This document shows, one piece after another, positions 1 through 64,000 of a stretch of 64,000 nucleotides of DNA. The DNA comes from Natrialbaceae archaeon AArc-T1-2 (lineage in GTDB: Archaea > Halobacteriota > Halobacteria > Halobacteriales > Natrialbaceae): assembly GCF_030273315.1 (NCBI RefSeq), contig NZ_CP127174.1, forward strand, positions 2,418,001-2,482,000. Reading direction: 5' to 3'. The notes beneath the pieces are model-generated. The model made no database searches. It saw only the letters and a program-made list of their open reading frames with translations, and was not told where the DNA came from. Positions within the stretch are counted from its first letter, which is position 1. Each line of letters begins with the position of its first letter. The position numbers and the translations under genes are program-made.

Positions 1-569
1 ACCTCGATTTCAACAGCTTCACCGTCTGTATCTATCTTCCGTGTTTTGACGTGGAAGTAGAACTCGTCGGTTGCTTGATCGTACTGGAATGTACTCGTCC
101 GAAACTCGTAGGCTTCCGAGAGGACGTACTCCTCGTACGGTGTTGGACTGTCTGCTGGCAACTCAAAGCCACACTCGATGCGACCATTCACGGTGGAGAG
201 TGAGATTTTGTTCCGGTAAAAGGTAGCACTCCGCTTGTCGTACACCATACTCCAGGAGGTGAACTCCGGTTTGTTCGTCCGGTTGCCCTTTTTCCAGCGG
301 TCAACACCGCTGTCGACGGCGTGGACAGCACGCCGGATGGCTTCTTGGACGAGGTTTGCCGTGAGGTCTGTTTCCTCGCGGAGACGGTCGTACAACGCAT
401 CTCTGGCCTTCGCATTCGAGGTTACGCAGTCTTCGTAGTCGGTGTTGTCCCAGCAGTAGTCACTGGCCTCGTTCGCGCAGTAGAGAAATTGCTCGGCGGT
501 TTCGTGGAGGTCATCGTGATACTCGTCGGGAACGACGAGTTTGACCGGTGCGGTGCGTCTGACCTCCAT
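1..569 (-). CDS. tnpB: IS200/IS605-family TnpB RNA-guided endonuclease, N-terminal part
   Basis: The reading frame starts at an ATG whose complement is at 567-569 and runs off the left edge, giving about 189 residues. The protein begins MEVRRTAPVKLVVPD and continues with the Cys/Trp/Tyr-rich segment FLYCANEASDYCWDN. It then has LTANLVQEAIRRAVHAVD and SWSMVYDKRSATFYRNKISL, the typical order of the N-terminal wedge/REC part of haloarchaeal TnpB proteins. The RuvC-like catalytic residues and C-terminal zinc finger would lie beyond the edge. TnpB is an RNA-guided nuclease that helps IS200/IS605 elements persist. Whether this copy is intact cannot be judged from the visible part. Confidence 0.85.
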   Translation of the reverse strand, partial: MEVRRTAPVKLVVPDEYHDDLHETAEQFLYCANEASDYCWDNTDYEDCVTSNAKARDALYDRLREETDLTANLVQEAIRRAVHAVDSGVDRWKKGNRTNKPEFTSWSMVYDKRSATFYRNKISLSTVNGRIECGFELPADSPTPYEEYVLSEAYEFRTSTFQYDQATDEFYFHVKTRKIDTDGEAVEIE

Positions 570-603
570 AGTTCAGATATTGTATCGACGGTACTTATAC
601 CGC

Positions 604-669
604 CGGACGTAAGTCGTGAAAGATTCTCGCCGTCTCGGGGTGGCGAGAATCTTCACACAGTTACGTCCG
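604..669. repeat. Nested inverted repeats upstream of tnpB
   Basis: An inner perfect 11-bp stem (AGATTCTCGCC at 621-631, GGCGAGAATCT at 642-652) is enclosed by a second perfect 9-bp inverted repeat, CGGACGTAA at 604-612 and TTACGTCCG at 661-669. Together they could form one long cruciform or RNA hairpin of about 66 nt. It lies 35-100 nt upstream of the tnpB start, where IS200/IS605 elements carry their left-end recognition hairpin. It could be the transposition end, or a structure in the tnpB leader. Confidence 0.6.
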
Positions 670-759
670 ACAGTATTACTAGTTCGGGAGCCGGGCGGCT
701 ACTGTCTCGTGAGTTGTGTCGTGAAGTGTCGGCTTCCTCCCCGGCCTACTCGCTTCGCG

Positions 760-868
760 CTTCCGACTGGTCGGAAGCCCTCGCTCTCTCCTCACGGGCC
801 GCAGGCCCGTTCGGATGGTCAGCGGGACCTTCGGTCCCGCACGACTTGAGGCCGGGGGCTCCGCCTCG
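760..868. repeat. Cluster of short GC-rich hairpins at the presumed element end
   Basis: Four compact palindromes follow in about 110 nt: CTTCCGACTGGTCGGAAG at 760-777, ACGGGCCGCAGGCCCGT at 794-810, GCGGGACCTTCGGTCCCGC at 822-840, and a GAGGC/GCCTC stem at about 849-868. Loops are 3-6 nt except for the last. The series lies outside tnpB and stops where the chromosomal frame begins. It may be a structured RNA or element end; no function is shown. Confidence 0.5.
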
Positions 869-882
869 AAACTGCTGGACAG

Positions 883-1064
883 TTCGCGACACGATCGGGA
901 TTCTGATCGTCGTCGGGATTACTCTCTCCGCGGCACGCTCCCTCGAGGGGATCGCCCAGGCGCTCGTCGTGCTCGTCGGCGTCGTCGTCGCGCTGTTGTG
1001 GACCGCCAAGTTCTTCTTCGAGGGGTACACCGACGCGGTCGGATCGACGTCGCCCGACCACTGA
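883..1064 (+). pseudogene. Start-less remnant of a small two-helix membrane protein
   Basis: The frame ending at 1064 encodes about 58 residues with haloarchaeal codon usage. It has two hydrophobic segments, IGILIVVGITLSAARSL and ALVVLVGVVVALLWTAKFFF, then a short polar tail. No start codon lies between the hairpin cluster and this sequence; upstream the frame runs into the mobile element. Its layout resembles the intact 72-residue protein at 9480-9698, which also has two helices and ends near an F(F/L)EG motif. The simplest reading is a small membrane-protein gene whose 5' end was cut off by element insertion. Confidence 0.45.
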
Positions 1065-1121
1065 TACGGACGTCCTCCCGGGACGCCCACTTATTTCCCC
1101 GTTCGATACGAACGCTCGAGC

Positions 1122-1796
1122 ATGTCCACAGATCCGTTCAAACAGCGATTCGTACTCGACACCTCGCTGTTTATCACCGAGCAGATCCGCCAGGACGGCG
1201 AATCCGCCGGGGAGGCGAGTCTCCGCCTGCTCGAGTTGATCTCGCGGGCCAGACTCGAGCTCGGCATCTCCTGTTACATGCCGCCGACGATCCACGACGA
1301 ACTCACGACGATGCTCGCCGATCGAAACGTCGACGACGAGGTGTACTCGAAACTCAACACCTGGGTCATCCGCAAACACCCGAACCGGTACGACGTCTCG
1401 ATCCCGGCGAACGTCGTCTACAGCTTCGTCGACGAGATGAGCGATCGCGTCAACCGCGGGCTGCGCGTCTCCGAGGAGGCCGTTCGACGCGCCGAGAGCG
1501 CACTCGACGAGCCGATCGACGACCACGAGTACAAGACCGAAGTCGACACCGTGATCGCCGACCTCCGGGACAAGTACCGCGACGCGCTTCGCAGCGGCGT
1601 GTTAGACTCCCGGGAGGACTTCGACCTGCTCATCCTCGCACGAGAGCTCGACGCCGGCGTCGTCACCGAGGATCGGGGAATCATCGGCTGGACCGAGGAC
1701 TTCGGCCTGCGGTACATCTACGGCGGGGAGTTTCCCGAGCTCCTCACCCAGTACCTCGAGGCGGTCGCGCCCGACGAGCGCGTGACCGAGGACTGA
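1122..1796 (+). CDS. RNA ligase partner protein (PIN domain)
   Basis: This 224-residue protein has the features of the archaeal RNA-ligase-partner PIN family (PIN_5 type). It begins FVLDTSLFI, with the first metal-binding Asp, and ends with [20 protein letters not shown], which carries the late PIN acidic residues. PIN domains are Mg-dependent ribonucleases. In many archaea this gene sits beside an Rnl3-type ATP-dependent RNA ligase, from which the name comes. No ligase is within reach here, since the element remnant is upstream and the EF-1 beta gene converges downstream. The ATG at 1122 fits the family start. The substrate is unknown. Confidence 0.85.
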
Positions 1797-1801
1797 TCGG
1801 C

Positions 1802-1810
1802 AGAAAAACC
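1802..1810 (-). terminator. Oligo-T tract downstream of the EF-1 beta gene
   Basis: On the minus strand a T5 tract (A5 at 1804-1808 on the plus strand) follows the stop codon of the 1829-2095 gene by about 20 nt. Archaeal transcription commonly ends at such U-tracts. It lies in the 32-nt gap between two convergent genes. Confidence 0.4.
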
Positions 1811-1828
1811 CGACCGAACGAAGCCGCG

Positions 1829-2095
1829 TCAGATACGGCCGACGTTCTCGACGGAGACGCTCTCGACGTCCTCGAGTTCGGCGAAGTTCTCCTCGACGGT
1901 TTCGGTGCCGCCGGCGTCGTCGGGGACGATGACGGTCGGATAGAGCGCGGTGAGACCGAACGCGACCTCCTCGCGTTCGACGCCGTTTATCTTCGCACCC
2001 TCCGGCAGAGTGCTCTCGAGACGCTCCTGGAGCGCGTCGAGGTCGATTTCGGGGCTGTTCGGCATGACCTTGATCTTGGCTGCGACTTTACCCAT
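1829..2095 (-). CDS. ef1B: Translation elongation factor aEF-1 beta
   Basis: The 88-residue protein [18 protein letters not shown] to [11 protein letters not shown] matches archaeal EF-1 beta, the nucleotide-exchange factor that reloads EF-1 alpha with GTP. It has the family pattern: an N-terminal KIKVMP strand, [16 protein letters not shown] in the middle and a short C-terminal strand. An in-frame upstream ATG would add 12 residues that the family lacks, so I place the start at 2095. It follows the zinc-finger microprotein at 2101-2280 by 5 nt in the same direction, so the two are probably co-transcribed. Confidence 0.93.
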
Positions 2096-2100
2096 GGGTA

Positions 2101-2280
2101 TCAGGGACCGGTGAATCCGCAGTCGGGACACTCATAGAGGTTGCTCTGCTTGCGACACTTCGCACAGCGGTAGACCCGCGTCCCACACTCGGGACAGTCG
2201 AACGCGGCGGCGTTCGTCCCGGAGATGTTGATTCCACAGGAGACGCAGGACCGCGCACCGTGCTCGTCCGTCGTACTCAT
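2101..2280 (-). CDS. HVO_2753-type zinc-finger microprotein
   Basis: This 59-residue protein is nearly all zinc-binding motif, with four CxxC knuckles: CVSC, CPEC, CAKC and CPDC. Those, together with the C-terminal CGFTGP and linkage to aEF-1 beta, match the haloarchaeal HVO_2753 family, which folds around two zinc ions. I place the start at the ATG whose complement ends at 2280; an upstream start would add 27 residues outside the family. A role close to translation is suggested by the neighbour but not shown. Confidence 0.85.
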
Positions 2281-2332
2281 ACTCCCACCTTCCGTCCGGG
2301 TACTTTTAACCGTTGTCTTTCGCGAGGCGGCG

Positions 2333-3412
2333 TCAATCGTCGGCAGCGGCCTCGCTGTCACCGACCTCGACGTCTTCTCGCGGACCGCCAGCGTGGCCCT
2401 CGTGGCTGATCGCGGTTTCGAGAAGTTCTCGTGAGATCGCGGGGGCGTCCGCCGCCGTGACCGGCCCCTCGGCGTCGACCTCCTCGAGCGAGCGCGGGAA
2501 CGCCCGGAGCTCTTTCGAGAGGGCGATTCCCGCCTTCGCGCCCTGGCCCATCGCGATCGGGATCTGGTTGTGTCCCGGCGTGAGGTCGCCGACGGCGTAG
2601 ACGCCCTCCATGGACGTTCGGCCGTGGTCGTCGACGGCGACGGTGCCCTCCTCGGTACGTTCGAGACCGAGTGAGTCGGCGAGGTCGGCGTGATAGTTCG
2701 AGCCGTACATCGCGAACCCGCCGCGGTACTCGCGAACCTCGCCGTCGGCGAACTCGAGCGACTCGAGCCAGCCGTCCTCGCCCGTGTTCGTGCCGACGAC
2801 GTCAGTGGTCACGACGTCGACGGGGTGGTTCGAAAGGAGCGTGGCCGTCTCGTCGCTCCAGGTCGGCTCCTCACTGCGAGTGAGCAAGTCGACGTCGTCG
2901 GTGTAGTTCAGCATGATCATCGCGACGTAGGCGGCTACATCGTTGGTGCCCATCACGTACACCGGTTCGTCGACGAACATGAACGCATCACAGTGCAGAC
3001 AGTAGTGCAGACCCGTCCCGGTTCGGGGCAGTGGCGGGTCCGGACGTTCGTCCGCGAAGCCGGTCGCGAGCACGACCCGGCAGACGCGGTAGGTTTCCTT
3101 CACGGTGACGACGTCGAAGCCGTCGTCGGGGACCGCTCCGACCGGTTCGACCGCCTCGACGAAGCCGCGTTCGTACGTTCCGCCGTACCCTTCGACCTGT
3201 TCGCGGGCAGTCTCGAGGAACTCGTTTCCGGAGACGTCTTCGGTGACGCCGATGACGTTGTGTGTATCCTGCATCATCGCTGCGCGGCCGCCACCGCGGT
3301 CGACGACCAGCGTATCGAGGCCGAGTCGCGTCGCGTACAGCGCGCTCGTCAGCCCCGCCGGCCCCCCGCCGACGACCGCCACGTCGTAGTCGAATCCGTC
3401 GTCAGTGTGCAT
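2333..3412 (-). CDS. FAD-dependent NAD(P)-disulfide oxidoreductase, thioredoxin-reductase-like
   Basis: The protein (about 359 residues from the ATG at 3412) starts with the Rossmann FAD motif [17 protein letters not shown]. It has the redox-type CLHC pair around residue 145 and ends with the second FAD motif [15 protein letters not shown]. This is the thioredoxin-reductase fold, but the CxxC sequence is CLHC rather than the usual CATC or CAVC. The NADPH motif between the FAD halves is also weak ([12 protein letters not shown] lacks a clear GGGxxA). A 25-residue longer start at 3487 is possible. Physiological partner and substrate are unknown. Confidence 0.8.
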
Positions 3413-3519
3413 TCGGTTCGTCGTAGGAGCGTCACCGTCAAAAACACCTTGCTGACCAGCAAGTGTGACGGTGTCCCGGACAGACAACGCTTATGCCGGT
3501 CGCGACGGAGTCGCCGGAT

Positions 3520-4146
3520 ATGGTCCCCCGACGATCGATCGATCACCCCTCCGTCGTGTCACGACGCCGCGCGCTGGCCGGTGTCGGAACTGCCCTCGCA
3601 GTCTCGCTTGCGGGATGTTCTGCGCTTCCGAGCCGGACTCTCGACGACCCGGAACGGGAAGACCAAGCTAGCTCGGCGATCCTCAACTACTACGTCGACG
3701 ACGAACGCGTCGCGGAGGTCGCCATGACGGAGCTGTGGCGGACGTCGCATGGCGACGCGTACGGCGACTGGCAGTTCCCGTTCCGGACGAACGTCTGGCA
3801 CGGCGACGACTTCACCCTCGAGAGTCTCAGGTACGTCTTCCGGCCACGCGGCGTCGATCACCCGCCGGAGTTCTACCTGCAGCGTCCGGGCGGCTACCCC
3901 TGGGAACCGATCGAGTTCGCACGCGGCGAAGACCACGAGGAGACGATCCTCGAGGTTCCCGACCTCGGCTTCCAGGGCCGTGGATCCGTCGCGTTCGAGC
4001 TGGTCGCCGCCGTCTACGACGAGGAGCCGTTCGAGCTGGAAATCGACGTCGCGGCGACGCTCGGTGCGGACGGACTCACGGGACGGGACTACCGGATCGA
4101 AGGCACGCTCGAGCGGACTATCCCCGGCCGGGGCGGACAAGCGTAG
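3520..4146 (+). CDS. Tat-exported lipoprotein of unknown function
   Basis: The 208-residue protein begins with a twin-arginine signal (SRRRALAGVGTALAVSLAGC) ending in a lipobox, so it should cross the membrane folded and be lipid-anchored outside. The mature part has no motif I recognise and is rich in Trp/Tyr beta-strand-like stretches. A TATA-like CGCTTATGCC at about 3488-3497 puts the transcript start near 3520. This favours the ATG at 3520 (leaderless) over the one at 3493, which lies inside that box. It is divergent from the flavoprotein gene. Confidence 0.65.
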   Translation: MVPRRSIDHPSVVSRRRALAGVGTALAVSLAGCSALPSRTLDDPEREDQASSAILNYYVDDERVAEVAMTELWRTSHGDAYGDWQFPFRTNVWHGDDFTLESLRYVFRPRGVDHPPEFYLQRPGGYPWEPIEFARGEDHEETILEVPDLGFQGRGSVAFELVAAVYDEEPFELEIDVAATLGADGLTGRDYRIEGTLERTIPGRGGQA

Positions 4147-4153
4147 TCGTCTC

Positions 4154-5395
4154 TCACGCACCGATCATCAACGGTCCGATCAACACGCCCATCAGGTGCA
4201 CCCGCCGGGCTCGAAACCGGACCGGCACCATTCCGATCACCGCGGCGACGGCGAAGATTCCGATACCGACGATCCCGGTGAACAGATACGAGAGGACGAA
4301 CAGCAACGCGAGCACCGCAACCGAGATCCGCCAGTACTCGAGCCGGCCGACGGCCTCGAGGTAGTAGTCCCCGAGGACGATCACCAGCACGAACCCGATC
4401 AGACCGGCGACGAGGACGGCACCCACGAGGACGGGCAGAGAGAGTGGCGCGTCGGCGTTCTCGAAGGCGACCATCACGCCGGTTCGGGGCTGGCCGATGG
4501 CGGCGAGGGCGAACAGTGCGAAGATCGTGTTCGCCGTATCGACGCCGCTGGTCGCGACGATGTACCCGCGGTCGCCGCCACCATCGGGGAGCACGAGCAA
4601 CACTGCGACGGCCGCGATCGCCGCGGAGATGCCGGGCACGTAACCGACGATCGCACCTGCGATCGCACCCGAAAGCGCCGTTGCACCGACGAGCGGCTTC
4701 GACAGCCACACGTCGCCGCCGTCTTGCGGTGGCACTCCACCGCCACGGAGCGCGTCGATCAACACCGGCGCACCGAACAGCCCGGCGAAAAGCGGCGCGA
4801 GGATTCCGCCCGCCTCGAGCGGGGCGTCCGGCGAGAGCTCGAGCGTTGCCGATCCCAGCGCAGCCGCGAGCGCGAACGAGACGAGTCCCCCCAGCCGTCC
4901 GCGCCAGGTGTGTTCGGAGGCGACCAGCCCGACGACGACGACCGCGAGCACGAGCGGGAGGTTCGAGCGCACGGTCGGATAGACTGCCGTCACCCCCCAC
5001 GTGATCGGAACGGCAAGCGGCACGGCGACGAGCACCGCGAGGACGCTGCCGAGTGCGGAGAGTCGGATCGCCTCGTAGCCACGTCCCTCGAGCACCATCC
5101 GGTGAGCCGGCAACGCAATGGCGGCCATCTCGGCGTCGGGGACACCAAGCGCCATCGCGGGGACGGCGTTGACGAACGTGTGGACGACGCCCGCCGAGAG
5201 CATGGCGACGCCGACGAGAAGCGGCTGTCCGGGAAGCGCCGGGACGATGCCGGCGAGCAAGAGTGCGAAGTTGTTGGCGTGCAGCCCCGGGACGAGCCCG
5301 CTAACCGCACCGAGTGCCGCGCCGGCGAGCGTCCAGGCGAGTAGCTGTCCCGCGAACGACGGCTCGACGACGACCTCGACCGACGCGGCGTCCAT
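4154..5395 (-). CDS. TctA-family transporter permease (PF01970-like)
   Basis: This 413-residue polytopic protein has about ten hydrophobic segments and the TctA-family glycine/proline motif GAVSGLVPGLHANNFALL near residue 40. A second pseudo-repeat, IVGYVPGISAAIAAVAVLL, starts near residue 235. TctA is the large membrane subunit of tripartite tricarboxylate transporters. Here no small subunit (TctB) or binding protein (TctC) lies alongside. The gene is convergent with the lipoprotein gene, with a 7-nt gap. Substrate and partners are unknown, and the haloarchaeal branch may act alone. Confidence 0.8.
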   Translation of the reverse strand: MDAASVEVVVEPSFAGQLLAWTLAGAALGAVSGLVPGLHANNFALLLAGIVPALPGQPLLVGVAMLSAGVVHTFVNAVPAMALGVPDAEMAAIALPAHRMVLEGRGYEAIRLSALGSVLAVLVAVPLAVPITWGVTAVYPTVRSNLPLVLAVVVVGLVASEHTWRGRLGGLVSFALAAALGSATLELSPDAPLEAGGILAPLFAGLFGAPVLIDALRGGGVPPQDGGDVWLSKPLVGATALSGAIAGAIVGYVPGISAAIAAVAVLLVLPDGGGDRGYIVATSGVDTANTIFALFALAAIGQPRTGVMVAFENADAPLSLPVLVGAVLVAGLIGFVLVIVLGDYYLEAVGRLEYWRISVAVLALLFVLSYLFTGIVGIGIFAVAAVIGMVPVRFRARRVHLMGVLIGPLMIGA

Positions 5396-5509
5396 CGAGA
5401 CGGTCTGGTCTCGGTATGAGATATAAACTACCGCATCGCATCACAGCGTCGCGTCGACACGCAGATCAACGATCGGGCTGTCCGCTGGCGTCGCTACCCG
5501 ATCGATCGA

Positions 5510-5520
5510 AGAAAAACGGA
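5510..5520 (-). terminator. Oligo-T tract after the ribosomal stalk operon
   Basis: On the minus strand CCGTTTTTC (A5 at 5512-5516 on the plus strand) follows the rpl12 stop codon by about 28 nt. This is a likely U-tract terminator for the L1-P0-P1 transcript. Confidence 0.4.
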
Positions 5521-5544
5521 TCTGTGACGTCGGTGTCGGCCGGA

Positions 5545-5892
5545 TCAGCCGAAGAGTTCGCCGAGGCCTTCGCCGCTGGCCTCTTCGTCCTCGTCGTCGT
5601 CGTCCTCGTCGTCGTCGGTGGTGTCCGGGACGTCGGCTTCGTCCTCGTCCTCGTCGTCGTCGGCGGCCGCGCCCGCGGCGGCTCCACCGGCGGCAGCGCC
5701 AGCGGCGGCGGGTGCAGCGGCAGCTTCCTCGACGGCCTCCTCGATGTCGACGTCCTCGAGCGCGGCGACGAGCGCCTTCGCGCGGGACTCCTCGACGTCG
5801 ACGCCGGCGGCCTCGAGCACGCCGGTGATGTTTTCTTCGTTGATCTCTGCGTCCGTCTCGTTCAGGATGAGTGCAGCGTATACGTATTCCAT
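5545..5892 (-). CDS. rpl12: Ribosomal stalk protein P1 (L12)
   Basis: The 115-residue protein starts [17 protein letters not shown], the archaeal P1 dimerisation domain. An Ala/Gly hinge follows, then a run of Asp/Glu and the C-terminal tail GEGLGELFG, which binds translation GTPases. It is the last gene of the rpl1-rpl10-rpl12 operon, 20 nt after P0. The P0 gene upstream ends in a matching acidic tail with GLGAMFG, as usual for this pair. Confidence 0.97.
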
Positions 5893-5912
5893 TGTCGTAG
5901 TCGTATTCTCCG

Positions 5913-6965
5913 TTATCCGAACATCGCACCGAGACCCTCGGCTCCGCCATCGTCGTCATCGTCTTCGTCGTCGTCAGCGTCGGCGTCCTCGGTGTCGGTG
6001 TCGGTGTCGGTGTCGTCCTGGTCGTCAGCCGATTCGTCCTCGTCGCCGGCTTCCGCCGCGGGCGCGGCGGGTGCCTCGACGTCCTGGAGCTCTTCGGGCA
6101 GGGCCTCCTCGTCGTCGATCTGCGCAGCCAGCGTGCGAAGCTGTGCGTCGGCCTTGCTGATCAGGTCTGGCATGAGCGCTTCGTCCTCGATCGCAGCCTG
6201 CAGACCGAGGCTCTTTGCCTCGCCCGTCGCTTTCGCAAGCAGCGTCGTCGCGGTCGCTGCGGTCGGGTAGCTCGCGTTGACCGCGAGATTCCGGGCACGC
6301 GCCGCGGCCGTCGAGACGTCGCTCTCGTAGGCCTCGACGTCGATGTCGAGATCCTCCGGTTCGAAGAGCACGCCCTCGGAGTGCACCGCACGAAGGTCGA
6401 GGCCGACCTCCTTGGGCTCGATACCGAGTTCGTTGAGGACGTTCGCGAGGTCAGCAGAGACCTCCTCGCCCGCATCGAGCACCGTCGAATCCTCCATGAC
6501 CTGGATCGAGCCCTCCTCGATCCGGGCGTTCGCGCCGATGCTCTGGAGTTCGCCGACGAACGGACCCGGGTCGACGCCGGTGTCGCCCTCGGGAATGACG
6601 ATGTCGTTCGGGGCGACCTCGCCTTCGTTAATCGGGGCGGGCGTCTTCGAGGCTTCGAGCTCCTGGTAGAGCGTGAAGGGGTTGTCGTTCGTCGCGATGA
6701 TGCCGACCTGCCCCTCGAGGTGCTCGCTGAGGTCGCCGAGTCCAGCGGCCTCGAGTGCACGCTCTTGCAGCGTGTTGCGGCTGACCCGCAACACGGCGGT
6801 GCCGTGGAGATCACGGCGCATGTCCTGGAGCTGCTTGCTCGGGATGCCGGCGATGCCGACGATGCCGACACTCTCGTAGCGCTCGATGAGTTCCGAGAGC
6901 TCGTCGACTTCCTCCCGTTTCCACTCGGGGAGGTTCTCGGTCTTGCGTTCGGCTTCTGCGCTCAT
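5913..6965 (-). CDS. rpl10: Ribosomal protein P0 (L10)
   Basis: This 350-residue protein anchors the P1 dimers to 23S rRNA. The N-terminal half has the L10 RNA-binding domain ([20 protein letters not shown]). An archaeal insertion and the helical P1-binding spine follow, then a long acidic stretch and the tail GLGAMFG shared with P1. Its start lies 1 nt from the rpl1 stop, so translation coupling is likely. Length and order are typical of haloarchaea. Confidence 0.97.
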
Positions 6966-6966
6966 A

Positions 6967-7605
6967 TCAGGCCACCTCCACGGACGGGCCCATCGTGGTC
7001 TTGATGTAGACCGAATCGATGTTCTGTGGACCCTTCTCGAGGTCGGTGTGCAGGCGACGGAGGATCACGTCGATGTTGTCGGCGATCTCCTCCGCGTCCA
7101 TGTCCTCGGCACCGACGCGCGTGTGGAAGGTGCGTCGGTCCCGGGAGCGGATCTGCACGGTGTTTTTCATGCGGTTGACCGTCTCGACGACGTCGTCGTC
7201 CGGCGAGAGCGGGGTCGGCATCTTCCCTCGCGGACCGAGGACGGTCCCGAGGTAGCGACCGATATCTTGCATCATCGCCTCCTCGGCGATGAAGAAATCC
7301 GTCTCGTCGGCCAGGTCTTTGGCCTGGTCGTCGTCGTCGCCCAGGTCGGCCAGCTCGTCGCCGTCGAAGACGTCGTCCGCGACCTCCTCGGCGCGGACGG
7401 CGGTTTCGCCTTCGGCGAAGACGACGATGCTGGTCTCCTGTCCGGTTCCTTCCGGAAGGACGACCGACTCGTCGACACGGTTTGACGGTTCGTCAAGGTC
7501 AAGATCGCGCAGATTGATCGCGAGGTCCACCGTCTCGGTGAAGTTCCGGTCCGGCGACTCCTCGAGTGCGCGAGTTACTGCTTGTTCGATATCCGAATCT
7601 GCCAT
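6967..7605 (-). CDS. rpl1: Ribosomal protein L1
   Basis: The 212-residue protein contains the L1 signature around [20 protein letters not shown] and ends FTKT-like with [14 protein letters not shown]1 forms the mobile stalk at the E site of the large subunit. In several archaea it also represses its own mRNA by binding a leader that mimics its rRNA site. Here it is the first gene of the operon, with a strong Shine-Dalgarno sequence and a structured leader (see 7606-7700). The usual upstream rpl11 is absent; a prenyltransferase gene precedes it. Confidence 0.97.
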
Positions 7606-7700
7606 CGTTCACCTCCGTAGTACGCAGGGATGCTCCTACGGGTCAGTGAAACAGGCGTTCGCCTGTCTCCGTTGAGAGAAGGCCCATCCCGAACTTAAAC
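7606..7700 (-). promoter_or_regulatory. Promoter and structured leader of the L1-P0-P1 operon
   Basis: On the minus strand a TATA-like TTTAAG (complement in GAACTTAAAC, 7691-7700) would place the transcript start near 7670, giving a leader of about 65 nt. The leader contains an ACAGGC/GCCTGT stem with a GAAC loop (7651-7666) and a full Shine-Dalgarno GGAGGTGA (complement 7609-7616) 3 nt before the ATG. Halobacterial L1 operons are known to have a leader that mimics the L1 site of 23S rRNA for autoregulation. The position fits; I have not aligned it to the rRNA. Confidence 0.6.
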
Positions 7701-7777
7701 CCGTCGAACTACTCCCTCGAGCGGGGTCTGGGAGTCGGTTTCGAGGGTCACGCCAGCGTCCTCGCCTCCTCGAGTCG

Positions 7778-8638
7778 TCAGGTGCCGGCCGTGAGCGGCT
7801 CGAACCACACCGCGGCGACGAGTATCGCGAGGAACACGTACGAACCGCGAACGAGCAGCATCGTCGCGAGCTCCGGTCCCGCCCGGCGGGCGAACGCGGC
7901 GACGACGGCGAACGCGACCGCTGCGAGCACCGCGGTCGGAGGAAACACGCGGGCGACGGCGAGGGCGACGACGGCGAGCAGGGCGATCACCATGAACCCG
8001 TAGGCGACGTCGTAGGCTCGAGTCGGACCGACGGCGACGGCGACGGTGCGTTTCTCGATCGATCGATCGTAGGCGTAGTCCTGGGCGTCGTCGATCACCT
8101 TGATCCCCGAGAGCAACACCAGAAAGACGACCGCGAAGCCGACCGCGACGAGCGAGATCGCTCGCGCCTGGACGTAGTAACCGCCGAGGATCGCGAGTGC
8201 GATCCCGGCCGGGTAGCCGGTCGTGGCCGTGACCGGGTTCGTATCGAGCTGTGGCGCGTGGTGGTACGCGATCAGCCACGTCGGAAGCGTCAGGGCGACG
8301 GCGATCCAGTCGACCAGAACGAACAGGAGGGAAGTACAGACCGCAAACGTCGCACTCGAGGCCACCAGTCCGAGCCGACAGCCCCGCTCGGTCAGCGGGT
8401 GGTCGTCGTCCTCTCCGCGGACGTGAAAGTCGACGTAGCCGTCTTTGAGGTGTGCTGTGTACACCGCCGCGAAGATGGCGGCGACGTGGATCGTCGCGCT
8501 CCGGGGATCGATCCCGGCCGCGAGCACCGCACCGAACAGCGATGCTGCAAGCGGTGGCAGCATGAACACCGGGTGGACCTGCGAGCCGTACGCCCGCGCC
8601 GTCGCCTCGAGGCCGGAGCCGTCTCTCGCGAGCGCCAT
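7778..8638 (-). CDS. UbiA-family prenyltransferase
   Basis: The 286-residue protein has about eight membrane segments and two Asp-rich motifs of the UbiA superfamily: DGYVDFHVRGEDDD near residue 67 and DDAQDYAYDRSIEKRT near residue 185. These bind the Mg-diphosphate of the prenyl donor. In archaea the family makes ether lipids (DGGGP synthase), menaquinone or haem O; I cannot say which from sequence alone. The start at 8638 (MALARDGSGLEATARAYG) gives a normal length; longer frames are arginine/serine-rich antisense artefacts. It is divergent from the next gene by 40 nt. Confidence 0.85.
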   Translation of the reverse strand: MALARDGSGLEATARAYGSQVHPVFMLPPLAASLFGAVLAAGIDPRSATIHVAAIFAAVYTAHLKDGYVDFHVRGEDDDHPLTERGCRLGLVASSATFAVCTSLLFVLVDWIAVALTLPTWLIAYHHAPQLDTNPVTATTGYPAGIALAILGGYYVQARAISLVAVGFAVVFLVLLSGIKVIDDAQDYAYDRSIEKRTVAVAVGPTRAYDVAYGFMVIALLAVVALAVARVFPPTAVLAAVAFAVVAAFARRAGPELATMLLVRGSYVFLAILVAAVWFEPLTAGT

Positions 8639-8678
8639 AGCGTGACCTCCACGGACTGGCGTATAGTTCACCGGGCGA

Positions 8679-9401
8679 GTGACACGGGCTGGGACTGCAA
8701 CTCCGACGGTCGCGTTCGGGGTCGGGACCACCGCCGAGACGTTTACAGCCGTCGCCGGTGACGAAGCGAGCGTGAGACCATACTCCCAGCGATCCGGCGG
8801 GCTCCGACCTGACGGCGGACGCGCACGGTCACAGTCGGCCCCAACCGCGCTCGGCGTCGTCTTCCGTGACGGCGTCGTCCTCGCGGGGACGACCGGCCGC
8901 GTCCGAGGTGCGACCGTCACGGGAACCGATCGACCGATCGTCCAGATCCATCCGACCGCGGCGGTGACGCTCACCGCGTCCCTCGGTGACGCGCGGGCGT
9001 TCGCCGACCGGCTCCGGGAGATCGCCGATCGGTACGAACTCGAACACGACGCGCCCATCGGTCTCGAGGCACTCGCGACCCGCGCTGGCTCCCTGCGTCG
9101 GGACGACGACGGCAGCGGTCGCTTGCTGCTCGGCGGCGTCGACGACGAGCCCAGACTGTACGTTCTCGAGGCCGACGGCGGACTCCTCGCGGAAGCGGCG
9201 TTCACCGCCGTGGGAAGCGGCTCTCAGCTCGTCGTCGGCACGCTCGAGGACCGGTACGACGATCCCGACCGAGCCGACGCGACCGAGCTCGCGCGGTCGG
9301 CACTCGAGAGCGCGGTCTCTCGCGATACGGGCAGCGTAGGGCCAGCTACGCTGGCGACGGTCACCGCCGACGGGGTTTCGATGAACGACGTCGACCGCTA
9401 G
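8679..9401 (+). CDS. Proteasome beta-like protein lacking the catalytic threonine
   Basis: This protein of up to 240 residues (GTG start, uncertain) has the fold signature of 20S proteasome beta subunits. From residue 54 on it reads PTALGVVFRDGVVLAG, matching the mature N-terminus TTTVGIV..DGAVLA of true beta subunits, and later AFTAVGSGSQLVVGTLEDRY matches the family GSGS loop. At the position of catalytic Thr1 there is a proline, and the Lys33 neighbourhood is not recognisable. It therefore looks like a non-peptidase homologue. The role is unknown; it could be structural or regulatory. Confidence 0.65.
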   Translation: MTRAGTATPTVAFGVGTTAETFTAVAGDEASVRPYSQRSGGLRPDGGRARSQSAPTALGVVFRDGVVLAGTTGRVRGATVTGTDRPIVQIHPTAAVTLTASLGDARAFADRLREIADRYELEHDAPIGLEALATRAGSLRRDDDGSGRLLLGGVDDEPRLYVLEADGGLLAEAAFTAVGSGSQLVVGTLEDRYDDPDRADATELARSALESAVSRDTGSVGPATLATVTADGVSMNDVDR

Positions 9402-9479
9402 GTCGCCGGCGACGTGGCCGCTCGCCCGACGACCGATCTGACAGAAGAGCTATATCCGATAGTATCGTCATAAACACGT

Positions 9480-9698
9480 ATGGGAACCAACAACCCCGAC
9501 ACCGGAACACTCGCCTCCTCGCTTCACCGATCGATCCTCGGCGCGTTGCTCGCGATCGTCGGCATCGTGGGTCTCGGGATGGCACTCGAGTGGCTCCCCG
9601 ACGACAACGTGGTGGCAGGCGTCGTCGGGCTGGCGATCGCCGTCGGTGCCGCCGTCTGGATCGCCTCGTTGTTCCTCGAGGGACTTCGCGAACGGTAA
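9480..9698 (+). CDS. Small two-helix membrane protein
   Basis: This is a 72-residue protein with a short polar N-terminus and two hydrophobic helices, GALLAIVGIVGLGMAL and AGVVGLAIAVGAAVWIASL, closing with FLEGLRER. The start follows an AT-rich TATCCGATAGTATCGTCATAAA stretch (in two blocks around 9452-9472) that could hold the promoter. Its layout resembles the broken frame at 883-1064. I recognise no family. Confidence 0.6.
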   Translation: MGTNNPDTGTLASSLHRSILGALLAIVGIVGLGMALEWLPDDNVVAGVVGLAIAVGAAVWIASLFLEGLRER

Positions 9699-9745
9699 GT
9701 CCGGGTGACGAAAGACCCACTTGCCTGCCGTCCGCACTCGCGACC

Positions 9746-10846
9746 ATGGAGTACGAGACGCCGCTTTTCTTCCACGTGATGACGTACGCGGCACGGGCGG
9801 ACCGGGACGTGATCGACATGGTCAGCGGCAACCCCGACTGGGAGCCGCCCGAGGCGTTGCGCGAGGGGCTCCGGGAGTACGCCGACCTCGAGTCGGACCG
9901 GTTTCAGTATCCGCCGAGCGAGGGGCTCCGACGGCTGCGCGAGCAAATCGCGACTCGCCGCGGCGTCGACGACGATCAGGTGATCGTCACCAACGGGGCG
10001 GGCGAGGCGAACTACCTCGCGATGGCACGCGCCTTAGAGCGCGAGGCCGGCTCGGAGGTCCTGTTGACCGACCCCGTCTATCCCTACTACCCCGGGAAGA
10101 CGACGATGCTGGGAGGCGAACAGCGGTTCGTCGCCGTCGACGACGACGGCCAGCTCGATCCGGCGGCGGTCCGGGCGGCCGCGAGCGAGGAGACGGCGGC
10201 GATCGTCGTCAACTCGCCGAACAACCCCACGGGGGCGGTCTATTCCGAAGCGACGATGCGAGAGCTGGTCGCCATCGCCGAAGCACACGACGCCGTCCTC
10301 GTAAGCGACGAGGTCTACGACCACTACGATCTCTCCGGACGGTTCACGAGTGCCCTCGAGTTCGACTCCGACCATCGGATCGTCACCAACGCTTTCTCGA
10401 AGTCGATGGCGATCACGGGCTTTCGGGTCGGCTACGGCGTTTTCCCGCCCGAACTCGTCGCCGACGCCCGGACTCGTCACATGCTGGTCAACGTCGCCGG
10501 CAGTCGCCCGGCCCAGTACGCGGTCGCCCGCGCGCTCGAGGACACCGATCCGGCGTACTACGAGGCGAACCGCGAACTGCTTTACGAACGCGTCGAGACG
10601 TTCACCGACGCGCTCGAGGCCGCCGGTGCCGAGTACACCCGTCCCGAGGGCTCGTTCTACGTCATGGCTCGCTTCGACGGGTTCCCGGGTACGCTCGAGA
10701 ACGTCGAGCGACTGATCGACGAGGCGGGCGTCGCGGGGATGCCCGGCGAGGCGTTCGGTAGCGCCCGGGAGGCGTGGCTGCGGTTCGCACTCGTCACACC
10801 ACGCGTCGAAGAGGCGGCCGATCGGCTGGCGACGTACTTCGAGTGA
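9746..10846 (+). CDS. PLP-dependent aminotransferase, class I/II
   Basis: The 366-residue protein has the fold-type I aminotransferase landmarks. They are VTNGAGEANYLAM near the cofactor phosphate site, NSPNNPTGAVY with the Asn/Pro motif, VSDEVYDHY with the PLP-ring Asp, and TNAFSKSMAITGFRVGY with the Schiff-base Lys. The substrate-binding Arg lies in the C-terminal WLRFALVTP. It most resembles archaeal aspartate or aromatic aminotransferases. Substrate is not fixed by sequence, and no amino-acid pathway gene lies alongside. The start is the ATG at 9746; a longer upstream frame is low quality. Confidence 0.85.
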   Translation: MEYETPLFFHVMTYAARADRDVIDMVSGNPDWEPPEALREGLREYADLESDRFQYPPSEGLRRLREQIATRRGVDDDQVIVTNGAGEANYLAMARALEREAGSEVLLTDPVYPYYPGKTTMLGGEQRFVAVDDDGQLDPAAVRAAASEETAAIVVNSPNNPTGAVYSEATMRELVAIAEAHDAVLVSDEVYDHYDLSGRFTSALEFDSDHRIVTNAFSKSMAITGFRVGYGVFPPELVADARTRHMLVNVAGSRPAQYAVARALEDTDPAYYEANRELLYERVETFTDALEAAGAEYTRPEGSFYVMARFDGFPGTLENVERLIDEAGVAGMPGEAFGSAREAWLRFALVTPRVEEAADRLATYFE

Positions 10847-10884
10847 CAGGCCGGTCCTCCCGTCGTCGAACCGCGTCGACCCAA

Positions 10885-11145
10885 CTAGCGCAGCCGTCCC
10901 TGCCACGAACAGGACGTACAAGCGAACAGTCCCACGCCGTTTATCGTCTCACTCTCACAGGCCGGACAGACCGTCGTCCCGACCCGACCGTCCGGGCCGT
11001 CGGCCGACACCAACACGCCGCGGGCCCGCCCGGCGCGCACCGACCGTCCCCGCTCGTGGCCGCGGTACGGAAAGACTGCCTGCAGTGTCGGTTTCGCGTC
11101 CGGTTCGGCGTCCGCTGTCGTCGGAAGTTCGAGTTTGGGCGTCAT
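10885..11145 (-). CDS. Small zinc-ribbon protein
   Basis: The 86-residue protein has a basic, Arg-rich middle and a single C-terminal zinc ribbon, CPACESETINGVGLFACTSC, ending SWQGRLR. The rest is low in motif. It is convergent with the aminotransferase and divergent from the ArsA-type ATPase gene. It belongs to the many small zinc-binding proteins of haloarchaea; I cannot assign the exact family. Confidence 0.6.
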   Translation of the reverse strand: MTPKLELPTTADAEPDAKPTLQAVFPYRGHERGRSVRAGRARGVLVSADGPDGRVGTTVCPACESETINGVGLFACTSCSWQGRLR

Positions 11146-11361
11146 GGTTGTGAGGGCGAACGAACCGCCACCTGGTCCGAGTCGTCCTGAGTAACGATAG
11201 TCATGCAGTTAACATTATCCATTAACGACGTTTAATACTGATATGTATCATTGAATGGGATATAATGTCGGCCGGCAGGGGATAACGGGACACGCTGACG
11301 AGACGCGTCGGCGGTGGCCGAGACCGACGAATACACGTGTGGTGACCCGGTACAGTGGCGT

Positions 11362-12600
11362 ATGAGTGGACTCGACGTCGAACCGGCCGAGGGAGACGAG
11401 GAGGCAGGCGACAACACGATCGAGGTGACGCCGACGGAGTCCGTCGACGACGAGCGCGAGACGGTCGACGTCGAGGACGACGGCGGGTCGATCGACGGCC
11501 CCGAGTACGTCCTCTACGGCGGGAAAGGCGGCGTCGGAAAGACGACGATGGCCGCCGCGACCGCGCTCGACAGCGCCCGACGGGGCGTGCGCACGCTCGT
11601 GGTCTCGACCGACCCGGCTCACTCGCTGTCGGACGCGTTCGACACCGACGTCGGCACGAAACCGGAGCCCATCCACGAGACGTATCCGCTGTTCGGGGTC
11701 GAGATCGATCCCGACGCCGCCCTCGAGGAGGGGGCAGCGATCTTCGGCGGCGCGGACGAGTCGGGAGACGGGGGGTGGGACGGTGACGACGCGACCGCGG
11801 CGTGGGACGACGATACGGGAAACGCCGATCCGATGGGCGGTCCCGGCGCGGGCGGTCCGATGGGCGGACTCGGCGGTGACGGGCCGATGGGCGGACTCGG
11901 CGAGATGCTCGGCGAGGACTCCCCGATGGAGGCGATGTTCGGCGGCACCATGCCCGGTGCCGACGAGGCAGCGGCGATGCAGACGCTGCTCGAGTACTTA
12001 GACGACGACCGGTTCGACCGCGTGGTCGTCGATACGGCCCCGACGGGACACACCCTCCGACTGCTCCAGTTACCCGAGATCATGGACTCGATGGTCGGCC
12101 GAATCATGACGATGCGCCAGCGCATCGGGAGCATGCTCGAGGGCGTGAAGGGGATGTTCGGCGGGGAGACACCCGACGAGGGCGACGACCTCGAGGACTT
12201 GGAGGAGCTTCGCGATCGCATCGAGCGGCTCCGGGCCGCCCTGCGCGATCCGAACCGGACCGATTTTAGGATCGTTCTCGTCCCCGAGGAGATGAGCGTC
12301 TACGAGTCCGAACGCCTCGAATCCCAGCTCTCCGAGTTCGACATCCCGGTCGGAACCGTCGTCGTCAACCGCGTGATGGAGCCGCTCGCGGACGTCACCG
12401 ACGACGTCGACGACGAGGCGTTTCTCAGCCCCGACCTCGACGAGTGTGAGTTCTGTCAACGTCGCTGGGACGTCCAGCAGGCCGCGCTCGCCGAGGCACA
12501 GGATCTCTTCCGGGGGGTCGAGGTCAAACGCGTCCCGCTGTTCGCCGACGAAGTCCGCGGCGAGGACCACCTCGAGGTCGTCGCGGCCTGTCTGCGCTGA
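11362..12600 (+). CDS. ArsA/Get3-type ATPase
   Basis: This 412-residue P-loop ATPase of the SIMIBI class contains the deviant Walker A YGGKGGVGKTTMAAAT near residue 50, STDPAHSLSDAF, the DTAPTGHTLRLL switch near residue 220 and a CEFC pair near residue 368. In the family the protein either drives arsenite efflux (ArsA) or targets tail-anchored membrane proteins (Get3). No arsenite efflux gene is near. Between residues 145 and 195 lies a Gly/Met-rich stretch with repeated GPMGGLG, in the region where Get3 proteins bind hydrophobic clients. This favours a targeting role but does not prove it. I chose the ATG at 11362; an upstream in-frame ATG at 11314 is possible. Confidence 0.85.
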   Translation: MSGLDVEPAEGDEEAGDNTIEVTPTESVDDERETVDVEDDGGSIDGPEYVLYGGKGGVGKTTMAAATALDSARRGVRTLVVSTDPAHSLSDAFDTDVGTKPEPIHETYPLFGVEIDPDAALEEGAAIFGGADESGDGGWDGDDATAAWDDDTGNADPMGGPGAGGPMGGLGGDGPMGGLGEMLGEDSPMEAMFGGTMPGADEAAAMQTLLEYLDDDRFDRVVVDTAPTGHTLRLLQLPEIMDSMVGRIMTMRQRIGSMLEGVKGMFGGETPDEGDDLEDLEELRDRIERLRAALRDPNRTDFRIVLVPEEMSVYESERLESQLSEFDIPVGTVVVNRVMEPLADVTDDVDDEAFLSPDLDECEFCQRRWDVQQAALAEAQDLFRGVEVKRVPLFADEVRGEDHLEVVAACLR

Positions 12601-12622
12601 GCCGCAGGCGACGGGTTACCGC

Positions 12623-13855
12623 TTACCGCCCGAGATCCTCGTGTGCGCTCGCGAGGTGTCGCGAGGAAAGCGCCGCGAGCAAGGAGAGTTCGCCGGCGAG
12701 TGCGCCGACGGCGATCACCTCCGCCAGCGCATCGGCGTTGCTGCCGGGTGGATCGCCGCCGCCTGCGAGGCCGATCGTCTCGAGCGCTTCCCGTTGTGTG
12801 GGCAGTTTCGTCCCGCCGCCGACGGTGCCGACCTCGAGCGAGGCGAGCGAGACGGAGGCGTAGAGATCGGTCGTCCCACCTTCGCCCTCGCGCGTGTCCA
12901 TCGTCGTGATGGCGTTTGCCCCTTCGACGACCTGGGCCTCGTCCTGGCCGGTCGCGAGGAAGGCCGCGGCGACGACGTTCGCGGCGTGGGCGTTGAACCC
13001 GAGGCTGCCGGCTTTGGCGCTCCCGGTCAGGTTCTTGCGGGTGTTCGCCTCGACGATGCCCCCGGCGGTCGTGTGGAGTCGGTCCTCGAGCAACTCCCCG
13101 GGAATCACGACGTCGGCCGTTACCGACCGGCCCCGGCCCTCGACGGCGTTGATCGCGGCGGGTTTCTTGTCCGAACAGAGGTTGCCCGACAGCGCCACGA
13201 GGTCGGCGGGGGTCTCGGCCTCGACGAGGTCACAGGCCTCCCGGGTCGCGATGGTGGCCATGTTCATCCCCATCGCGTCTTTGGTGTCGTAGGCGAACCG
13301 GAGGTAGACGGAGTCGCCGACGACGTACGGCTCGACCCCGAGCAGTTCGCCGTGACTCGTCGTCGACTCGGCTGCCTCTCGCAACGGCTCGACGTTGTCG
13401 TCGACCCACTCGACAGTCGCGGCCGCCTCGGCGACGCCGTCGACCCGGAACACGGGCGCGCGGGTCATCCCCGTCTTGGTGACGCGGGCGGTCGCGCCGC
13501 CGGCCGCGCGGATAACGGAGAGGCCGCGGTTAACCGACGCGAGCAACGCCCCCTCGGTCGTCGCGAGCGGGAGGTAGTACGCGCCGTCTGCGGCGCTGCC
13601 GTCGATGCCGACCGGTCCCGCGACGCCCATCGGCACCTGCGCCGCGCCGATCATGTTCTCGATGTTCGGCTCGGCCCGTTTCGCTTCGAAGCTGTAGTCG
13701 GCGACGGTCTCGAGGGTGGCGTCGGTCTCGCGTTCGAGCACCAGTCGACGCGCCTCGGCGGCGACGTCGTGGTCGGCGTGGTCTTCGAGTTCGTGGATCC
13801 GGAGATCGCCGTCGGCGACACGGTCGGCGAGGTCTGCGGGATCGGTCGTGGTCAT
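12623..13855 (-). CDS. hmgA: Hydroxymethylglutaryl-CoA reductase (NADPH)
   Basis: The 410-residue enzyme makes mevalonate for isoprenoid (archaeal lipid) synthesis and is the classic statin target. Class I signatures are present in order: PNIENMIGAAQVPMGVAGP, TKDAMGMNMATIAT, GNLCSDKKPAAINAV with the catalytic Asp-Lys-Lys, VGTVGGGTKLPTQ, and a C-terminal SSRHLASAHEDL carrying the catalytic His region. The stop is convergent with the ArsA-type gene, 22 nt away. The start at 13855 is the family start. Confidence 0.97.
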   Translation of the reverse strand: MTTTDPADLADRVADGDLRIHELEDHADHDVAAEARRLVLERETDATLETVADYSFEAKRAEPNIENMIGAAQVPMGVAGPVGIDGSAADGAYYLPLATTEGALLASVNRGLSVIRAAGGATARVTKTGMTRAPVFRVDGVAEAAATVEWVDDNVEPLREAAESTTSHGELLGVEPYVVGDSVYLRFAYDTKDAMGMNMATIATREACDLVEAETPADLVALSGNLCSDKKPAAINAVEGRGRSVTADVVIPGELLEDRLHTTAGGIVEANTRKNLTGSAKAGSLGFNAHAANVVAAAFLATGQDEAQVVEGANAITTMDTREGEGGTTDLYASVSLASLEVGTVGGGTKLPTQREALETIGLAGGGDPPGSNADALAEVIAVGALAGELSLLAALSSRHLASAHEDLGR

Positions 13856-13947
13856 GCGTCAGTGGAGACAGCGGTCGGTCCTAAGGGTTGTTGATTTCGC
13901 CACCGGCTCGAACACGCGGTCGCACCACCGACGTCGGTCCCGACTCG

Positions 13948-14376
13948 TCACTCGGTGGCGTCGCTCCCGTCCGAGCGGTAGCCGACGGCGAGCTCGTAGG
14001 CGATCAGCCCCAGGAGCGACCCGCCACCGATCGCCAGGATCGACAGGTTCTGGAGCGTCTCGAGGTCCTCGAGCGGACTCGCTTCGATCCCCGTGACGAG
14101 CACGTCGCTTGCGAACAGGAGGGAAAAGGCCGCGGTCGCGATGGCGGCGAATCGGACGCGAGCCCGAGGCGACACCTCGTCGCCCTCGTCGGGATCGGTC
14201 ACGGCGAGATACAGCTGGGGAACGACGACCGCCAGTCCGACGACGACGAGGAACGCGGGGAGGGGATGGTGTCCCATCGACACGTCGAGGTAGGTGTCGA
14301 TCGCGGTCAGAACGACGATGGCGACCGCGAGGAGGACGAACGAGCCGGCGATGGCGCGATTTTCGCGAGAGACCAT
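13948..14376 (-). CDS. Four-helix membrane protein of unknown function
   Basis: The 142-residue protein (ATG at 14376) has four hydrophobic stretches: FVLLAVAIVVLTAIDTYL, AFLVVVGLAVVVPQLYLAV, FAAIATAAFSLLFASDVLV and LSILAIGGGSLLGLIAYEL. Acidic loops separate them. There are no catalytic motifs. An upstream frame extension would overlap the palindromic element at 14490, so the start at 14376 is preferred. It is downstream of and divergent from the HMG-CoA reductase start. Confidence 0.65.
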   Translation of the reverse strand: MVSRENRAIAGSFVLLAVAIVVLTAIDTYLDVSMGHHPLPAFLVVVGLAVVVPQLYLAVTDPDEGDEVSPRARVRFAAIATAAFSLLFASDVLVTGIEASPLEDLETLQNLSILAIGGGSLLGLIAYELAVGYRSDGSDATE

Positions 14377-14489
14377 GTGGCCGTGCTCGAGTCGGAACGG
14401 TTTATATCGCCGGGGTTCCGTCGACGACGGGTCGGCTCGAGCGCGGGCGACGCAGTCGGCGGTGACAGCGTGATACGGACTGCTGTAAC

Positions 14490-14602
14490 TATACACCCGG
14501 TCATGGTCCAGTCAACGGTTGCGTGGACTGAACGGCTGACTGAACCCGTATCGAGGCCATTCCCGGCAGCCGACTGTTGAACGAATCATGACCGGGTGTA
14601 TA
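14490..14602. mobile_element. MITE-like palindromic element, 113 bp
   Basis: A perfect 16-bp inverted repeat, TATACACCCGGTCATG at 14490-14505 and CATGACCGGGTGTATA at 14587-14602, bounds a 113-bp non-coding segment. Identity continues imperfectly inward: 25 of the 31 bases from 14491 match the complement of those ending at 14601. Such long terminal repeats around a short gene-free core are typical of MITEs. TA is present at both outer ends, which would fit an IS630-like target, but TA is itself palindromic. A folded RNA gene is the alternative. The rest of the gap (14377-14738) shows no other gene. Confidence 0.5.
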
Positions 14603-14738
14603 TGTACTGGGGTAACCGCAAGACGAAGCGCGGGTGCCCCGGTACGGACGTACAGCAGTCAGTCTGAGACGCCGCCGAACCTACACGATCGATCGTCTCG
14701 AAAATACTTATGGAAACGCCGACATCATTTACTCGTGT

Positions 14739-14897
14739 ATGAGTAATATTCCATCCATCCTGGTGACGTGTACGCGTATCGGTACGAAAGCACGGCGGAC
14801 GATCGCACACTCCCCCGACTTTCCGGATCCCGACGCGGACTCGAGCGAGGACTCCCCGGCGGGGCGAGTGCCGCCCGGTGGCTACCTGACCGGGTGA
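14739..14897 (+). CDS. Possible 52-residue acidic microprotein
   Basis: The frame starts MSNIPSILVTCTRIG and ends PPGGYLTG. The middle is Asp/Ser/Pro-rich (HSPDFPDPDADSSEDSPAG). Third codon positions are mostly G or C, as in real genes here, and an AT-rich AAAATACTTATGG at 14700-14712 could serve as TATA box about 30 nt upstream of a leaderless ATG. No family is recognised. It may be non-coding. Confidence 0.4.
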   Translation: MSNIPSILVTCTRIGTKARRTIAHSPDFPDPDADSSEDSPAGRVPPGGYLTG

Positions 14898-14973
14898 ACT
14901 GGCGAGGCGACGCCTCGTCGCTGTCCGCCACCCGATCCCCAACCGTTTTGCGCTTCGGCACCTCCCTCGAGGT

Positions 14974-16521
14974 ATGACCGAGGCTGCCGATCTGATTCTG
15001 CGAAACGCGGAGGTGCACACGCTGGCCGACCCCGACGAGACTCACGAGGCGGTCGCGATCCGAGATGGCGAGATCGTCGCCGTCGACAGCGACTACGAGA
15101 TCGATTTTCTCGAGGGCGTCGAGACCGACGTGATCGACTGCGAGAGAGGGGTCGTCCTGCCAGGGTTCGTCGACGCACACACGCACGTCGAGGCGCTGGG
15201 TCGCCAGCTGGTCCACGCCGACCTCTCGAGTGCGGAGGGACGCGAGGACGCGCTCGCCCGGCTCCGAGCGGCGGCCGACCCGGACCGCGAGTGGATCCTC
15301 GGCTTCGGCTACGACGAGAGCGAGTGGGACGACACAGCGTATCTCACCCGTGACGACCTCGATCGGGTCAGCGACGACCGACCCGTCGTCGCGATGCGGG
15401 TGGACCTCCACACCGCCTCGGTGAACGGCGTCGCCCTCGAGCGGCTCCGTGCGTCCCTGCCCGCGGACGACCTCGAGTACGAAGACGGCGAACCCACCGG
15501 CGTCGTCGTCGAGGCGGCCACCGAGGTCGTCCGGGAAGCGATCGCACCCGACGTCGAGGAGACGCACGAACTCGTCGCCGAAGCGCTCTCTCACGCGGCC
15601 GCACGCGGCGTCACCTGCGTCCACGACAAGGTCCGCGATTCGCACGCCCCGCGGGTCTACCGCGAGCTCGACGCCGCAGGCGACCTCGACGTCCGAGTCC
15701 GGATCGACTACTGGCGCGATCACCTCGAGAGCGCGATCGACGTCGGTCTCGCGACGAACGCGGGCAGCGGGTTCGTCCGGACGGGCGCGATCAAGACGTT
15801 CACCGACGGCTCGATCGGCGGCCGGACGGCGAAGCTCTCGGAGCCGTACGCGGACGTCCCGGAAACCGAGGGCCGCAACGACTGCGGTCAGTGGGTCCTC
15901 GCTCCCGACGAACTCGCCTCGCTCGTCGAGCGGGCCGACGACGCGGGCTATCAGCTGTCGATCCACGCCATCGGCGACGAGGCGATCGACGAGACCGTCC
16001 GTCTCCTCGAGGACGCCGACGATCCAGAAGCGATGCGCCACCGGATCGAACACGCCGAACTCGCGGGAGACGAGGCGATCGAACGCATGGCCGAGTCGGG
16101 CATCGTCGCCTCGATGCAGCCGAACTTCCACCGGTGGGCCGACGAGGGCGGACTCTACGACCGGCGGCTGGGAGCGAAGCGTCGGCGACGGTCGAACCGC
16201 TTTCGGACGATGCTCGAGGCGGGCGTTCCCCTCGCCTTCGGCTCCGACTGCATGCCACTGGATCCGTTGCTCGGCGTCCACCACGCGGTCAACGCTCCCG
16301 TCGAGGAGCAGCGACTGTCGGTGACGGAGGCGTTGCGGGCGTACACCCACGGGGCGGCCTACGCCGGCTTCGACGAGGACCGACTGGGGACGGTCGAACC
16401 GGGCAAGCGAGCCGACCTGGTCGTCCTCGAGGCCTCGCCGTGGGAGCAGCCGGAGCGGATCGAGGAGATCGACGTGGCGACGACGCTGATCGACGGCGAC
16501 GTCGTCTACGACGGTCGGTGA
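14974..16521 (+). CDS. Amidohydrolase of the YtcJ/Amidohydro_3 type
   Basis: The 515-residue metal-dependent hydrolase has the N-terminal beta-sandwich (LILRNAEVHTLAD), the metal-binding GFVDAHTHVEALG near residue 65, IHAIGDEAIDETV near residue 330 and RIEHAELAGDEAIERM. A late Asp follows in AFGSDCMPLDPL near residue 425, and the closing strand is GKRADLVVLEASPWE. This is the exoenzyme-regulatory/N-substituted-formamide-deformylase-like branch (YtcJ). The real substrate is unknown for haloarchaeal members, and no pathway neighbour hints at it. Confidence 0.85.
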   Translation: MTEAADLILRNAEVHTLADPDETHEAVAIRDGEIVAVDSDYEIDFLEGVETDVIDCERGVVLPGFVDAHTHVEALGRQLVHADLSSAEGREDALARLRAAADPDREWILGFGYDESEWDDTAYLTRDDLDRVSDDRPVVAMRVDLHTASVNGVALERLRASLPADDLEYEDGEPTGVVVEAATEVVREAIAPDVEETHELVAEALSHAAARGVTCVHDKVRDSHAPRVYRELDAAGDLDVRVRIDYWRDHLESAIDVGLATNAGSGFVRTGAIKTFTDGSIGGRTAKLSEPYADVPETEGRNDCGQWVLAPDELASLVERADDAGYQLSIHAIGDEAIDETVRLLEDADDPEAMRHRIEHAELAGDEAIERMAESGIVASMQPNFHRWADEGGLYDRRLGAKRRRRSNRFRTMLEAGVPLAFGSDCMPLDPLLGVHHAVNAPVEEQRLSVTEALRAYTHGAAYAGFDEDRLGTVEPGKRADLVVLEASPWEQPERIEEIDVATTLIDGDVVYDGR

Positions 16522-16642
16522 GCGTCCGTTTTCCGGTGCGACTCCGACTCGCAGCCGTTGCCTAAAATAGCCTTATACAACTGCAACAGTTCGAGCTGAA
16601 TAAGAGGTGCGCTTAACTCCCTTCGTCAGGTTCCGTTCGACG

Positions 16643-16768
16643 ATGGCAATACACCAACACACAGAGCTGACGTTTCGCTGTCCCGACTGCGACGGTGCCG
16701 TCGTCTTCGAGTACGGCAGCTGGCAGTGTGAGGACTGCGGTCACGCACCGAGACACGGTGCCGACTAA
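16643..16768 (+). CDS. 41-residue zinc-ribbon microprotein
   Basis: ATG at 16643 to TAA at 16766-16768 encodes a protein that is one zinc ribbon. FRCPDC and QCEDCGH are separated by GAVVFEYGSW, and the tail is APRHGAD. An AT-rich AAAATAGCCTTATACAA stretch at 16564-16580 is a plausible promoter about 65 nt upstream. Similar one-ribbon proteins are common in haloarchaea, and many affect swarming, biofilm or stress phenotypes. The specific job here is unknown. Confidence 0.7.
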   Translation: MAIHQHTELTFRCPDCDGAVVFEYGSWQCEDCGHAPRHGAD

Positions 16769-16788
16769 CGCCGGCTGACCGTCCCGGA

Positions 16789-17157
16789 TCAGGGAGCCAG
16801 CTTCCCGAGTAACGACCGCAGTCGGTATCCCAGCGTCCCGTTCTCGTAGCCACGCCAGCGTCGCATTCCGCCGGCCAGCGTCGTCGCCTCGTACCCCTCC
16901 TCTTCGAGTACGTTCGTCGCTTTGCGTGCCGTGACGCCGGCCTTGCAGACGGTGACGACCGTCTTGTGCTCGGGGACCTTCTCGAGGTTCTGTCGTAGCG
17001 TCTCCTCGTCTCCGCTTTTCAGGTCGTCGTAGACCGGCACGTTGACGCTGCCGTCTATGTGTGCGCGCTGATACGTCTTCCGAGGCCGGATGTCGAGGAC
17101 GACGTACTCGTCGCGCGATCGCCTCTCGTCTAGTTCCGCTGGAGTAATCTTGCTCAT
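16789..17157 (-). CDS. Rhodanese-domain sulfurtransferase
   Basis: The 122-residue single rhodanese domain has YVVLDIRPRKTYQRAHIDG at the N-terminus (the D-x-R and H-x-x-G signature) and the catalytic loop VCKAGVTARKA with the persulfide Cys near residue 80. It closes with LAGGMRRWRGYENG. Rhodaneses carry sulfur between donors and acceptors. A second ATG 9 nt upstream is possible. It is convergent with the microprotein gene at 16643, 20 nt away. Confidence 0.88.
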   Translation of the reverse strand: MSKITPAELDERRSRDEYVVLDIRPRKTYQRAHIDGSVNVPVYDDLKSGDEETLRQNLEKVPEHKTVVTVCKAGVTARKATNVLEEEGYEATTLAGGMRRWRGYENGTLGYRLRSLLGKLAP

Positions 17158-17402
17158 TAGGCCCAATTCCGTGACGAGTAGGCAAAGCGTTGTTGGTCCC
17201 GCCGACGTGTTTTCGAGACTGACGGTGACAGTCGTCGTCTTCGATCGTCCGCTTGAGGGGGTGTTTCTGTGTTCGTTCGGTGGAACACAACTCTATCGCT
17301 CCCAATACAGGCGATGGAGTGAACAGAGGCCACTGAATTGGAGAGTTGAAGATAAAATCTTTTCAATGACGATCGTTGATAGAGAGACGACTGGTGACCA
17401 GA

Positions 17403-18542
17403 ATGGTCGAGATGGAAACGGCAGAGCTAGAGACCGACCTGAGTCTCTTCAAGTACGACAACCTCGAACAGTTGCCGTCGCAGTACCGCGACCTCGAGGA
17501 GACAGCACGGACCGAACGCATCGAGGCCGCACTCGCCGAACTCGGCGACGACGTGATCGTCCTGGGACACAACTACCAGCGACGGGAGATCGTCGAACAC
17601 GCCGACTTCATCGGCGACTCCTACGAGCTGTCGAAACGGGCGTCCAACTCCGACGCCGAGTACGTGATCTTCTGTGGCGTGACGTTCATGGCCGAGTCGG
17701 CGGACATCATCACGGACGACGATCAGACGGTGATCCTGCCGTCGATGGAGGCCTCCTGTCCGATGGCCGGCATGGCCGAGGCGTTGCAGGTCGACGCCGC
17801 GTGGGCCGAGATCACGGAGGTCGTCCCCGAGTCGGAGCTGATCCCGATCACTTACATGAACTCGTATGCCGACCTGAAGGCGTTCTGTGCCGACCAGGGC
17901 GGGCTCGTCTGTACCTCCTCGAACGCCCACAAGGCATTCGAGTGGGCGTTCGAGCGGGCCGAGAAGGTGCTGTTCCTGCCGGACAAACACCTCGGCGAGA
18001 ACACGGCCCACCGGCTGGGGATGGAAGACGCCGTCGCGACGTGGGACCCCTGGGACCCCGAGGGCAAAGACGTCGAAGAGGTCGCCGAAGCCGACGTCAT
18101 CCTCTGGGACGGCTACTGCCAGGTCCACGAGCGGTTCAACGTCGAACACATCGAGCAACTGCGCGAAGAGCGACCCGACGCGAACGTCGTCGTCCACCCC
18201 GAGTGTCGCCGCGAGGTCGTCGAGGCCGCCGACGTCGTCGGTTCGACGAGCACGATCTGTGATACGATCGCCGAGGCCGACCCCGGCGAGACGTGGGCGA
18301 TCGGCACCGAGATCCACCTGGCGAACCACCTCGAGCGCTGGCACCCCGAGGTCGAGGTCCTCCCGCTGTGTGGCGACGCCTGTATGGACTGCAATGCTAT
18401 GCGCCAGATCGATCCCAACTACCTCGCGTGGGTCCTAGAAGAGCTCGTCGAAGGTCGGGAGCGAAACGTCATCGAGGTCGCGCCCGCCGAGAAAGAACTC
18501 GCAGGCGTCGCACTCGACCGCATGCTCGAGATCTACCAATGA
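17403..18542 (+). CDS. nadA: Quinolinate synthase A
   Basis: NadA condenses iminoaspartate (from NadB) with dihydroxyacetone phosphate to quinolinate on a 4Fe-4S cluster. The 379-residue protein has VLGHNYQRREIVEHAD at about residue 48, CGVTFMAESADI with the first cluster Cys, MEASCPMAGMAEA, HPECRREVVEAADVVGSTS with the second, and CGDACMDCNAMRQID with the third. The substrate His/Tyr/Ser residues lie in these same blocks. I chose the ATG at 17403 (MVEMETAELETDLS); upstream TTG is unlikely. The stop overlaps the nadB start by 4 nt (ATGA). Confidence 0.95.
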   Translation: MVEMETAELETDLSLFKYDNLEQLPSQYRDLEETARTERIEAALAELGDDVIVLGHNYQRREIVEHADFIGDSYELSKRASNSDAEYVIFCGVTFMAESADIITDDDQTVILPSMEASCPMAGMAEALQVDAAWAEITEVVPESELIPITYMNSYADLKAFCADQGGLVCTSSNAHKAFEWAFERAEKVLFLPDKHLGENTAHRLGMEDAVATWDPWDPEGKDVEEVAEADVILWDGYCQVHERFNVEHIEQLREERPDANVVVHPECRREVVEAADVVGSTSTICDTIAEADPGETWAIGTEIHLANHLERWHPEVEVLPLCGDACMDCNAMRQIDPNYLAWVLEELVEGRERNVIEVAPAEKELAGVALDRMLEIYQ

Positions 18543-20044
18543 CCAGTACCGATCCCGAAACCACGGACGTGTTGGTCGTCGGCTCCGGCATCGCCGGCTG
18601 TGCCGCCGCACTGGCGGCTGCCCGCGAGGGAGCCGACGTACTCGTCCTGACGAAAGCGACCCGTCCCGAGGACGCGAGCACCGACTGGGCCCAGGGCGGC
18701 ATCTCGACGACGCGTGGCGATCCCGAGGGTTTCAAAGAAGACATCCTCGCTGCAAGCGACGATACGGCCGAGGAGGACGCGATCGACGTTTTGCTCGCCG
18801 AGGCCGACGACGCCATCGAGGACGTGTTGCTCGAGACCCTCGAGATTCCGTTCGACGAGACCGAGGACGGTGACGACTTCGACTACACCCGTGAGGCTGG
18901 CCACTCGATGCGGCGCATCCTCCACGTCGACGCCGAGACCGGGACACACATCCTGCGACCCTTCCTCGCCTCCCTCGACGATCACGACCGTATCGAGATT
19001 CGCCAGGACACCGCCGCCCTCGAACTCGTCACCGACGAGGGGCGGGTTCACGGGGTGTTGAGCGACGAGAAGCCTACGGGCCATCCGATCTACGCCGGCA
19101 CGACGATTCTCGCGACGGGCGGGGTCGGCGCACTGTATCCGCGCTCGACGAATCCCGACGACGCGACCGGCGACGGGATCGCCATGGCCGCCCTGGCGGG
19201 AGCCGACGTCAGAGACCTCGAGTACGTCCAGTTTCACCCCACTGCCTACGACGGCGAGGATCCGTTCTTGCTCTCGGAGGCCATTCGCGGTGAGGGGGCG
19301 GTCCTTCGCAACGGCGACGGCGAGCGGTTCATGCCCGAGTACCACCCCGACGCCGACCTCGCGCCGCGTGATGTCGTTTCCCGCGCGGTCGCACGCGAAC
19401 GCGAGGCCACCGGCGAGGTCGTCCTCGACGTGAGCCCACTCGAGGACGGCTTCGCGGCCGAGTTCCCGACGATCGCCGAGACCTGTCGCGACCGCGGCAT
19501 CGAGGGCGAACAGATTCCCGTCGCACCCTGCGAGCACTTCCTCTGTGGCGGGATCGACGTCGACGAGTACGGTCGGACCACGCTTGACCGGCTCTACGCC
19601 GTCGGCGAGTGTTCCCGTACAGGCGTCCACGGCGCGAACCGGCTCGCGAGTACGAGTCTGCTCGAGGGGCTGGTCTGGGGGCTTCGGGCCGGCGAAGATG
19701 CAGTCGGTCGTGAGTCCGAGGTCGTCGACGCGCCCGACCTACGAAACAGCGACCCCGCCCTTCCGGAGCGGTTCGCCGCGGAGAAGTTCACCCGTCTCCG
19801 GAAAACGATGGACGAATATCTCGGCTTAGAGCGCGATCCGGACAGAGTCTCCCGCGCCGGCGCGGTGTTGCGACGGCTCAAAGGCGAGGTCGACGCCTAC
19901 GTCCGAACCCGGACCTCCCGCGAACTGTACGAGCTCCGTCACGCGACCGTGACCGCGCTGTTGATCACGCGGGCGGCAGCCGAGAACACGGAGTCGGCCG
20001 GTTGTCACCGCGTGAGCGAGGACACAGGCGCGACGGCTGACTGA
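18539..20044 (+). CDS. nadB: L-aspartate oxidase
   Basis: The 501-residue flavoprotein oxidises aspartate to iminoaspartate, the substrate of NadA. It starts TTDVLVVGSGIAGCAAALAA (FAD-binding) and has TDWAQGGISTTRGDP, the DLEYVQFHPTAY active-site block and PCEHFLCGGIDVDEYGRTT. It ends with the helical flavin-linked domain. It overlaps nadA by 4 nt, so the two are translated from one message. The convergent small gene at 20045 abuts its stop codon directly. Confidence 0.95.
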   Translation: MTSTDPETTDVLVVGSGIAGCAAALAAAREGADVLVLTKATRPEDASTDWAQGGISTTRGDPEGFKEDILAASDDTAEEDAIDVLLAEADDAIEDVLLETLEIPFDETEDGDDFDYTREAGHSMRRILHVDAETGTHILRPFLASLDDHDRIEIRQDTAALELVTDEGRVHGVLSDEKPTGHPIYAGTTILATGGVGALYPRSTNPDDATGDGIAMAALAGADVRDLEYVQFHPTAYDGEDPFLLSEAIRGEGAVLRNGDGERFMPEYHPDADLAPRDVVSRAVAREREATGEVVLDVSPLEDGFAAEFPTIAETCRDRGIEGEQIPVAPCEHFLCGGIDVDEYGRTTLDRLYAVGECSRTGVHGANRLASTSLLEGLVWGLRAGEDAVGRESEVVDAPDLRNSDPALPERFAAEKFTRLRKTMDEYLGLERDPDRVSRAGAVLRRLKGEVDAYVRTRTSRELYELRHATVTALLITRAAAENTESAGCHRVSEDTGATAD

Positions 20045-20266
20045 TCAGCCGTCCTCGAGCAAGCCCAGTTCCTCGGCCACCAGGTCCGCGATCCGGTCGG
20101 CGACGTCCGGATCGACCCGTGCGATCGCTTCCCCGTCGTGTAACTGCGCGTTGTGTCGCTCGAGGCTGTCCGCGACGTCGGCAAGCGGGATCCGCGAGGT
20201 CGTCTCGCACTCGGGACAGACGATCGGCACCCGCGGTTCGGTTCCGGACTCGTTCGACGAGGTCAT
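20045..20266 (-). CDS. 73-residue protein with a single CPEC motif
   Basis: The small acidic protein starts MTSSNESGTEPRVPIVCPEC and continues with an alpha-helical region (ADVADSLERHNAQLHDGE, then VADRIADLVAEELGLLE). With only one CxxC it could bind zinc as a dimer or not at all. It lies on the minus strand between nadB and nadC, and its stop directly adjoins the nadB stop with no spacer. Function unknown. Confidence 0.6.
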   Translation of the reverse strand: MTSSNESGTEPRVPIVCPECETTSRIPLADVADSLERHNAQLHDGEAIARVDPDVADRIADLVAEELGLLEDG

Positions 20267-20433
20267 CTTCCTGGAGTCTCGTTGCGACCGTTAAAACTCA
20301 CGTGGTTCGTCCACGATGAGGCCGCGTCGTCGGTGTGACGGGTCCACCCGTCACGGTCACGGGACGGTGTGAGGCCTCGAGCGAGGAGAAGACGACAACT
20401 GTTATCGTCACGGCGGCACCTGTCGGCTAGTAG

Positions 20434-21240
20434 ATGCTCACCGACACCCAGATCGAGCGCTGGCTCCGCGAGGACGTCGGTCACCACGACGTGACGAACG
20501 ACGTGCCCGGAGAGACGACCGGCCGGCTCGTCGCGAAAGAGGGAGGCGTCGTCGCCGGCCTCGAAGCCGCCGTCGCCGTTTTCGAATACCTCGGCGTCAC
20601 GACCGACGACTCGCTGACGGACGGCACTCGAATCGAGGCGGGCGACGAACTGCTTCGCGTGACTGGGCCAGCCCGCGCCGTACTCCGTGGCGAGCGCGTC
20701 GCTGTCAACCTCGTCGGGCACGCCTCCGGCGTCGCCTCCCGCACCCGCCGGGCGGTCGACGCCGCCAACGAGGACGTCCGCATCGCCGCCACCCGGAAAA
20801 CGACGCCCGGCCTGCGCGGCCTCGAGAAACGCGCCGTCGTCGCCGGCGGCGGCGACACCCACCGGCTCGATCTCTCGCACATGGTCATGGTGAAGGACAA
20901 CCACGTCGCCGAGCTCGGCCTCGAGGAGGCCGTCTCCCACTTCCGCAAACGGGTCTCGTTCGCGACGAAAATCGAGGTCGAGGTCGAGACCGTCGGCGAC
21001 GCCCCGCGTGCGGCCGAGGCGGGTGCCGACGTCGTCTTGCTCGATAACATGTCTCCCGAGGACGTACGGGAGGCCGTCGACGCACTCGAGGCCTACGACG
21101 GTGTGCTCGCGGAGGCAAGCGGCGGCATCACCGTAGCGGACGTGCCGGCCTACGCCGCGACGGGCGTCGACGTGATCTCGATGGGATCGCTGACTCACTC
21201 CGCGCCGAGCCTGGACTGCTCTTTCTATACTGATATGTAG
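20434..21240 (+). CDS. nadC: Nicotinate-nucleotide pyrophosphorylase (carboxylating)
   Basis: The 268-residue enzyme converts quinolinate and PRPP to nicotinate mononucleotide, the step after NadA. It has DVGHHDVTNDVPGETTGRL at the N-terminus, LNLVGHASGVASRTRR-type core (VNLVGHASGVASRTRRAV), ATRKTTPGLRGLEKRAV with the PRPP and carboxylate-binding Arg/Lys, GGGDTHRLDLSHMVMVKDNH, and VLLDNMSPEDVREAV. The gene has its own upstream gap of 167 nt after the opposite-strand microprotein gene. Confidence 0.96.
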   Translation: MLTDTQIERWLREDVGHHDVTNDVPGETTGRLVAKEGGVVAGLEAAVAVFEYLGVTTDDSLTDGTRIEAGDELLRVTGPARAVLRGERVAVNLVGHASGVASRTRRAVDAANEDVRIAATRKTTPGLRGLEKRAVVAGGGDTHRLDLSHMVMVKDNHVAELGLEEAVSHFRKRVSFATKIEVEVETVGDAPRAAEAGADVVLLDNMSPEDVREAVDALEAYDGVLAEASGGITVADVPAYAATGVDVISMGSLTHSAPSLDCSFYTDM

Positions 21241-21297
21241 AAGCAACCAATAATACTTTTCAATAGATTTAATAGTATATGGGAAAAATAATAGTCA

Positions 21298-21720
21298 GTG
21301 AGTGGAGAAATAACGGAAGCGGACGTCCAGAGGGTGAACTGGGTCGCGATAACATTCGCAGCGATGGGCGGGATCGGACACGGGTACGTCGCTCACCTGA
21401 TAGTCGAGAACGCCGTTCTCACGGTGCTCGTCGCTGTGGCCGTCGGAGTCGGGCTGTATCTCTTTGTTCCCTACGCGCTGTGGATGGCCTCGTTGCCGGA
21501 CCAAGCCCCGGCGGAGCTAGTACCGCAACCGGGCGTTTTACACCGGGGCGCTACCGGCCTCTCTCTGCTCGTGGCATCGATCGTGGTACTCTCGGCTGGA
21601 ATGGTCGTCGAGTCGACCGCGGTCCCGATCCTGTTCGGAGTCGTCTGCGGCGCCGTCTTGCTGTTCGTGCTGTCGTATGCACTAGACAGGCCGGCCGACG
21701 TGGCCGACGCTGCCACCTGA
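21298..21720 (+). CDS. Four-helix membrane protein of unknown function
   Basis: The frame uses a GTG start and encodes 140 residues with four hydrophobic segments: VAITFAAMGGIGHGYVAHLI, VLTVLVAVAVGVGLYLFVPY, GLSLLVASIVVLSAGMVV and ILFGVVCGAVLLFVLSYAL. It follows nadC by 57 nt across an unusually AT-rich stretch (AATACTTTTCAATAGATTTA and AATAGTATATGGG) that probably holds its promoter. I recognise no family. Confidence 0.6.
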   Translation: MSGEITEADVQRVNWVAITFAAMGGIGHGYVAHLIVENAVLTVLVAVAVGVGLYLFVPYALWMASLPDQAPAELVPQPGVLHRGATGLSLLVASIVVLSAGMVVESTAVPILFGVVCGAVLLFVLSYALDRPADVADAAT

Positions 21721-21760
21721 CGGCACTCGAGTTTTCACCTCCGACCGCGAACGGGCGACC

Positions 21761-22438
21761 GTGACCGAACCGATCTACGCGTGCGAGGACCACGGCTTCT
21801 ACGAGGGCACGGACTGTCCCATCTGTGGCTCGAGCGGGACGTCTCTCCTGTCGGGCGGTCGCCGCCGCACCCTCTCGAAGTACCTAAGCGGCGCGCTCCG
21901 GCACTACCCCGACAATGCCGGCCTCGAACTCGACGGCCGCGGGTGGACCGACGACGACGATCTCGTGGCGGCTGCCTGCAGGCGGTACGCGTGGGTGCGT
22001 CCGGAACACGTCGAGGCCGTGATCGCGACCGACCCGAAAGGGCGATTCGAGTGGACGGGTGCCGACGACGGCGGCACCGAGCGAGTCCGAGCCGCCTACG
22101 GTCACTCCGTCGACGTCGACCTCGAGCCGACCGACGCGCCGGTTCCGGACGACCTCTACCACGGGACCGCATCGGACAACCTCGAGTCGATCCTCGAAGA
22201 GGGGCTCCGCCCGATGGCTCGCCAGCGGGTCCACCTCTCGCACAGCCCCGCGTCCGCACGGCGGGTCGGCCGTCGGCATACGGACGACCCCGTCCTGCTC
22301 GTGGTCGACGCCGCGGCGATGCTCGCGGACGGACGCCGGATCGCGAAACGAGGCCGGGAGACGTACACGACCGAGTGGGTGCCGCCTGCGTATCTCGCGG
22401 TCGCCGACGAACGATCGGAGACCGATCCCGATCCGTAG
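21761..22438 (+). CDS. kptA: RNA 2'-phosphotransferase (Tpt1/KptA)
   Basis: The 225-residue protein (GTG start) removes internal 2'-phosphates from RNA by ADP-ribosylation with NAD. Diagnostic blocks are LSKYLSGALRHYPDNAGLEL near residue 38, DDLYHGTASDNLESILEEGL (His-Gly-Thr NAD site), MARQRVHLS and VLLVVDAAAM. The N-terminus carries an extra zinc-ribbon-like segment, YACEDHGFYEGTDCPICG, not part of the minimal enzyme. Archaeal splicing makes 3'-5' joins without a 2'-phosphate, so the native substrate is uncertain. An adjacent NAD synthesis cluster supplies its cofactor but may be coincidence. Confidence 0.88.
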   Translation: MTEPIYACEDHGFYEGTDCPICGSSGTSLLSGGRRRTLSKYLSGALRHYPDNAGLELDGRGWTDDDDLVAAACRRYAWVRPEHVEAVIATDPKGRFEWTGADDGGTERVRAAYGHSVDVDLEPTDAPVPDDLYHGTASDNLESILEEGLRPMARQRVHLSHSPASARRVGRRHTDDPVLLVVDAAAMLADGRRIAKRGRETYTTEWVPPAYLAVADERSETDPDP

Positions 22439-22514
22439 CGGTAACGCTGTCGGAGCCGACGCGAGGGTCACGCGTCGGTCAGTCGTGACGTAGCAGCCGC
22501 TCGAGCGTCGAGTT

Positions 22515-22526
22515 ACGCAAAAAACC
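22515..22526 (-). terminator. Oligo-T tract downstream of cspA
   Basis: On the minus strand a T6 tract (A6 at 22519-22524 on the plus strand) follows the cold-shock gene stop by about 35 nt, fitting a U-tract terminator. Confidence 0.45.
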
Positions 22527-22558
22527 GAGTAGTTGTATCGGAACCCGTAAACGCCGCC

Positions 22559-22753
22559 TTACAGGCGGGTGACGTTGGTCGCCCGGGGGCCCTTGGGGGC
22601 CTGCTCGATGCTGAATTCGACGTCTGTCCCTTCTTCGAGGTCCGGACCGCCAACGTCTTCCATGTGGAAGAATACGTCGTCGTCCGCGTCGTCCGTCGAA
22701 ATGAAACCGTAGCCGCCAGTGTCGTTGAAGAAATCAACGTTGCCTTCTGCCAT
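22559..22753 (-). CDS. cspA: Cold-shock domain protein
   Basis: The 64-residue OB-fold protein contains both RNA-binding motifs: RNP1-like GGYGFIST and RNP2-like DVFFHMEDV. It begins MAEGNVDFFND and ends PKGPRATNVTRL. Such proteins melt RNA structure. The canonical KGFGFI is GGYGFI here, as usual in haloarchaea. A TATA-like element (22780-22788) lies about 30 nt upstream, so the mRNA is probably leaderless or nearly so. Confidence 0.95.
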   Translation of the reverse strand: MAEGNVDFFNDTGGYGFISTDDADDDVFFHMEDVGGPDLEEGTDVEFSIEQAPKGPRATNVTRL

Positions 22754-22779
22754 TGCCTCTGAACACAGAGGCGGTGTAC

Positions 22780-22788
22780 AGATAAGTG
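22780..22788 (-). promoter_or_regulatory. TATA box of cspA
   Basis: Minus-strand CACTTATCTG is centred about 31 nt upstream of the cspA ATG. This is the distance expected if transcription starts at or just before the start codon. Confidence 0.5.
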
Positions 22789-22941
22789 TTCCGTGAGAAT
22801 CAGGCACGTGATTTGTCTCTTCGAAGATACGCTGTGGACGGTTCGTGCCGCGAGAACAGCCACGGAACGCTCCAGCCCTCGAATGGAACGTAATCTGTCC
22901 CACCGCCGGTCCGGGCGAGAGCCACGTGACGCCGAGGCGGT

Positions 22942-25900
22942 TTATGTGGTTCGTGGCTCCTCGAGCGTCGCCGTCGAAAACAACGAGTCGAACACCTTCT
23001 GCTCTGCCTTGCGGAGGTGCTGGTGGAAGGTCGACGGCGCGACGCCCAGCGATTCGGCGACCTCCTCGCCGGACGTCTCGCGGGGCCACTCGAAGAACCC
23101 CGCGTGGTAGGCGACGTCCAGGGTTGTTCGCTGTCGGTCGGTGAGGCCCGATGCGAGACGTCGCGTGGCGTGCTGGGAAGCGTCTCGAGGCCGGCTGATC
23201 TGCTGACGACGGAGCATCTCGGCCTGCGGGTACGTCGTTTCGACGGCGTCGATGATCCGGCGAACGTCGGCACTCGGCGCGAGGTGGATCGTCATCTGGT
23301 AGTCGCCGTCCTCGAAGACGGCTCGTTCGATGTAGCCGCCGAGTGACGCGACGAGCGAGAGCACCGGTGGGTCCGTCAGGCGGAGTTCGAAACTGGCGGG
23401 ATCGCCCTCCGAGCGGACGGTAACCGTAACCGACTCCCAGTGAGAACGCGTCTCGACGAGGCCGTCGAGGGTGTCGACCGCGTCCGGCGTCGCAGTTCCG
23501 TAGACGAGAAACTCGTCGTCGCCGACCGGGACCGCGTGTTCGATCGTAATACGGCCGTCCGTTTCGCCCGGAACGCCGAACGCCTCGAAGATGTCCTGGA
23601 TCCGGAACTTGAGTTCGACGAGTTCGTCGCTCATCAGCGCACGCTTGCGCTCGGCTGCGGCGATGGCGTGACCGACGACCTGGCCGAGCTGGCCGATGAG
23701 TTCGCCTTCTCGCCCTTCGAACGCGCGTAGCCGTTCGGCGTAGACGTTCAGCGTTCCGTAGAGAGCGCCGTCGTGGCTGATCGGGATCGCCGCGGACGAC
23801 CGAAACCCGTACGGCTCGATGTGATCTCGCCAGGGATCGTGCCTGGACTCGGCGTCGACGTCGTGTGTCGTCTGCATCTCGCCCGTCCGGAACGCCCTGC
23901 CGGTCGGTCCCTTGCTCCGTTCGTCGTCGGGATCGACCGAGATCGTTATTCCGTCGAGATACCCTTCGACGCCGGCTTCGGTCCGCAGGTTTACCGTCTG
24001 TGTCGCGGCGTCGACGTCGCCGATCCAGGCGAACAGGTACGAGTCGGACTCGGCGAGGTGCGTACAGACCGTCTCTTCGATCTCTTCGCGTGTCGACTGG
24101 CCGATGACGGCGTCCGTGATCTCGCTGACGACCTGGTTGAGGCTGTCCAGTGCGGCGAGTTGTTCGCGCTGGTGTTCGAGCTTGCGCTCGCGCTCGATTC
24201 GGTCGGTGACGTCCTCGATGACCCCCTCGACCGAGACGAGTTCTCCCGCCTCGAAGACGCCGCGACCGTAGTCTCTCACCCACCGGCGTTCGCCGTCGGC
24301 AGTCTCGATACGGTAGGTTTCGGAGAACGTCGATCCGCAATCTCCCCTCTGCTGGACAGCCTTCCACAGCGTTTCGCGGTCTCGTTGCAGCATCACGTCT
24401 TCACCCCACTCTACGTCGCCGCGCTCGAGCGTCTCGGGGTCGTAGCCAGTCAGCTCGTTGCAGGCGTCGCTGACGAACTCCATGGGCCAGCCGCGCTCGT
24501 TCCGACACCGATAGACCATCCCCGGGACGTTGTCGATCAACGACGACAGCCGCCGTTCACGCTCTTTTCGATCGGAGACGTCACGGAAGTACACCGAGAG
24601 CCCGCTTTCGGACGGATACGCCGTGACCTCGAGCCAGGCACCGGCTGCGTCGGAGTAGGCCTCGAATACGACCGACTCCTGGGTTCTCATCGCTCGCTCG
24701 TAGTGGTCCTCGAACGACCGGTCGAAGACCTCCCAGACGGCCGTCCCGAGCAGTTCCGCTCTCGTCTCTCCGAGGATCGCTACGGCGCGATCGTTGAGGT
24801 ACGTGAACTGCCAGTCCTCGTCCAGCCCGTAGACGGCGTCGTCGATGCGGTCGAACACCTCCTCGAGTTCGGCCCGTAACTCGTCGCGCTGGCGCTCGAG
24901 TCGCCGTTGCGTTCGCGTGAGCGCGGTCACGTCTTTGCCGGCGACCACGACCCGTTCGACGTCCCCGTCGTCGTCGAAAAGCGGTGCAACGGTGAGCGAA
25001 ACCCACCGACGGTCCCCGTCCGGTCCGTCGTGTTGAACGAGCCAGTCCGAAACCGTCTCCCCGGTCTCGATTACGTGTGGAACCGGGTGCTCCGACACGG
25101 GGATCGGCGTTCCGTCGGGGTCGTAGATGTCGAAGTCCTCGACGCCGAACTCGGAGACCGCTGACTCGTCGATTCCGAGTTGCTGTCTCGTCCGAGAGCT
25201 GATTCGCTCGACCGAGCCGTCGGGCCGGAAGACGGCGAGTCTGGCCGGGACGGTCTCTAAGAGCCGTTCCGTGAGATCGCGCTCGCGGCGGAGTTGACGT
25301 TCCCGTTGCTGGCGCTCGGTCGTGTCGCGGGTGATCGTCGCGTAGCCCCGAAGGTTCCCGGCTTCGTCGTGGATAGCCGTGATCGTGACGTCCGCCCAAA
25401 ACCGCGACCCGTCCTCCCGAACGCGCCAGCCTTCCTCCTGTATCGAGCCGTGCTCGGCGGCGGCGTCTAAGTTCCGTTCGGGGACGCCGGCTTCGCGATC
25501 GTCGTCGGTGTAAAACGTCGACACGTGCTCGCCGCAGACGTCGTCGGACTCGTAGCCGTTGATCCGTTCGGCACCGGGGCTCCAGGTCTGGACGTGTCCC
25601 TCGGAATCGAGGGTGAAGATCGCGTACTCCTCGAGTGTGCCGACCAGCGAGGTGAACGTCTCGCGGTGTTTCTCGCGAGTCCGATCCGATCGTTTCCGGT
25701 CGGTGACGTCGTAGTAGAGTTCGATCCGACCACCCGCGTACTCGCCCGAGTCGATAGGCTTGCTCCGATATTCGAGCCAGCGTTCCTCGCGCTCGTCGCC
25801 GGCTGTCACGTGACACTCGAATCGTTCGGTGTACGTGTTGTCGTCGTACGTCGCCAGGACCGTCTCCGTAAACGCCGTCGGTGATTCGAAGACCGTAGCG

Positions 25901-26298
25901 ATGTGCTCGTCGACGAGGCGGCGTTTGTCCCTGCCGAGGACCTGTTCGCGGTCGAGTCCGAAGTACCGTTCCGTCGCAGCGTTGGTCCAGGCGACGTCGA
26001 GCTGTTCGTCGAGGACGAAGATACCGACGTCGACGTCGTCGAGAACGTCGTCGACGAGCGACGCCGCGTCCGTCGAGCGGCCCGCAGACTCGGACGGTCG
26101 CCACCAGATGCGGGCGTTTGCGCCGACTTTCTTGGTTTCGAGTCGGTTCCGCTCGGCGAGTCGCTCCAGCCGATCGTACGTACTCCGTCGGCCGAGCTCG
26201 AGTCGGTCGGCCACCTCGGGAGTCGTCCGTGGCTCTCCGGAACCGTCGAAGACGGCGAGGGTTTCCTCGAGCGCGGCGGTCAACGATCCCGATTCCAT
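22942..26298 (-). CDS. Multi-PAS/GAF Bat-type transcription regulator (HTH_10)
   Basis: The protein of about 1,118 residues is a one-component sensor-regulator. It has an N-terminal winged-helix region (TPEVADRLELGRRSTYDRLE, about 20-60), then five PAS domains at about 80-200, 210-325, 330-455, 470-580 and 585-710. The second has WSPGAERINGY and the fifth FVSDACNELTGYDPETLERG. A GAF domain lies at about 725-890 and the Bat-associated region follows. The C-terminus is an HTH_10 domain, LTDRQRTTLDVAYHAGFFEW and VAESLGVAPSTFHQHLRKAE. Bat proteins control genes such as those for bacteriorhodopsin. Starts at 26325 or further upstream are possible; 26298 fits the winged-helix start best. Ligand and target are unknown. 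Confidence 0.88.
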   Translation of the reverse strand: MESGSLTAALEETLAVFDGSGEPRTTPEVADRLELGRRSTYDRLERLAERNRLETKKVGANARIWWRPSESAGRSTDAASLVDDVLDDVDVGIFVLDEQLDVAWTNAATERYFGLDREQVLGRDKRRLVDEHIATVFESPTAFTETVLATYDDNTYTERFECHVTAGDEREERWLEYRSKPIDSGEYAGGRIELYYDVTDRKRSDRTREKHRETFTSLVGTLEEYAIFTLDSEGHVQTWSPGAERINGYESDDVCGEHVSTFYTDDDREAGVPERNLDAAAEHGSIQEEGWRVREDGSRFWADVTITAIHDEAGNLRGYATITRDTTERQQRERQLRRERDLTERLLETVPARLAVFRPDGSVERISSRTRQQLGIDESAVSEFGVEDFDIYDPDGTPIPVSEHPVPHVIETGETVSDWLVQHDGPDGDRRWVSLTVAPLFDDDGDVERVVVAGKDVTALTRTQRRLERQRDELRAELEEVFDRIDDAVYGLDEDWQFTYLNDRAVAILGETRAELLGTAVWEVFDRSFEDHYERAMRTQESVVFEAYSDAAGAWLEVTAYPSESGLSVYFRDVSDRKERERRLSSLIDNVPGMVYRCRNERGWPMEFVSDACNELTGYDPETLERGDVEWGEDVMLQRDRETLWKAVQQRGDCGSTFSETYRIETADGERRWVRDYGRGVFEAGELVSVEGVIEDVTDRIERERKLEHQREQLAALDSLNQVVSEITDAVIGQSTREEIEETVCTHLAESDSYLFAWIGDVDAATQTVNLRTEAGVEGYLDGITISVDPDDERSKGPTGRAFRTGEMQTTHDVDAESRHDPWRDHIEPYGFRSSAAIPISHDGALYGTLNVYAERLRAFEGREGELIGQLGQVVGHAIAAAERKRALMSDELVELKFRIQDIFEAFGVPGETDGRITIEHAVPVGDDEFLVYGTATPDAVDTLDGLVETRSHWESVTVTVRSEGDPASFELRLTDPPVLSLVASLGGYIERAVFEDGDYQMTIHLAPSADVRRIIDAVETTYPQAEMLRRQQISRPRDASQHATRRLASGLTDRQRTTLDVAYHAGFFEWPRETSGEEVAESLGVAPSTFHQHLRKAEQKVFDSLFSTATLEEPRTT

Positions 26299-26534
26299 TA
26301 TCACGTGTATCGGATCCCGCGTCATCAACCTTCCGTCGACGGAGCCTTCGAGACGACCCGGGTACCGGTGTGACCGAGCGGCCGATTCACGACCGCCGGC
26401 ATGACGTCTCATCGAACGGCATGGTCTCGACCGTTCCGCCGGGGCGAACCTAAACACTTCTAGTGAACCCTTAGTCGTGACGGGGTCCTGCTAGTTCGTA
26501 CGCACCGGCCGCTCTTGGCCTGGATCGAAAATCT

Positions 26535-26888
26535 ATGCTCCATCGATCGAACAATGGATCGGACGAACGCGCCGATGCGGTCGAACTGACGACGGACGAG
26601 TATCACGAACTGCTCGTGTCGAAACGGCGCCGACTGACGATCGACGTCCTCGGCGGAAACACCAGCTCGGTCGCTCTCGACGAGCTGGCGGCGGGGATCG
26701 TCGCACGAGAGGAGGGCATCGACGCTGCCAACGAAGACGCTGTCGAACGCGTGGCGATCGACCTCCACCACGTCCACCTTCCCAAGATGGACGAGTTGGG
26801 CCTGCTCGAGTACGACCCGGATTCGTGTCGGGTCGATCCCTCCGGCGTATCGATCGACGCCGGCTACGCGGATCGCGTCGGCCGCTAA
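26535..26888 (+). CDS. DUF7344 winged-helix protein
   Basis: The 117-residue protein has the haloarchaeal DUF7344 pattern: helix LLVSKRRRLTIDVLGG, a middle helix ELAAGIVAREEG, and the signature VERVAIDLHHVHLPKMDELGL followed by a wing strand LEYDPDSCRV. These proteins are thought to be small DNA-binding regulators. It lies between two Bat regulators on the opposite strand and is convergent with the second by 7 nt. A second member is at 32036. Confidence 0.8.
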   Translation: MLHRSNNGSDERADAVELTTDEYHELLVSKRRRLTIDVLGGNTSSVALDELAAGIVAREEGIDAANEDAVERVAIDLHHVHLPKMDELGLLEYDPDSCRVDPSGVSIDAGYADRVGR

Positions 26889-26895
26889 GGCCCGC

Positions 26896-28581
26896 TCATC
26901 GATCGAACACGGTCTCGAAGAACTGCCGTTCGGCGGCCCGGAGATGCTGGGTGAACGTCGCCGACGTGATGTCGAGTCGCTCGGCGATCTCCTCGGCAGT
27001 GCTCGCACGCGGCCAGTCGAAATAGCCCGCGTAGACGGCGACCTCGAGGGCTTCGCGCTGTTTCTCGGTGAGGTTTTCGAGGATCGCCTGGTAGTCGAGC
27101 AGGTCGTCTGCGGTTCGTGTCACCGTCCGCTGGGCGACGTGGTCGGCGGCCGGACAGTGCTCCTCGATCGCGTCGATCAGCTGGCGTGCGTCGGCCCCGT
27201 GTGGGACCGTCGCGACGAACCGGAACTCGCCGTCGTCGATCGTGGCGGAGGCCAGCCTGCCACCCTGAGCTGCGAGGGTGTCGACCAACTCGAGGCCGGC
27301 CGTCGTCTTGGCCTCGAACTCGAACTCGTCGTAGCCGCCGGTGAGCAGGCGTACGCCGTCGACGAGGCTGGTGTCGGCGGCGACCTCCTGGAACTCCTCC
27401 CGAGGGAGATCCGACGCCGTTCCGTAGGCGAAGATGGCGTTCTCGCGTCCGTGGAGCTGTTCGACCTGGACCGTTCCGTCCCCCTCGTCTGCGAGCGCGA
27501 TCAGCTCCTCGGCGACGCCCTCGAGCCGGAACTCGAGTTCGAGCGCCGAGTCGCTGACGAGCGCGTCCTTGCGTTCGATCGCGGCGATCGCGTGGCCGAT
27601 GATGTCTCCCAGCCCGGCTAAGACCTCGAGTTCCGCACCCGTGAACGCGTTCGGTCGATCGGCGTAGACGTTCAAGATACCATAGCGGAGCCCTTCGTGA
27701 GTGATGGGAATAGTCGCCGACGATCGGAACCCTCGCTCGAGCGCCCGGTCACGCCAGGGTTCGAAGTCTGGATCCGTCTCGATGTCGCTGGCGATCTGGA
27801 CCTCCCCCGTCCGTACCGCGGTTCCCGCCGGCCCGGCTCCGGTATCTCCCTCGTCCGCCGTGATAGTGACTTCCTCGAGGTAGCCCTCCGAGACGCCGGC
27901 AGACGCCGTCGGGACGATCTCCGTGCCGCCGCGTTCGAGCTGACCGATCCAGGCGAACCGATAGCGCTCGGCCTCGACGAGACGATCGCAGACGTGTTGT
28001 TCGAGCTCTGCCCGCGAGGACGTGGTGATGACGTCGTGGATGACGTCCTGGTTGATCTCGTTGAGCCGGTTGAGTGACGCGAGCTGTTGGCGTCGGCGCT
28101 CGCGGTCGCGTTTCTGCCTGTTGCGTTCGATGGCGTGTTGGATCGATCGGATCAACAGCTCGTCGGTCACCTCGTCTTTGACGAGGTAGTCCTGGGCGCC
28201 CTGTTCGATCGCCTGAAGCCCGATCTCCTGGTCGCGAACGCCGGTCAGGACGACGATCGGGGTCCACTCGACTGTCGCGAGCGTCTCACGAAGCGTCTCG
28301 AGCCCCTTGCTGTCGGGCAGGTTGAGATCGAGCAGTATCACGTCGACTGACGCCGACTCGAGGTGTTCGAGACCGTCCTCGAGTTGCGTCTCGTGGTCGA
28401 CGACCGGTTCGGTCGTGGCCGTCTCGGAACCACCGGGCGCGACGCGTTGTCCGAGTTCCTCGGCGGTGGCGAGCATCTCCCGGATCAGCCTGGCATCGCC
28501 GGGGTTGTCCTCGATGAGGAGTACGTCGAGGCTCCCGGCGCTTCCGTCGTCGGTGGCATCTGTGACGTCGGCGTCTCTCAT
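26896..28581 (-). CDS. Receiver-GAF-HTH_10 response regulator (Bat type)
   Basis: The 561-residue protein joins a phospho-receiver domain to a Bat output. The receiver (about 18-150) has DVLLIEDNPGDARLI, the phospho-acceptor Asp in VDVILLDLNLPDSKG and the Lys in QDYLVKDEV. GAF (about 170-340) and the Bat-associated region follow, and the HTH_10 domain is LTEKQREALEVAVYAGYFDW with AEEIAERLDITSATFTQHLR. It is the last gene of a kinase-receiver-regulator set and overlaps the receiver gene by 4 nt. It is therefore the likely DNA-binding output of the histidine kinase at 29032-31437. Confidence 0.9.
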   Translation of the reverse strand: MRDADVTDATDDGSAGSLDVLLIEDNPGDARLIREMLATAEELGQRVAPGGSETATTEPVVDHETQLEDGLEHLESASVDVILLDLNLPDSKGLETLRETLATVEWTPIVVLTGVRDQEIGLQAIEQGAQDYLVKDEVTDELLIRSIQHAIERNRQKRDRERRRQQLASLNRLNEINQDVIHDVITTSSRAELEQHVCDRLVEAERYRFAWIGQLERGGTEIVPTASAGVSEGYLEEVTITADEGDTGAGPAGTAVRTGEVQIASDIETDPDFEPWRDRALERGFRSSATIPITHEGLRYGILNVYADRPNAFTGAELEVLAGLGDIIGHAIAAIERKDALVSDSALELEFRLEGVAEELIALADEGDGTVQVEQLHGRENAIFAYGTASDLPREEFQEVAADTSLVDGVRLLTGGYDEFEFEAKTTAGLELVDTLAAQGGRLASATIDDGEFRFVATVPHGADARQLIDAIEEHCPAADHVAQRTVTRTADDLLDYQAILENLTEKQREALEVAVYAGYFDWPRASTAEEIAERLDITSATFTQHLRAAERQFFETVFDR

Positions 28582-29039
28582 GGTCTCTCCTCCGGCGGTA
28601 GTCGCACGATACTGAGCCAGAACTGTTCGAACGCCCTGATCGTTTCGATGAACTCGGTCGGATCGACCGGCTTCGTGAGGTAGGCGTTCGCACACAGTTC
28701 GTACGAGGAGATGACGTCCTCTTCGGCTTTCGAGCTCGTCAACACGATGACCGGAATGCGCTGGAGATCCGGATCGTCGTTCATCACCTCGAGCACCTCG
28801 TCACCGTTTTTGCGCGGGAGGTTGAGATCCAGCAAGACGAGATCGGGTCGTGGGGCATCCGCGTGCTCGCCGCGTCGCTCGAGGAACTCGAGGGCTTCGA
28901 CGCCGTCGGTGACGACGTGGAGGTCGTTCTCGATTCGTCCCTCCGCGAGCGCTTCCTCCGTGAGTCTGACGTCGCCGGGGTTGTCCTCGACGAGGAGGAT
29001 CTGTGCTGGCGTCGTTCGTCGGGTCCGGTCGTTACTCAT
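28578..29039 (-). CDS. Single-domain response regulator
   Basis: The 153-residue receiver has QILLVEDNPGDVRLTEEAL with the acidic pocket, the phospho-acceptor Asp in PDLVLLDLNLPRKNGDEVL, the switch Thr in PVIVLTSSKAEED and the Lys in NAYLTKPVDPTEF. No output domain follows, as in Rcp1/CheY-like relays. It overlaps the upstream kinase by 8 nt and the downstream receiver-Bat gene by 4 nt. It could be a phosphate shuttle or sink in that relay. Confidence 0.92.
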   Translation of the reverse strand: MSNDRTRRTTPAQILLVEDNPGDVRLTEEALAEGRIENDLHVVTDGVEALEFLERRGEHADAPRPDLVLLDLNLPRKNGDEVLEVMNDDPDLQRIPVIVLTSSKAEEDVISSYELCANAYLTKPVDPTEFIETIRAFEQFWLSIVRLPPEERP

Positions 29040-31437
29040 GGTCCGTATTTGGTGGTACTGCTGGCAGTGAAACCGTGAACGTCGACCCCTCGCCGGGTTC
29101 GGACTCGACGTCGATCTCGCCGCCGTGGCGGTCGACGATGCGCCGACAGAGCGTGAGACCGATCCCCGTTCCGGGGTGTTCGTCCTGGCTGTGGAGGCGG
29201 TTGAAGACCTCGAAGATGCGGTCCGCGTTCTCCGGTTCGATACCGATGCCGTCGTCCTCGACGGAGACGCGCCACGTCTCGCTTTCACCCTCGTCCGCCC
29301 GTTCGGCGGTGACGGCGACCCGTGGTGGTCTCTCGCCTGAGTACTCGATCGCGTTCGCGATGAGGTTTTGAAACGCCTGTCGAAGCTGGCTGCGATCGCC
29401 GTAGACGCGAGGGAGCGACTCGACCGTGACGTCGGCGTTACTCTCCTCGATCCGAACCTCGAGATCGGCGAGTACCTCCTCGAGTACCGCATCGAGTTCG
29501 ACCGGCTCGAACGGATCGCCGCGGGTGTCGATCCGCGAGTACTCGAGCAGCCCGTCGATCATCGCTTGCATCCGGTCGGCTCCGTCGACCGCGAAGCCGA
29601 TGAACTCCCGGGCGTCGTCGTCGAGTTCGTCCGTGTAGCGTCGCTCGAGTAGCGTCAGGTAGCTCGAGACCATCCGTAACGGCTCCTGGAGGTCGTGTGA
29701 GACGGCGTAGGCGAACTGCTCCAACTGTTCGTTCGAGGCCTCGAGCTCGTCGACCAACTCCTCGAGCTTGCGCCGGGCCTCCTTGCGCTCGGTGACGTCT
29801 TGTGCCATGAGCATCCCGGCGAAGATGTTGCCCGAACTGTTGCGGACGGGCAGCGTGTAGACGAGTAGGTCTCTGTCGTAGTACTCGATCTCGACGGAAT
29901 GTTCTTCGCCCGCGAGCGCGCCGCGGAACTTCGGCTCGATCCGTGAAACCAGCTCCTCGGGATACCGTTCGTCGACGGATTCGCCGATGATCTCCTCGCT
30001 TTCGATACCGAGCTCGTCGAGCAACTCGCCGCCTGCGATCGTATACTCGAGGCTCTCGTCGAACAGCGCGACCGCACCGTTCGGGAAGTGCTCGAGTAGC
30101 GTCCGATAGCGCTGTTCGCTCTCTTCGAGTGTCCGCTCGCGACGCTTGCGTTCGGTGACGTCGTTTGCGATCCCGACGATCCGATCGACCGCACCGTCCT
30201 CGTACACGGGCGTCGCACGATCCCGCACCCACCGAACCGTCCCGTCGGGACGGACGACCCGGTACTCTTCGTCGTACTCGCCCCCTTTCTGACCGTCGAG
30301 CGACGCCCGAACGCGGTCTCGATCGTCCGGATGAATCGCCTCGAGAAACGCGTCCGGATTCTCGTACAGCTGTTCCCGGCTCCGGTCCCAGACCTCCTCG
30401 TAGGCCGGGTTCACGTAGAGCATCTCGTCTTTCTCGGGCGTCGACATCCAGACGACCTGCTCGAGGTTCTCCGCGAGCTGGCGGAACTTCCGTTCGCTCT
30501 TGTGAAGCTCCCGTTCGATCTCCTTGCGCTCGGTGACGTCCTCGATCGCGAAGACGACGCCCTCTATCTCCCCGCGCTCGTCACGGAGCGGCGCTCCATT
30601 GACGGAGATCCAGACGCGTTCGCCGTCCGGGCGGAGGACGCCACTGACCTGATCGTACAACGGCTCTCCGCTCTCGATGATCCGTGGGAACGGCAGGTCC
30701 TCCCTCTCGAGTGGCTCCCCGTCGACGCCGATCTCGTCCCAGTCGGGATCGTCGAAACTGAGTTCGTTGATCCACGCTCTCTCTCGCCCGAATATCTCCT
30801 CGGCGCGGTCGTTCGCGAACTGCAGTTCGCCGTCTCTCCCGACGATCGTGATTCCGATCGGACTCGTCTCGACGATCCGTTCGTTCAGCGTCCGTTCTTC
30901 GTGGAGCCGTCGTTTCACTCGCTCGTTTTCGATCGCCGACGAGAGAACGTTGCCGACGTTTCGGACGAAGGTGACGTCGTGGTCGGCGAACGACCGTCGA
31001 TCGGTCGTGTAAATGCCGAAGACGCCCCACGGATTCTCGGTCGGACCGACGACGACGGTGATCCCGCTCGTGACGTCACGGCCGGCGAGTCGATCCGACA
31101 GAAAACGCGAGTCGGCCTCGAGATCCCCGACGACGACCGGCTCGGTGGTGAGCAGCGCGTACCCGACCTGGGAGTCCCGGTCGGCCGGCACCGTCGCGGA
31201 TCCGACGAGGTCGTCCGCCACGCCGACGCCCTCACGAAGCACCAGTTCGTCGCCGCGGGCCTCGAAAAGCGTACAGCAATCGGCCTCGAGGACATCGGTG
31301 ACGGCGCTCGCCGCTGCCTCCACGAACGCCTCGAGGTCGTCGGTTTCGAGGGCGCGTCGCCCGAGTTCGGCGACTGTTTCTTGCTGCCGAACAGGGGCCC
31401 GGAGTTCGCCACCGTCCGGGCGGTCGGTGCTCGCCAT
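29032..31437 (-). CDS. GAF-PAS-PAS-PAS histidine kinase
   Basis: The 801-residue soluble kinase has GAF (about 15-175, with EADCCTLFEA), then three PAS domains (about 185-305, 315-435 and 440-555). A HisKA domain with the phospho-acceptor His in FAYAVSHDLQEPLRMVSSYL follows, then a HATPase (about 670-795). The HATPase has N box NLIANAIEYSGE, G1 DDGIGIEPE and G2 GTGIGLTLCRR. No membrane segment is present, so the signal is cytoplasmic. A Cys pair in the GAF could bind a metal or sense redox, but this is only a guess. It is the first of three overlapping genes with two receivers. Confidence 0.92.
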   Translation of the reverse strand: MASTDRPDGGELRAPVRQQETVAELGRRALETDDLEAFVEAAASAVTDVLEADCCTLFEARGDELVLREGVGVADDLVGSATVPADRDSQVGYALLTTEPVVVGDLEADSRFLSDRLAGRDVTSGITVVVGPTENPWGVFGIYTTDRRSFADHDVTFVRNVGNVLSSAIENERVKRRLHEERTLNERIVETSPIGITIVGRDGELQFANDRAEEIFGRERAWINELSFDDPDWDEIGVDGEPLEREDLPFPRIIESGEPLYDQVSGVLRPDGERVWISVNGAPLRDERGEIEGVVFAIEDVTERKEIERELHKSERKFRQLAENLEQVVWMSTPEKDEMLYVNPAYEEVWDRSREQLYENPDAFLEAIHPDDRDRVRASLDGQKGGEYDEEYRVVRPDGTVRWVRDRATPVYEDGAVDRIVGIANDVTERKRRERTLEESEQRYRTLLEHFPNGAVALFDESLEYTIAGGELLDELGIESEEIIGESVDERYPEELVSRIEPKFRGALAGEEHSVEIEYYDRDLLVYTLPVRNSSGNIFAGMLMAQDVTERKEARRKLEELVDELEASNEQLEQFAYAVSHDLQEPLRMVSSYLTLLERRYTDELDDDAREFIGFAVDGADRMQAMIDGLLEYSRIDTRGDPFEPVELDAVLEEVLADLEVRIEESNADVTVESLPRVYGDRSQLRQAFQNLIANAIEYSGERPPRVAVTAERADEGESETWRVSVEDDGIGIEPENADRIFEVFNRLHSQDEHPGTGIGLTLCRRIVDRHGGEIDVESEPGEGSTFTVSLPAVPPNTDHE

Positions 31438-31510
31438 GATTGTCGAGTGGACGGGAGCCGTGCGGGTAAATGTAGTGCTCGGTAGCGCAGGTCGCCGTGC
31501 GATTGGATTT

Positions 31511-31524
31511 CATATCGCGATATG
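31511..31524. promoter_or_regulatory. Perfect palindrome CATATCGCGATATG
   Basis: A 14-bp perfect palindrome lies 74-87 nt upstream of the histidine kinase start, next to the AT-rich ATTTATTAATATTTATT. Its symmetry and place suggest an operator for a dimeric regulator. A related imperfect copy is at 31889-31904. Confidence 0.45.
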
Positions 31525-31888
31525 TGATTTATTAATATTTATTCCGAACGTGATCGTCGTGCATCGGTGGTCTCTCGGACAAAACCGTACGCGTCGGAGA
31601 AGACGCGACTTCGCCTACGGACCGACGCGGTGTCGATCGTCCGTCTCGAGTCCGGTGCGCTTCGACGATGGGGTCAAACCTCGAGGCACTCGTCTTGAAC
31701 CACGTCGCACGCTCCGATCCCGCGAACGCCGAAACTCGAAGACCACCTCGACCTCGCTTCCAGAGAGCGCCGGCGAGTGACGCCGGTGCCGTCCGGTCTG
31801 AGTGCATGGTCGCCGTCACACCGGACTTCAGACTCGCGGCGCACTCGAGCGAGAAGCGATCGGAGTAGAGGATACGTCCACCATAAAC

Positions 31889-31904
31889 CATATATCGAGA
31901 TATG
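31889..31904. promoter_or_regulatory. Imperfect palindrome CATATATCGAGATATG
   Basis: The outer half sites CATAT and ATATG match those of the palindrome at 31511-31524, with 2 nt more between them. It lies about 75 nt upstream of the TATA box (31979-31987) of the DUF7344 gene at 32036. Both genes could be bound by one regulator. Confidence 0.4.
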
Positions 31905-31978
31905 AATCGTGGCTGCGCGAAAACGAGAACTGGCGAAACCCGCAGTTCTCGGCAGGTCGGCTGTGCCAGCGCACACCA

Positions 31979-31987
31979 ATATACTTA
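31979..31987 (+). promoter_or_regulatory. TATA box for the DUF7344 gene at 32036
   Basis: The sequence ATATACTTA ends 48 nt before the ATG. Transcription would begin about 25 nt downstream, giving a short leader of roughly 25 nt. Confidence 0.5.
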
Positions 31988-32035
31988 GACGGAGCAGCTT
32001 TCAGGGTAGGGGCCTTGCTCCAGATAGAACCTAGA

Positions 32036-32398
32036 ATGAAGAAGACGGAGGCGTTCCGCGTCCTCGCTAGCGCTGACCGCCAGCTCGTACTCCACGAACT
32101 GGTCGAGCGAGACGACGGCGTCTCCGTAGACGAACTATCACGGCACGTCGCTGCCCGAAGACACAAGATCACTCCCGAAACGGTCAGCAGTTCCGCAGTC
32201 GAGCGAGCTCGAGTACGGTTGGTTCACACTCACCTCCCACAGCTGGTAGCGACGGACACCGTCGACGTCGACTGGGACGAACGTAGGGTATCGCTTACCG
32301 ACGACGAGGCGACGGCCGAGCTGTTCGAGGCCGCCACGGAGCTGGACAGTTGGCCGCCGGACGACTTGCTGGCACCGCCGTCTCGTAGCCGTGGCTAG
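32036..32398 (+). CDS. DUF7344 winged-helix protein
   Basis: The 120-residue protein starts MKKTEAFRVLASADRQLVLH, which is the first DUF7344 helix. A second helix, VDELSRHVAARRH, follows, then VERARVRLVHTHLPQLVATD and a wing, VDVDWDERRVSLTDDE. It is probably a DNA-binding regulator. The longer frame from 31802 would begin before the promoter and is rejected. It is divergent from the kinase cluster, and the related gene at 26535 lies at the other end of that cluster. Confidence 0.78.
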   Translation: MKKTEAFRVLASADRQLVLHELVERDDGVSVDELSRHVAARRHKITPETVSSSAVERARVRLVHTHLPQLVATDTVDVDWDERRVSLTDDEATAELFEAATELDSWPPDDLLAPPSRSRG

Positions 32399-32527
32399 CT
32401 AACCCAACTGACACCGACGCTGGAGGACGGGTACCGACCGCGAGAGCGGATGCGAAATCCGCCAGCGCGATACGTCTCCGGGGGTCCGGTACGGGGTTTC
32501 TTATCGATCGGTGACGTCTACCGGAGC

Positions 32528-32914
32528 ATGGACGAGGTATCACTCGGCGTTCCGAAACCGCTGCTCGAGCGACTGCCCGACGGCGACGACGACGCTGCAG
32601 CCGACATGCAACAGGCGGTCGCAGGCTGGGAGCGACGGATCAACCGTGCGATTGCAGAGGCCGACGACGACCGCGAGGCGGCCGGCCACGTCCTCGATGC
32701 GATCGATCGATTCGAACGGCGCTTCGAGACCTACGACGAGTTCGTCCCCGAACTGCGAGCGTGGGGACAGTCACCGATCTACGCAATCGCCTGGCGCAAC
32801 CTCTATGCTGATCTGATCGGTCAGCTCTACGAACACGAGGACCTCGCCGATCGTCTCGATCGTGAACGAAACGCCAGGCTGGTCGAGGACGGCATTCGCC
32901 TTCAGGATCTCTAG
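32528..32914 (+). CDS. Helical protein of unknown function, 128 residues
   Basis: The acidic, mostly alpha-helical protein begins MDEVSLGVPKPLLERLPDGD. It continues with long charged helices (NRAIAEADDDREAAGHVLDA, then IDRFERRFETYDEF) and a Trp-rich middle (LRAWGQSPIYAIAWRNLYAD). It has no Cys motifs or membrane segment. The ATG at 32528 follows an AT-poor gap of 129 nt. No family recognised. Confidence 0.55.
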   Translation: MDEVSLGVPKPLLERLPDGDDDAAADMQQAVAGWERRINRAIAEADDDREAAGHVLDAIDRFERRFETYDEFVPELRAWGQSPIYAIAWRNLYADLIGQLYEHEDLADRLDRERNARLVEDGIRLQDL

Positions 32915-32974
32915 TTGTCGACCCTCCACGACGATCATCCGAGGGTTCAAATCTTAGCACTCGATATCGCTTCC

Positions 32975-33328
32975 ATGGAGTACGCCGTCTCTCGTGACGG
33001 AACGACGCTCGTGACGCTGCACGGAGGCAGCGAGACGACTGCCAGAGACGAGGCGATAGACCAGCTCGCGGCGACGTTTGTCGACCTCGAGGACGAAGGT
33101 GAGATCACAGACTGGGTGATCACCGACGCCGACGTCGCCGAGCAGCCGACGGCGCCGTTCGAGCCGTACACGATCGGAGTCGCATTCGCCGTGACCGTCG
33201 TCGTCGAGGCCGACGACCGAGCCGAAGCGATGGACCGTGGCGCGGCGGCGATCGAGGAGGCGCTCGAGTCGGCTGCGCTCGACGGCGTCACCTACGCGGC
33301 CGGACCCGACGTCGCCGAGCTGGAATAG
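32975..33328 (+). CDS. Conserved-type hypothetical protein, 117 residues
   Basis: The protein starts MEYAVSRDGTTLVTLHGG and has a beta-alpha-beta look with a second strand pair, TIGVAFAVTVVVEADDRAEA, and a helix DRGAAAIEEALESAAL. No catalytic motif is visible. I chose the ATG at 32975; an upstream TTG in the same frame is less likely. The preceding gene ends 60 nt upstream. Function unknown. Confidence 0.5.
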   Translation: MEYAVSRDGTTLVTLHGGSETTARDEAIDQLAATFVDLEDEGEITDWVITDADVAEQPTAPFEPYTIGVAFAVTVVVEADDRAEAMDRGAAAIEEALESAALDGVTYAAGPDVAELE

Positions 33329-33439
33329 CAGGTGAGAGCGTCGGGCCAACGACGAACCGTCCTGCAGTTGCCTCGAACGCAACTCACAACCGATCGTCCG
33401 ACGCCCGAACTTATGTCAGTTCGCATCGACCGTACGGAC

Positions 33440-33733
33440 ATGGAACTCGAGTTGCGATTTTTCGCGACCTTTCGGGAGGCCGTCGGACGGAAAGAACTCG
33501 AGCGCGAGTTCGACGACGACGCCACCGTCGGCGACGTTCTCGAGACGTTAGAAGGCGAGTACGACGGTCTCGAGGGACAGTTGATCGAAGACGGTGAGAT
33601 CCGTCCACAGCTAAGCGTGTTGAAAAACGGCCGCGACGTCGCCCACATGGAGGGAGTGGCGACCGACCTGGAGGACGGTGACCTGCTCTCGGTGTTTCCG
33701 CCGATTGCGGGCGGTGCCAGCGGGTCGACGTGA
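33440..33733 (+). CDS. MoaD/SAMP ubiquitin-like protein with extra tail
   Basis: The 97-residue beta-grasp protein has MELELRFFATFREAVGRKEL at the start, IRPQLSVLKNGRDVAHM in the middle and ends SVFPPIAGGASGST. MoaD and the haloarchaeal SAMP proteins end in Gly-Gly, whose carboxylate is activated by an E1 enzyme for sulfur transfer or protein tagging. Here the GG at 91-92 is followed by five more residues (ASGST), so it would need trimming before activation or may not be used this way. The ATG at 33440 is the family start. Confidence 0.8.
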   Translation: MELELRFFATFREAVGRKELEREFDDDATVGDVLETLEGEYDGLEGQLIEDGEIRPQLSVLKNGRDVAHMEGVATDLEDGDLLSVFPPIAGGASGST

Positions 33734-33788
33734 CGGCGCTGTTCGTCGCTGGCCGCGAGTTTATCTCACTGCCGCCCGAATTTCGAGT

Positions 33789-34052
33789 GTGACTGCACGC
33801 GTCGAACGCTCGTTCCGTGGCATCTCGGAGCGACTCGCGATCCGGTACCTGTGCAACCTCGGGGGCGAACAGGTCGACGACGGCGTCGTCGAGGGCGACG
33901 GCTGGCGAGCTCACCTCTCGAGTGACACCGTCGCGGTCGGTCCGTCACTTACTCTCACCGAGGTGACGGTCGTCTTCGAGAGCGAGGACGAAAACGGCCT
34001 CGAAGACCTCGTCGAGACGTTCGCCCGCAAGGCGATGCGGGCAGGTGGCTGA
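33789..34052 (+). CDS. 87-residue conserved haloarchaeal-type protein
   Basis: The frame starts with GTG and encodes VTARVERSFRGISERLAIRY, then LGGEQVDDGVVEGDGWRAHL, LTLTEVTVVFESEDENGL and a C-terminal helix. It overlaps the next gene by one base (TGATG) and follows the MoaD-like gene by 55 nt, so these may be co-transcribed. I recognise the pattern as common in haloarchaea but know no function. Confidence 0.6.
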   Translation: MTARVERSFRGISERLAIRYLCNLGGEQVDDGVVEGDGWRAHLSSDTVAVGPSLTLTEVTVVFESEDENGLEDLVETFARKAMRAGG

Positions 34053-34438
34053 TGGCGGGCGAACCGATCGAGGGACAGGTGCTCGTGCTCGCGGCGGCGA
34101 AAGCGAGCGTCCCTCCGCAGCGACTCCCCGTCCTCCTCGAGCGCGTCCAGACCGACCTCGAGACGCGACTCGAGACGTACCGACGCAGCTACGAACGCGT
34201 CTACGACGGCGACGATCTCGAGGTATTCCTCGTCGAGCGGGATCACTGGGTGGATATCGGCGACCGGCTCGGGTTCGATCGGCGCGAGACCGCTGCGGTT
34301 CGACGGACACACGAAGAGCAGTTGTTACGGATCGGCCGCCGCCACGACCGCGAGGCGGAGTTCGAGTCGGCACTCGAGATCCGTGATCCGGTCGTGATCG
34401 GAACGAACGACCGTTCGGGTTCGCATCGGGACCGGTGA
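34052..34438 (+). CDS. 128-residue hypothetical protein
   Basis: The protein is acidic and helical: VLLERVQTDLETRLETYRRS, then YDGDDLEVFLVERDHWVDIG and a long helical stretch with ALEIRDPVVIGTND at the end. The start codon shares its A with the previous stop. It has no cysteine. Function unknown; close coupling with the 33789 gene suggests a shared role. Confidence 0.55.
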   Translation: MAGEPIEGQVLVLAAAKASVPPQRLPVLLERVQTDLETRLETYRRSYERVYDGDDLEVFLVERDHWVDIGDRLGFDRRETAAVRRTHEEQLLRIGRRHDREAEFESALEIRDPVVIGTNDRSGSHRDR

Positions 34439-34631
34439 GGCCGTCGGCGAGCCGTAATCGACGTGCGACCGTTTCAGCCGAGACGTCGATCCCAGTGCGT
34501 GATTACTCGAGTCGGAATCGAGTGGCGGGTCCCACTCTGGGTTCACTCAATCGATCGTTGGACGTCCCATACGGATGTGGCTGGATCGGCTATCGGTAAT
34601 CACCCATACTATCATCGAAACAACCGGTGTA

Positions 34632-34638
34632 GTTTATG
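34632..34638 (+). promoter_or_regulatory. TATA box of the SPW-repeat protein gene
   Basis: GTTTATG lies 25-31 nt before the ATG at 34663, so the transcript should start at or next to that ATG. This rules out the in-frame ATG at 34636, which is inside the box. Confidence 0.5.
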
Positions 34639-34662
34639 CCCACTCCCGTCTCCGATCCGCGT

Positions 34663-35085
34663 ATGAGTGACACAGCCGAGCGACCGGAAGGACGATCGGA
34701 AACGATGGCCGAACCGGAGGGAATGAAGTGGCTTAGCGGCATCGCCTCGCTGGTTGGACTCTGGATCCTGGTCTCGCCGTTCGTGTACGCTGCCACGGAC
34801 GCGGGACTCTGGAACAACGTGATCATCGGCGCGGCGATTTTCCTGATCGCGGGCTACAACTACTACCGGATCGTCAACGACTATCCGACCAGCGTCGGCG
34901 CGATGTCGCTCGTTGCCCTCCTCGCACTGTGGACGATAGCCGCCCCGTTTACCTTCGAGATTGGGGTCGACGCGTTGCTGTGGAGTAACGTCGTCGCCGG
35001 CCTTCTGGGACTCATCTTCGCCGGATACGTCGCCTACACCGGCCGGAGGATCCGCGCGGGAGCACCCGCTGGCGCGACCGATTAA
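34663..35085 (+). CDS. SPW-repeat membrane protein
   Basis: The 140-residue protein has two SPW-type repeats, each a pair of membrane helices. The first is SLVGLWILVSPFVYAATD with LWNNVIIGAAI. The second is LVALLALWTIAAPFTFE with LLWSNVVAGLLGLIFAGYVA. The family is widespread but without known function. I start it at 34663 because of the TATA box. Its stop overlaps the stop of the next, opposite gene in the shared bases TTAA (35082-35085). Confidence 0.85.
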   Translation: MSDTAERPEGRSETMAEPEGMKWLSGIASLVGLWILVSPFVYAATDAGLWNNVIIGAAIFLIAGYNYYRIVNDYPTSVGAMSLVALLALWTIAAPFTFEIGVDALLWSNVVAGLLGLIFAGYVAYTGRRIRAGAPAGATD

Positions 35086-35414
35086 GGATTCTGGTCGGTC
35101 GCCTCGACGAGTTGCGCCTGGGTCACGATCTCCGTGTCACCGCCGCGACGGATCTGTAGATCGTGACCCGGTAGGTCGTCGTCCGTCTCCTCGAGGTCGT
35201 CCTGTGGAACCGATACCGCGGCGACGTCGTCGTAACTCATCGCTCGACGGAGAACCGTCTCGCCGCGGTGGGTGACCCGCTCCCAGCCCTCGTCGGCCTC
35301 GAGTTCGTCGGTGTCGAAGTACTCGTCGGACTCGTGGTCGGGATCGACGTCGCCGTCGGACCGGACGGTTTCGTTGGCGTCGTCGCGACGATACTGGTTG
35401 AGGTGGACGAGCAT
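35082..35414 (-). CDS. Acidic 110-residue hypothetical protein
   Basis: The protein begins MLVHLNQYRRDDANETVRSD and is Asp/Glu-rich, with SDEYFDTDELEADEGWERV and a central strand VLRRAMSYDDVAAVSV. No Cys, helix-turn-helix or membrane segment is visible. The start at 35414 avoids a short low-quality extension. The 3' ends of this and the SPW gene overlap, so the two transcripts are partly antisense. Function unknown. Confidence 0.55.
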   Translation of the reverse strand: MLVHLNQYRRDDANETVRSDGDVDPDHESDEYFDTDELEADEGWERVTHRGETVLRRAMSYDDVAAVSVPQDDLEETDDDLPGHDLQIRRGGDTEIVTQAQLVEATDQNP

Positions 35415-35477
35415 ACTCGTCTCTCCCGGAGACAACGGCGTAAGTAGTGTGCTGGCGTGTGACGGGGGATCGCGTTC

Positions 35478-36443
35478 TCATCTCGAGAAAGACGAAAGCA
35501 GCCGTTCGGTTACCCGCCCCGGAGCGTCGAGGTGGACCCAGTGGCCAGCGTCCGGATACCGCTCGACGACGACGTCGGTGGCGTACGCCTCGAGGCCGTC
35601 GCTCCGGGCGAGAGACAGCGCCGGATCGCGCTCGCCCCAGCAGACGAGCGTCGGGACGTCGACCCGGTCGACGGGTTCGACCAACCGGTCGCCGACGACC
35701 GGGATCGCTCCCGGGAGCTGATCTCGGACCATGGTCCGAGCGAACGCCCGGTAGTAGTTGATCGCGGACTCGAGCGCCCCCGGCTGACGGAGCGCGACCC
35801 GGTAGCGTGCGAGATCGTCGTCGGTGAACGCGTCGGGTCGGACCGTCCACTCCCGGAAGAGCCGCTCGAGCGAGGCGAACCCGCGTCTGGCGAGCAGCCG
35901 CTCGGGCAGCCACGGGAGCTGGAACGTGAGAGCGTACCACGAGCGCCGGATTTGTTCGAGATCGAGTTCGCGGGCGTACTCGACCGGATGCGGTGCGTTC
36001 AGGACCGACAGCGTCGAGACGGTTTCGGGGTGAGATCGGGCGACGTCCCAGGCGACGACGCCGCCCCAGTCGTGGCCGACGACGTGGGCAGCGTCGTTTA
36101 CCGTCCGGACGAACGCCGCGACGTCGTCCGCGAGCGTCGGGAGCCGATAGACGTCGATCCCGTGGGGTTTCTCCGAGCGGTTGTACCCGCGCATGTCGGG
36201 CGCGAGGACGCGATAGCCTGCCGCGGCGAGCGCCGGCAGCTGCTCGCGCCAGGTGTACCAAAACTCCGGGAAGCCATGGAGCAGGACGACCGGCGGTCCG
36301 TCCTCGGGGCCGGCCGCGACGTAGTGCAGGCGAACGCCGTTTGCGATCGTCTGTCCGTGTGTGACCAACTCGTCGACGTCAGCCGTCGGTTTCCCGTGCG
36401 GACCGACGGTCGAGCCCGCCTCTCGTGTGGGTGTGTCCTCCAT
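35478..36443 (-). CDS. Alpha/beta hydrolase, epoxide-hydrolase-like
   Basis: The 321-residue protein has the oxyanion motif LLHGFPEFWYTW near residue 55, the nucleophile elbow VGHDWGGVVAWDV (Asp nucleophile) near residue 122, the cap region with Tyr residues, the acid in VCWGERDPALS and the catalytic His in YPDAGHWVHLD. A GHDWGG elbow and HGFPE are typical of soluble epoxide hydrolases and fluoroacetate/haloalkane dehalogenases. The substrate is open. It is preceded by an acidic gene on the same strand and followed by the AOR gene, with a gap of about 96 nt. Confidence 0.85.
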   Translation of the reverse strand: MEDTPTREAGSTVGPHGKPTADVDELVTHGQTIANGVRLHYVAAGPEDGPPVVLLHGFPEFWYTWREQLPALAAAGYRVLAPDMRGYNRSEKPHGIDVYRLPTLADDVAAFVRTVNDAAHVVGHDWGGVVAWDVARSHPETVSTLSVLNAPHPVEYARELDLEQIRRSWYALTFQLPWLPERLLARRGFASLERLFREWTVRPDAFTDDDLARYRVALRQPGALESAINYYRAFARTMVRDQLPGAIPVVGDRLVEPVDRVDVPTLVCWGERDPALSLARSDGLEAYATDVVVERYPDAGHWVHLDAPGRVTERLLSSFSR

Positions 36444-36539
36444 ATTTGAGTATCCCCTCTGCCGAGTTCGACGTAGCCCAGGCCTGCGATTACTCGAACC
36501 GCGTCGTGGCCGCCGAAACCGATCCGATCGGTGGGTGGA

Positions 36540-38453
36540 TCAGTCGTCGCCGGCTGCGGCCGCACCGCCACCGCTGACGCCGGTGCCGGGGCCGATCTCG
36601 ATCTCGAGTTCCTCGAGTTTCTCGTCCGGGACGACGCCGTCGACCCAGCCGCGGTGGTCGTAGTACTCGTCTTTCATCTCCTCGAGTTCGCAGTACTCGC
36701 CGTCGGAGCCGCCCTGGCCGGGGATACCGTCCTCGAGGAATCGCTCCGGCAGTGAGTCGTCGCTCCCGTCGAAGCCGACGAGGTTGTTGTAGTAGCGTTC
36801 GAGGTTGTAGACGCGTTCGCCGGCCTGGAGCAGTTCGTCCTCGCTGACGTCGCGGCCGGTCATCCCGTTGTACTGGGTGACGTACTCCTCGATGCCCTCG
36901 GCGAAGGCGTTGAACTTGCAGATGTCGAAGGAGTCGCTGATGGCGTGGAGGTCCTGGAACTGGGCGGTGAGTTCGCCTTTGCCCTCCCACTCGTAGGGAT
37001 CGACCTTCTCGGGGATGCCGAGGATCTCCGCGGCGGGGGTGTACCCGCGAAGGTGACAGGCACCGCGGTTCGAGGTGGCGTAGCCGATGCCCATCCCCTT
37101 CATGCAGCGGGGGTCGTAGGCTGGAATCGTCTGGCCCTTGACCGCAATCGAGTTCTCGTGGGCGTCGAGTTCCTCGGCGATGCGGTCGGCACCCTCCGCG
37201 AGCAGGTCGCCGATGCCCTCGCGGTGGCCGATCTTTTTGATCATCTCGATCATCGTCTCGGTGTCGCCCCAGTCGACGTCCTCGTCTACGTTGCCGTCCT
37301 CGCTCATCTCCATCGCCATCGCGAGCATGTTGCCCGTCTCGATGGCGTCGATCGAGAGGTCGTTACAGCGGTCGATCATCACGGCGATGGAGTCTCTGTC
37401 GTCGTTCATGGAGTTCGGACCGAGCGAGAACGCGGGCTCGTACTCGAAGGACTCCATGCGGACGTTCATCTCCTCGCCTTTGTGCATGTAGTCGACCTCG
37501 ACTTCCTTCTTGCACGCGACTGGACAGGAGTGACACGTCGGCTCGTCGACGAGGATGTTCTCGCGGACGTTCTCGCCGGAGACACGTTCGGCGTCGAAGT
37601 CGATGCCTCTGTCCTCGCTCGCGGCGCGGGTGCTCGTGTAGCGGGCGTTGCCCGTCGGGAGGCCGTCCATCTCCTCGGTGATGTTCATCAGGACGTTGGT
37701 CCCGTACACCGAGAGCCCGCCCTCGTTTGGTGCGGTGACGTCCGACTCCTGGATGGCCTGCATCGCGGCCTGGTGGCCCTCCTTGAACGTCTCCGGATCC
37801 GCGGGCTGGGGCATCTTTGTCCCCGATTTGACGACGACCGCCTTGAGGTTCTTGTTCCCCATCACACAGCCGGTGCCGCCCCGCCCGGAAGCACGGTCGT
37901 CCTCGTTGATGATACACCCGAAGCGGACCTCGTTTTCCGCGCCGGGACCGATCCCCATGATCGAGAGGTTCTTGCCGTACTCGCCGTCTACCTCTTCTTC
38001 GAGCGTGTCACGGGCCTCGTGAAAGCCCTTGCCCCAGAGGTGAGAGGCGTCTCGTAACTCGAGTTCGCCGTCTTCGACGTAGGCGTATACCGGGTCGTCG
38101 GCCTGACCTTCGAACAGCAGGCCGTCGAAACCGGCCCACTTCAGACGCGCGCCCGACCAGCCGCCCTGGTGGCTGTCGGTGACCGTCCCCGTCAGTGGCG
38201 ATTTGGTACAGACGGCGATGCGGCCGCTCATCGTCACCTGCGTGCCCGACAGCGGCCCGTTCATGAACGCGAGCAGGTTGTCGGGGCCGAGCGGGTCGAC
38301 GTCCGGCCCCTGTTCGAAGACGTACTTTACGCCGAGGCCGCGCGCGCCGATGTACTTCGTCGCGTCCTCGTCGTCGATCGACTCGTACGCAACCGACTCC
38401 TCGCCGAGGTCGACGCGGGCAACCTTGTCCTGAAATCCGCCGAGTTCTGTCAT
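36540..38453 (-). CDS. aor: Aldehyde ferredoxin oxidoreductase (tungsten family)
   Basis: The 637-residue enzyme of the AOR family oxidises aldehydes to acids at a tungsten-bispterin with a 4Fe-4S cluster, passing electrons to ferredoxin. The first domain binds the pterin (NGPLSGTQVTMSGRIAVCTK, then HQGGWSGARLKWAGFDGLL). The cluster ligands are CHSCPVACKK near residue 306 and a late Cys in FDICKFNAF. It is full length. A tungstate transporter or pterin synthesis gene is not adjacent. The substrate branch (AOR, FOR or another) is not fixed by sequence alone. Confidence 0.92.
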   Translation of the reverse strand: MTELGGFQDKVARVDLGEESVAYESIDDEDATKYIGARGLGVKYVFEQGPDVDPLGPDNLLAFMNGPLSGTQVTMSGRIAVCTKSPLTGTVTDSHQGGWSGARLKWAGFDGLLFEGQADDPVYAYVEDGELELRDASHLWGKGFHEARDTLEEEVDGEYGKNLSIMGIGPGAENEVRFGCIINEDDRASGRGGTGCVMGNKNLKAVVVKSGTKMPQPADPETFKEGHQAAMQAIQESDVTAPNEGGLSVYGTNVLMNITEEMDGLPTGNARYTSTRAASEDRGIDFDAERVSGENVRENILVDEPTCHSCPVACKKEVEVDYMHKGEEMNVRMESFEYEPAFSLGPNSMNDDRDSIAVMIDRCNDLSIDAIETGNMLAMAMEMSEDGNVDEDVDWGDTETMIEMIKKIGHREGIGDLLAEGADRIAEELDAHENSIAVKGQTIPAYDPRCMKGMGIGYATSNRGACHLRGYTPAAEILGIPEKVDPYEWEGKGELTAQFQDLHAISDSFDICKFNAFAEGIEEYVTQYNGMTGRDVSEDELLQAGERVYNLERYYNNLVGFDGSDDSLPERFLEDGIPGQGGSDGEYCELEEMKDEYYDHRGWVDGVVPDEKLEELEIEIGPGTGVSGGGAAAAGDD

Positions 38454-38586
38454 GGTAACCTCCGTACCTTGTATTGGATGTCCAGGGTGTTAGTTATTCC
38501 CTGTCGGTCGTAACTAGAATGAGTTTCATACTTGGGATAGTATAACTAATATCAGACATCAGGAGGCGATGTTTGCAGGCGAACCG

Positions 38587-38766
38587 TTACAGCAACAGCG
38601 AGACGACGGCGAGGATCAGAAAGACCACCACGAAGATTCGGGCGACCTCCATCGAAATTCCGGCGACGCCTCGAGCGCCGACCGCCGCAGCGACGATTGC
38701 GAGCACGAAAAAGACGAGTGCCCAGTACAGGAAGCCGCCGCCGCCGATCTGTAGTACCTCGAGCAT
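38587..38766 (-). CDS. DUF1328 small membrane protein
   Basis: The 59-residue protein (start chosen at 38766, five residues shorter than the first ATG) has two helices, LYWALVFFVLAIVAAAVGA and VARIFVVVFLILAVVSLLL. A GVAGISM link joins them. This matches the DUF1328 family of tiny two-helix proteins, whose role is unknown. It lies divergently beside the AOR promoter region. Confidence 0.75.
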   Translation of the reverse strand: MLEVLQIGGGGFLYWALVFFVLAIVAAAVGARGVAGISMEVARIFVVVFLILAVVSLLL

Positions 38767-38951
38767 GAGCCCAGATATCACACCACCGGTTATAAACGCA
38801 GGCGACCGTCCCGGACCGTTTACGGTCCTAGCAGCGCCCTACACCGAGGTAAAGCGCCGTTCAGATGGACCCAGACGAGCATCGATGAACGGAACCGACC
38901 AAAATCGACGGAATCGTCCATCGACGCCAGTCACGGACTTTTCCGAGGACG

Positions 38952-40802
38952 CTACGCATCGAAAAACGCCCGGCAGAGCTTCGCTTCCGCGGTCCGGAGG
39001 TGTTCGTGAAACGTCGGCCGGGTGACGTCCATCGACGCCGCGAGTTCCTCGCCGGTCGTCGGACGCGGCCACTCGAAGTACCCGCCGAGATACGCCCGCC
39101 GCAACGCCGCCAGCTGGCGGTCGGTGAGCGCTTTCTCGAGCCGGCGGGCGAACTCCTGGCTGGTCTCGTCGCTGCGGTCTCGCTGTTGGACCGAGCGGAC
39201 GTCGGTCTCCGGATACCGCCGTGTCAGGGCGTCGACGACGTCACGGACGTTCGCCGATCTGGGTAGCTCGAGTGTCAGCGTCGCTGTCCCGTCCGCGGCG
39301 GTGATCGTTCGGACGACGCCACCGCGGTCGGAGAGCCACTCGACGATCCCGTCTTCGATTTCGAGTTCGATCAGCGACGACGACTCGCGTTCGACGACTG
39401 GCTCGAGGTCGACGCCGGGAAGCTCGGTCGCGGCCGCCTCGAGATCTGCCATCGATGCACCCGTGGCGGTAAACAGCGAGGTCGTCTCGGCGTCGGTGCG
39501 ATGGACCGACCGGCGGTACTCGAGTTCACAGTCGGCGAGAGCCGAGAGCGCGGCCGGCGCGAGGTCGTCGTCTGCGATCTCGAGGTCGACCGCGACGACG
39601 GCGTCGGTCGCGAGCATCCGACTCGTCTCGCGGGCGTTGATCCCGCTCGCGACCGCCCGGGCGAGCGCGGAGAGGACGACCTCCTCGCGGTCGTCGACGG
39701 CCTCGCCGGGTGCCGTCCGGACGGTCAACACGCCGTATTCGACGTCGTTGTACGACAACGGGACGGCTGCGACGGTCGTCTCTCCGCCGGCGTCGACGAC
39801 GAACTCGTCGCCCTCGAGCGCGGCGACGGCGGGGTGGTCACCGTCGACGGAGACGGATCCCTCCTCACCGGCCGTCGCGCGCGCTTCGACCGAGTCGGTC
39901 GTGGGCGTTCGCTCGCCGATCCAGACCGTTTCGTAGCTCGCCTCGGCGGCGATCCGGTCACAGACGGCCGCCTCGAGGTCGTCCCGCGAGGACGCCCCCG
40001 CGACGGCGGCGGTGACGTCTTTGACCAGCCCCTCGACGCGTTCGAGGACGCGCTCGAGTTCGGTCCGACGTCGCTGGGCCTCGAGTTCGGCGTTCTTGCG
40101 TGCGGTGACGTCGTTCTGGAAGCCGACGTAGTTCGTGACGGTGCCGTCGTCGTCGCGTACGGGGGCGATGGTCACCTCGTTCCAGAACTCCGTGCCGTCT
40201 CTGCGGTAGTTTTTCAGTTCGACGGTGACCGGTTCGGTCGCCTCGATGGCCTCGCGCATGGCGGCGACTGCCTCGGGATCTGAGTCCTCGCCCTGGAGGA
40301 ACCGGCAGTTGCGGCCGACGATCTCCTCGACGTCGTAGCCCGTGATCTCCTGGAAGGCGTCGTTGACGTAGATCAGCGGGTTGTCCTCCCGGTCGGGATC
40401 GGAGATCGTGACGCCGACGGGCGTCTCGTCGATCGCCCGGTCTTTGAGTACTCTGTCGCGATCGAGTGCGTCTGCGTCGCCGTCGAACGTGACCGTTGCC
40501 CCGTCGACGTCCCGGTGGACGCGGGCGTCGAACCGGTCGTCCGCGAGCGCGACCGTCCGTGCGGTGCCGACGGCCGTCTCGTCGATCGCCCCCTCGAGGT
40601 CGTCCCAGACCTCCCCGAGGACGTCGCCGGCCGCTCGACCGACCGCGTCGCCGGAGAGGTCAAACGCCTCGGTCGCGGCGGCGTTTACGTAACTGACCGT
40701 TCCGTCGGCGACGGCGACGACGGGGTCGACGATGCGCTCGAGGGCAGCCGGCTGACCGTCACCGATCGACTCACCCTCCCGCGGCGCGTCGGGCTCGTCC
40801 AT
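38952..40802 (-). CDS. LOV-GAF-HTH_10 Bat-type regulator
   Basis: The 616-residue protein starts with a degenerate PAS, then a LOV-like PAS at about 120-240, a GAF at about 255-410, the Bat-associated region and HTH_10 (ALTDRQLAALRRAYLGGYFE, LAASMDVTRPTFHEHLRTAE). The LOV domain has the flavin signature VGRNCRFLQGE with Cys166. NYRRDGTEFWNEV (Asn198, Asn208) and FQNDVT (Gln229) carry the other conserved flavin contacts. The start at 40802 is preferred to an ATG 46 codons upstream, which lies near the operator region. Blue light is the likely signal (inference). Confidence 0.88.
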   Translation of the reverse strand: MDEPDAPREGESIGDGQPAALERIVDPVVAVADGTVSYVNAAATEAFDLSGDAVGRAAGDVLGEVWDDLEGAIDETAVGTARTVALADDRFDARVHRDVDGATVTFDGDADALDRDRVLKDRAIDETPVGVTISDPDREDNPLIYVNDAFQEITGYDVEEIVGRNCRFLQGEDSDPEAVAAMREAIEATEPVTVELKNYRRDGTEFWNEVTIAPVRDDDGTVTNYVGFQNDVTARKNAELEAQRRRTELERVLERVEGLVKDVTAAVAGASSRDDLEAAVCDRIAAEASYETVWIGERTPTTDSVEARATAGEEGSVSVDGDHPAVAALEGDEFVVDAGGETTVAAVPLSYNDVEYGVLTVRTAPGEAVDDREEVVLSALARAVASGINARETSRMLATDAVVAVDLEIADDDLAPAALSALADCELEYRRSVHRTDAETTSLFTATGASMADLEAAATELPGVDLEPVVERESSSLIELEIEDGIVEWLSDRGGVVRTITAADGTATLTLELPRSANVRDVVDALTRRYPETDVRSVQQRDRSDETSQEFARRLEKALTDRQLAALRRAYLGGYFEWPRPTTGEELAASMDVTRPTFHEHLRTAEAKLCRAFFDA

Positions 40803-40946
40803 GAGCCTACACAGGGAGGCGTCGCCTATGAAGTGTGGTGGTTGCTCACCCGCCTCGGGGTCGAGCCCCGTGGCATCCGCCTCGAAATTCGGTGAACTCG
40901 AGCTAGAGCCGGGTCGAGAGACGCCACCCCGGCCGTTCATTCCCCA

Positions 40947-41003
40947 GGACCATGGTTGTTAATAACAGACAAACTTATGTGACGTTATCACATACCATGG
41001 TCC
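40947..41003. promoter_or_regulatory. Operator-like inverted repeats before the 41004 gene
   Basis: GGACCATGGT at 40947-40956 and ACCATGGTCC at 40994-41003 form an outer 10-bp inverted repeat. Inside, ATGTGA-N5-TCACAT at 40977-40993 is a perfect 6-bp-arm dyad placed where the TATA box (ACTTATG, 40974-40979) should be for a leaderless start at 41004. The layout fits a repressor covering the promoter. The regulator is unknown. Confidence 0.55.
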
Positions 41004-41210
41004 ATGGCAGCAAGAGACGGCAGAAACGGAAGTTCACCGTTCGATCGACTCCGACAGAAACTCGATGCAACCGGGTTCCGTTGCCGAGACTGTGGATACG
41101 TCGACGAAAACGGCAGCTGGCAGGCGGCTACCTCGGGAGCGCAGGTCACGTACCAGCACAGCTGTCCGAAGTGCGATGCAGTCTCGACTCGTGATCTGCG
41201 TCTCGAGTGA
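41004..41210 (+). CDS. 68-residue zinc-ribbon protein
   Basis: The protein starts MAARDGRNGSSPFDRLRQKL and has one zinc ribbon, FRCRDCGYVDENGSW with HSCPKCDAVSTRDLRLE. The linker between them has an alternating pattern WQAATSGAQVTY. The ATG is only 2 nt into the palindromic CCATGG, so the transcript is leaderless and the operator abuts its start. Function unknown, but the family of one-domain zinc proteins is common in haloarchaea. Confidence 0.7.
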   Translation: MAARDGRNGSSPFDRLRQKLDATGFRCRDCGYVDENGSWQAATSGAQVTYQHSCPKCDAVSTRDLRLE

Positions 41211-41328
41211 GACGATCCCTTCTCCGGTGCTCAACGGACGGTGAGCGACGTGGCTGTCTCGACGTAGACTCGCTCTCCAGCCGATCGAGTTCCCCAGCGC
41301 AACGCCGTCGTACTCCAGACTCGAGGAG

Positions 41329-42195
41329 CTACGAATAACACGTCCGTTCGACGCACTGGTCGAACAGCCTCGCGAGTCGGTCGGCGACCGGCCCGCCGCC
41401 GATATCGACGCCGTCTATCGACGCGACGGGACGGAGTTCCCACGTCGAGTTCGTAAGAAAGGCTTCGTCGGCCTCGCGGACCGTCGCTGGCACGTACCGT
41501 CCCTCGTGAGTCGAAATTCCGGCCTCCATCGCCAGCTCGAGGACGGCCTCGCGGGTGATCCCTGGCAACACGGGGCCGTCGGTCGTCGGCGTATAGAGCG
41601 TGCCGTCGTCGACGAAGAAGACGTTGCTCGTCGCGCCTTCCGCGACGTGGCCGTCGACGTCGAGCAGCAGGGCCTCGTCGCCGTCTGTGAGTTCGGTCCG
41701 GGCGAGGATGCCGTTCAGGTAGTTGTGGGTCTTCGCCGCCGCCGGAATCGCCGCGTCGGGGATCCGGCGTGTGGAGACGGTCTCTACCGTCGCCGGCCCG
41801 TCCCAGACGGGTTCGCCGTCGAGACCACCCCGTGGAAGGGGGGCGACGTAGACGACGACCGTCGGATCGACCTCGGGGTCGGGGGTGAGTTTTCCGGGCT
41901 GGACGCCGCGAGTAATCGAGAGGCGGACGTACGCGTCCGCGAGGTCGTTCGCAGAAAGCGTCTCGTCGATCCGCCTGCGGAGGTCAGTCCGCGAGAGGCC
42001 GTGGTCGATCGCGAGGACGTCGCAGGTTCGCTCGAGGCGGTCGGCGTGGGCGGGCCACTCGAAGAGGTCGCCGCCGTACGCTCGCAACGTCTCGAAGGCG
42101 GCGTCGCCGTACCGAAAGCCGCGGTCCTCGACCGAAACGGTCGCCTCGCCGGCAGGGACGAGTTCGCCGTCGACGTGATACAGCAGTTCGCTCAC
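41329..42195 (-). CDS. pabC: Class IV aminotransferase, aminodeoxychorismate lyase-like
   Basis: The 288-residue PLP enzyme (fold-type IV) begins [20 protein letters not shown]. It has VEDRGFRYGDAAFETLRAYG near residue 25, the Schiff-base Lys in IPAAAKTHNYLNGILAR and the phosphate site VAEGATSNVFFVDDGTLYTP. It should release pyruvate from aminodeoxychorismate to give p-aminobenzoate. Its context with pabA/pabB supports this over the related branched-chain and D-amino-acid transaminases. The GTG start at 42195 overlaps the stop of pabA by 4 nt (GTGA). Confidence 0.88.
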   Translation of the reverse strand: MSELLYHVDGELVPAGEATVSVEDRGFRYGDAAFETLRAYGGDLFEWPAHADRLERTCDVLAIDHGLSRTDLRRRIDETLSANDLADAYVRLSITRGVQPGKLTPDPEVDPTVVVYVAPLPRGGLDGEPVWDGPATVETVSTRRIPDAAIPAAAKTHNYLNGILARTELTDGDEALLLDVDGHVAEGATSNVFFVDDGTLYTPTTDGPVLPGITREAVLELAMEAGISTHEGRYVPATVREADEAFLTNSTWELRPVASIDGVDIGGGPVADRLARLFDQCVERTCYS

Positions 42196-42854
42196 GAGGT
42201 CTCCCTCCACTCGCGAGCCATCACACAGAAGTTCCGGATCATCCGCTTGCCGAACTCGAGCGAGGTTTCCCGGCCGCAGGCGCCGTCGTCCGTGCCGTCG
42301 GCGTCGCGCGTCAGGATGCTCTCGGGGTGAAACTGGACGCCGACGTGGGGCAGTTTCCGGTGGCGGACGGCCATCAACACCTCGCGTTCGTCCGTGGTCG
42401 TCGCGGTCTCACACAGGGCGTCGGGAAGCGCGTCGCGTTCGACAGCGAGCGAGTGATACCGACCGACCTGAACGCGCTCGGGAAGTCCCTCGAAGACGCC
42501 GTCGCCGTCGTGGGAGACGACGGAGGGTTTACCGTGGACGACCTCGGGGGCGTGGACGACGGGCGCGCCGTGGGCCGCACACAGCGCCTGGTGCCCGAGA
42601 CAGACCCCCAGGATCGGGTACTCGGTCTCGGCGAACAGGGGACTCGAGATTCCTGCCTCCGCGGGCGTGCCGGGGCCGGGTGAGACGACGATTCCCGTCG
42701 GATCCAGTTCGCGCACGTCCGCGAGCGAGATCGCGTCGTTGCGCCGAACGACCACCTCGTCGGCGAGTTCACCCACGTACTGGACGAGGTTGTAGACGAA
42801 CGAGTCGTAGTTGTCCACCACGAGCACGCGCGTTTCGCTCGGGTTCGCGGTCAC
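42192..42854 (-). CDS. pabA: Glutamine amidotransferase subunit, aminodeoxychorismate/anthranilate synthase II
   Basis: The 220-residue amidotransferase begins [20 protein letters not shown] and has the nucleophile motif [20 protein letters not shown], with [11 protein letters not shown] carrying His and Glu. It supplies ammonia to the synthase subunit. A GTG start overlaps the pabB stop by 4 nt (GTGA). Both neighbours are pab-like, and no tryptophan genes are near, so the folate (pAB) rather than tryptophan role is more likely. Confidence 0.92.
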
Positions 42855-44341
42855 GGCCGATCACCGTCGGTTCCGACCGCCATCGCCGCCCGCTCGCCGA
42901 GTGCCTCGTCGACGGCGGTCACGAGCGCTCGCGCTTTGTCCAGGGTCTCGTCGTACTCGCGGTACGGATCGGAGTCGTGAACGATCCCCGCACCGACCCG
43001 GAGGTGGTACTCGTCGTCGTGGCGGACGAGCGTCCGGATCACGATGTTCATCGTCGCCCGGCCGTCGAAGCCGAAGACGCCCACGCTGCCCGTATAGGGG
43101 CCGCGGCGGGTCGCCTCGCGCTCGTCGATGATTTCCATCGTCTTCGGCTTCGGCGCGCCGGTGATCGTCCCGCCGGGGAAAACGGCGGCGATCGCGTCGG
43201 CGAGCGTCGCGTCCGCACGCAGGCGGCCGGCCACGTTCGAGACGAGGTGCATCACCGCCGAGTAGCGATCGACCCGGCGATACTCACTGACCTCGACGCT
43301 GCCGTACTGACAGACCTTTCCGAGATCGTTGCGTTCGAGATCGACCAGCATGGCGTGTTCGGCCCGCTCTTTCTCGTCGCCGAGCAGGTCGGCCTCGAGT
43401 GCCTCGTCCTCGTCGGGCGTCTCCCCGCGCGGACGGGTGCCCGCGATCGGCTCCGTCCGGACGAACTCGTCGTCGCGCTCTAAGAGCAACTCGGGACTGG
43501 CACTCACCAGATCCACGTTTCGGAACTCGAGCAGACAGGAGTACGGCGCGGGGTTGACCCGCCTGAGGGCGTCGTAGGCTGCGACGGGATGGACCGCCGC
43601 GGGCGCGACGAGCCGTTGGGAAACGTTCGCCTGGAAGGTATCGCCGTCGCGGATCGACTCCTTGACCGCCCGGACCCGGTCGGCGAACGCTTCCCGGCCG
43701 CAGTCGCTCTCGAACGTCGCCGTCGCCGCCGTCGTCGGCGGCTCGCCGACCGAGCGGTCGCCCTCGCGGATTCGCTCGACGAGTTCGAGCGCTCGTTCCT
43801 TGCCCCGTTCGTAAGCCCGCTCCGGATCGTCCTCGAGGCGAGGACAGGCCCCAATCCGTAGTACCGTCTCGCCGTCTCTCGGCTCCTTCCAGGCCGCGAG
43901 CCGGTCGTAGACGGCGACCTCGAGGCGTGCCAGCCCCCGATCGTCGTCGGCCGATCCCGGCAGTTCCTCGAGTTCGCGAGCGACGTCGTACGAGAGCCAG
44001 CCGATCGCGCCACAGGGGTAGGGAATCGAGCACGCTCCGCGGACGAGCCGTTCGCCGGCGAGCAGTCCCTCGAGTGCAGCGAGCGTGGGTGAGCCGTCCG
44101 AGCGGGCGACGGCGTCCGGGCCGACGGTGAGTCGTTCGACCGGATCGACGCCGAAGTATCCCCAGCCCGACTGACCGCCGGTCGTCTCGAGGATGGCTCC
44201 GCCATCGTCGTCTCGTGCGCGTCTGTAGGCGAGAAACGGGTCCGTGACCTCGAGGCGGACCTCGACGGGGATCCGCACGCCGGACGGAGCGTCCCGCGCG
44301 ACGCGACGAAACGCCTCGAGCGTGGTCACGACCCGGGCCAT
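42851..44341 (-). CDS. pabB: Aminodeoxychorismate synthase component I
   Basis: The 496-residue chorismate-using enzyme has the chorismate-binding C-terminal half: [40 protein letters not shown] (acceptor region), [20 protein letters not shown] with Glu, and [19 protein letters not shown]. The PIAGTRPRG block is as in PabB/TrpE. It forms the first part of a compact pabB-pabA-pabC operon with 4-nt overlaps. The TrpE homologue is hard to exclude, but the linked pabC gene favours PabB. Confidence 0.9.
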
Positions 44342-44400
44342 GGCAGGAACGTGAACGCGACCGACTAACCGTCTTGCGGTTCGACGGCCGCCGAGGCGGG

Positions 44401-45018
44401 TTATCGAACCTCTGCACGGTCGATCCAGCCCTGAATGCGCGTCGCCGAGATGTCTGTCTCCTCGGCGAGTGCCTCGGCATCCGCGGCCGCGAGGTCGCGT
44501 ACGGTCTCGACGCCGGCGTCGGCGAGTCGGTCGGAGTAGGCCGGCCCGATACCTTTGATGTCGTCGACCGGCACCGGCTGGACCGACTCGCCGGCTTTCT
44601 CGTCCGTCGGTGCGGCGTCTGCCTCCGACGGACCGGTCGCCTCCGCGGGCTCGGCCGCCTCGTCTGGACGCTCGCTTTGCTGGGTCAGCGAGTCGGTCGC
44701 GGCTGCGGCGTCGCTTCCCGCCGCGGCCGACTCCTCGAGGTCGGCTTCCTCGTCGGTGCCGTCTCCGTCGCGTTCCTCGGCGGTCTCGTCGCCTTCCACG
44801 AGATCGGCCGCTGCCGGTTCTTCGTCGCCGGTCGGCGAGACAGCGTCGGTCTCGGATACCTCTGCGGGATCGCCCGGAACGGCCGCGTTCGATTCGGTCG
44901 CGTCGTCCGACTGGCCGCCCTCGCGCTCAACGGTCACTGCGACGTCCCGGTCGCGCCGTCGCTCGGAACGGGAGTCGCCGAGTCCGAGCAGCGACTTCAG
45001 TTTCTGGAGGATCGCCAT
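44401..45018 (-). CDS. Helix-hairpin-helix protein with acidic linker
   Basis: The 205-residue protein has a basic N-terminal tip ([20 protein letters not shown]), a long low-complexity Asp/Glu/Ala region, and a C-terminal HhH domain, [20 protein letters not shown] with [20 protein letters not shown]. The HhH with its IKGIGP loop usually binds DNA or RNA backbones, and [11 protein letters not shown] resembles the DUF4332/radical-fold HhH group. I chose the start at 45018. It lies between pabB and aroE on the same strand. Confidence 0.7.
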
Positions 45019-45099
45019 TACCATCACGTAGGTTGCGTCGTCACATAAAGTCGTTCGATCCTGGCAGTAGTCGGAAACGACGTGTTCGGCACGCCTCGA

Positions 45100-45903
45100 C
45101 TACAGCCGTTCCCGCAACGCCTCGTTCATCACCTCGACCGGCGCGTCCGCGCCCGTCCAGCGCTCGAAGGCCTCGACGCCCTGGTAGAGCAACATCCACG
45201 CGCCGTCGATCGTCGCCGCCCCGCGATCCGCCGCCTCGCGAAGTAGCCGAGTCTCGAGCGGCCGATAGACCGCATCGAGAACCGTCAGGTCGCCGTGTAA
45301 CGCCTCGGCCGGGACCGGCGAGACGTCCTCTTCCATCCCGACGCTGGTCGCGTTGACGAGCACGTCGGCATCCGCGAGCAGGTCGGGAACCGACTCGAGG
45401 TCGTGACCCGACGCTCCCGGGACCTCGTCGGCGAGGTCGTGAGCGTTCGGTTCGGTCCGGTTCGCAATCGCAACGGTCGCGCCGGCGTCGGCGAGCCCGA
45501 ACGAGATCGCCCGTCCGGCCCCGCCAGCGCCGACGACGACCGCGCCGGCCCCCTCGAGGTCGACGTCGACGCGTTCGAGCGCCCGGAGCGCGCCGCCGGC
45601 GTCGGTGTTGTGTCCGGTCGGCGGCCCTTCGCCGGAGAAGTCGATCGTGTTGACCGCACCGATCCGCCTCGCCAGCTCGTCGGGTTCGACGTGTGCGAGG
45701 ACGTCCTGTTTGAACGGGATCGTTACGTTGAGCCCGCGAACGCCCAGGGCGTCTGCGCCCTCGAGCGCCGTCTCGAGGGTCACTGGATCGGGTTCGAACG
45801 TGACGTAGCGTGCGTCGATGCCGAGTTCGTCGTAGGCCGCCTCGTGCATCGGCGGCGACAGCGAGTGGGTGACGGGGTTTCCGATGAGACCGAATACCTG
45901 CAT
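45100..45903 (-). CDS. aroE: Shikimate dehydrogenase
   Basis: The 267-residue enzyme begins [20 protein letters not shown] (substrate pocket SxS). It has [20 protein letters not shown] with the catalytic Lys and [16 protein letters not shown] with the catalytic Asp. The NADPH site is [16 protein letters not shown] and the C-terminal end is [13 protein letters not shown]. It reduces 3-dehydroshikimate in aromatic amino acid synthesis, which also feeds chorismate to the pab operon two genes downstream. Confidence 0.95.
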
Positions 45904-46019
45904 ACCGGCTCTCGGTGCGGCGGGGTCAAGAATCGGTCGGAGTTTGGCAAGTTCCCGTCGTGATCAGATGGAACGTCGTGTCCGGCAGTTTTTCGTAGGT
46001 TCCCTCCTTTTAGCTGCGT

Positions 46020-47909
46020 ATGTCACAGCAGATCGCTCGGCGGGACACGCGTTTCGGGACGAGCCGGCGACAGTGGTTGGCGATGCTCGGTGGTGGGAGT
46101 GCGATGGCACTGGCCGGCTGTCTCGGCGACGACGGAACGGGCGAGGCCGACGGCGAGGTGCCGATCGACCACGACGAGACGCCGGAGGAGCTGCCGGCCG
46201 TCTCCGGGTCGTACGACACGAACACTCCCGCGTCATTCGAGACGCTGAATCCGATCTATAACACCGAGTCGGGTGCCGGAACGGCGATCGGCAGGGCGCT
46301 CGACCAGGGATACACGTTCGACGCGAACGACGAGCTCGTTCCGTTGCTGTACGACCTCTGGACGGACGACAACGAGGTCTGGGTGTTCGAACTCCGGGAC
46401 ACCCTCGAGTTCAGCGATCCGTACGGCCAGGTGACCGCCGACGACTTCGTCTACCTGATCCAGGAACTCCACCAGGCCGACTGGGCGGCGACGGCAAACG
46501 CGGTGGACTGGGCCGACGTCACCGTCGTCGAGACCGGCGACCTCGAGTTCCAGGCCGAGCTGCCGAGTCCGTCCCCACTGTATCCGGAGTCGTTCGACCC
46601 GCTCGAGTACCCGATCCCCAGGGAGCTGGTCGAACCGTACGTCGAGGACGAAGACCTCGAGGGGCTGCAGCAAAACGACGAACTGCTCGAGTTGACGTTC
46701 ACCGGCAACCTCGGTCCGTACGTCCTCGAGGAGTGGGACCGCGGGTCGGGAACGACCTACAGCCGCAACGACGACTACTATCTGCAAGACTACGCCGACG
46801 AGCTCTCGCCGTGGTTCGAGAACGCGCCGTACTTCGAGGAGGCCTCGATCGATATCGTCGAGGAACAGTCCTCCCGGCTCGGCCAACTCGAGACGGGCGA
46901 GGTAGACGCGACCGGCATTCCGCCGGAGCGGTTCCAGGAGTTCGACGAGGATCCGACCGTCAGGGTGCTCGAGATCTTACAGCCGTTCAACCAGATCATG
47001 GCGATGAACATGCGCGACAACGGCTGGAACGCGGGACCCGGCAACCTGTTTCGGATCGTCGAGTTCCGACAGGCGATCTCCGCCGCCATCGACAGAGAAG
47101 AGATCATCGAGGGCGTCTATCGTGGCACTGCGGAAGAACACCACACCTGGCAGCCGGCGTGGTCGGAGTGGTACCCCGGCGAGGACGCGATCACGAAATT
47201 CGGCGTCGGCGATACGTACGGCGAGGCGGTCGCCCGCGACCTCGCCGAGGACGCGTTCGCACAGTCGGCGTACGACTACCAGTTCGACGGCGACGAGCTC
47301 GTCACGCCCGACGGTGACCAGGTCGTACTCGATCTGCATCACAGCGCCGGCCAGGAGACCGAACAGCTCTACGCCGAGGTCATCGCGGACGAACTCGAGG
47401 CGAACCTCGGGATCGAGGTCGAGGTCGAGCCGATCGACGGCGTACGGTTCGCCCAGGACTTCTGGACCGCCGATCCGGTCGGGGGGACGGACGAGGTCCG
47501 TGGCGAGGAGGTCAGCTGGGACGGGATCGCCAACCCGAACAATCCCGGGCCGCGGGACGTGACCTCGGACGAAGCCTGGGACATGTCCGTCGTACTCGGA
47601 CTGAACACCTACCCGCGAAATCCGCTGACCAATCAGGCGTTTTTCAACGGGGCGAACGCCCGCTACAACCCGACCGGCTGGTATCCCGAGTTCGACGCCG
47701 CGGGACTGATGCAGGAGGCACTGACGGCGACGACCGAGGAGGAAATCGCAGACGCGATGGAGGAGCTGTTCGTCCGCATCTCAGAGGAACAGCCCTACAT
47801 CATGCTGGTGTTCGGCCCCGACATCACCGGCTACAACCCGGACCTTCGCGGACCGATCACGGCGTTTTCGAACGGCTGGGACTTCGCTGCGTGGCACCTC
47901 GAGGAGTGA
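46020..47909 (+). CDS. ABC peptide-type substrate-binding lipoprotein
   Basis: The 629-residue SBP_bac_5 protein carries a Tat lipoprotein signal (RRQWLAMLGGGSAMALAGC), so it is folded inside, exported and lipid-anchored. The mature part has the family motifs ALDQGYTFDANDELVPLLYD, QVTADDFVYLIQELHQADW and EFRQAISAAIDREEIIEGVY. It is followed by two permeases and two ATPases of the Dpp/Opp type. The ligand may be an oligopeptide, but related systems import other molecules. Confidence 0.93.
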   Translation: MSQQIARRDTRFGTSRRQWLAMLGGGSAMALAGCLGDDGTGEADGEVPIDHDETPEELPAVSGSYDTNTPASFETLNPIYNTESGAGTAIGRALDQGYTFDANDELVPLLYDLWTDDNEVWVFELRDTLEFSDPYGQVTADDFVYLIQELHQADWAATANAVDWADVTVVETGDLEFQAELPSPSPLYPESFDPLEYPIPRELVEPYVEDEDLEGLQQNDELLELTFTGNLGPYVLEEWDRGSGTTYSRNDDYYLQDYADELSPWFENAPYFEEASIDIVEEQSSRLGQLETGEVDATGIPPERFQEFDEDPTVRVLEILQPFNQIMAMNMRDNGWNAGPGNLFRIVEFRQAISAAIDREEIIEGVYRGTAEEHHTWQPAWSEWYPGEDAITKFGVGDTYGEAVARDLAEDAFAQSAYDYQFDGDELVTPDGDQVVLDLHHSAGQETEQLYAEVIADELEANLGIEVEVEPIDGVRFAQDFWTADPVGGTDEVRGEEVSWDGIANPNNPGPRDVTSDEAWDMSVVLGLNTYPRNPLTNQAFFNGANARYNPTGWYPEFDAAGLMQEALTATTEEEIADAMEELFVRISEEQPYIMLVFGPDITGYNPDLRGPITAFSNGWDFAAWHLEE

Positions 47910-47939
47910 GACGATGACGGGCGATAGGGAAACGCGACC

Positions 47940-48914
47940 ATGGGACTGACACGGTACGTCGCTGCACGGCTCGCCTGGGCGGTCGTCGTCTCGCTGATCA
48001 TCGTCACGATCGCGTTCGTCTTGCTCTCGTTCGCGCCGGACCCGAACGTCCAGCAGGCGGCGACCCAGGCCGCACTCGAGGGCGGCGATCCCGAGGCGGC
48101 CGCGGAGCGAGTCGAACAGCTACGCGGGCTCGACCAGCCGATGCACGTCCGGTACGTGGACTTCGTGACGGGCGTGTACACGCTCGAGTGGGGCTGGTCC
48201 GACAGTCGCAACCAGCCGGTGACCGAGGCGTTGCTGGAGTCGCTGTACTATACGGCGCAGTACTCGATCCCCTGGACGATCCTGACGTTGCTTCTCGGGC
48301 CGCTGGTCGGCGTCTACTCGGCGGCCAACATGTACAGCTGGCGCGACCACGCCGTGACGGGCTTCGTCTTCGCCGGCTACGCGATGCCGAATTTCTTCTT
48401 CGCACTCGTGTTGTTGCTCGTGTTCGGGATCTGGCTCGAGTGGATTCCGGTGGTCTACCAGACCGGGGTGCCCGTGTTCAGCCTCGCAAACGCCATACAG
48501 CTGATACTGCCGGTGTTCGTCCTCGTGACGGGGTCGCTCGCCGCGACGGCACGGGTCGCCAGAAACGAGTCGGCCGAGTTCATCAACGCCGAGTTCATGA
48601 AGACGGCGAAAGCGAAGGGCGTCTCGCCGTTCCGTGCCTACGCCTACCACGTCATGCGCCCGACGATGGTACCGCTGTCGACGACGCTCGTCGGACAGTT
48701 GCTCGCGCTCTTTTGGGGGTCGTCGCTGCTCGTCGAGGTCATCTTCGGCATTCCGGGTCTCGGACGGACGACCTTCGACGCGGTGATCGCACAGGATACG
48801 AACCTCGTCCTCGGGGCGACGCTTACGTTCACGTTTATCGCCGTGGTCGGGAACCTGATCGAGGACGTCGCCTTCACCGTTCTCGACCCGCGGATCAGCT
48901 ACGACGACAGGTAA
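47940..48914 (+). CDS. ABC transporter permease, DppB-type
   Basis: The 324-residue protein has an N-terminal helix (LAWAVVVSLIIVTIAFVLLS), an external loop, and the five-helix permease core. The EAA-like coupling loop is AEFMKTAKAKGVSPFRAYAY, followed by AYHVMRPTMVPLSTTLVGQL and FGIPGLGRTTFDAVIAQD. These are typical of DppB. It begins 30 nt after the binding-protein stop. Confidence 0.92.
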   Translation: MGLTRYVAARLAWAVVVSLIIVTIAFVLLSFAPDPNVQQAATQAALEGGDPEAAAERVEQLRGLDQPMHVRYVDFVTGVYTLEWGWSDSRNQPVTEALLESLYYTAQYSIPWTILTLLLGPLVGVYSAANMYSWRDHAVTGFVFAGYAMPNFFFALVLLLVFGIWLEWIPVVYQTGVPVFSLANAIQLILPVFVLVTGSLAATARVARNESAEFINAEFMKTAKAKGVSPFRAYAYHVMRPTMVPLSTTLVGQLLALFWGSSLLVEVIFGIPGLGRTTFDAVIAQDTNLVLGATLTFTFIAVVGNLIEDVAFTVLDPRISYDDR

Positions 48915-48916
48915 CT

Positions 48917-50155
48917 ATGGCAACGAAAAAACCGGACCAATTCGATCAGGTCGACTGGGACGAGCTTTCGACCGGAACGCGAACCAGACTCTCGCTCAAC
49001 ACCAAACTGGCGGCGCTTACGGTCATTCCGGTGCTCGCCCTCTCGCTGTACGACTGGCAGTTCGTCGGTCCACGCGAGACGATCGCCGAGCAGCTGGGTG
49101 CGCCGTTCGGACTCGCCGGTGTCGTCGAGACGGCGGGGCTCGCGTTCGATCCCGACCCGGTCGATTACATGTTCGCGGTGACGTTGCTGCTGTTTCTGTG
49201 GTACATCGTCGTGCCGATGGTACAGAATCCGCGGCTGACGACGTACTACTGGAACGAGTTCAAGCGAAACCGGCCGGCGGTGGCGAGTCTCGTCTGGCTC
49301 GGGTTCGTCTTCGTCGGTGGGTTGCTCGGCCCGCTGTTCGTCGACGAGCCGGCGACGAACGTCCGGGAGGGCCACCAGCCGCCGGCGTTCTGGGAGATCA
49401 ACGCGGCACACACCGGCCAGTGCGTCGGCGACGTCGTCGACGGGGCCTGTCAGGGAACCTGGCAGTATCCGCTGGGGACGACGCGAGCCGGCGAGGACGT
49501 CTTCGCGTACGTCGTCCACGGGATGACGGTCAGCATGCAGATCGCGTTCATCGTGACGTTCATCGTCGTCGTCGTCGGTATCTCGGTCGGAACGATCAGC
49601 GCGTACGCCGGCGGCTGGGTCGACGAGTTGTTGATGCGCGCCACCGACGTCGTGCTCTCGTTTCCGACGCTCATCATGTTCCTGCTGATCGTGTACATCT
49701 ACGGCACGACACTCGGCGTGTTCATCATCATCTTCGCCGCCTTCGGCTGGGGCGGAACGGCGCGATACGTCCGGAGCAAGGCGCTTTCGGTCTCCGAAGC
49801 GGAATTCATCAAGGCGAGCAAGATGAGCGGCGCGAGCCTCCCGCGGGTAGTCGTCCGTCACGTGATCCCGAACACGGCAAGCAGCATCATCACGCAGCTG
49901 ACGCTTCTCATTCCCGGATTCTTGCTGTTCGAAGCCCAGCTCGCATTCCTCGAACTCGGCGCGGACGTTCCCTCGTGGGGACGGCTCATCGAGGCCGGGC
50001 GACACGACCTGTCGTTCGCGCCGTGGATCGTGCTCGTGCCGGGGTTCGTCCTCTTTCTGACGATTCTTGCCTTCAACTTCGTCGGTGACGCGCTGCTCGA
50101 CGCGTTGAACCCCGAAGCGAACGCGGAAGTCGACAGAACGGAGGCGATCGAATGA
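48917..50155 (+). CDS. ABC transporter permease, DppC-type
   Basis: The 412-residue protein is longer than standard DppC (about 300). The N-terminal 150 residues add two membrane segments and an external loop (NAAHTGQCVGDVVDGACQGT, with two Cys) before the permease core. The EAA loop is SEAEFIKASKMSGASLPRVV, and the C-terminus has FNFVGDALLDALNPE. It starts 2 nt after DppB ends. The next gene starts inside its stop (ATGA). Confidence 0.9.
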   Translation: MATKKPDQFDQVDWDELSTGTRTRLSLNTKLAALTVIPVLALSLYDWQFVGPRETIAEQLGAPFGLAGVVETAGLAFDPDPVDYMFAVTLLLFLWYIVVPMVQNPRLTTYYWNEFKRNRPAVASLVWLGFVFVGGLLGPLFVDEPATNVREGHQPPAFWEINAAHTGQCVGDVVDGACQGTWQYPLGTTRAGEDVFAYVVHGMTVSMQIAFIVTFIVVVVGISVGTISAYAGGWVDELLMRATDVVLSFPTLIMFLLIVYIYGTTLGVFIIIFAAFGWGGTARYVRSKALSVSEAEFIKASKMSGASLPRVVVRHVIPNTASSIITQLTLLIPGFLLFEAQLAFLELGADVPSWGRLIEAGRHDLSFAPWIVLVPGFVLFLTILAFNFVGDALLDALNPEANAEVDRTEAIE

Positions 50156-51189
50156 GCGGGAACGATACGTTGTTGGCCGTCGAAGATCTCACGACGACGT
50201 TCGAGACCGAGTCGGGGCGGCTCGTCGCCGCAGACGGCGTCGACTTTGAGGTCGACCGCGGTGAGACGGTCTGTATCGTCGGCGAATCCGGCTCCGGCAA
50301 GACCGTCGCGACGGAGTCGATCACGCGACTCGTCGCGGAACCGCCCGGACGCGTCGAGGGGTCGGTTCGCTTCGACGGCCAGGAGCTTACGGAACGAAGC
50401 GACGAAGAACTCCGAGACGTTCGCGGAAACCGGATCGCTCACGTCTTCCAGAATCCACAGGAGGCGATGAACCACTGTTACAGCGTCGGCTGGCAACTCG
50501 TCGAGGCGATCCAGGTCCACGACGACGTCTCCGAGGAGCGGGCCCGGGCGCGAGCGGTCGAGTTGCTCGATCGGGTCGGCATCGCGAACGCGAGCACGCG
50601 GATCGACGACTACCCCCACGAGTTCTCCGGCGGCCAGAAACAGCGGCTCATGATCGCGATGGCGCTCGTCACCAACCCAGACCTGCTCGTCGCCGACGAG
50701 CCGACGACCGCCCTCGACGTGACCGTCCAGGCACAGATTCTCGATCTGCTCTCCGAGCTCCAAACCGAGCTGAACATGGGGCTGTTGTTCGTCACCCACG
50801 ACTTAGGCGTCGTCGCAGAGATCGCTGATCGGGTCGTCGTGTTGTACGCCGGCAAGGTGATGGAACGCGGTGACGTCTACGACGTCTTCGACCGGCCCGC
50901 CCACCCCTACACGCGGGAACTGCTCGCGTGTCTCCCCGGCAGGGGCGAGACGCTTGCAGGCATCCCAGGTTCGCTGCCGGATCCGACGGATCCGCCGGAC
51001 GGCTGTCGGTTCGCCGATCGGTGCGAACACGCACGCGAGGCGTGTACGGTCGGCGACCAGCCCCCGGAACGGACGATCGAGCCGGGCCATGCCGTCTCCT
51101 GTGTCTACTACGGGCCGGAGTACGACGACGCGGTCGTCAGCTCCGAGCTCGATCGGCCGGGGCCGAACGACCCGGAGGTGAACCGATGA
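50152..51189 (+). CDS. ABC transporter ATPase, DppD-type
   Basis: The 345-residue ATPase has Walker A GESGSGKTVATESI near residue 42, the signature EFSGGQKQRLMIAMAL, Walker B LLVADEPTTALDV and the switch His in LFVTHDLGVVAE. The C-terminal oligopeptide-type tail carries CRFADRCEHAREAC with Cys that may bind an iron-sulfur cluster, as in DppD proteins. It overlaps the preceding and following genes by 4 nt. Confidence 0.93.
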   Translation: MSGNDTLLAVEDLTTTFETESGRLVAADGVDFEVDRGETVCIVGESGSGKTVATESITRLVAEPPGRVEGSVRFDGQELTERSDEELRDVRGNRIAHVFQNPQEAMNHCYSVGWQLVEAIQVHDDVSEERARARAVELLDRVGIANASTRIDDYPHEFSGGQKQRLMIAMALVTNPDLLVADEPTTALDVTVQAQILDLLSELQTELNMGLLFVTHDLGVVAEIADRVVVLYAGKVMERGDVYDVFDRPAHPYTRELLACLPGRGETLAGIPGSLPDPTDPPDGCRFADRCEHAREACTVGDQPPERTIEPGHAVSCVYYGPEYDDAVVSSELDRPGPNDPEVNR

Positions 51190-52535
51190 GTCCCGAGCCG
51201 TTGCTCTCCGTCCGAAACCTGAAAAAGTATTACCCGATCACACGCGGGCTGCTCTCGCGACGGGTCGGATCGGTGAAAGCGGTCGACGGCGTCAGCTTCG
51301 ACATCTACCCCGGCGAGACGCTGGGGCTCGTCGGAGAGAGCGGCTGTGGCAAGTCCACGGCCGCGGAGACGATCGTCAGACTCGAGGAGCCGACCGACGG
51401 AAAGGTGATCTTCAACGGGGGCGGCCGCGACGGATCGACACCCAGCACCGACGGTACACGTCCGCATCCAAACGACGTAACCGAGTTCGACGCGGCGGAA
51501 CTGACGGCGTTTCGTCGGGACGTCCAGATGATCTTCCAGGATCCGTCCTCGAGTTTCGACCCGCGGATGACCGTCGGCGGATCGATCGCGGAGCTGTTGT
51601 ACGTCCACGGGATGACCGACCGACACAGACGACGGGCGATCGTCGAGGACCTCCTTGAGCGCGTCGGCCTCTCGGCGTCGGACTACGACCGGTACCCACA
51701 CGAGTTCTCCGGCGGCCAGAAACAACGGATCGCACTCGCCCGCGCGCTCGTTCTCAACCCCGAACTCGTCGTCGCCGACGAGCCGGTCTCCGCGCTCGAC
51801 GTCTCCGTCCAGGCGGAAGTGCTCGCGCTGATCGACGATCTCCAGCGGGAGTTCGACCTGTCGGTGCTTTTTATCAGCCACGACATGGCCGTCGTTCGGG
51901 AGATCTGTGACCGCGTCGCGGTGATGTATCTGGGCGAGATCGTCGAGATCGGCGACACCGAGGCGGTGTTTTCGAACCCACAGCACCCGTACACGGAGGC
52001 GCTGGTCTCTGCGGTGCCGACGCCCGACCCGCACGCGAGCCGCGAGAGCATCGAACTGCGTGGACCCGTCCCCGAACCGTCCGACCCGCCGAGTGGCTGC
52101 CGGTTTCACACCCGCTGTCATAGGGTCGTCCAGCCCGAGGGCCTCGACCTCGAGCAGTCACACTGGCGCGGACTGTTGACTCTTCGAGCGGAGCTCGAAT
52201 CCGGCACGCTCGAGGTTGCGAAGTTCCGCCGGAGCGCCACGGAAGACGAGCCCGACTCGACAGAACGGGACGATAGTGCCGTCAGACGGCGGATCCGAGC
52301 CGAGTTCGGGCTCCCGGAGACGCTCTCGGATCCGGACGCCGAACGAACGCTCACGCAGGCGTTGAGACGGCTCGTCGACGACGACGGCGACCGCGCCGCA
52401 GAACTGCTCGCCGAACGGTTCGTGACGCCGTGTGAGACGACCGAACCGGCGGTTACCGATCACGGGGACGGACACGGATCGGCCTGCATCCGCCACCGCG
52501 ACGAACACCGATCGATCGAACAGGTCTCGAAGTGA
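51186..52535 (+). CDS. ABC transporter ATPase, DppF-type, with C-terminal extension
   Basis: The 449-residue ATPase has Walker A GESGCGKSTAAETI, signature FSGGQKQRIALARALVLN, Walker B LVVADEPVSALDVS, switch His in FISHDMAVVRE and the C-terminal CRFHTRCHR. Beyond residue 310 it continues for about 120 residues with an acidic, helical extension (SAVRRRIRAEFGLPETLSDP, ALRRLVDDDGDRAAELLAER). This extension is not in the core family but I believe it is common in haloarchaeal members. Its start overlaps the DppD stop. Confidence 0.92.
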   Translation: MSPEPLLSVRNLKKYYPITRGLLSRRVGSVKAVDGVSFDIYPGETLGLVGESGCGKSTAAETIVRLEEPTDGKVIFNGGGRDGSTPSTDGTRPHPNDVTEFDAAELTAFRRDVQMIFQDPSSSFDPRMTVGGSIAELLYVHGMTDRHRRRAIVEDLLERVGLSASDYDRYPHEFSGGQKQRIALARALVLNPELVVADEPVSALDVSVQAEVLALIDDLQREFDLSVLFISHDMAVVREICDRVAVMYLGEIVEIGDTEAVFSNPQHPYTEALVSAVPTPDPHASRESIELRGPVPEPSDPPSGCRFHTRCHRVVQPEGLDLEQSHWRGLLTLRAELESGTLEVAKFRRSATEDEPDSTERDDSAVRRRIRAEFGLPETLSDPDAERTLTQALRRLVDDDGDRAAELLAERFVTPCETTEPAVTDHGDGHGSACIRHRDEHRSIEQVSK

Positions 52536-52611
52536 CGCGGCCGACGCGACGACGAGCACCCCGCCCCGCCCCGCGGCAACGCTTTTTAAGGCCCCGGACG
52601 AAAAGCCGGTG

Positions 52612-53886
52612 ATGGATCTCGACAACCATGCCGAGGAACTCGCCTCCGACCTCGGTGTCGACAAAGAGGAGGTCAAAGCGGACTTATCGAACCTCGTCGA
52701 GTACAGCGTGCCGATCGACGAGGCCAAAGGGAGCTTGCGACGCAAGTACGGCGACGACACGGGAAGTGGCGGGACGACGCCGTCGACGGTCGACGTCGCC
52801 GAGATTACGTCCGACTCGAGTGCGGTGACGGTCACCGCACGGGTGTTGACGGCGGGGAAGCGATCCATCCGCTACCAGGGCTCGGATCACGTCATCGTCG
52901 AAGGACGACTCGCCGACGAGACGGGGGTCATCGACTACACCGCCTGGGAGGAGTTCGGCCTCTCGCCGGGCGATACGATCACGATCGGCAACGCCTCCGT
53001 CCGGGAGTGGGACGGTGAGCCCGAACTCAACCTCGGCGAGAGCACGTCGGTGTCGTTCGCCGACGAGGAACTCGCAGTACCCTACGAGATCGGCGGCGAA
53101 GCCGACCTCGCCGACCTCGAGACGGGCGACCGCGCACGGACCGTCGAAGTGCAGGTCCTCGAGTGCGACCGTCGGACGATCGACGGCCGGGACGGCGAGA
53201 CCGAGATTCAAAGCGGCGTTTTCGGCGACGAGAGCGGCCGACTCCCCTTTACGTGCTGGGAGCCCGATCCTCTCCTCGAAGAGGGCGCGACCGTCCGGAT
53301 CGAGAACGCTTACGTCCGGGAGTTCCGGGGCGTTCCCGAGGTCAACGTCTCCTCGTTCTCGACGGTCGCTCCCCTCGAACGTGAGGTCGACGTCGGCAGC
53401 GACGCCACGGCGATGGCGATCGGCGAGGCGGTCGCGACCGGCGGCGTCTACGACGTCGAACTCGTCGGCAGCGTGCTCGCGGTGCGAGACGGCTCCGGAT
53501 TGATCCAGCGCTGTCCCAAGTGCAACCGGGTCATCCAGAAAGGACAGTGTCGAACCCACGGCGACGTCGACGGCGTCGACGACCTTCGGGTGAAAGCGAT
53601 TCTGGACGACGGCACCGGCACCGTCACCGCCGTCCTCGACGACGAACTCACCGAGTCAGTCTACGGCGGGACCCTCGAGGACGCCTTAGAACAGGCCCGC
53701 GAGGCGATGGACCAGGAAGTCGTCGCCGACACGATCCGAGACCGAATCGTCGGCCGGGAGTACCGTGCGCGTGGACACCTCTCGGTCGACGAGTACGGCG
53801 CGAACGTAGACGTGAGCAGCTTCGCGGAGTGTGACGACGATCCGGCCGCGCGTGCGGCGGCCTTCCTCGAGGAGGTAGAGACATGA
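52612..53886 (+). CDS. rpa1: Replication protein A (RPA1-type single-strand DNA-binding)
   Basis: The 424-residue protein binds ssDNA during replication and repair. It has three OB-folds: one near 65-150 (VTVTARVLTAGKRSIRYQ), one near 165-260 (RTVEVQVLECDRRTIDG) and one near 270-370. A zinc finger, CPKCNRVIQKGQCRTH, lies near residue 303. Length, OB number and zinc finger match Haloferax RPA1 (not the shorter RPA3). A TATA box, CTTTTTAAGG at 52581-52590, lies about 25 nt before the ATG, so the mRNA is leaderless. It is followed by its rpap partner with a 4-nt overlap. Confidence 0.9.
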   Translation: MDLDNHAEELASDLGVDKEEVKADLSNLVEYSVPIDEAKGSLRRKYGDDTGSGGTTPSTVDVAEITSDSSAVTVTARVLTAGKRSIRYQGSDHVIVEGRLADETGVIDYTAWEEFGLSPGDTITIGNASVREWDGEPELNLGESTSVSFADEELAVPYEIGGEADLADLETGDRARTVEVQVLECDRRTIDGRDGETEIQSGVFGDESGRLPFTCWEPDPLLEEGATVRIENAYVREFRGVPEVNVSSFSTVAPLEREVDVGSDATAMAIGEAVATGGVYDVELVGSVLAVRDGSGLIQRCPKCNRVIQKGQCRTHGDVDGVDDLRVKAILDDGTGTVTAVLDDELTESVYGGTLEDALEQAREAMDQEVVADTIRDRIVGREYRARGHLSVDEYGANVDVSSFAECDDDPAARAAAFLEEVET

Positions 53887-55415
53887 GCGCGAACGGCGAG
53901 GGTGGTGGCCGGGAGATCGCCTACCGGCTCTTTGCCGCCGAGTACGACGACGCGACGCTTTCACACACCGAAAGCGACGAGGAACGCGCGCCGAACTACG
54001 TCGTTACGCCGACGGGCGCGCGGATCAATCGGCTGTTCGTCGTCGGCACCTTGACGGAGGTCTCGCGAGTCAACGAGGAGATGGTTCGGGCCCGCGTCGT
54101 CGATCCGACGGGGGCGTTCGTCGTCTATGCCGGCCAGTACCAGCCCGACGAACTCGCCTTCTTAGAGCGGGCCGAGCCGCCATCGTTCGTCGCCGTCACC
54201 GGAAAAGCCCGCACGTTCGAACCCGACGACGGCGACCGGGTCTACACCTCGGTTCGTCCCGAAAGCATCGCGACCGTCGACGCCGACACCCGCGACCGCT
54301 GGGTCGTCGGCGCGGCCGAACAGACCCTCGAGCGGGTCGCGACCTACGCCCACGCCGCGGGACTCGAAGCGTCCGGCGGCGGCCTCGCCGATGCCTTGCT
54401 CGAGGCCGGTCTCGAGGACGGACTGGCACACGGTATTCCACTCGCACAGGATCACTACGGGACGACGCCGGCGTACCTCGAGGGGCTTCGCGAGCTGGCG
54501 GTCGACGCGGTTCGGGTCGTCGCCGGCGATCGCGATCAGGTCGAGCCGTTCGATCTCGGACCGGCCGATACGAGTGCCGACGCGTCGTCGTTCGCGACGC
54601 TCGCGCGGACGGGCGATCGTGAATCGGACGAGACGCGTTCCGAGCCATCGGACGAGACGCGTTCCGAGCCGATACCGGCCGGTGGCGTCGCCGAGACGAC
54701 CGGCGAAACCGAGCCCGAGACCGAGACGACCGACGACGCCCCGGCGGTCGAGACGAGCCCTGACGCGACCGACGAGGAGCCATCCAGCGTGGTGACCGCT
54801 GGCGACGGCTCGAGCATCGACGAGGAGTCGCCGTTCGGAGTGGACGAGAGCGAAGACGACGCAGACGAGGACGAACTCGGCGACTTCGAAACTGGCGGCC
54901 TCGACGACGAGATGTACGAGATGGACGACGAGGAACGCGAGGAGCTCGAAGCGAAGTTCGGCGCGGAGTTCGCGACAGGAGCTGAACTCGACGAACCGGG
55001 CGAGGCGGACATCGACGTTCCCGAACCCGACGAGGCGGACATCGACGTTCCCGAACCCGACGAGGAGATCGCTACGGACGACGACGCCGACGAAACCGAC
55101 GCTGCCTTCGAGGGCGATCTCGAGGACGCGTCGGAAGACGGCAGCGACACCGAATCCGACGTCGAAGACGAGTCCGATGTAGAACCCGCTGTCGACGACG
55201 AACCAGCTGTCGACGACGAGATCGACCTCCAGTCGGCCGTCGTCGAGACGATGACCGACCTCGACGACGGCGACGGTGCCGACCGCGAGGCGGTGATCGC
55301 CACGGTCGTCGACGAGACCGACGCGAGCGCGGACGACGTCGAGGAGGCGATCCAGAACGCCCTGATGAGCGGGCGCTGTTTCGAACCCGACGACGACACC
55401 CTGAAGGCGATCTGA
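53883..55415 (+). CDS. rpap1: RPA-associated protein (rpap, COG3390)
   Basis: The 510-residue protein has an N-terminal OB-like domain (REIAYRLFAAEYDDATLSHT, then INRLFVVGTLTEVSRVNEEM and FLERAEPPSFVAVTGKARTF). A central region precedes a long Asp/Glu-rich linker from about 220 to 450. The C-terminal helical domain is AVVETMTDLDDGDGADREAV with DDVEEAIQNALMSGRCFEPD. RPAP proteins bind their cognate RPA and are encoded in the same operon. The linker contains tandem repeats of DNA and protein (see repeat features). It overlaps rpa by 4 nt. Confidence 0.88.
   Translation: MSANGEGGGREIAYRLFAAEYDDATLSHTESDEERAPNYVVTPTGARINRLFVVGTLTEVSRVNEEMVRARVVDPTGAFVVYAGQYQPDELAFLERAEPPSFVAVTGKARTFEPDDGDRVYTSVRPESIATVDADTRDRWVVGAAEQTLERVATYAHAAGLEASGGGLADALLEAGLEDGLAHGIPLAQDHYGTTPAYLEGLRELAVDAVRVVAGDRDQVEPFDLGPADTSADASSFATLARTGDRESDETRSEPSDETRSEPIPAGGVAETTGETEPETETTDDAPAVETSPDATDEEPSSVVTAGDGSSIDEESPFGVDESEDDADEDELGDFETGGLDDEMYEMDDEEREELEAKFGAEFATGAELDEPGEADIDVPEPDEADIDVPEPDEEIATDDDADETDAAFEGDLEDASEDGSDTESDVEDESDVEPAVDDEPAVDDEIDLQSAVVETMTDLDDGDGADREAVIATVVDETDASADDVEEAIQNALMSGRCFEPDDDTLKAI
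54624..54671 (+). repeat. Near-perfect 24-bp tandem duplication inside rpap
   Basis: Two adjacent copies of TCGGACGAGACGCGTTCCGA plus GCC(A/G) lie at 54624-54647 and 54648-54671, differing only at the last base. They stay in frame and add SDETRSEP-like repeats in the acidic linker. Confidence 0.7.
55001..55060 (+). repeat. Perfect 30-bp tandem repeat inside rpap
   Basis: Two identical 30-bp copies, 55001-55030 and 55031-55060, encode (DEADIDVPEP)2 in the acidic linker. Such tandem copies usually arise by slippage and can change number between strains without a frameshift. Confidence 0.8.
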
Positions 55416-55427
55416 CCGCGTGATCGC

Positions 55428-56234
55428 ATGAGCCGGAATCGACGGTCCGCCTCACCGATTCTCGAGCCAGTTCCCGACGAACCAGCGGCCGTCGCCGACC
55501 TCGGAGCCGAACGGGCGCTCGTGATCGCCGACTACCACGCCGGCTACGAGGCCGGCCTGCGATACGAGCGCGGTCTCGAGGTGCCGAGTCGCGCCGACGA
55601 GCGCCGCGAGCGTCTGCGTTCGTTGCTCGAGCGAACCGGCGTCGACCGGCTTCTCGTCCTCGGCGACCTGATGCACTCGATCGGCGACCCCGGCGGGGCA
55701 GAACGGGGCGAACTCGAGGTGTTGTTCGAGTCGCTGCCGGCAGACGTCGGCGTGACGCTCGTGAAAGGCAACCACGACGGAGCGATCGAGACGTGGCTCG
55801 ATCCCGACGGGGCCGAACGTCGACAGCGTGACGTGACCGTCGTCTCCGGGGACGGAACGCGAGTTGGGTCACTCGGTATCTGTCACGGCCACACCTGGCC
55901 CGCACCCGAGGTGCTCGCGGCCGACGTCGTCTGTCTCGGTCACGAACATCCCTGCGTTCGCCTCGAGGACGAGGTCGGGGGCCGTCGCGTCGAACCCGTC
56001 TGGCTGCGCGGACAGCTCGATCCGACACCGTTCGCGGATGAGTACGACGAGATGACGTTCGCCGACGGCCCACCTCGGCTCGTCGTCGTGCCGGCGTTCA
56101 ACGACCTCGTCGGCGGGACCTGGGTGAACGTCTCTGAGCAGTCGTTTCTCGCGCCGTTTCTCCCCGACGGGCTCGACGCGGGCGAGGCGTACCTGCTCGA
56201 CGGGACGCGGCTGGGCCCGTACCGAAGTGTTTGA
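55428..56234 (+). CDS. rpe: Calcineurin-like phosphoesterase of the rpa operon
   Basis: The 268-residue metallophosphoesterase has the metal-binding series ADYHAGYEAG (D-x-H), LVLGDLMHSIGD (GD), VKGNHDGAIETW (GNHD), CHGHTWPAPE and CLGHEHPCVRL. In Haloferax, the third gene of the rpa1 operon encodes this protein (named rpe). Its substrate is not known, but a nucleic-acid phosphate is likely. It begins 12 nt after rpap with the stop-start arrangement of a co-transcribed unit. Confidence 0.9.
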   Translation: MSRNRRSASPILEPVPDEPAAVADLGAERALVIADYHAGYEAGLRYERGLEVPSRADERRERLRSLLERTGVDRLLVLGDLMHSIGDPGGAERGELEVLFESLPADVGVTLVKGNHDGAIETWLDPDGAERRQRDVTVVSGDGTRVGSLGICHGHTWPAPEVLAADVVCLGHEHPCVRLEDEVGGRRVEPVWLRGQLDPTPFADEYDEMTFADGPPRLVVVPAFNDLVGGTWVNVSEQSFLAPFLPDGLDAGEAYLLDGTRLGPYRSV

Positions 56235-56268
56235 TCTCCCGACGCGTTTCCCGTCTCCGGGACGTCGA

Positions 56269-56631
56269 TCACTCCTCGAGAATGCCGTCGTCTTTCACGT
56301 TCGGCGCGCCGACGACGAGTACCGTCCCGTCCTCGCGAGCCGCGAGCTGTCGCCAGGGTTCGGGCGGAACGAGCAAGCAGTCGTCCCTCCCGAGTTCGAC
56401 GACCGATCGGTCGTCGTCTCGTTCGATCGTCACGTCGAATCGGCCCTCGAGGACGACGTACAGCTCTTCCTGTTCGTCCTGGCGGTGGTAGGCGTTTTCC
56501 TCGCCGGCCTCGTACTCCCAGACGGCCGGTCGCATCCGCTCGGCCTGGAGGTCGTAGCCGATCGACCGCAGCGTCGGTCCGTCCTCGAACTCGCGTGCTT
56601 CGGCGTTCTCGAGTGATACTTTCGTGTACAT
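56269..56631 (-). CDS. Cupin-domain protein
   Basis: The 120-residue protein has a single cupin barrel: EENAYHRQDEQEELYVVLEG (His and Glu residues of motif 1), IERDDDRSVVELGRDDCLLV (middle), and PPEPWRQLAAREDGTVLVVG. A His in motif 2 is not obvious, so metal binding is uncertain. It runs towards the phosphoesterase gene, with a gap of 34 nt. Function unknown. Confidence 0.75.
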   Translation of the reverse strand: MYTKVSLENAEAREFEDGPTLRSIGYDLQAERMRPAVWEYEAGEENAYHRQDEQEELYVVLEGRFDVTIERDDDRSVVELGRDDCLLVPPEPWRQLAAREDGTVLVVGAPNVKDDGILEE

Positions 56632-56695
56632 ACGCCGGCGTTCGTCGGGCGTCGTGAAAAAATCACGCCCGGTATCTGGCCGCGCTCGAGTCGAC

Positions 56696-56863
56696 TCAGG
56701 CGGGCGTCTCGCTCGAGTCGATCCCGTCGATCCGGACGAAGCCGTACTCGCAGTCGACGCAGTGCCACTTCACTTTCTCGCCGAGGTGAACCGTCGTACT
56801 CGCTACACGGTAGAAGGTGTCGGCACCGCACTCCGGACACTCGTGCTCGAGTTCGTGAGCCAT
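56696..56863 (-). CDS. 55-residue zinc-ribbon protein
   Basis: The protein starts MAHELEHECPECGADTFYRV and has one zinc ribbon (CPEC and CVDC). It continues ASTTVHLGEKVKWHCVDCEY and ends with GFVRIDGIDSSETPA. The frame extends upstream, but the ATG at 56863 gives the size typical of these haloarchaeal proteins. It precedes the cupin gene by 64 nt on the same strand. The function is not known. Confidence 0.75.
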   Translation of the reverse strand: MAHELEHECPECGADTFYRVASTTVHLGEKVKWHCVDCEYGFVRIDGIDSSETPA

Positions 56864-56972
56864 ACCGGGAGTCGAACCCGAATCGAGTTCAAGGTACTGA
56901 TTTACCCCACAGGCGGTCGATCGTCTTCCGATCGACATCGGAGTTAAGTGACGAGCCTGCGTCCGCTCGAGC

Positions 56973-57506
56973 ATGACGATCTACACCGGCCGCGGTGACG
57001 AAGGACAGACCGATCTCCGAGATATGACCCGGGTTTCGAAAGCGAGTCATCGCATCGAGGCCTACGGCGCGGTCGACGAACTCAACGCGTTGCTCGGAAC
57101 CGTCCGGCCGACGGGATACGAGGACGTCGACGACCGCCTCGAGGCGATCCAGAACCACCTCCACGTCGTCCAGGCGGACTTCGCGAACCCCGAAGCCGGC
57201 GACGACGATCCGGTCGTCGAGTCCGACCACGTCGAGACGATCGAAGACTGGATCGACGAGTACGACGAGGAACTCGAGCCGCTAACGTCGTTTATCCTTC
57301 CGACGGGAAGCGACCACGGCGCACGGCTCCATCACGCACGCACCGTCTGTCGTCGTGCCGAGCGACGGGCGGTAGCGCTCGCGTCCGAAGAGCCGGTCAA
57401 CCAGCAGGCGATCGAGTACCTGAACCGGCTGTCGGACGGGCTGTTCACGCTCGCTCGCGTCGTCAACAAACGCGACGGCGAACCCGAAGACGAGCCGTCC
57501 TACTGA
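56973..57506 (+). CDS. Cob(I)alamin adenosyltransferase, PduO type
   Basis: The 177-residue enzyme attaches adenosine to cobalamin, producing coenzyme B12. It has TGRGDEGQTDLRDMTRVSK at the start (ATP P-loop-like), ASHRIEAYGAVDELNALLG, and the closing FILPTGSDHGARLHHARTVC with RRAERRAVALASEEP. A trimeric PduO fold is expected. No cobalamin cluster is adjacent here. Confidence 0.92.
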   Translation: MTIYTGRGDEGQTDLRDMTRVSKASHRIEAYGAVDELNALLGTVRPTGYEDVDDRLEAIQNHLHVVQADFANPEAGDDDPVVESDHVETIEDWIDEYDEELEPLTSFILPTGSDHGARLHHARTVCRRAERRAVALASEEPVNQQAIEYLNRLSDGLFTLARVVNKRDGEPEDEPSY

Positions 57507-57744
57507 GATCGGCGACCACGCCGACGAGCGCGTCGGCTCCCTCGGAATCTGCTTCGACCGGCTCCTTCCTCGAACGTTCACTCCGTGGGCAGCGACCGCT
57601 GATCGACGTATCCGGACCCTCGGCTCACTGACGAAACGCCGTCTCGAGCGATGGCAGCGACGCGAGGGGCCGTCTGCGGCCACGACCTATCCTGTCCTTT
57701 GACACCGGTCTTTATTTGCGTGGTACAGACTCCCATCCGGATCC

Positions 57745-57990
57745 ATGAACAAGCACTTCGAAGACGCCTGGTACTACCTCACCCGCGCCAGCGAACACGC
57801 CAGACTCGGCCTCGAAGAACAGCTCGAGCCGGTCACGACGAAATTCCGCGAGCTGAGCGGCCACGAACCCGAACCCGAACCGGACCGTCTCGAGGCATTG
57901 CTCGCAGACGCTCGAGGACGTGATCGCGTGGGATTTTCGAAAGGAAGGCTTAAGTTGGACCGTCAGGTACCGTCGAACGCGGGTTGGTGA
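57745..57990 (+). CDS. DUF7553-like protein, probably shortened
   Basis: The 81-residue protein starts MNKHFEDAWYYLTRASEHAR with LGLEEQLEPVTTKFRELSG and EPEPEPDRLEALL, the front half of the haloarchaeal DUF7553-like coiled-coil family. Members continue with another 20-40 helical residues. Here the frame ends GFSKGRLKLDRQVPSNAGW, a non-helical tail that runs over the tRNA promoter and into the first bases of tRNA-Val. This looks like loss of the original 3' end next to the tRNA, possibly during integration or by a frameshift, and what remains may be non-functional. Confidence 0.55.
   Translation: MNKHFEDAWYYLTRASEHARLGLEEQLEPVTTKFRELSGHEPEPEPDRLEALLADARGRDRVGFSKGRLKLDRQVPSNAGW
57948..57955 (+). 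promoter_or_regulatory. TATA box of tRNA-Val
   Basis: GCTTAAGT lies 26-33 nt before the tRNA. It sits inside the 3' part of the 57745 frame. Confidence 0.5.
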
Positions 57991-58055
57991 TCTAGTCCGG
58001 TTATGATACCTCCTTCACACGGAGGAAGTCGGCAGTTCAAATCTGCCCCAACCCA
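57981..58055 (+). tRNA. tRNA-Val (anticodon CAC)
   Basis: The 75-nt cloverleaf has acceptor arms GGGTTGG and CCAACCC with discriminator A. The anticodon stem is CCTCC/GGAGG with loop TTCACAC (anticodon CAC), and the T-arm is GGCAG/CTGCC around TTCAAAT. No CCA is encoded and no intron is present. The tRNA 3' end is the usual target of archaeal integrases, and unlike DNA begins immediately after it. I therefore treat it as the left attachment site. Confidence 0.93.
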
Positions 58056-58369
58056 CTCGTAATTTAATCGAAGTTGAATCACGCGACGGCGGTTGATTCG
58101 AGGGGATACGCCCCCTGTTCTCGCGGTGCATTGATGCGCTCGATGCACGATCGTATGAGCGACCATCCAGCCGGGTAGCGAATCGTTTGAAGGAGCAGTC
58201 CCATAAACCCCGACGATCGGTTAGGGTCGAGAGCAACGACGCACCCCCGGACTCGGTGCGTGCCGCGACGATCGTTCCCCGAGCGAGAGTAAGCGACGAC
58301 GGTCCAAACCAAGCGCACCCCCACCCCGGGGTAGGGGGTTCTATGCGCCACCAAAACGTACAGTAAGTA
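58056..58369. other. 314-nt non-coding left end of the integrated element
   Basis: No supported gene is here; a minus-strand frame overlaps the start of the next gene and has no domain. The stretch contains a TGCAT/ATGCA inverted pair near 58126-58146 and the C/G-run palindrome at 58313-58348. It probably carries part of the attachment region and the promoter for the 58370 gene. Confidence 0.5.
58313..58348. repeat. C5AC4/G4TAG5 palindrome upstream of the 58370 gene
   Basis: GCGCA and TGCGC arms (58313-58317, 58344-58348) enclose CCCCCACCCC and GGGGTAGGGGG. The structure ends 22 nt before the ATG. Related palindromes recur at 59321 and 59492 but nowhere else I saw. It may be an operator, a transcription stop or a G-rich structure. 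Confidence 0.65.
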
Positions 58370-59320
58370 ATGACAGACCCGACCGAACACTCCCCCGAAG
58401 ACGTCGAATCGATGGAGCACTACGAACGCCAGCAAATCGCCGGTCAATACGGGGTAGACGCGAATCTCTCCGGGGACGAGTTACTAACAGAATTGAAAAA
58501 CGCCGTGCGGGAACCAACGCCAGGAGTCGCCAGTCAGTACTCCCGCGAGGACATCGAGAGCATGGAGTACTACGACTGGCAAGCACTCGCGCCCGATCTT
58601 GGTGTTGAGCCGAATCAGTCCCCAAACGAACTCGAAGAGCAGCTGCTAGACGCAGTCGAGAGCAGTGAGAGCAGCGACGACGAGAACGACGAGGCGCAAC
58701 CCGAGGCACAGGACGAACCCGTTGAGGACGCGCGTGAGAGCGACGACGATGAGAAGGAACCGGTCGAGACTGAGCAAGCAGAGTTGGTCGCGTGGGAGCG
58801 TGACGAACCCGAGAATGAGATCGATTACGAGTCACTACGTTTCGAACCCGAGACCGACGACGAAGAAATCGATACGCGAGTAGACATCGATATCGCAGAT
58901 TACTACGACGACTCACCTACTGAAGACGCAAGACAGGGCAGTGACGAGACGGACGGGGAAGGCAACGGGGTAGCGAGAGTAGCGAGAAAGCTTAGAGTCG
59001 AAGGTGAGACGCGTCACTTGAGGAAAGAGTGCATCACGTGCGCGTCGCCCGCGACGATTCACTACGGTGATGAGAAAGCGCTGTGCGAAGGGTGCAACAC
59101 GATCTACCCGATTGACTCGCTCGCACCGAACCGTGACAACAACGACGACGAGCAGGAACCGGTCGAGCACCAAGGTGGAATCGAGAGCGAATGCCCGTCT
59201 TGTGAAGGGCGAGTGACTTGCGCCGGTGCGCGCGCCGTGTGCCGCGAGTGCCAGTCAATCTTCCGAGTCGATCGAGAGAGTGACGATGAACTGACTCTCG
59301 CAGACGCGTTCTCAGCGTAA
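58370..59320 (+). CDS. Acidic protein with two SAP-like repeats and two zinc ribbons
   Basis: The 316-residue protein starts with a duplicated module of about 40 residues: EDVESMEHYERQQIAGQYGV (about 8-50), then EDIESMEYYDWQALAPDLGV (about 62-103). Each ends in an LLxxLxxAV-type helix, like SAP/LEM-type DNA-binding helices. A long acidic linker follows (about 105-205). The C-terminus has two zinc ribbons, CITCASPATIHYGDEKALCEGC (in two parts) and CPSCEGRVTCAGAR with CREC. It could be a DNA-binding regulator or a DNA-packaging/partition factor. No family recognised. Confidence 0.7.
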   Translation: MTDPTEHSPEDVESMEHYERQQIAGQYGVDANLSGDELLTELKNAVREPTPGVASQYSREDIESMEYYDWQALAPDLGVEPNQSPNELEEQLLDAVESSESSDDENDEAQPEAQDEPVEDARESDDDEKEPVETEQAELVAWERDEPENEIDYESLRFEPETDDEEIDTRVDIDIADYYDDSPTEDARQGSDETDGEGNGVARVARKLRVEGETRHLRKECITCASPATIHYGDEKALCEGCNTIYPIDSLAPNRDNNDDEQEPVEHQGGIESECPSCEGRVTCAGARAVCRECQSIFRVDRESDDELTLADAFSA

Positions 59321-59351
59321 GCGCACCCCCACCCCCCGGGGGAGGGGGTAG
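59321..59351. repeat. C/G-run palindrome directly after the 58370 gene
   Basis: GCGCACCCCCACCCCCC and GGGGGAGGGGG meet at 59337/59338, starting right after the stop TAA, and are followed by TAGAATT. The position suggests a terminator here, though the upstream copy before the same gene argues for a binding site. Confidence 0.6.
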
Positions 59352-59491
59352 AATTACTGATTATACTACTATCATAGACCCCGTTTTTGGAAGATAATGA
59401 CCCTAAACACCCCCTTCAAACCACCGTTCCGACGCGTCAAAATCGTTTAGAAGTGTTCTAAAGCTCTTAGCAACAGCGCCATCAACCCCGT

Positions 59492-59538
59492 TAACCCCCA
59501 CCCCGGGGGTACCCCCACCCCCGGGGAGGGGTGTAGTT
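59492..59538. repeat. Tandem pair of C/G-run palindromes
   Basis: Two copies of the CCCCCACCCC(C)GGGG pattern are fused: ACCCCCACCCCGGGGGT followed by ACCCCCACCCCCGGGGAGGGG. The block is bounded by TTAA and GTAGTTAG. It resembles the repeats at 58313 and 59321 and could bind the same factor. Confidence 0.6.
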
Positions 59539-59543
59539 AGTGC

Positions 59544-59673
59544 ACGTTTTGTCCAGAAATCAGCGAGTGAACCAGTGACGACGCGAAACCGACGACGGCG
59601 TTATAGTGAGAGCGAACAAGTCGTGCAGAGAGCGGCGAAAGTAGTTGACCCGTGACCGAACGTTTTGTCCAGA
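59544..59673 (+). repeat. Direct repeat ACGTTTTGTCCAGA, two copies
   Basis: Exact 14-bp copies lie at 59544-59557 and 59660-59673, 116 bp apart in the same orientation, between the C/G palindromes and the iteron region. They may be binding sites for a replication or maintenance protein. Confidence 0.6.
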
Positions 59674-59746
59674 GTCGAGTCGTGGCCGCACGGGGAATTG
59701 TCGTCGGTGAGTCGATCATGCAGTGACGGATCGATTGGTGACGGCG

Positions 59747-60014
59747 GCTAGGGTACCCTCACCAGCACCCTCCCCACCAAAAACGCAAGAAGGCGTACGG
59801 GTCGAGTGAGGGTGGCTAGGGTGGTTAGGGTGGAGACCAAGGGTATCCCTATCTTTACCCTTCTATGATCTTATGTTCTTGTTTTAGTTCTTACCTCTTC
59901 ATTTCCAGCTTCTGAATTTACCCTAGCCACCCTAACCACCTACCAGTTATCCTTACGCCGTATGGCGATTTTAGTGGGGAGGGTAGTGGAAAGGGTACCC
60001 TCTCCACCCTCTCC
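59747..60014. other. Candidate replication origin of the integrated element
   Basis: An AT-rich core (about 59847-59922; many TTTA/TTCT runs) is flanked by inverted iterons. On the left GGGTGGCTAGGGTGGTTAGG lies at about 59810-59829, and on the right ACCCTAGCCACCCTAACCAC lies at about 59920-59939. Further out, GGGTACCC palindromes (59751-59758, 59993-60000) and GTGG/CCAC-rich blocks frame it. The region lies upstream of the helicase gene, as in many plasmid and virus replicons. The function is inferred from structure only. Confidence 0.6.
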
Positions 60015-60070
60015 ATCGACTCGGTGAATATGGGTTGACTCATCGATTCTCAACTGGCGACGGCAACGGT

Positions 60071-60153
60071 TGTAATTTGGTCAGATTGTGAGTCTCTAAC
60101 CCGGACTGTGAGTAGAGTAATAATCCTGATATTGATTTTGTAAATTGGTCAGA
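60071..60153 (+). repeat. Direct repeat TGTAAWTTGGTCAGA, two copies
   Basis: TGTAATTTGGTCAGA at 60071-60085 and TGTAAATTGGTCAGA at 60139-60153 differ at one base and lie 68 bp apart, just right of the iteron block. They may be binding sites linked to the origin. Confidence 0.55.
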
Positions 60154-60218
60154 ACGGCATTCTCTCGCACGTACTCGTAGTCTCGCCAGTGTCAGTTAGT
60201 GGGTGAGTCGCGCAAAGG

Positions 60219-60228
60219 TTTTATAAGG
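60219..60228 (+). promoter_or_regulatory. TATA-like element before the replication operon
   Basis: TTTTATAAGG is the best TATA-like sequence before the genes starting at 60436. If it is used, the transcript carries a leader of about 190 nt containing the CACTTCC repeats; this is unusual for haloarchaea. Confidence 0.45.
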
Positions 60229-60286
60229 ATACGAGACTTACATAGGATTAGACGGAAACCCAACCGGCACTGATCGATACTTCAAA

Positions 60287-60390
60287 TCCACTTCCCACTT
60301 CGATTCATTCCCGCCGGTCAGAAAGCGACGACCCACGCACTCGACTCAATTCAATTCACTTCCGCGTGGTTCACTTCCGACTCACTTCCC
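60287..60390 (+). repeat. CACTTCC short repeats ahead of the replication operon
   Basis: Copies of (T/C)CACTTCC are seen at about 60288-60295, 60356-60363, 60371-60378 and 60382-60389; the last three are spaced 11-15 bp, near one helix turn. The helical spacing suggests cooperative protein binding, for example by a Rep protein controlling its operon. Confidence 0.5.
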
Positions 60391-60435
60391 GGGTCGTCGC
60401 CGGTTCCGTACACAAGCGAACATCGGTGAACCACG

Positions 60436-60690
60436 ATGGAAAACCCAAACACAACAGACACGAACGGAGACAAGCCCGCCCGAATCACTTTCGATAACGG
60501 CGAGACGACAGAGACGATCGACGCAGCGCACCACTTTGTGAACAAGGATCGGTGCGTGTGCATCTACGAGTTCGCGCGCGAAACGGGGATCGATCTGCGA
60601 ATCCCGCTCGAATCTGTGTACAGCATCGACACGCGCGGTAGTGTAGTCGAGAAAATTTGTAGTTCTGGTTGCAACGGGGGTGAGCGGTAA
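60436..60690 (+). CDS. 84-residue hypothetical element protein
   Basis: The protein starts MENPNTTDTNGDKPARITFD and has ETTETIDAAHHFVNKDRCVC and IYEFARETGIDLRIPLESVY, with a Cys-rich tail SSGCNGGER. Its stop overlaps the next start by one base (TAATG). It is in an operon with the zinc-ribbon protein and the helicase. No family recognised. Confidence 0.6.
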   Translation: MENPNTTDTNGDKPARITFDNGETTETIDAAHHFVNKDRCVCIYEFARETGIDLRIPLESVYSIDTRGSVVEKICSSGCNGGER

Positions 60691-60953
60691 TGGCGACGAA
60701 CGACGAGACCCCACGCGAAATGCAGCAGGAAGACGTCTTCCGTGCGATTTGTCCAGTTTGCGAGTCGCACGACGTTTACACTCGACCCTTCGAGCACGTG
60801 TGTTGGTGTCGTGGATGCGGTGAGCAGGCGGATGAAGTGACGTGCGCGTTAGCGTGGGAATCCAAGTATCTGAGCGAAGAGGAGCAGGAACAGCGCGAGC
60901 AGGATCGATACCGCTACGACATGGTTTTCAGCGCACCGCGAGGTGAGCGATAG
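60690..60953 (+). CDS. 87-residue zinc-ribbon element protein
   Basis: The protein has one zinc ribbon, AICPVCESHDVYTRPFEHVC with CWCRGCGEQADEVTC, and a charged C-terminal helix (YLSEEEQEQREQDRYRYDMV). It starts within the preceding stop and the helicase ATG follows its stop directly. It could be a DNA-binding or partner protein of the helicase. Confidence 0.65.
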   Translation: MATNDETPREMQQEDVFRAICPVCESHDVYTRPFEHVCWCRGCGEQADEVTCALAWESKYLSEEEQEQREQDRYRYDMVFSAPRGER

Positions 60954-63785
60954 ATGGCGAACGACGACGGTGACGAGTGGGCGGATGAGCGGTTCGGCGA
61001 CGCGGGCGGTGCGAGCGGTGACGACGAGCGCATGGAGGGTCGACACGTCCCTGACGGGGACGACGAGTACGAACAATTCGATCTTGGACTCGGTGAGAGC
61101 GACGATGAAAGCGATGGGAGTGTCGAGTACGACGCCGATCAATTCTTCGCCGAGAGCGATGAGAGCGATGAGAGTGACGTTTTAGAGGCGGAGTACGGCG
61201 CGGAAGATCTCACTCTCGAAGAAGTGTTCGCCAAGATCGAGCGCGACGGTGTCGACGCGGTCTCGATCGAGACGCGCGAAGAGATCGTGCAGGCGCACGA
61301 GGAATCGACTCTCGACGTGTTAGGCGAGGTCGGTGCGGTGCACCCCTCGAATCTCGAAGTGTACAGGTGGTACGAGGTGCTTGAGCAGTACAAGGCGATC
61401 GAAGCCACTCCGGGCACCCCGAAGCGCCCAGCTAGAGAGTTGGCGGTGAAGACGCTTGAGTACGAGTACGAGTGGATGTGTATTAGCGACCGGTCGAAGC
61501 CCGGGAAGTACGACTTGTGGACGTACGACGCGGAAACCGGGTGGTCGAACGACGGGTCGAGCGTGATCCGTGAAGTGATGTCTGAGGAGTTGGACGGTCA
61601 CGCGACTGAATCTGAGTGCAATCACGTTGAGCACTTAATCGCTAACAGGCACAAGGTGCACAGTGACGAGTTAGACGCTGGCAACATTGACGAGACGTTA
61701 ATCCCGCTCGAAGACGGCGTTCTCGTGCTCGAATCCCTGGATTTAGACGATGACGGTCGGATTGATCCAGGGACCGCGGAAATCAAGCCTCACGACCCTG
61801 AGCACCGCTTCACGTACAGACTTAACGCCGCGTGGAATCCGGACTCTGCGAAACTCGAAAGAGTAGACGCATTCCTCGAAAATCTCACGTCGGACGCGAC
61901 AGGCGAGCGAGACGAGGACTTGATTTGGGAATGGTTCGGTCACACCCTTACCCCAGAGTACGAACCGAAAGGATTCTTCATTCTGCACGGGAACGGGAAT
62001 AACGGGAAAAGCCTGTTATTCGAACTGTTAATCCAGGTTCTCGGTGAGGAGAACACGTCAGGAACTCCGCTCTCGAAAATCGTTGATAACCGGTTCTCGT
62101 CGTCAAGAGTCGTTGATCGAATGGCGAATATCGCGCCGGACATCGCCGGAACGATCATTTCGGACATTAGCGATTTGAAAGCGCACACTGGTAACGACAA
62201 GGTCGAAGTTGAGCCGAAGGGGAAGCCCGCGTACGACGCGTACAACAGCGCTACGATGTTGTTCGGGGCGAATGAGCCGCCCGCGTTCGTTGAACAGTCG
62301 GACGCGGTGAAAGACAGGTTGTATCACGTTGAGTTACCGTACCGTTTCGTCTCGGATCCGGACCCGGATGATCCGGCGCAGAAACAGGCTAAGTCACGTT
62401 CAGAGTTACTCGATGAGCTCACGTCGGACGGTGCGCTCGCAGCAGTACTGTACCGAATGGTTGAGGGTGCACGGCGCATCCAAGTGCACGGGGATTTCAG
62501 CGACGATCGAACGCCGGACGAGCGGATGGAATCGTACGAGGAGGAAGCCGATCCGATCGCGTCGCTGGCGCGTTTCGCGTTCGAGAATGACCCGAGTGCC
62601 GCGGTTGCGCTCGACGACATCAAAACCTTGTACGATAAGCTGGCCCCGCAGCGTGGTTGGCCGCAGAAGGATAAGAAAACGATCGGTAAAGGACTCGGTC
62701 GGTTAACGAGCTTAACGTTCTCGACCGGTCACTACTTGCGTTCGTGGGGTTCTGAAGACGGTGACCGCCCGCACGTGTACAAAGGAATCAGATTCACCGG
62801 GGACGCTGTCGACACACTCGGTGAGGACACGACTCACGCGGACAGGTACCGTGAGCAGTTAGGACTCACTGACGAGTCGGGTGACGACGAGTCGAGTGAC
62901 CCGGTGACGCCGCTCAACGAGTTAGAACCGGGACGGTTCGACCTTCGAGGAACGATCGATAACGTGCGTGACGAGCCGGTGCCGTGGTTGGACGATCAAG
63001 GAGTTGTGCGTGACGAGACTGACTCGTACAGGTACGAGATCGTTGAGAGTCGAGAGTTCGCGGACGCGGGCGAAGGAGCGGAAGTGCTTGTCAAGGACGC
63101 TATCGTCACGTCGGATGAAGCCGATCTTAAGATCCAAGTCGTTGCCGGGTTGACGGAAGTGCTCGTCATCGATACGGGTGACCGGGACGATGATCAGCGC
63201 CGAGTAGACGAAACCCCAGCCAATCCTGAAGAGCTTGAACCGGAATCGAGTGAAGGAGACGAAGCGGTACCAGTGCCGGAAGACGCCCTCGAAACCGTGA
63301 CTGACGAGATCGAAGGTGTGAGTGACAAGACGGGTGACTGGGAAATAACGACTGTCGAAATCGAAGGCCCTGGGAAACTCGACATGTGGTACGTCGATCA
63401 CCGTGACGTAGCGCACGATCGTGAGAGAGGACCGTACAAGGTTCACGCGCACGAGAACGGTTGGACTTGGATGTACGTCGGTGAGATGGAAATGTTCTCC
63501 CGTGCTGAGGATCGACTCGACGAATTAGTCCCTGTTGAAGAGCACATCGAACAGACAGAGACACCGGAAGCCCCGCCTCAAAGTCAGCGGAAAACAAGCA
63601 TCTACCACCGGGTTAGAAAGGTAGATGAGTCGCAGGAAGATGAAGGCGCGGACGTGTCGACAGTCGTTGCTATTGAAGCCGGGAATCTCTGTTTACACCC
63701 TTCGACAGTACAGCGAGATATTGAGTCGATGATTGAATCCGGTCGTCTCACCGAAGTCGCCGAAGGGCGGGTGATGCAATCTTGA
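60954..63785 (+). CDS. SF3-type replication helicase (D5/P4-primase-like)
   Basis: The 943-residue protein has an acidic start (1-70), a D5_N-like region (about 150-320: DLWTYDAETGWSNDGSSVIR, IPLEDGVLVLESLDLDDDGR) and an SF3 ATPase. The ATPase has Walker A ILHGNGNNGKSLLFELLI (about 343-360), Walker B near DIAGTIISDISDLKAHTG and motif C NSATMLFGANEPPAF. The stretch about 655-745 (GRFDLRGTIDNVRDEPVPWL) may be an OB-fold. The last 70 residues form a winged-helix-like end (STVVAIEAGNLCLHPSTVQR). No primase catalytic motif is obvious. It probably unwinds and initiates replication of the element. The stop overlaps the next start. Confidence 0.85.
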   Translation: MANDDGDEWADERFGDAGGASGDDERMEGRHVPDGDDEYEQFDLGLGESDDESDGSVEYDADQFFAESDESDESDVLEAEYGAEDLTLEEVFAKIERDGVDAVSIETREEIVQAHEESTLDVLGEVGAVHPSNLEVYRWYEVLEQYKAIEATPGTPKRPARELAVKTLEYEYEWMCISDRSKPGKYDLWTYDAETGWSNDGSSVIREVMSEELDGHATESECNHVEHLIANRHKVHSDELDAGNIDETLIPLEDGVLVLESLDLDDDGRIDPGTAEIKPHDPEHRFTYRLNAAWNPDSAKLERVDAFLENLTSDATGERDEDLIWEWFGHTLTPEYEPKGFFILHGNGNNGKSLLFELLIQVLGEENTSGTPLSKIVDNRFSSSRVVDRMANIAPDIAGTIISDISDLKAHTGNDKVEVEPKGKPAYDAYNSATMLFGANEPPAFVEQSDAVKDRLYHVELPYRFVSDPDPDDPAQKQAKSRSELLDELTSDGALAAVLYRMVEGARRIQVHGDFSDDRTPDERMESYEEEADPIASLARFAFENDPSAAVALDDIKTLYDKLAPQRGWPQKDKKTIGKGLGRLTSLTFSTGHYLRSWGSEDGDRPHVYKGIRFTGDAVDTLGEDTTHADRYREQLGLTDESGDDESSDPVTPLNELEPGRFDLRGTIDNVRDEPVPWLDDQGVVRDETDSYRYEIVESREFADAGEGAEVLVKDAIVTSDEADLKIQVVAGLTEVLVIDTGDRDDDQRRVDETPANPEELEPESSEGDEAVPVPEDALETVTDEIEGVSDKTGDWEITTVEIEGPGKLDMWYVDHRDVAHDRERGPYKVHAHENGWTWMYVGEMEMFSRAEDRLDELVPVEEHIEQTETPEAPPQSQRKTSIYHRVRKVDESQEDEGADVSTVVAIEAGNLCLHPSTVQRDIESMIESGRLTEVAEGRVMQS

Positions 63786-64000
63786 GCCGAGCGCAACGGG
63801 TCAAGTCGCGCTCAAAGTCGGCGAAGCTACGCCCGTACAAAGCTGATTTACTCGCAAATCTCCCGCGCCCTGAGTACCGGTGGCGGTGGTCTGAGTGCGA
63901 TTTGTCGCCTCGAATCCTTAATTGGCTTCGAGACCGCGGGCACGTCGAGCAGGTTCGGCGAGGTTGGTGGCGGACAACCGGAGAGATAGCCGAGTACGTC
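63782..64000 (+). CDS. Winged-helix-like element protein, 5' part
   Basis: A TTG start overlaps the helicase stop (TTGA at 63782-63785), and the frame stays open to the edge (73 codons). It reads SRAQRVKSRSKSAKLRPYKA, then WRWSECDLSPRILNWLRDRG and WWRTTGEIAEYV. This looks like a basic N-terminus followed by a winged-helix DNA-binding domain. The rest lies beyond the edge. Confidence 0.6.
   Translation, partial: MSRAQRVKSRSKSAKLRPYKADLLANLPRPEYRWRWSECDLSPRILNWLRDRGHVEQVRRGWWRTTGEIAEYV

Follow-up and report, generated by a model that had tools for sequence, protein, structure and literature searches.

The question raised by this locus is what function is served by a long imperfect inverted repeat that lies in front of a gene for a D5/P4-type SF3 helicase. 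All coordinates refer to the window, that is, the whole stretch of 64,000 nucleotides analysed here, which belongs to a 3.36-Mb genome. We assign a probability of about 0.8 to the reading that positions 59736–60015 serve a provirus as replication origin once it is excised and circular, with 9-bp iterons as helicase sites from which two rings would load across a melting AT-rich core. The parts of the repeat are as follows.

59736–60015, no strand: predicted replication origin, a long imperfect inverted repeat with an AT-rich core
59736–59831, plus strand: left arm (96 nt)
59750–59759, no strand: left outer palindrome AGGGTACCCT
59779–59790, plus strand: constant second element, left copy AAAAACGCAAGA
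59810–59833, plus strand: inner left iterons GGGTGGCTA and GGGTGGTTA with a partial third, GGGTGG (59828–59833)
59810–59818, plus strand: GGGTGGYTA unit
59819–59827, plus strand: GGGTGGYTA unit
59832–59919, no strand: AT-rich core, presumed unwinding region
59917–59923: GGGTAAA, junction of the right iterons to the core
59920–60015, minus strand: right arm (96 nt)
59924–59932, minus strand: inner right iteron GGGTGGCTA (exact GGGTGGYTA)
59933–59941, minus strand: second inner right iteron AGGTGGTTA, one mismatch
59961–59972, minus strand: constant second element, right copy AAAATCGCCATA
59992–60001, no strand: right outer palindrome AGGGTACCCT

The arms are 74% complementary around an 88-nt loop, and their inverted-repeat score of 46 is the highest in the window, where the next best is 22; shuffled sequences (8 kb) reach at most 17. 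From the outside towards the core, each arm runs through the AGGGTACCCT palindrome with inverse half-words, the constant element, and the tandem 9-bp iterons, which are oriented towards the core. The G+C content is 0.625 and 0.55 in the arms versus 0.375 in the core, within which the lowest-GC 60-mer of positions 58043–63940 begins (59861). The word GGGTGGYTA occurs exactly three times in the window, always inside the repeat, compared with a shuffle expectation of 0.18, and no shuffle gave three. These observations of anatomy and non-randomness bear out the earlier note, which had described inverted GGGTGGYTA iterons around an AT-rich stretch together with outer palindromes; the constant second element, which separates the outer part of each arm from the inner one, was not in that description.

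The noncoding surroundings measure 1.1 kb, with no plausible gene from 59320 to 60436, and an Rfam search of positions 58000–60960 matched a tRNA alone, with no structured RNA at the repeat. Between the upstream ORF and the repeat, C/G-rich palindromes (CCCCACCCCCCGGGGGAGGGGG and relatives) at 59327–59351 and 59494–59536 are possibly terminators. Short direct repeats are also present, ACGTTTTGTCCAGA to the left (59544–59557 and 59660–59673) and TTGTAAWTTGGTCAGA to the right (60070 and 60138).

The repeat-bearing locus is part of an integrated element of 25,216 bp, which spans window position 58043 to window-equivalent 83258 and has a G+C content of 0.556 versus 0.634 in the flank.

57981–58056, plus strand: tRNA-Val (CAC), integration target
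58043–58059, plus strand: left attachment repeat CTGCCCCAACCCACTCG (17-bp direct repeat), at the 3′ end of the tRNA-Val gene
83242–83258 (window-equivalent): right copy of CTGCCCCAACCCACTCG, at the far end of the element, beyond the window

An ORF near the right end of the element is tyrosine-recombinase-like, as named from sequence and position. The ATPase of the element is 46.5% identical to those of Haloarcula hispanica pleomorphic viruses 3 and 4 (HHPV3/HHPV4), and its neighbours, named by order and size, match PHROG families 3232, 2231, 1938 and 3526 in order. By this ordered block of structural genes and the ATPase, the host element is classed as a pleolipovirus-like provirus. Its 25.2 kb is above the 7–16 kb given for known members, and the D5-type helicase stands where known pleolipoviruses have their own replication genes. 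Two large tandem genes (L004:8969-11038 and 11035-13218), both with a twin-arginine-like start signal, match phrog_2231 at the spike position and are possibly a duplicated spike, and a 1026-aa gene at window-equivalent 78451–81531 resembles, by sequence only, a combined restriction-modification enzyme. In IMG/VR no close relatives of the provirus were found, and two distant loci inspected there gave no clear origin. Individual bases of the 280 bp lack support of their own, because no close relative of this element was found.

The repeat is followed by a possible promoter element, two small ORFs and the helicase gene.

60219–60228, plus strand: TTTTATAAGG, a candidate TATA box for the helicase operon, some 200 bp past the repeat, as read from the sequence
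60436–60690, plus strand: ORF of 84 aa between the repeat and the helicase gene
60690–60953, plus strand: ORF of 87 aa with possible zinc-ribbon cysteines
60954–63785, plus strand: D5/P4-type SF3 helicase, 943 aa, presumed initiator (TIGR01613, 4.5e-33; DUF5906; D5_N)
Residues ~531–615 of the helicase: C-terminal winged helix region, placed by alignment to Pox_D5 regions of relatives

The gene starts approximately 0.9–1 kb 3′ of the repeat, whose centre is 1,078 bp from it. No catalytic primase or Prim-Pol domain was found in the 943-aa helicase. A Pfam scan of this protein alone did not detect the winged helix, and the single-sequence structure model of the region is poor (pLDDT 49.7). The helicase family profile matched PDB entry 7ola (2.3e-36), which is named only "DNA primase"; the match covers the helicase together with the part that follows it.

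We infer an origin function with the following course. The element's own D5/P4-type SF3 helicase would bind the 9-bp iterons in double-stranded form, and its C-terminal winged helix would probably read the iteron pairs. The two inverted clusters may then load two helicase rings head-to-head across the AT-rich core; the core would melt, and host replication proteins would copy outwards, with a bidirectional start. Another protein may be the iteron binder, because two small ORFs part the repeat from the helicase gene here.

Whether such a repeat accompanies the helicase elsewhere can be judged from other elements. A protein search of 392 genomes sampled from the order found relatives of the helicase in 50, and the best inverted repeat was sought anywhere in the DNA, up to about 20 kb, taken around each relative's helicase gene; several of these loci are draft contigs. 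In some two dozen other haloarchaeal elements, integrated or circular plasmids, the related gene is accompanied by a long inverted repeat whose tandem pairs have a period of 9–10. The repeat lies 5′ of the gene in the present element and in L037, L038, L039, L040 (sequence identical to pHTUR06), L042, L044, L045, L046, L048, L049, L060 and L061 (the last two being Halarchaeum pCBA1220-05 and pCBA1220-04). It lies 3′ of the gene in L072, L074, L077, L079, L080, L082, L087, L089, L097, L099, L100, L103, L106 and a Halomarina plasmid. Autonomous circular plasmids with the same layout are pHTUR06, pCBA1220-04, pCBA1220-05 and a Halomarina plasmid. The record of one 55-kb Halomarina plasmid (L063, NZ_CP119995) consists of repeated units of ~16.35 kb, each with an origin and a helicase gene, and is either a multimer or an assembly artefact.

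In 22 of the 54 loci, the centre of the best inverted repeat in about 15 kb is at most 600 bp from a helicase gene end, versus 4.2 expected, and none of 200,000 simulations gave more than 15; the present element, with its more distant centre, is outside these 22. Tandem pairs were present in 25 of 46 gene-adjacent inverted repeats versus 16 of 174 others (P = 2e-10), although such P values overstate the evidence, the loci being phylogenetically non-independent, while their words and surroundings vary widely. The self-similarity of the arms peaks at lag 9 (z = 9.9) and lag 10 (z = 6.8), with none at 6, 12 or 15. This pattern at gene-adjacent repeats is informative: the regions are mostly coding, and other inverted repeats in them give lags 6, 9, 12 and 15, as expected of codon periodicity. 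Lag-9 self-similarity alone was discarded as a mark of an origin, since inverted repeats in coding DNA share it.

In roughly half of the loci, for the most part distant ones, this ungapped search, which misses origins with unequal arms, gave no such repeat, and none was present near the helicase gene of a Halorubrum tailed virus (L066). Several elements have no gene between repeat and helicase, which makes the helicase the constant partner of the repeat. The GC skew of the present element and four circular relatives gave no clear signal; in pCBA1220-04 the skew minimum is at the repeat (+34 bp), with a range not above that of block-shuffled controls.

What is conserved across these elements, as we observe directly, is the geometry, in which a tandem pair with a period of 9 or 10 is mirrored on the other side of a central spacer, and the word itself varies. 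The element-specific words of the relatives include GGTAGAGG, CGGACAAG, GTCCAAG, GGTCAGGG, GGTCCG, GTGACCGAG, GTGTCGGAG, ACGTCCAAT, TGAGTCAAT, GATGTGCGG and GATGTAGTC, among others. The earlier note had proposed the absence of the iterons from close relatives with a conserved helicase as one finding that would speak against an origin; this check, carried out on the relatives, did not overturn the reading, and in other elements the inverted geometry is present beside the helicase gene. Its core reading, an origin beside the helicase, is thus probably correct in view of the anatomy and the comparison with relatives. Two of its further points had to be given up. The resemblance of the repeat to telomeric G-rich repeats is incidental because the word differs in each element; relatives keep the geometry with words such as TGAGTCAAT, ACGTCCAAT, GATGTAGTC and GGTCCG, some words are not G-rich, and a telomere-like repeat kept for its sequence was accordingly rejected. 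Nor are inverted tandem pairs unusual among archaeal elements with this helicase type.

The use of a separate word in every element makes it probable that origin and initiator are mutually specific. Word similarity and initiator similarity show only a weak trend (Spearman 0.12, pairs non-independent), because words change faster than the helicase. The initiators of L100 and L161 (90% identical) share both word and C-terminal region; L097 compared with them keeps about 70–90% of the helicase core and about 40–50% of the C-terminal region, and its word differs. In this one case, word and C-terminal region appear to change together, which points to that domain as the reader.

A prediction on the position of the inverted repeat was written down before new loci were viewed. 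In 12 of 15 testable held-out loci, one of which (L161) is a close relative of L100 from the discovery set, the best inverted repeat was at most 2.2 kb 5′ or at most 0.6 kb 3′ of the gene, versus 2.6 expected, and none of a million simulations reached 12. The lag-9 peak appeared again (P = 0.0005; 0.018 corrected over lags). New words were found, for example GGTGGTCTAGGTGGTCTAGG (L165) and ATATCCAGGGTATCCGGGG (L160), but not every one of the 12 is clear-cut, as the repeats found in L155, L157, L158 and L167 had no obvious tandem pair.

The second element behaves differently from the iteron word: AAAACCGCAAGACGGC and its variants stand beside the inverse iteron, unchanged as words vary, in the present element and in L040, L043, L045, L046, L049, L082 and L106. 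Its enrichment in origin regions, where it occurs 11 times versus 17 in all other DNA, is 28-fold, a figure for a pattern picked after the data were seen. Among the held-out loci, both arms of L153 carry it next to the iteron, and L155 has it at −270. Guesses at its role are a site for a second protein or a site of priming. A small hairpin of the form CGC..GCG around it was set aside as a candidate, the search pattern being too loose to inform. In L059 (pHTUR06), additional constant elements like CGCAAGACGGC occur ~1.7 and 2.9–3.2 kb 5′ of the helicase gene and are perhaps a second control site.

The comparison also bears on other explanations of the repeat. The one that survives best, though we regard it as unlikely, is a regulatory operator at which the repeats bind a repressor of the 60436–63785 operon or act in a lysogeny switch. 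The repeat is located 5′ of this operon, and inverted repeats are frequent as operators; however, some 200 bp separate the repeat from the likely TATA box that follows it, and 280 bp around an AT-rich core would be unusual for an operator. In addition, a large group of relatives has the repeat 3′ of the helicase gene, where it is therefore not that gene's operator. A double role as operator and origin is possible.

Somewhat less probable still is an origin whose arms act by pairing, as a hairpin or cruciform, in the manner of the stem-loop or rolling-circle models for pRN1. Stem-loop deletions do abolish pRN1 replication (PMC4234260, PMC3869888), and the segment as single-stranded DNA folds better than 200 of 200 shuffles (z = −6.25). 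Against this, Cch2, a homologue of SaPI5 Rep, loses binding without direct repeats and keeps it without inverted repeats (PMC7581432). The modest complementarity of the arms and the length of the loop also disfavour pairing, as do the tandem direct repeats, for which pairing has no need, and the mixed orientation of outer and inner words inside one arm, and no nicking endonuclease was recognised next to the repeat.

We give almost no weight to a partition site (centromere) of the circular form: iteron-like arrays are found at partition sites too, but the helicase gene is the constant neighbour, the ParA genes of pCBA1220-04 and PL47 are elsewhere, and no ParA was recognised in the scanned part of this element. 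Equally negligible is an Orc1/Cdc6-dependent ORB origin, the usual haloarchaeal type, since, although haloarchaeal chromosomal origins also show G-rich inverted elements around an AT-rich region, no Orc1/Cdc6 domain was found in the element, the genome's copies are at other places rather than beside the repeat, and the word varies from element to element, alongside an initiator of another family.

Taken together, these results favour the helicase-dependent iteron origin. No origin is described for haloarchaeal elements with D5/P4-type helicases in the open-access literature that we searched, and the shared layout with a different word in each element suggests a class of archaeal origins hitherto undescribed. 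The main value of the result is an origin design common to many elements. The layout provides a search rule for origins of D5/P4-type helicase elements, which occur in the above 50 of 392 genomes of the order; it predicts compatibility among origins and offers compact vector origins.

Among known systems, the origins of bacterial PICIs and SaPIs belong to Pri-Rep/Rep-ori modules of phage-inducible chromosomal islands. PICI origins are defined by two iteron sets flanking an AT-rich region (PMC6092414), and the layout of 59736–60015 matches this definition. A related initiator-helicase gene is likewise adjacent (0.9 kb 3′ of the repeat; 7ola profile, 2.3e-36), and in SaPI Rep and Cch2 it is the C-terminal domain that reads the iterons (PMC7581432). 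The PICI origin is immediately 3′ of the initiator gene, whereas here and in the close subfamily it would be 5′; many distant archaeal relatives have the repeat 3′, as in PICIs. The present case further differs from PICI/SaPI in its archaeal host and provirus, the strict mirror order of its tandem 9-bp pairs, the extra constant element in the arms, and a helicase in which no primase domain was found. A PICI-like design in archaea would point to initiators that are either ancient in descent or strongly convergent.

In phage P4 alpha, the helicase's winged helix reads the origin repeats (summarised in PMC4234260); P4 alpha carries a bacterial-type primase domain, and none was found in the present helicase. 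P4 also has a second site, crr. The origin of betapleolipovirus SNJ2, served by Rep-Arvir, involves an inverted repeat (PMC13107129) and so resembles the present one as a pleolipovirus-type provirus origin. In SNJ2 the enzyme is a nicking endonuclease, and a hairpin lies 3′ of the gene that encodes it, in contrast to the D5-type helicase and tandem iterons found here, and the structural genes are similar.

Within the literature searched, the experimentally mapped archaeal origin that goes with a helicase of this type is that of the Sulfolobus plasmid pRN1. Replication requires its 100-bp inverted repeat, which together with the replication operon is also sufficient; the authors describe a stem-loop without iterons (PMC4234260), and another group proposed rolling-circle replication (PMC3869888). 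On re-reading, the pRN1 arms, TTATGTCCATAGTGTCCAACT, resolve into a 9-bp pair, TGTCCATAG followed by TGTCCAAC; the arms of pHEN7 read TGTCACCAC followed by TGTCACAAC, pRN2 has GGAC twice, 9 apart, and pDL10 gives no clear pair. A second strong inverted repeat of pRN2 (L107, 546–647, score 23) lies ~0.5 kb from the helicase-side one.

Our element and pRN1 have in common an inverted repeat with an AT-rich core (58 nt in pRN1) beside an SF3 helicase gene, the period-9 tandem pair in the arms, and an adjoining gene with D5_N, DUF5906 and, by alignment in our element, Pox_D5. They differ in that pRN1 has one pair per arm, an origin 3′ of the gene (5′ here) and an encoded Prim-Pol domain. In the pRN1 loop, 8 of 8 deletions of 3 bp were fatal, and the loop was called insensitive to base substitution (PMC3869888). 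Two bound clusters at a fixed distance would account for this more readily than nicking within the loop. The layout also gives a direct test between the two conflicting published models of pRN1 replication.

On balance, we lean towards the view that archaeal elements with D5/P4-type SF3 initiators, whether haloarchaeal proviruses and plasmids or the crenarchaeal pRN1, have origins built on the same plan as those of the bacterial PICIs: 9-bp tandem pairs stand in inverted order on the two sides of a core that melts, and the word, particular to each element, would be read by the initiator's C-terminal winged helix. If this is true, the pRN1 "stem-loop" would be an iteron origin, which would bear on the conflict of the rolling-circle and stem-loop models.
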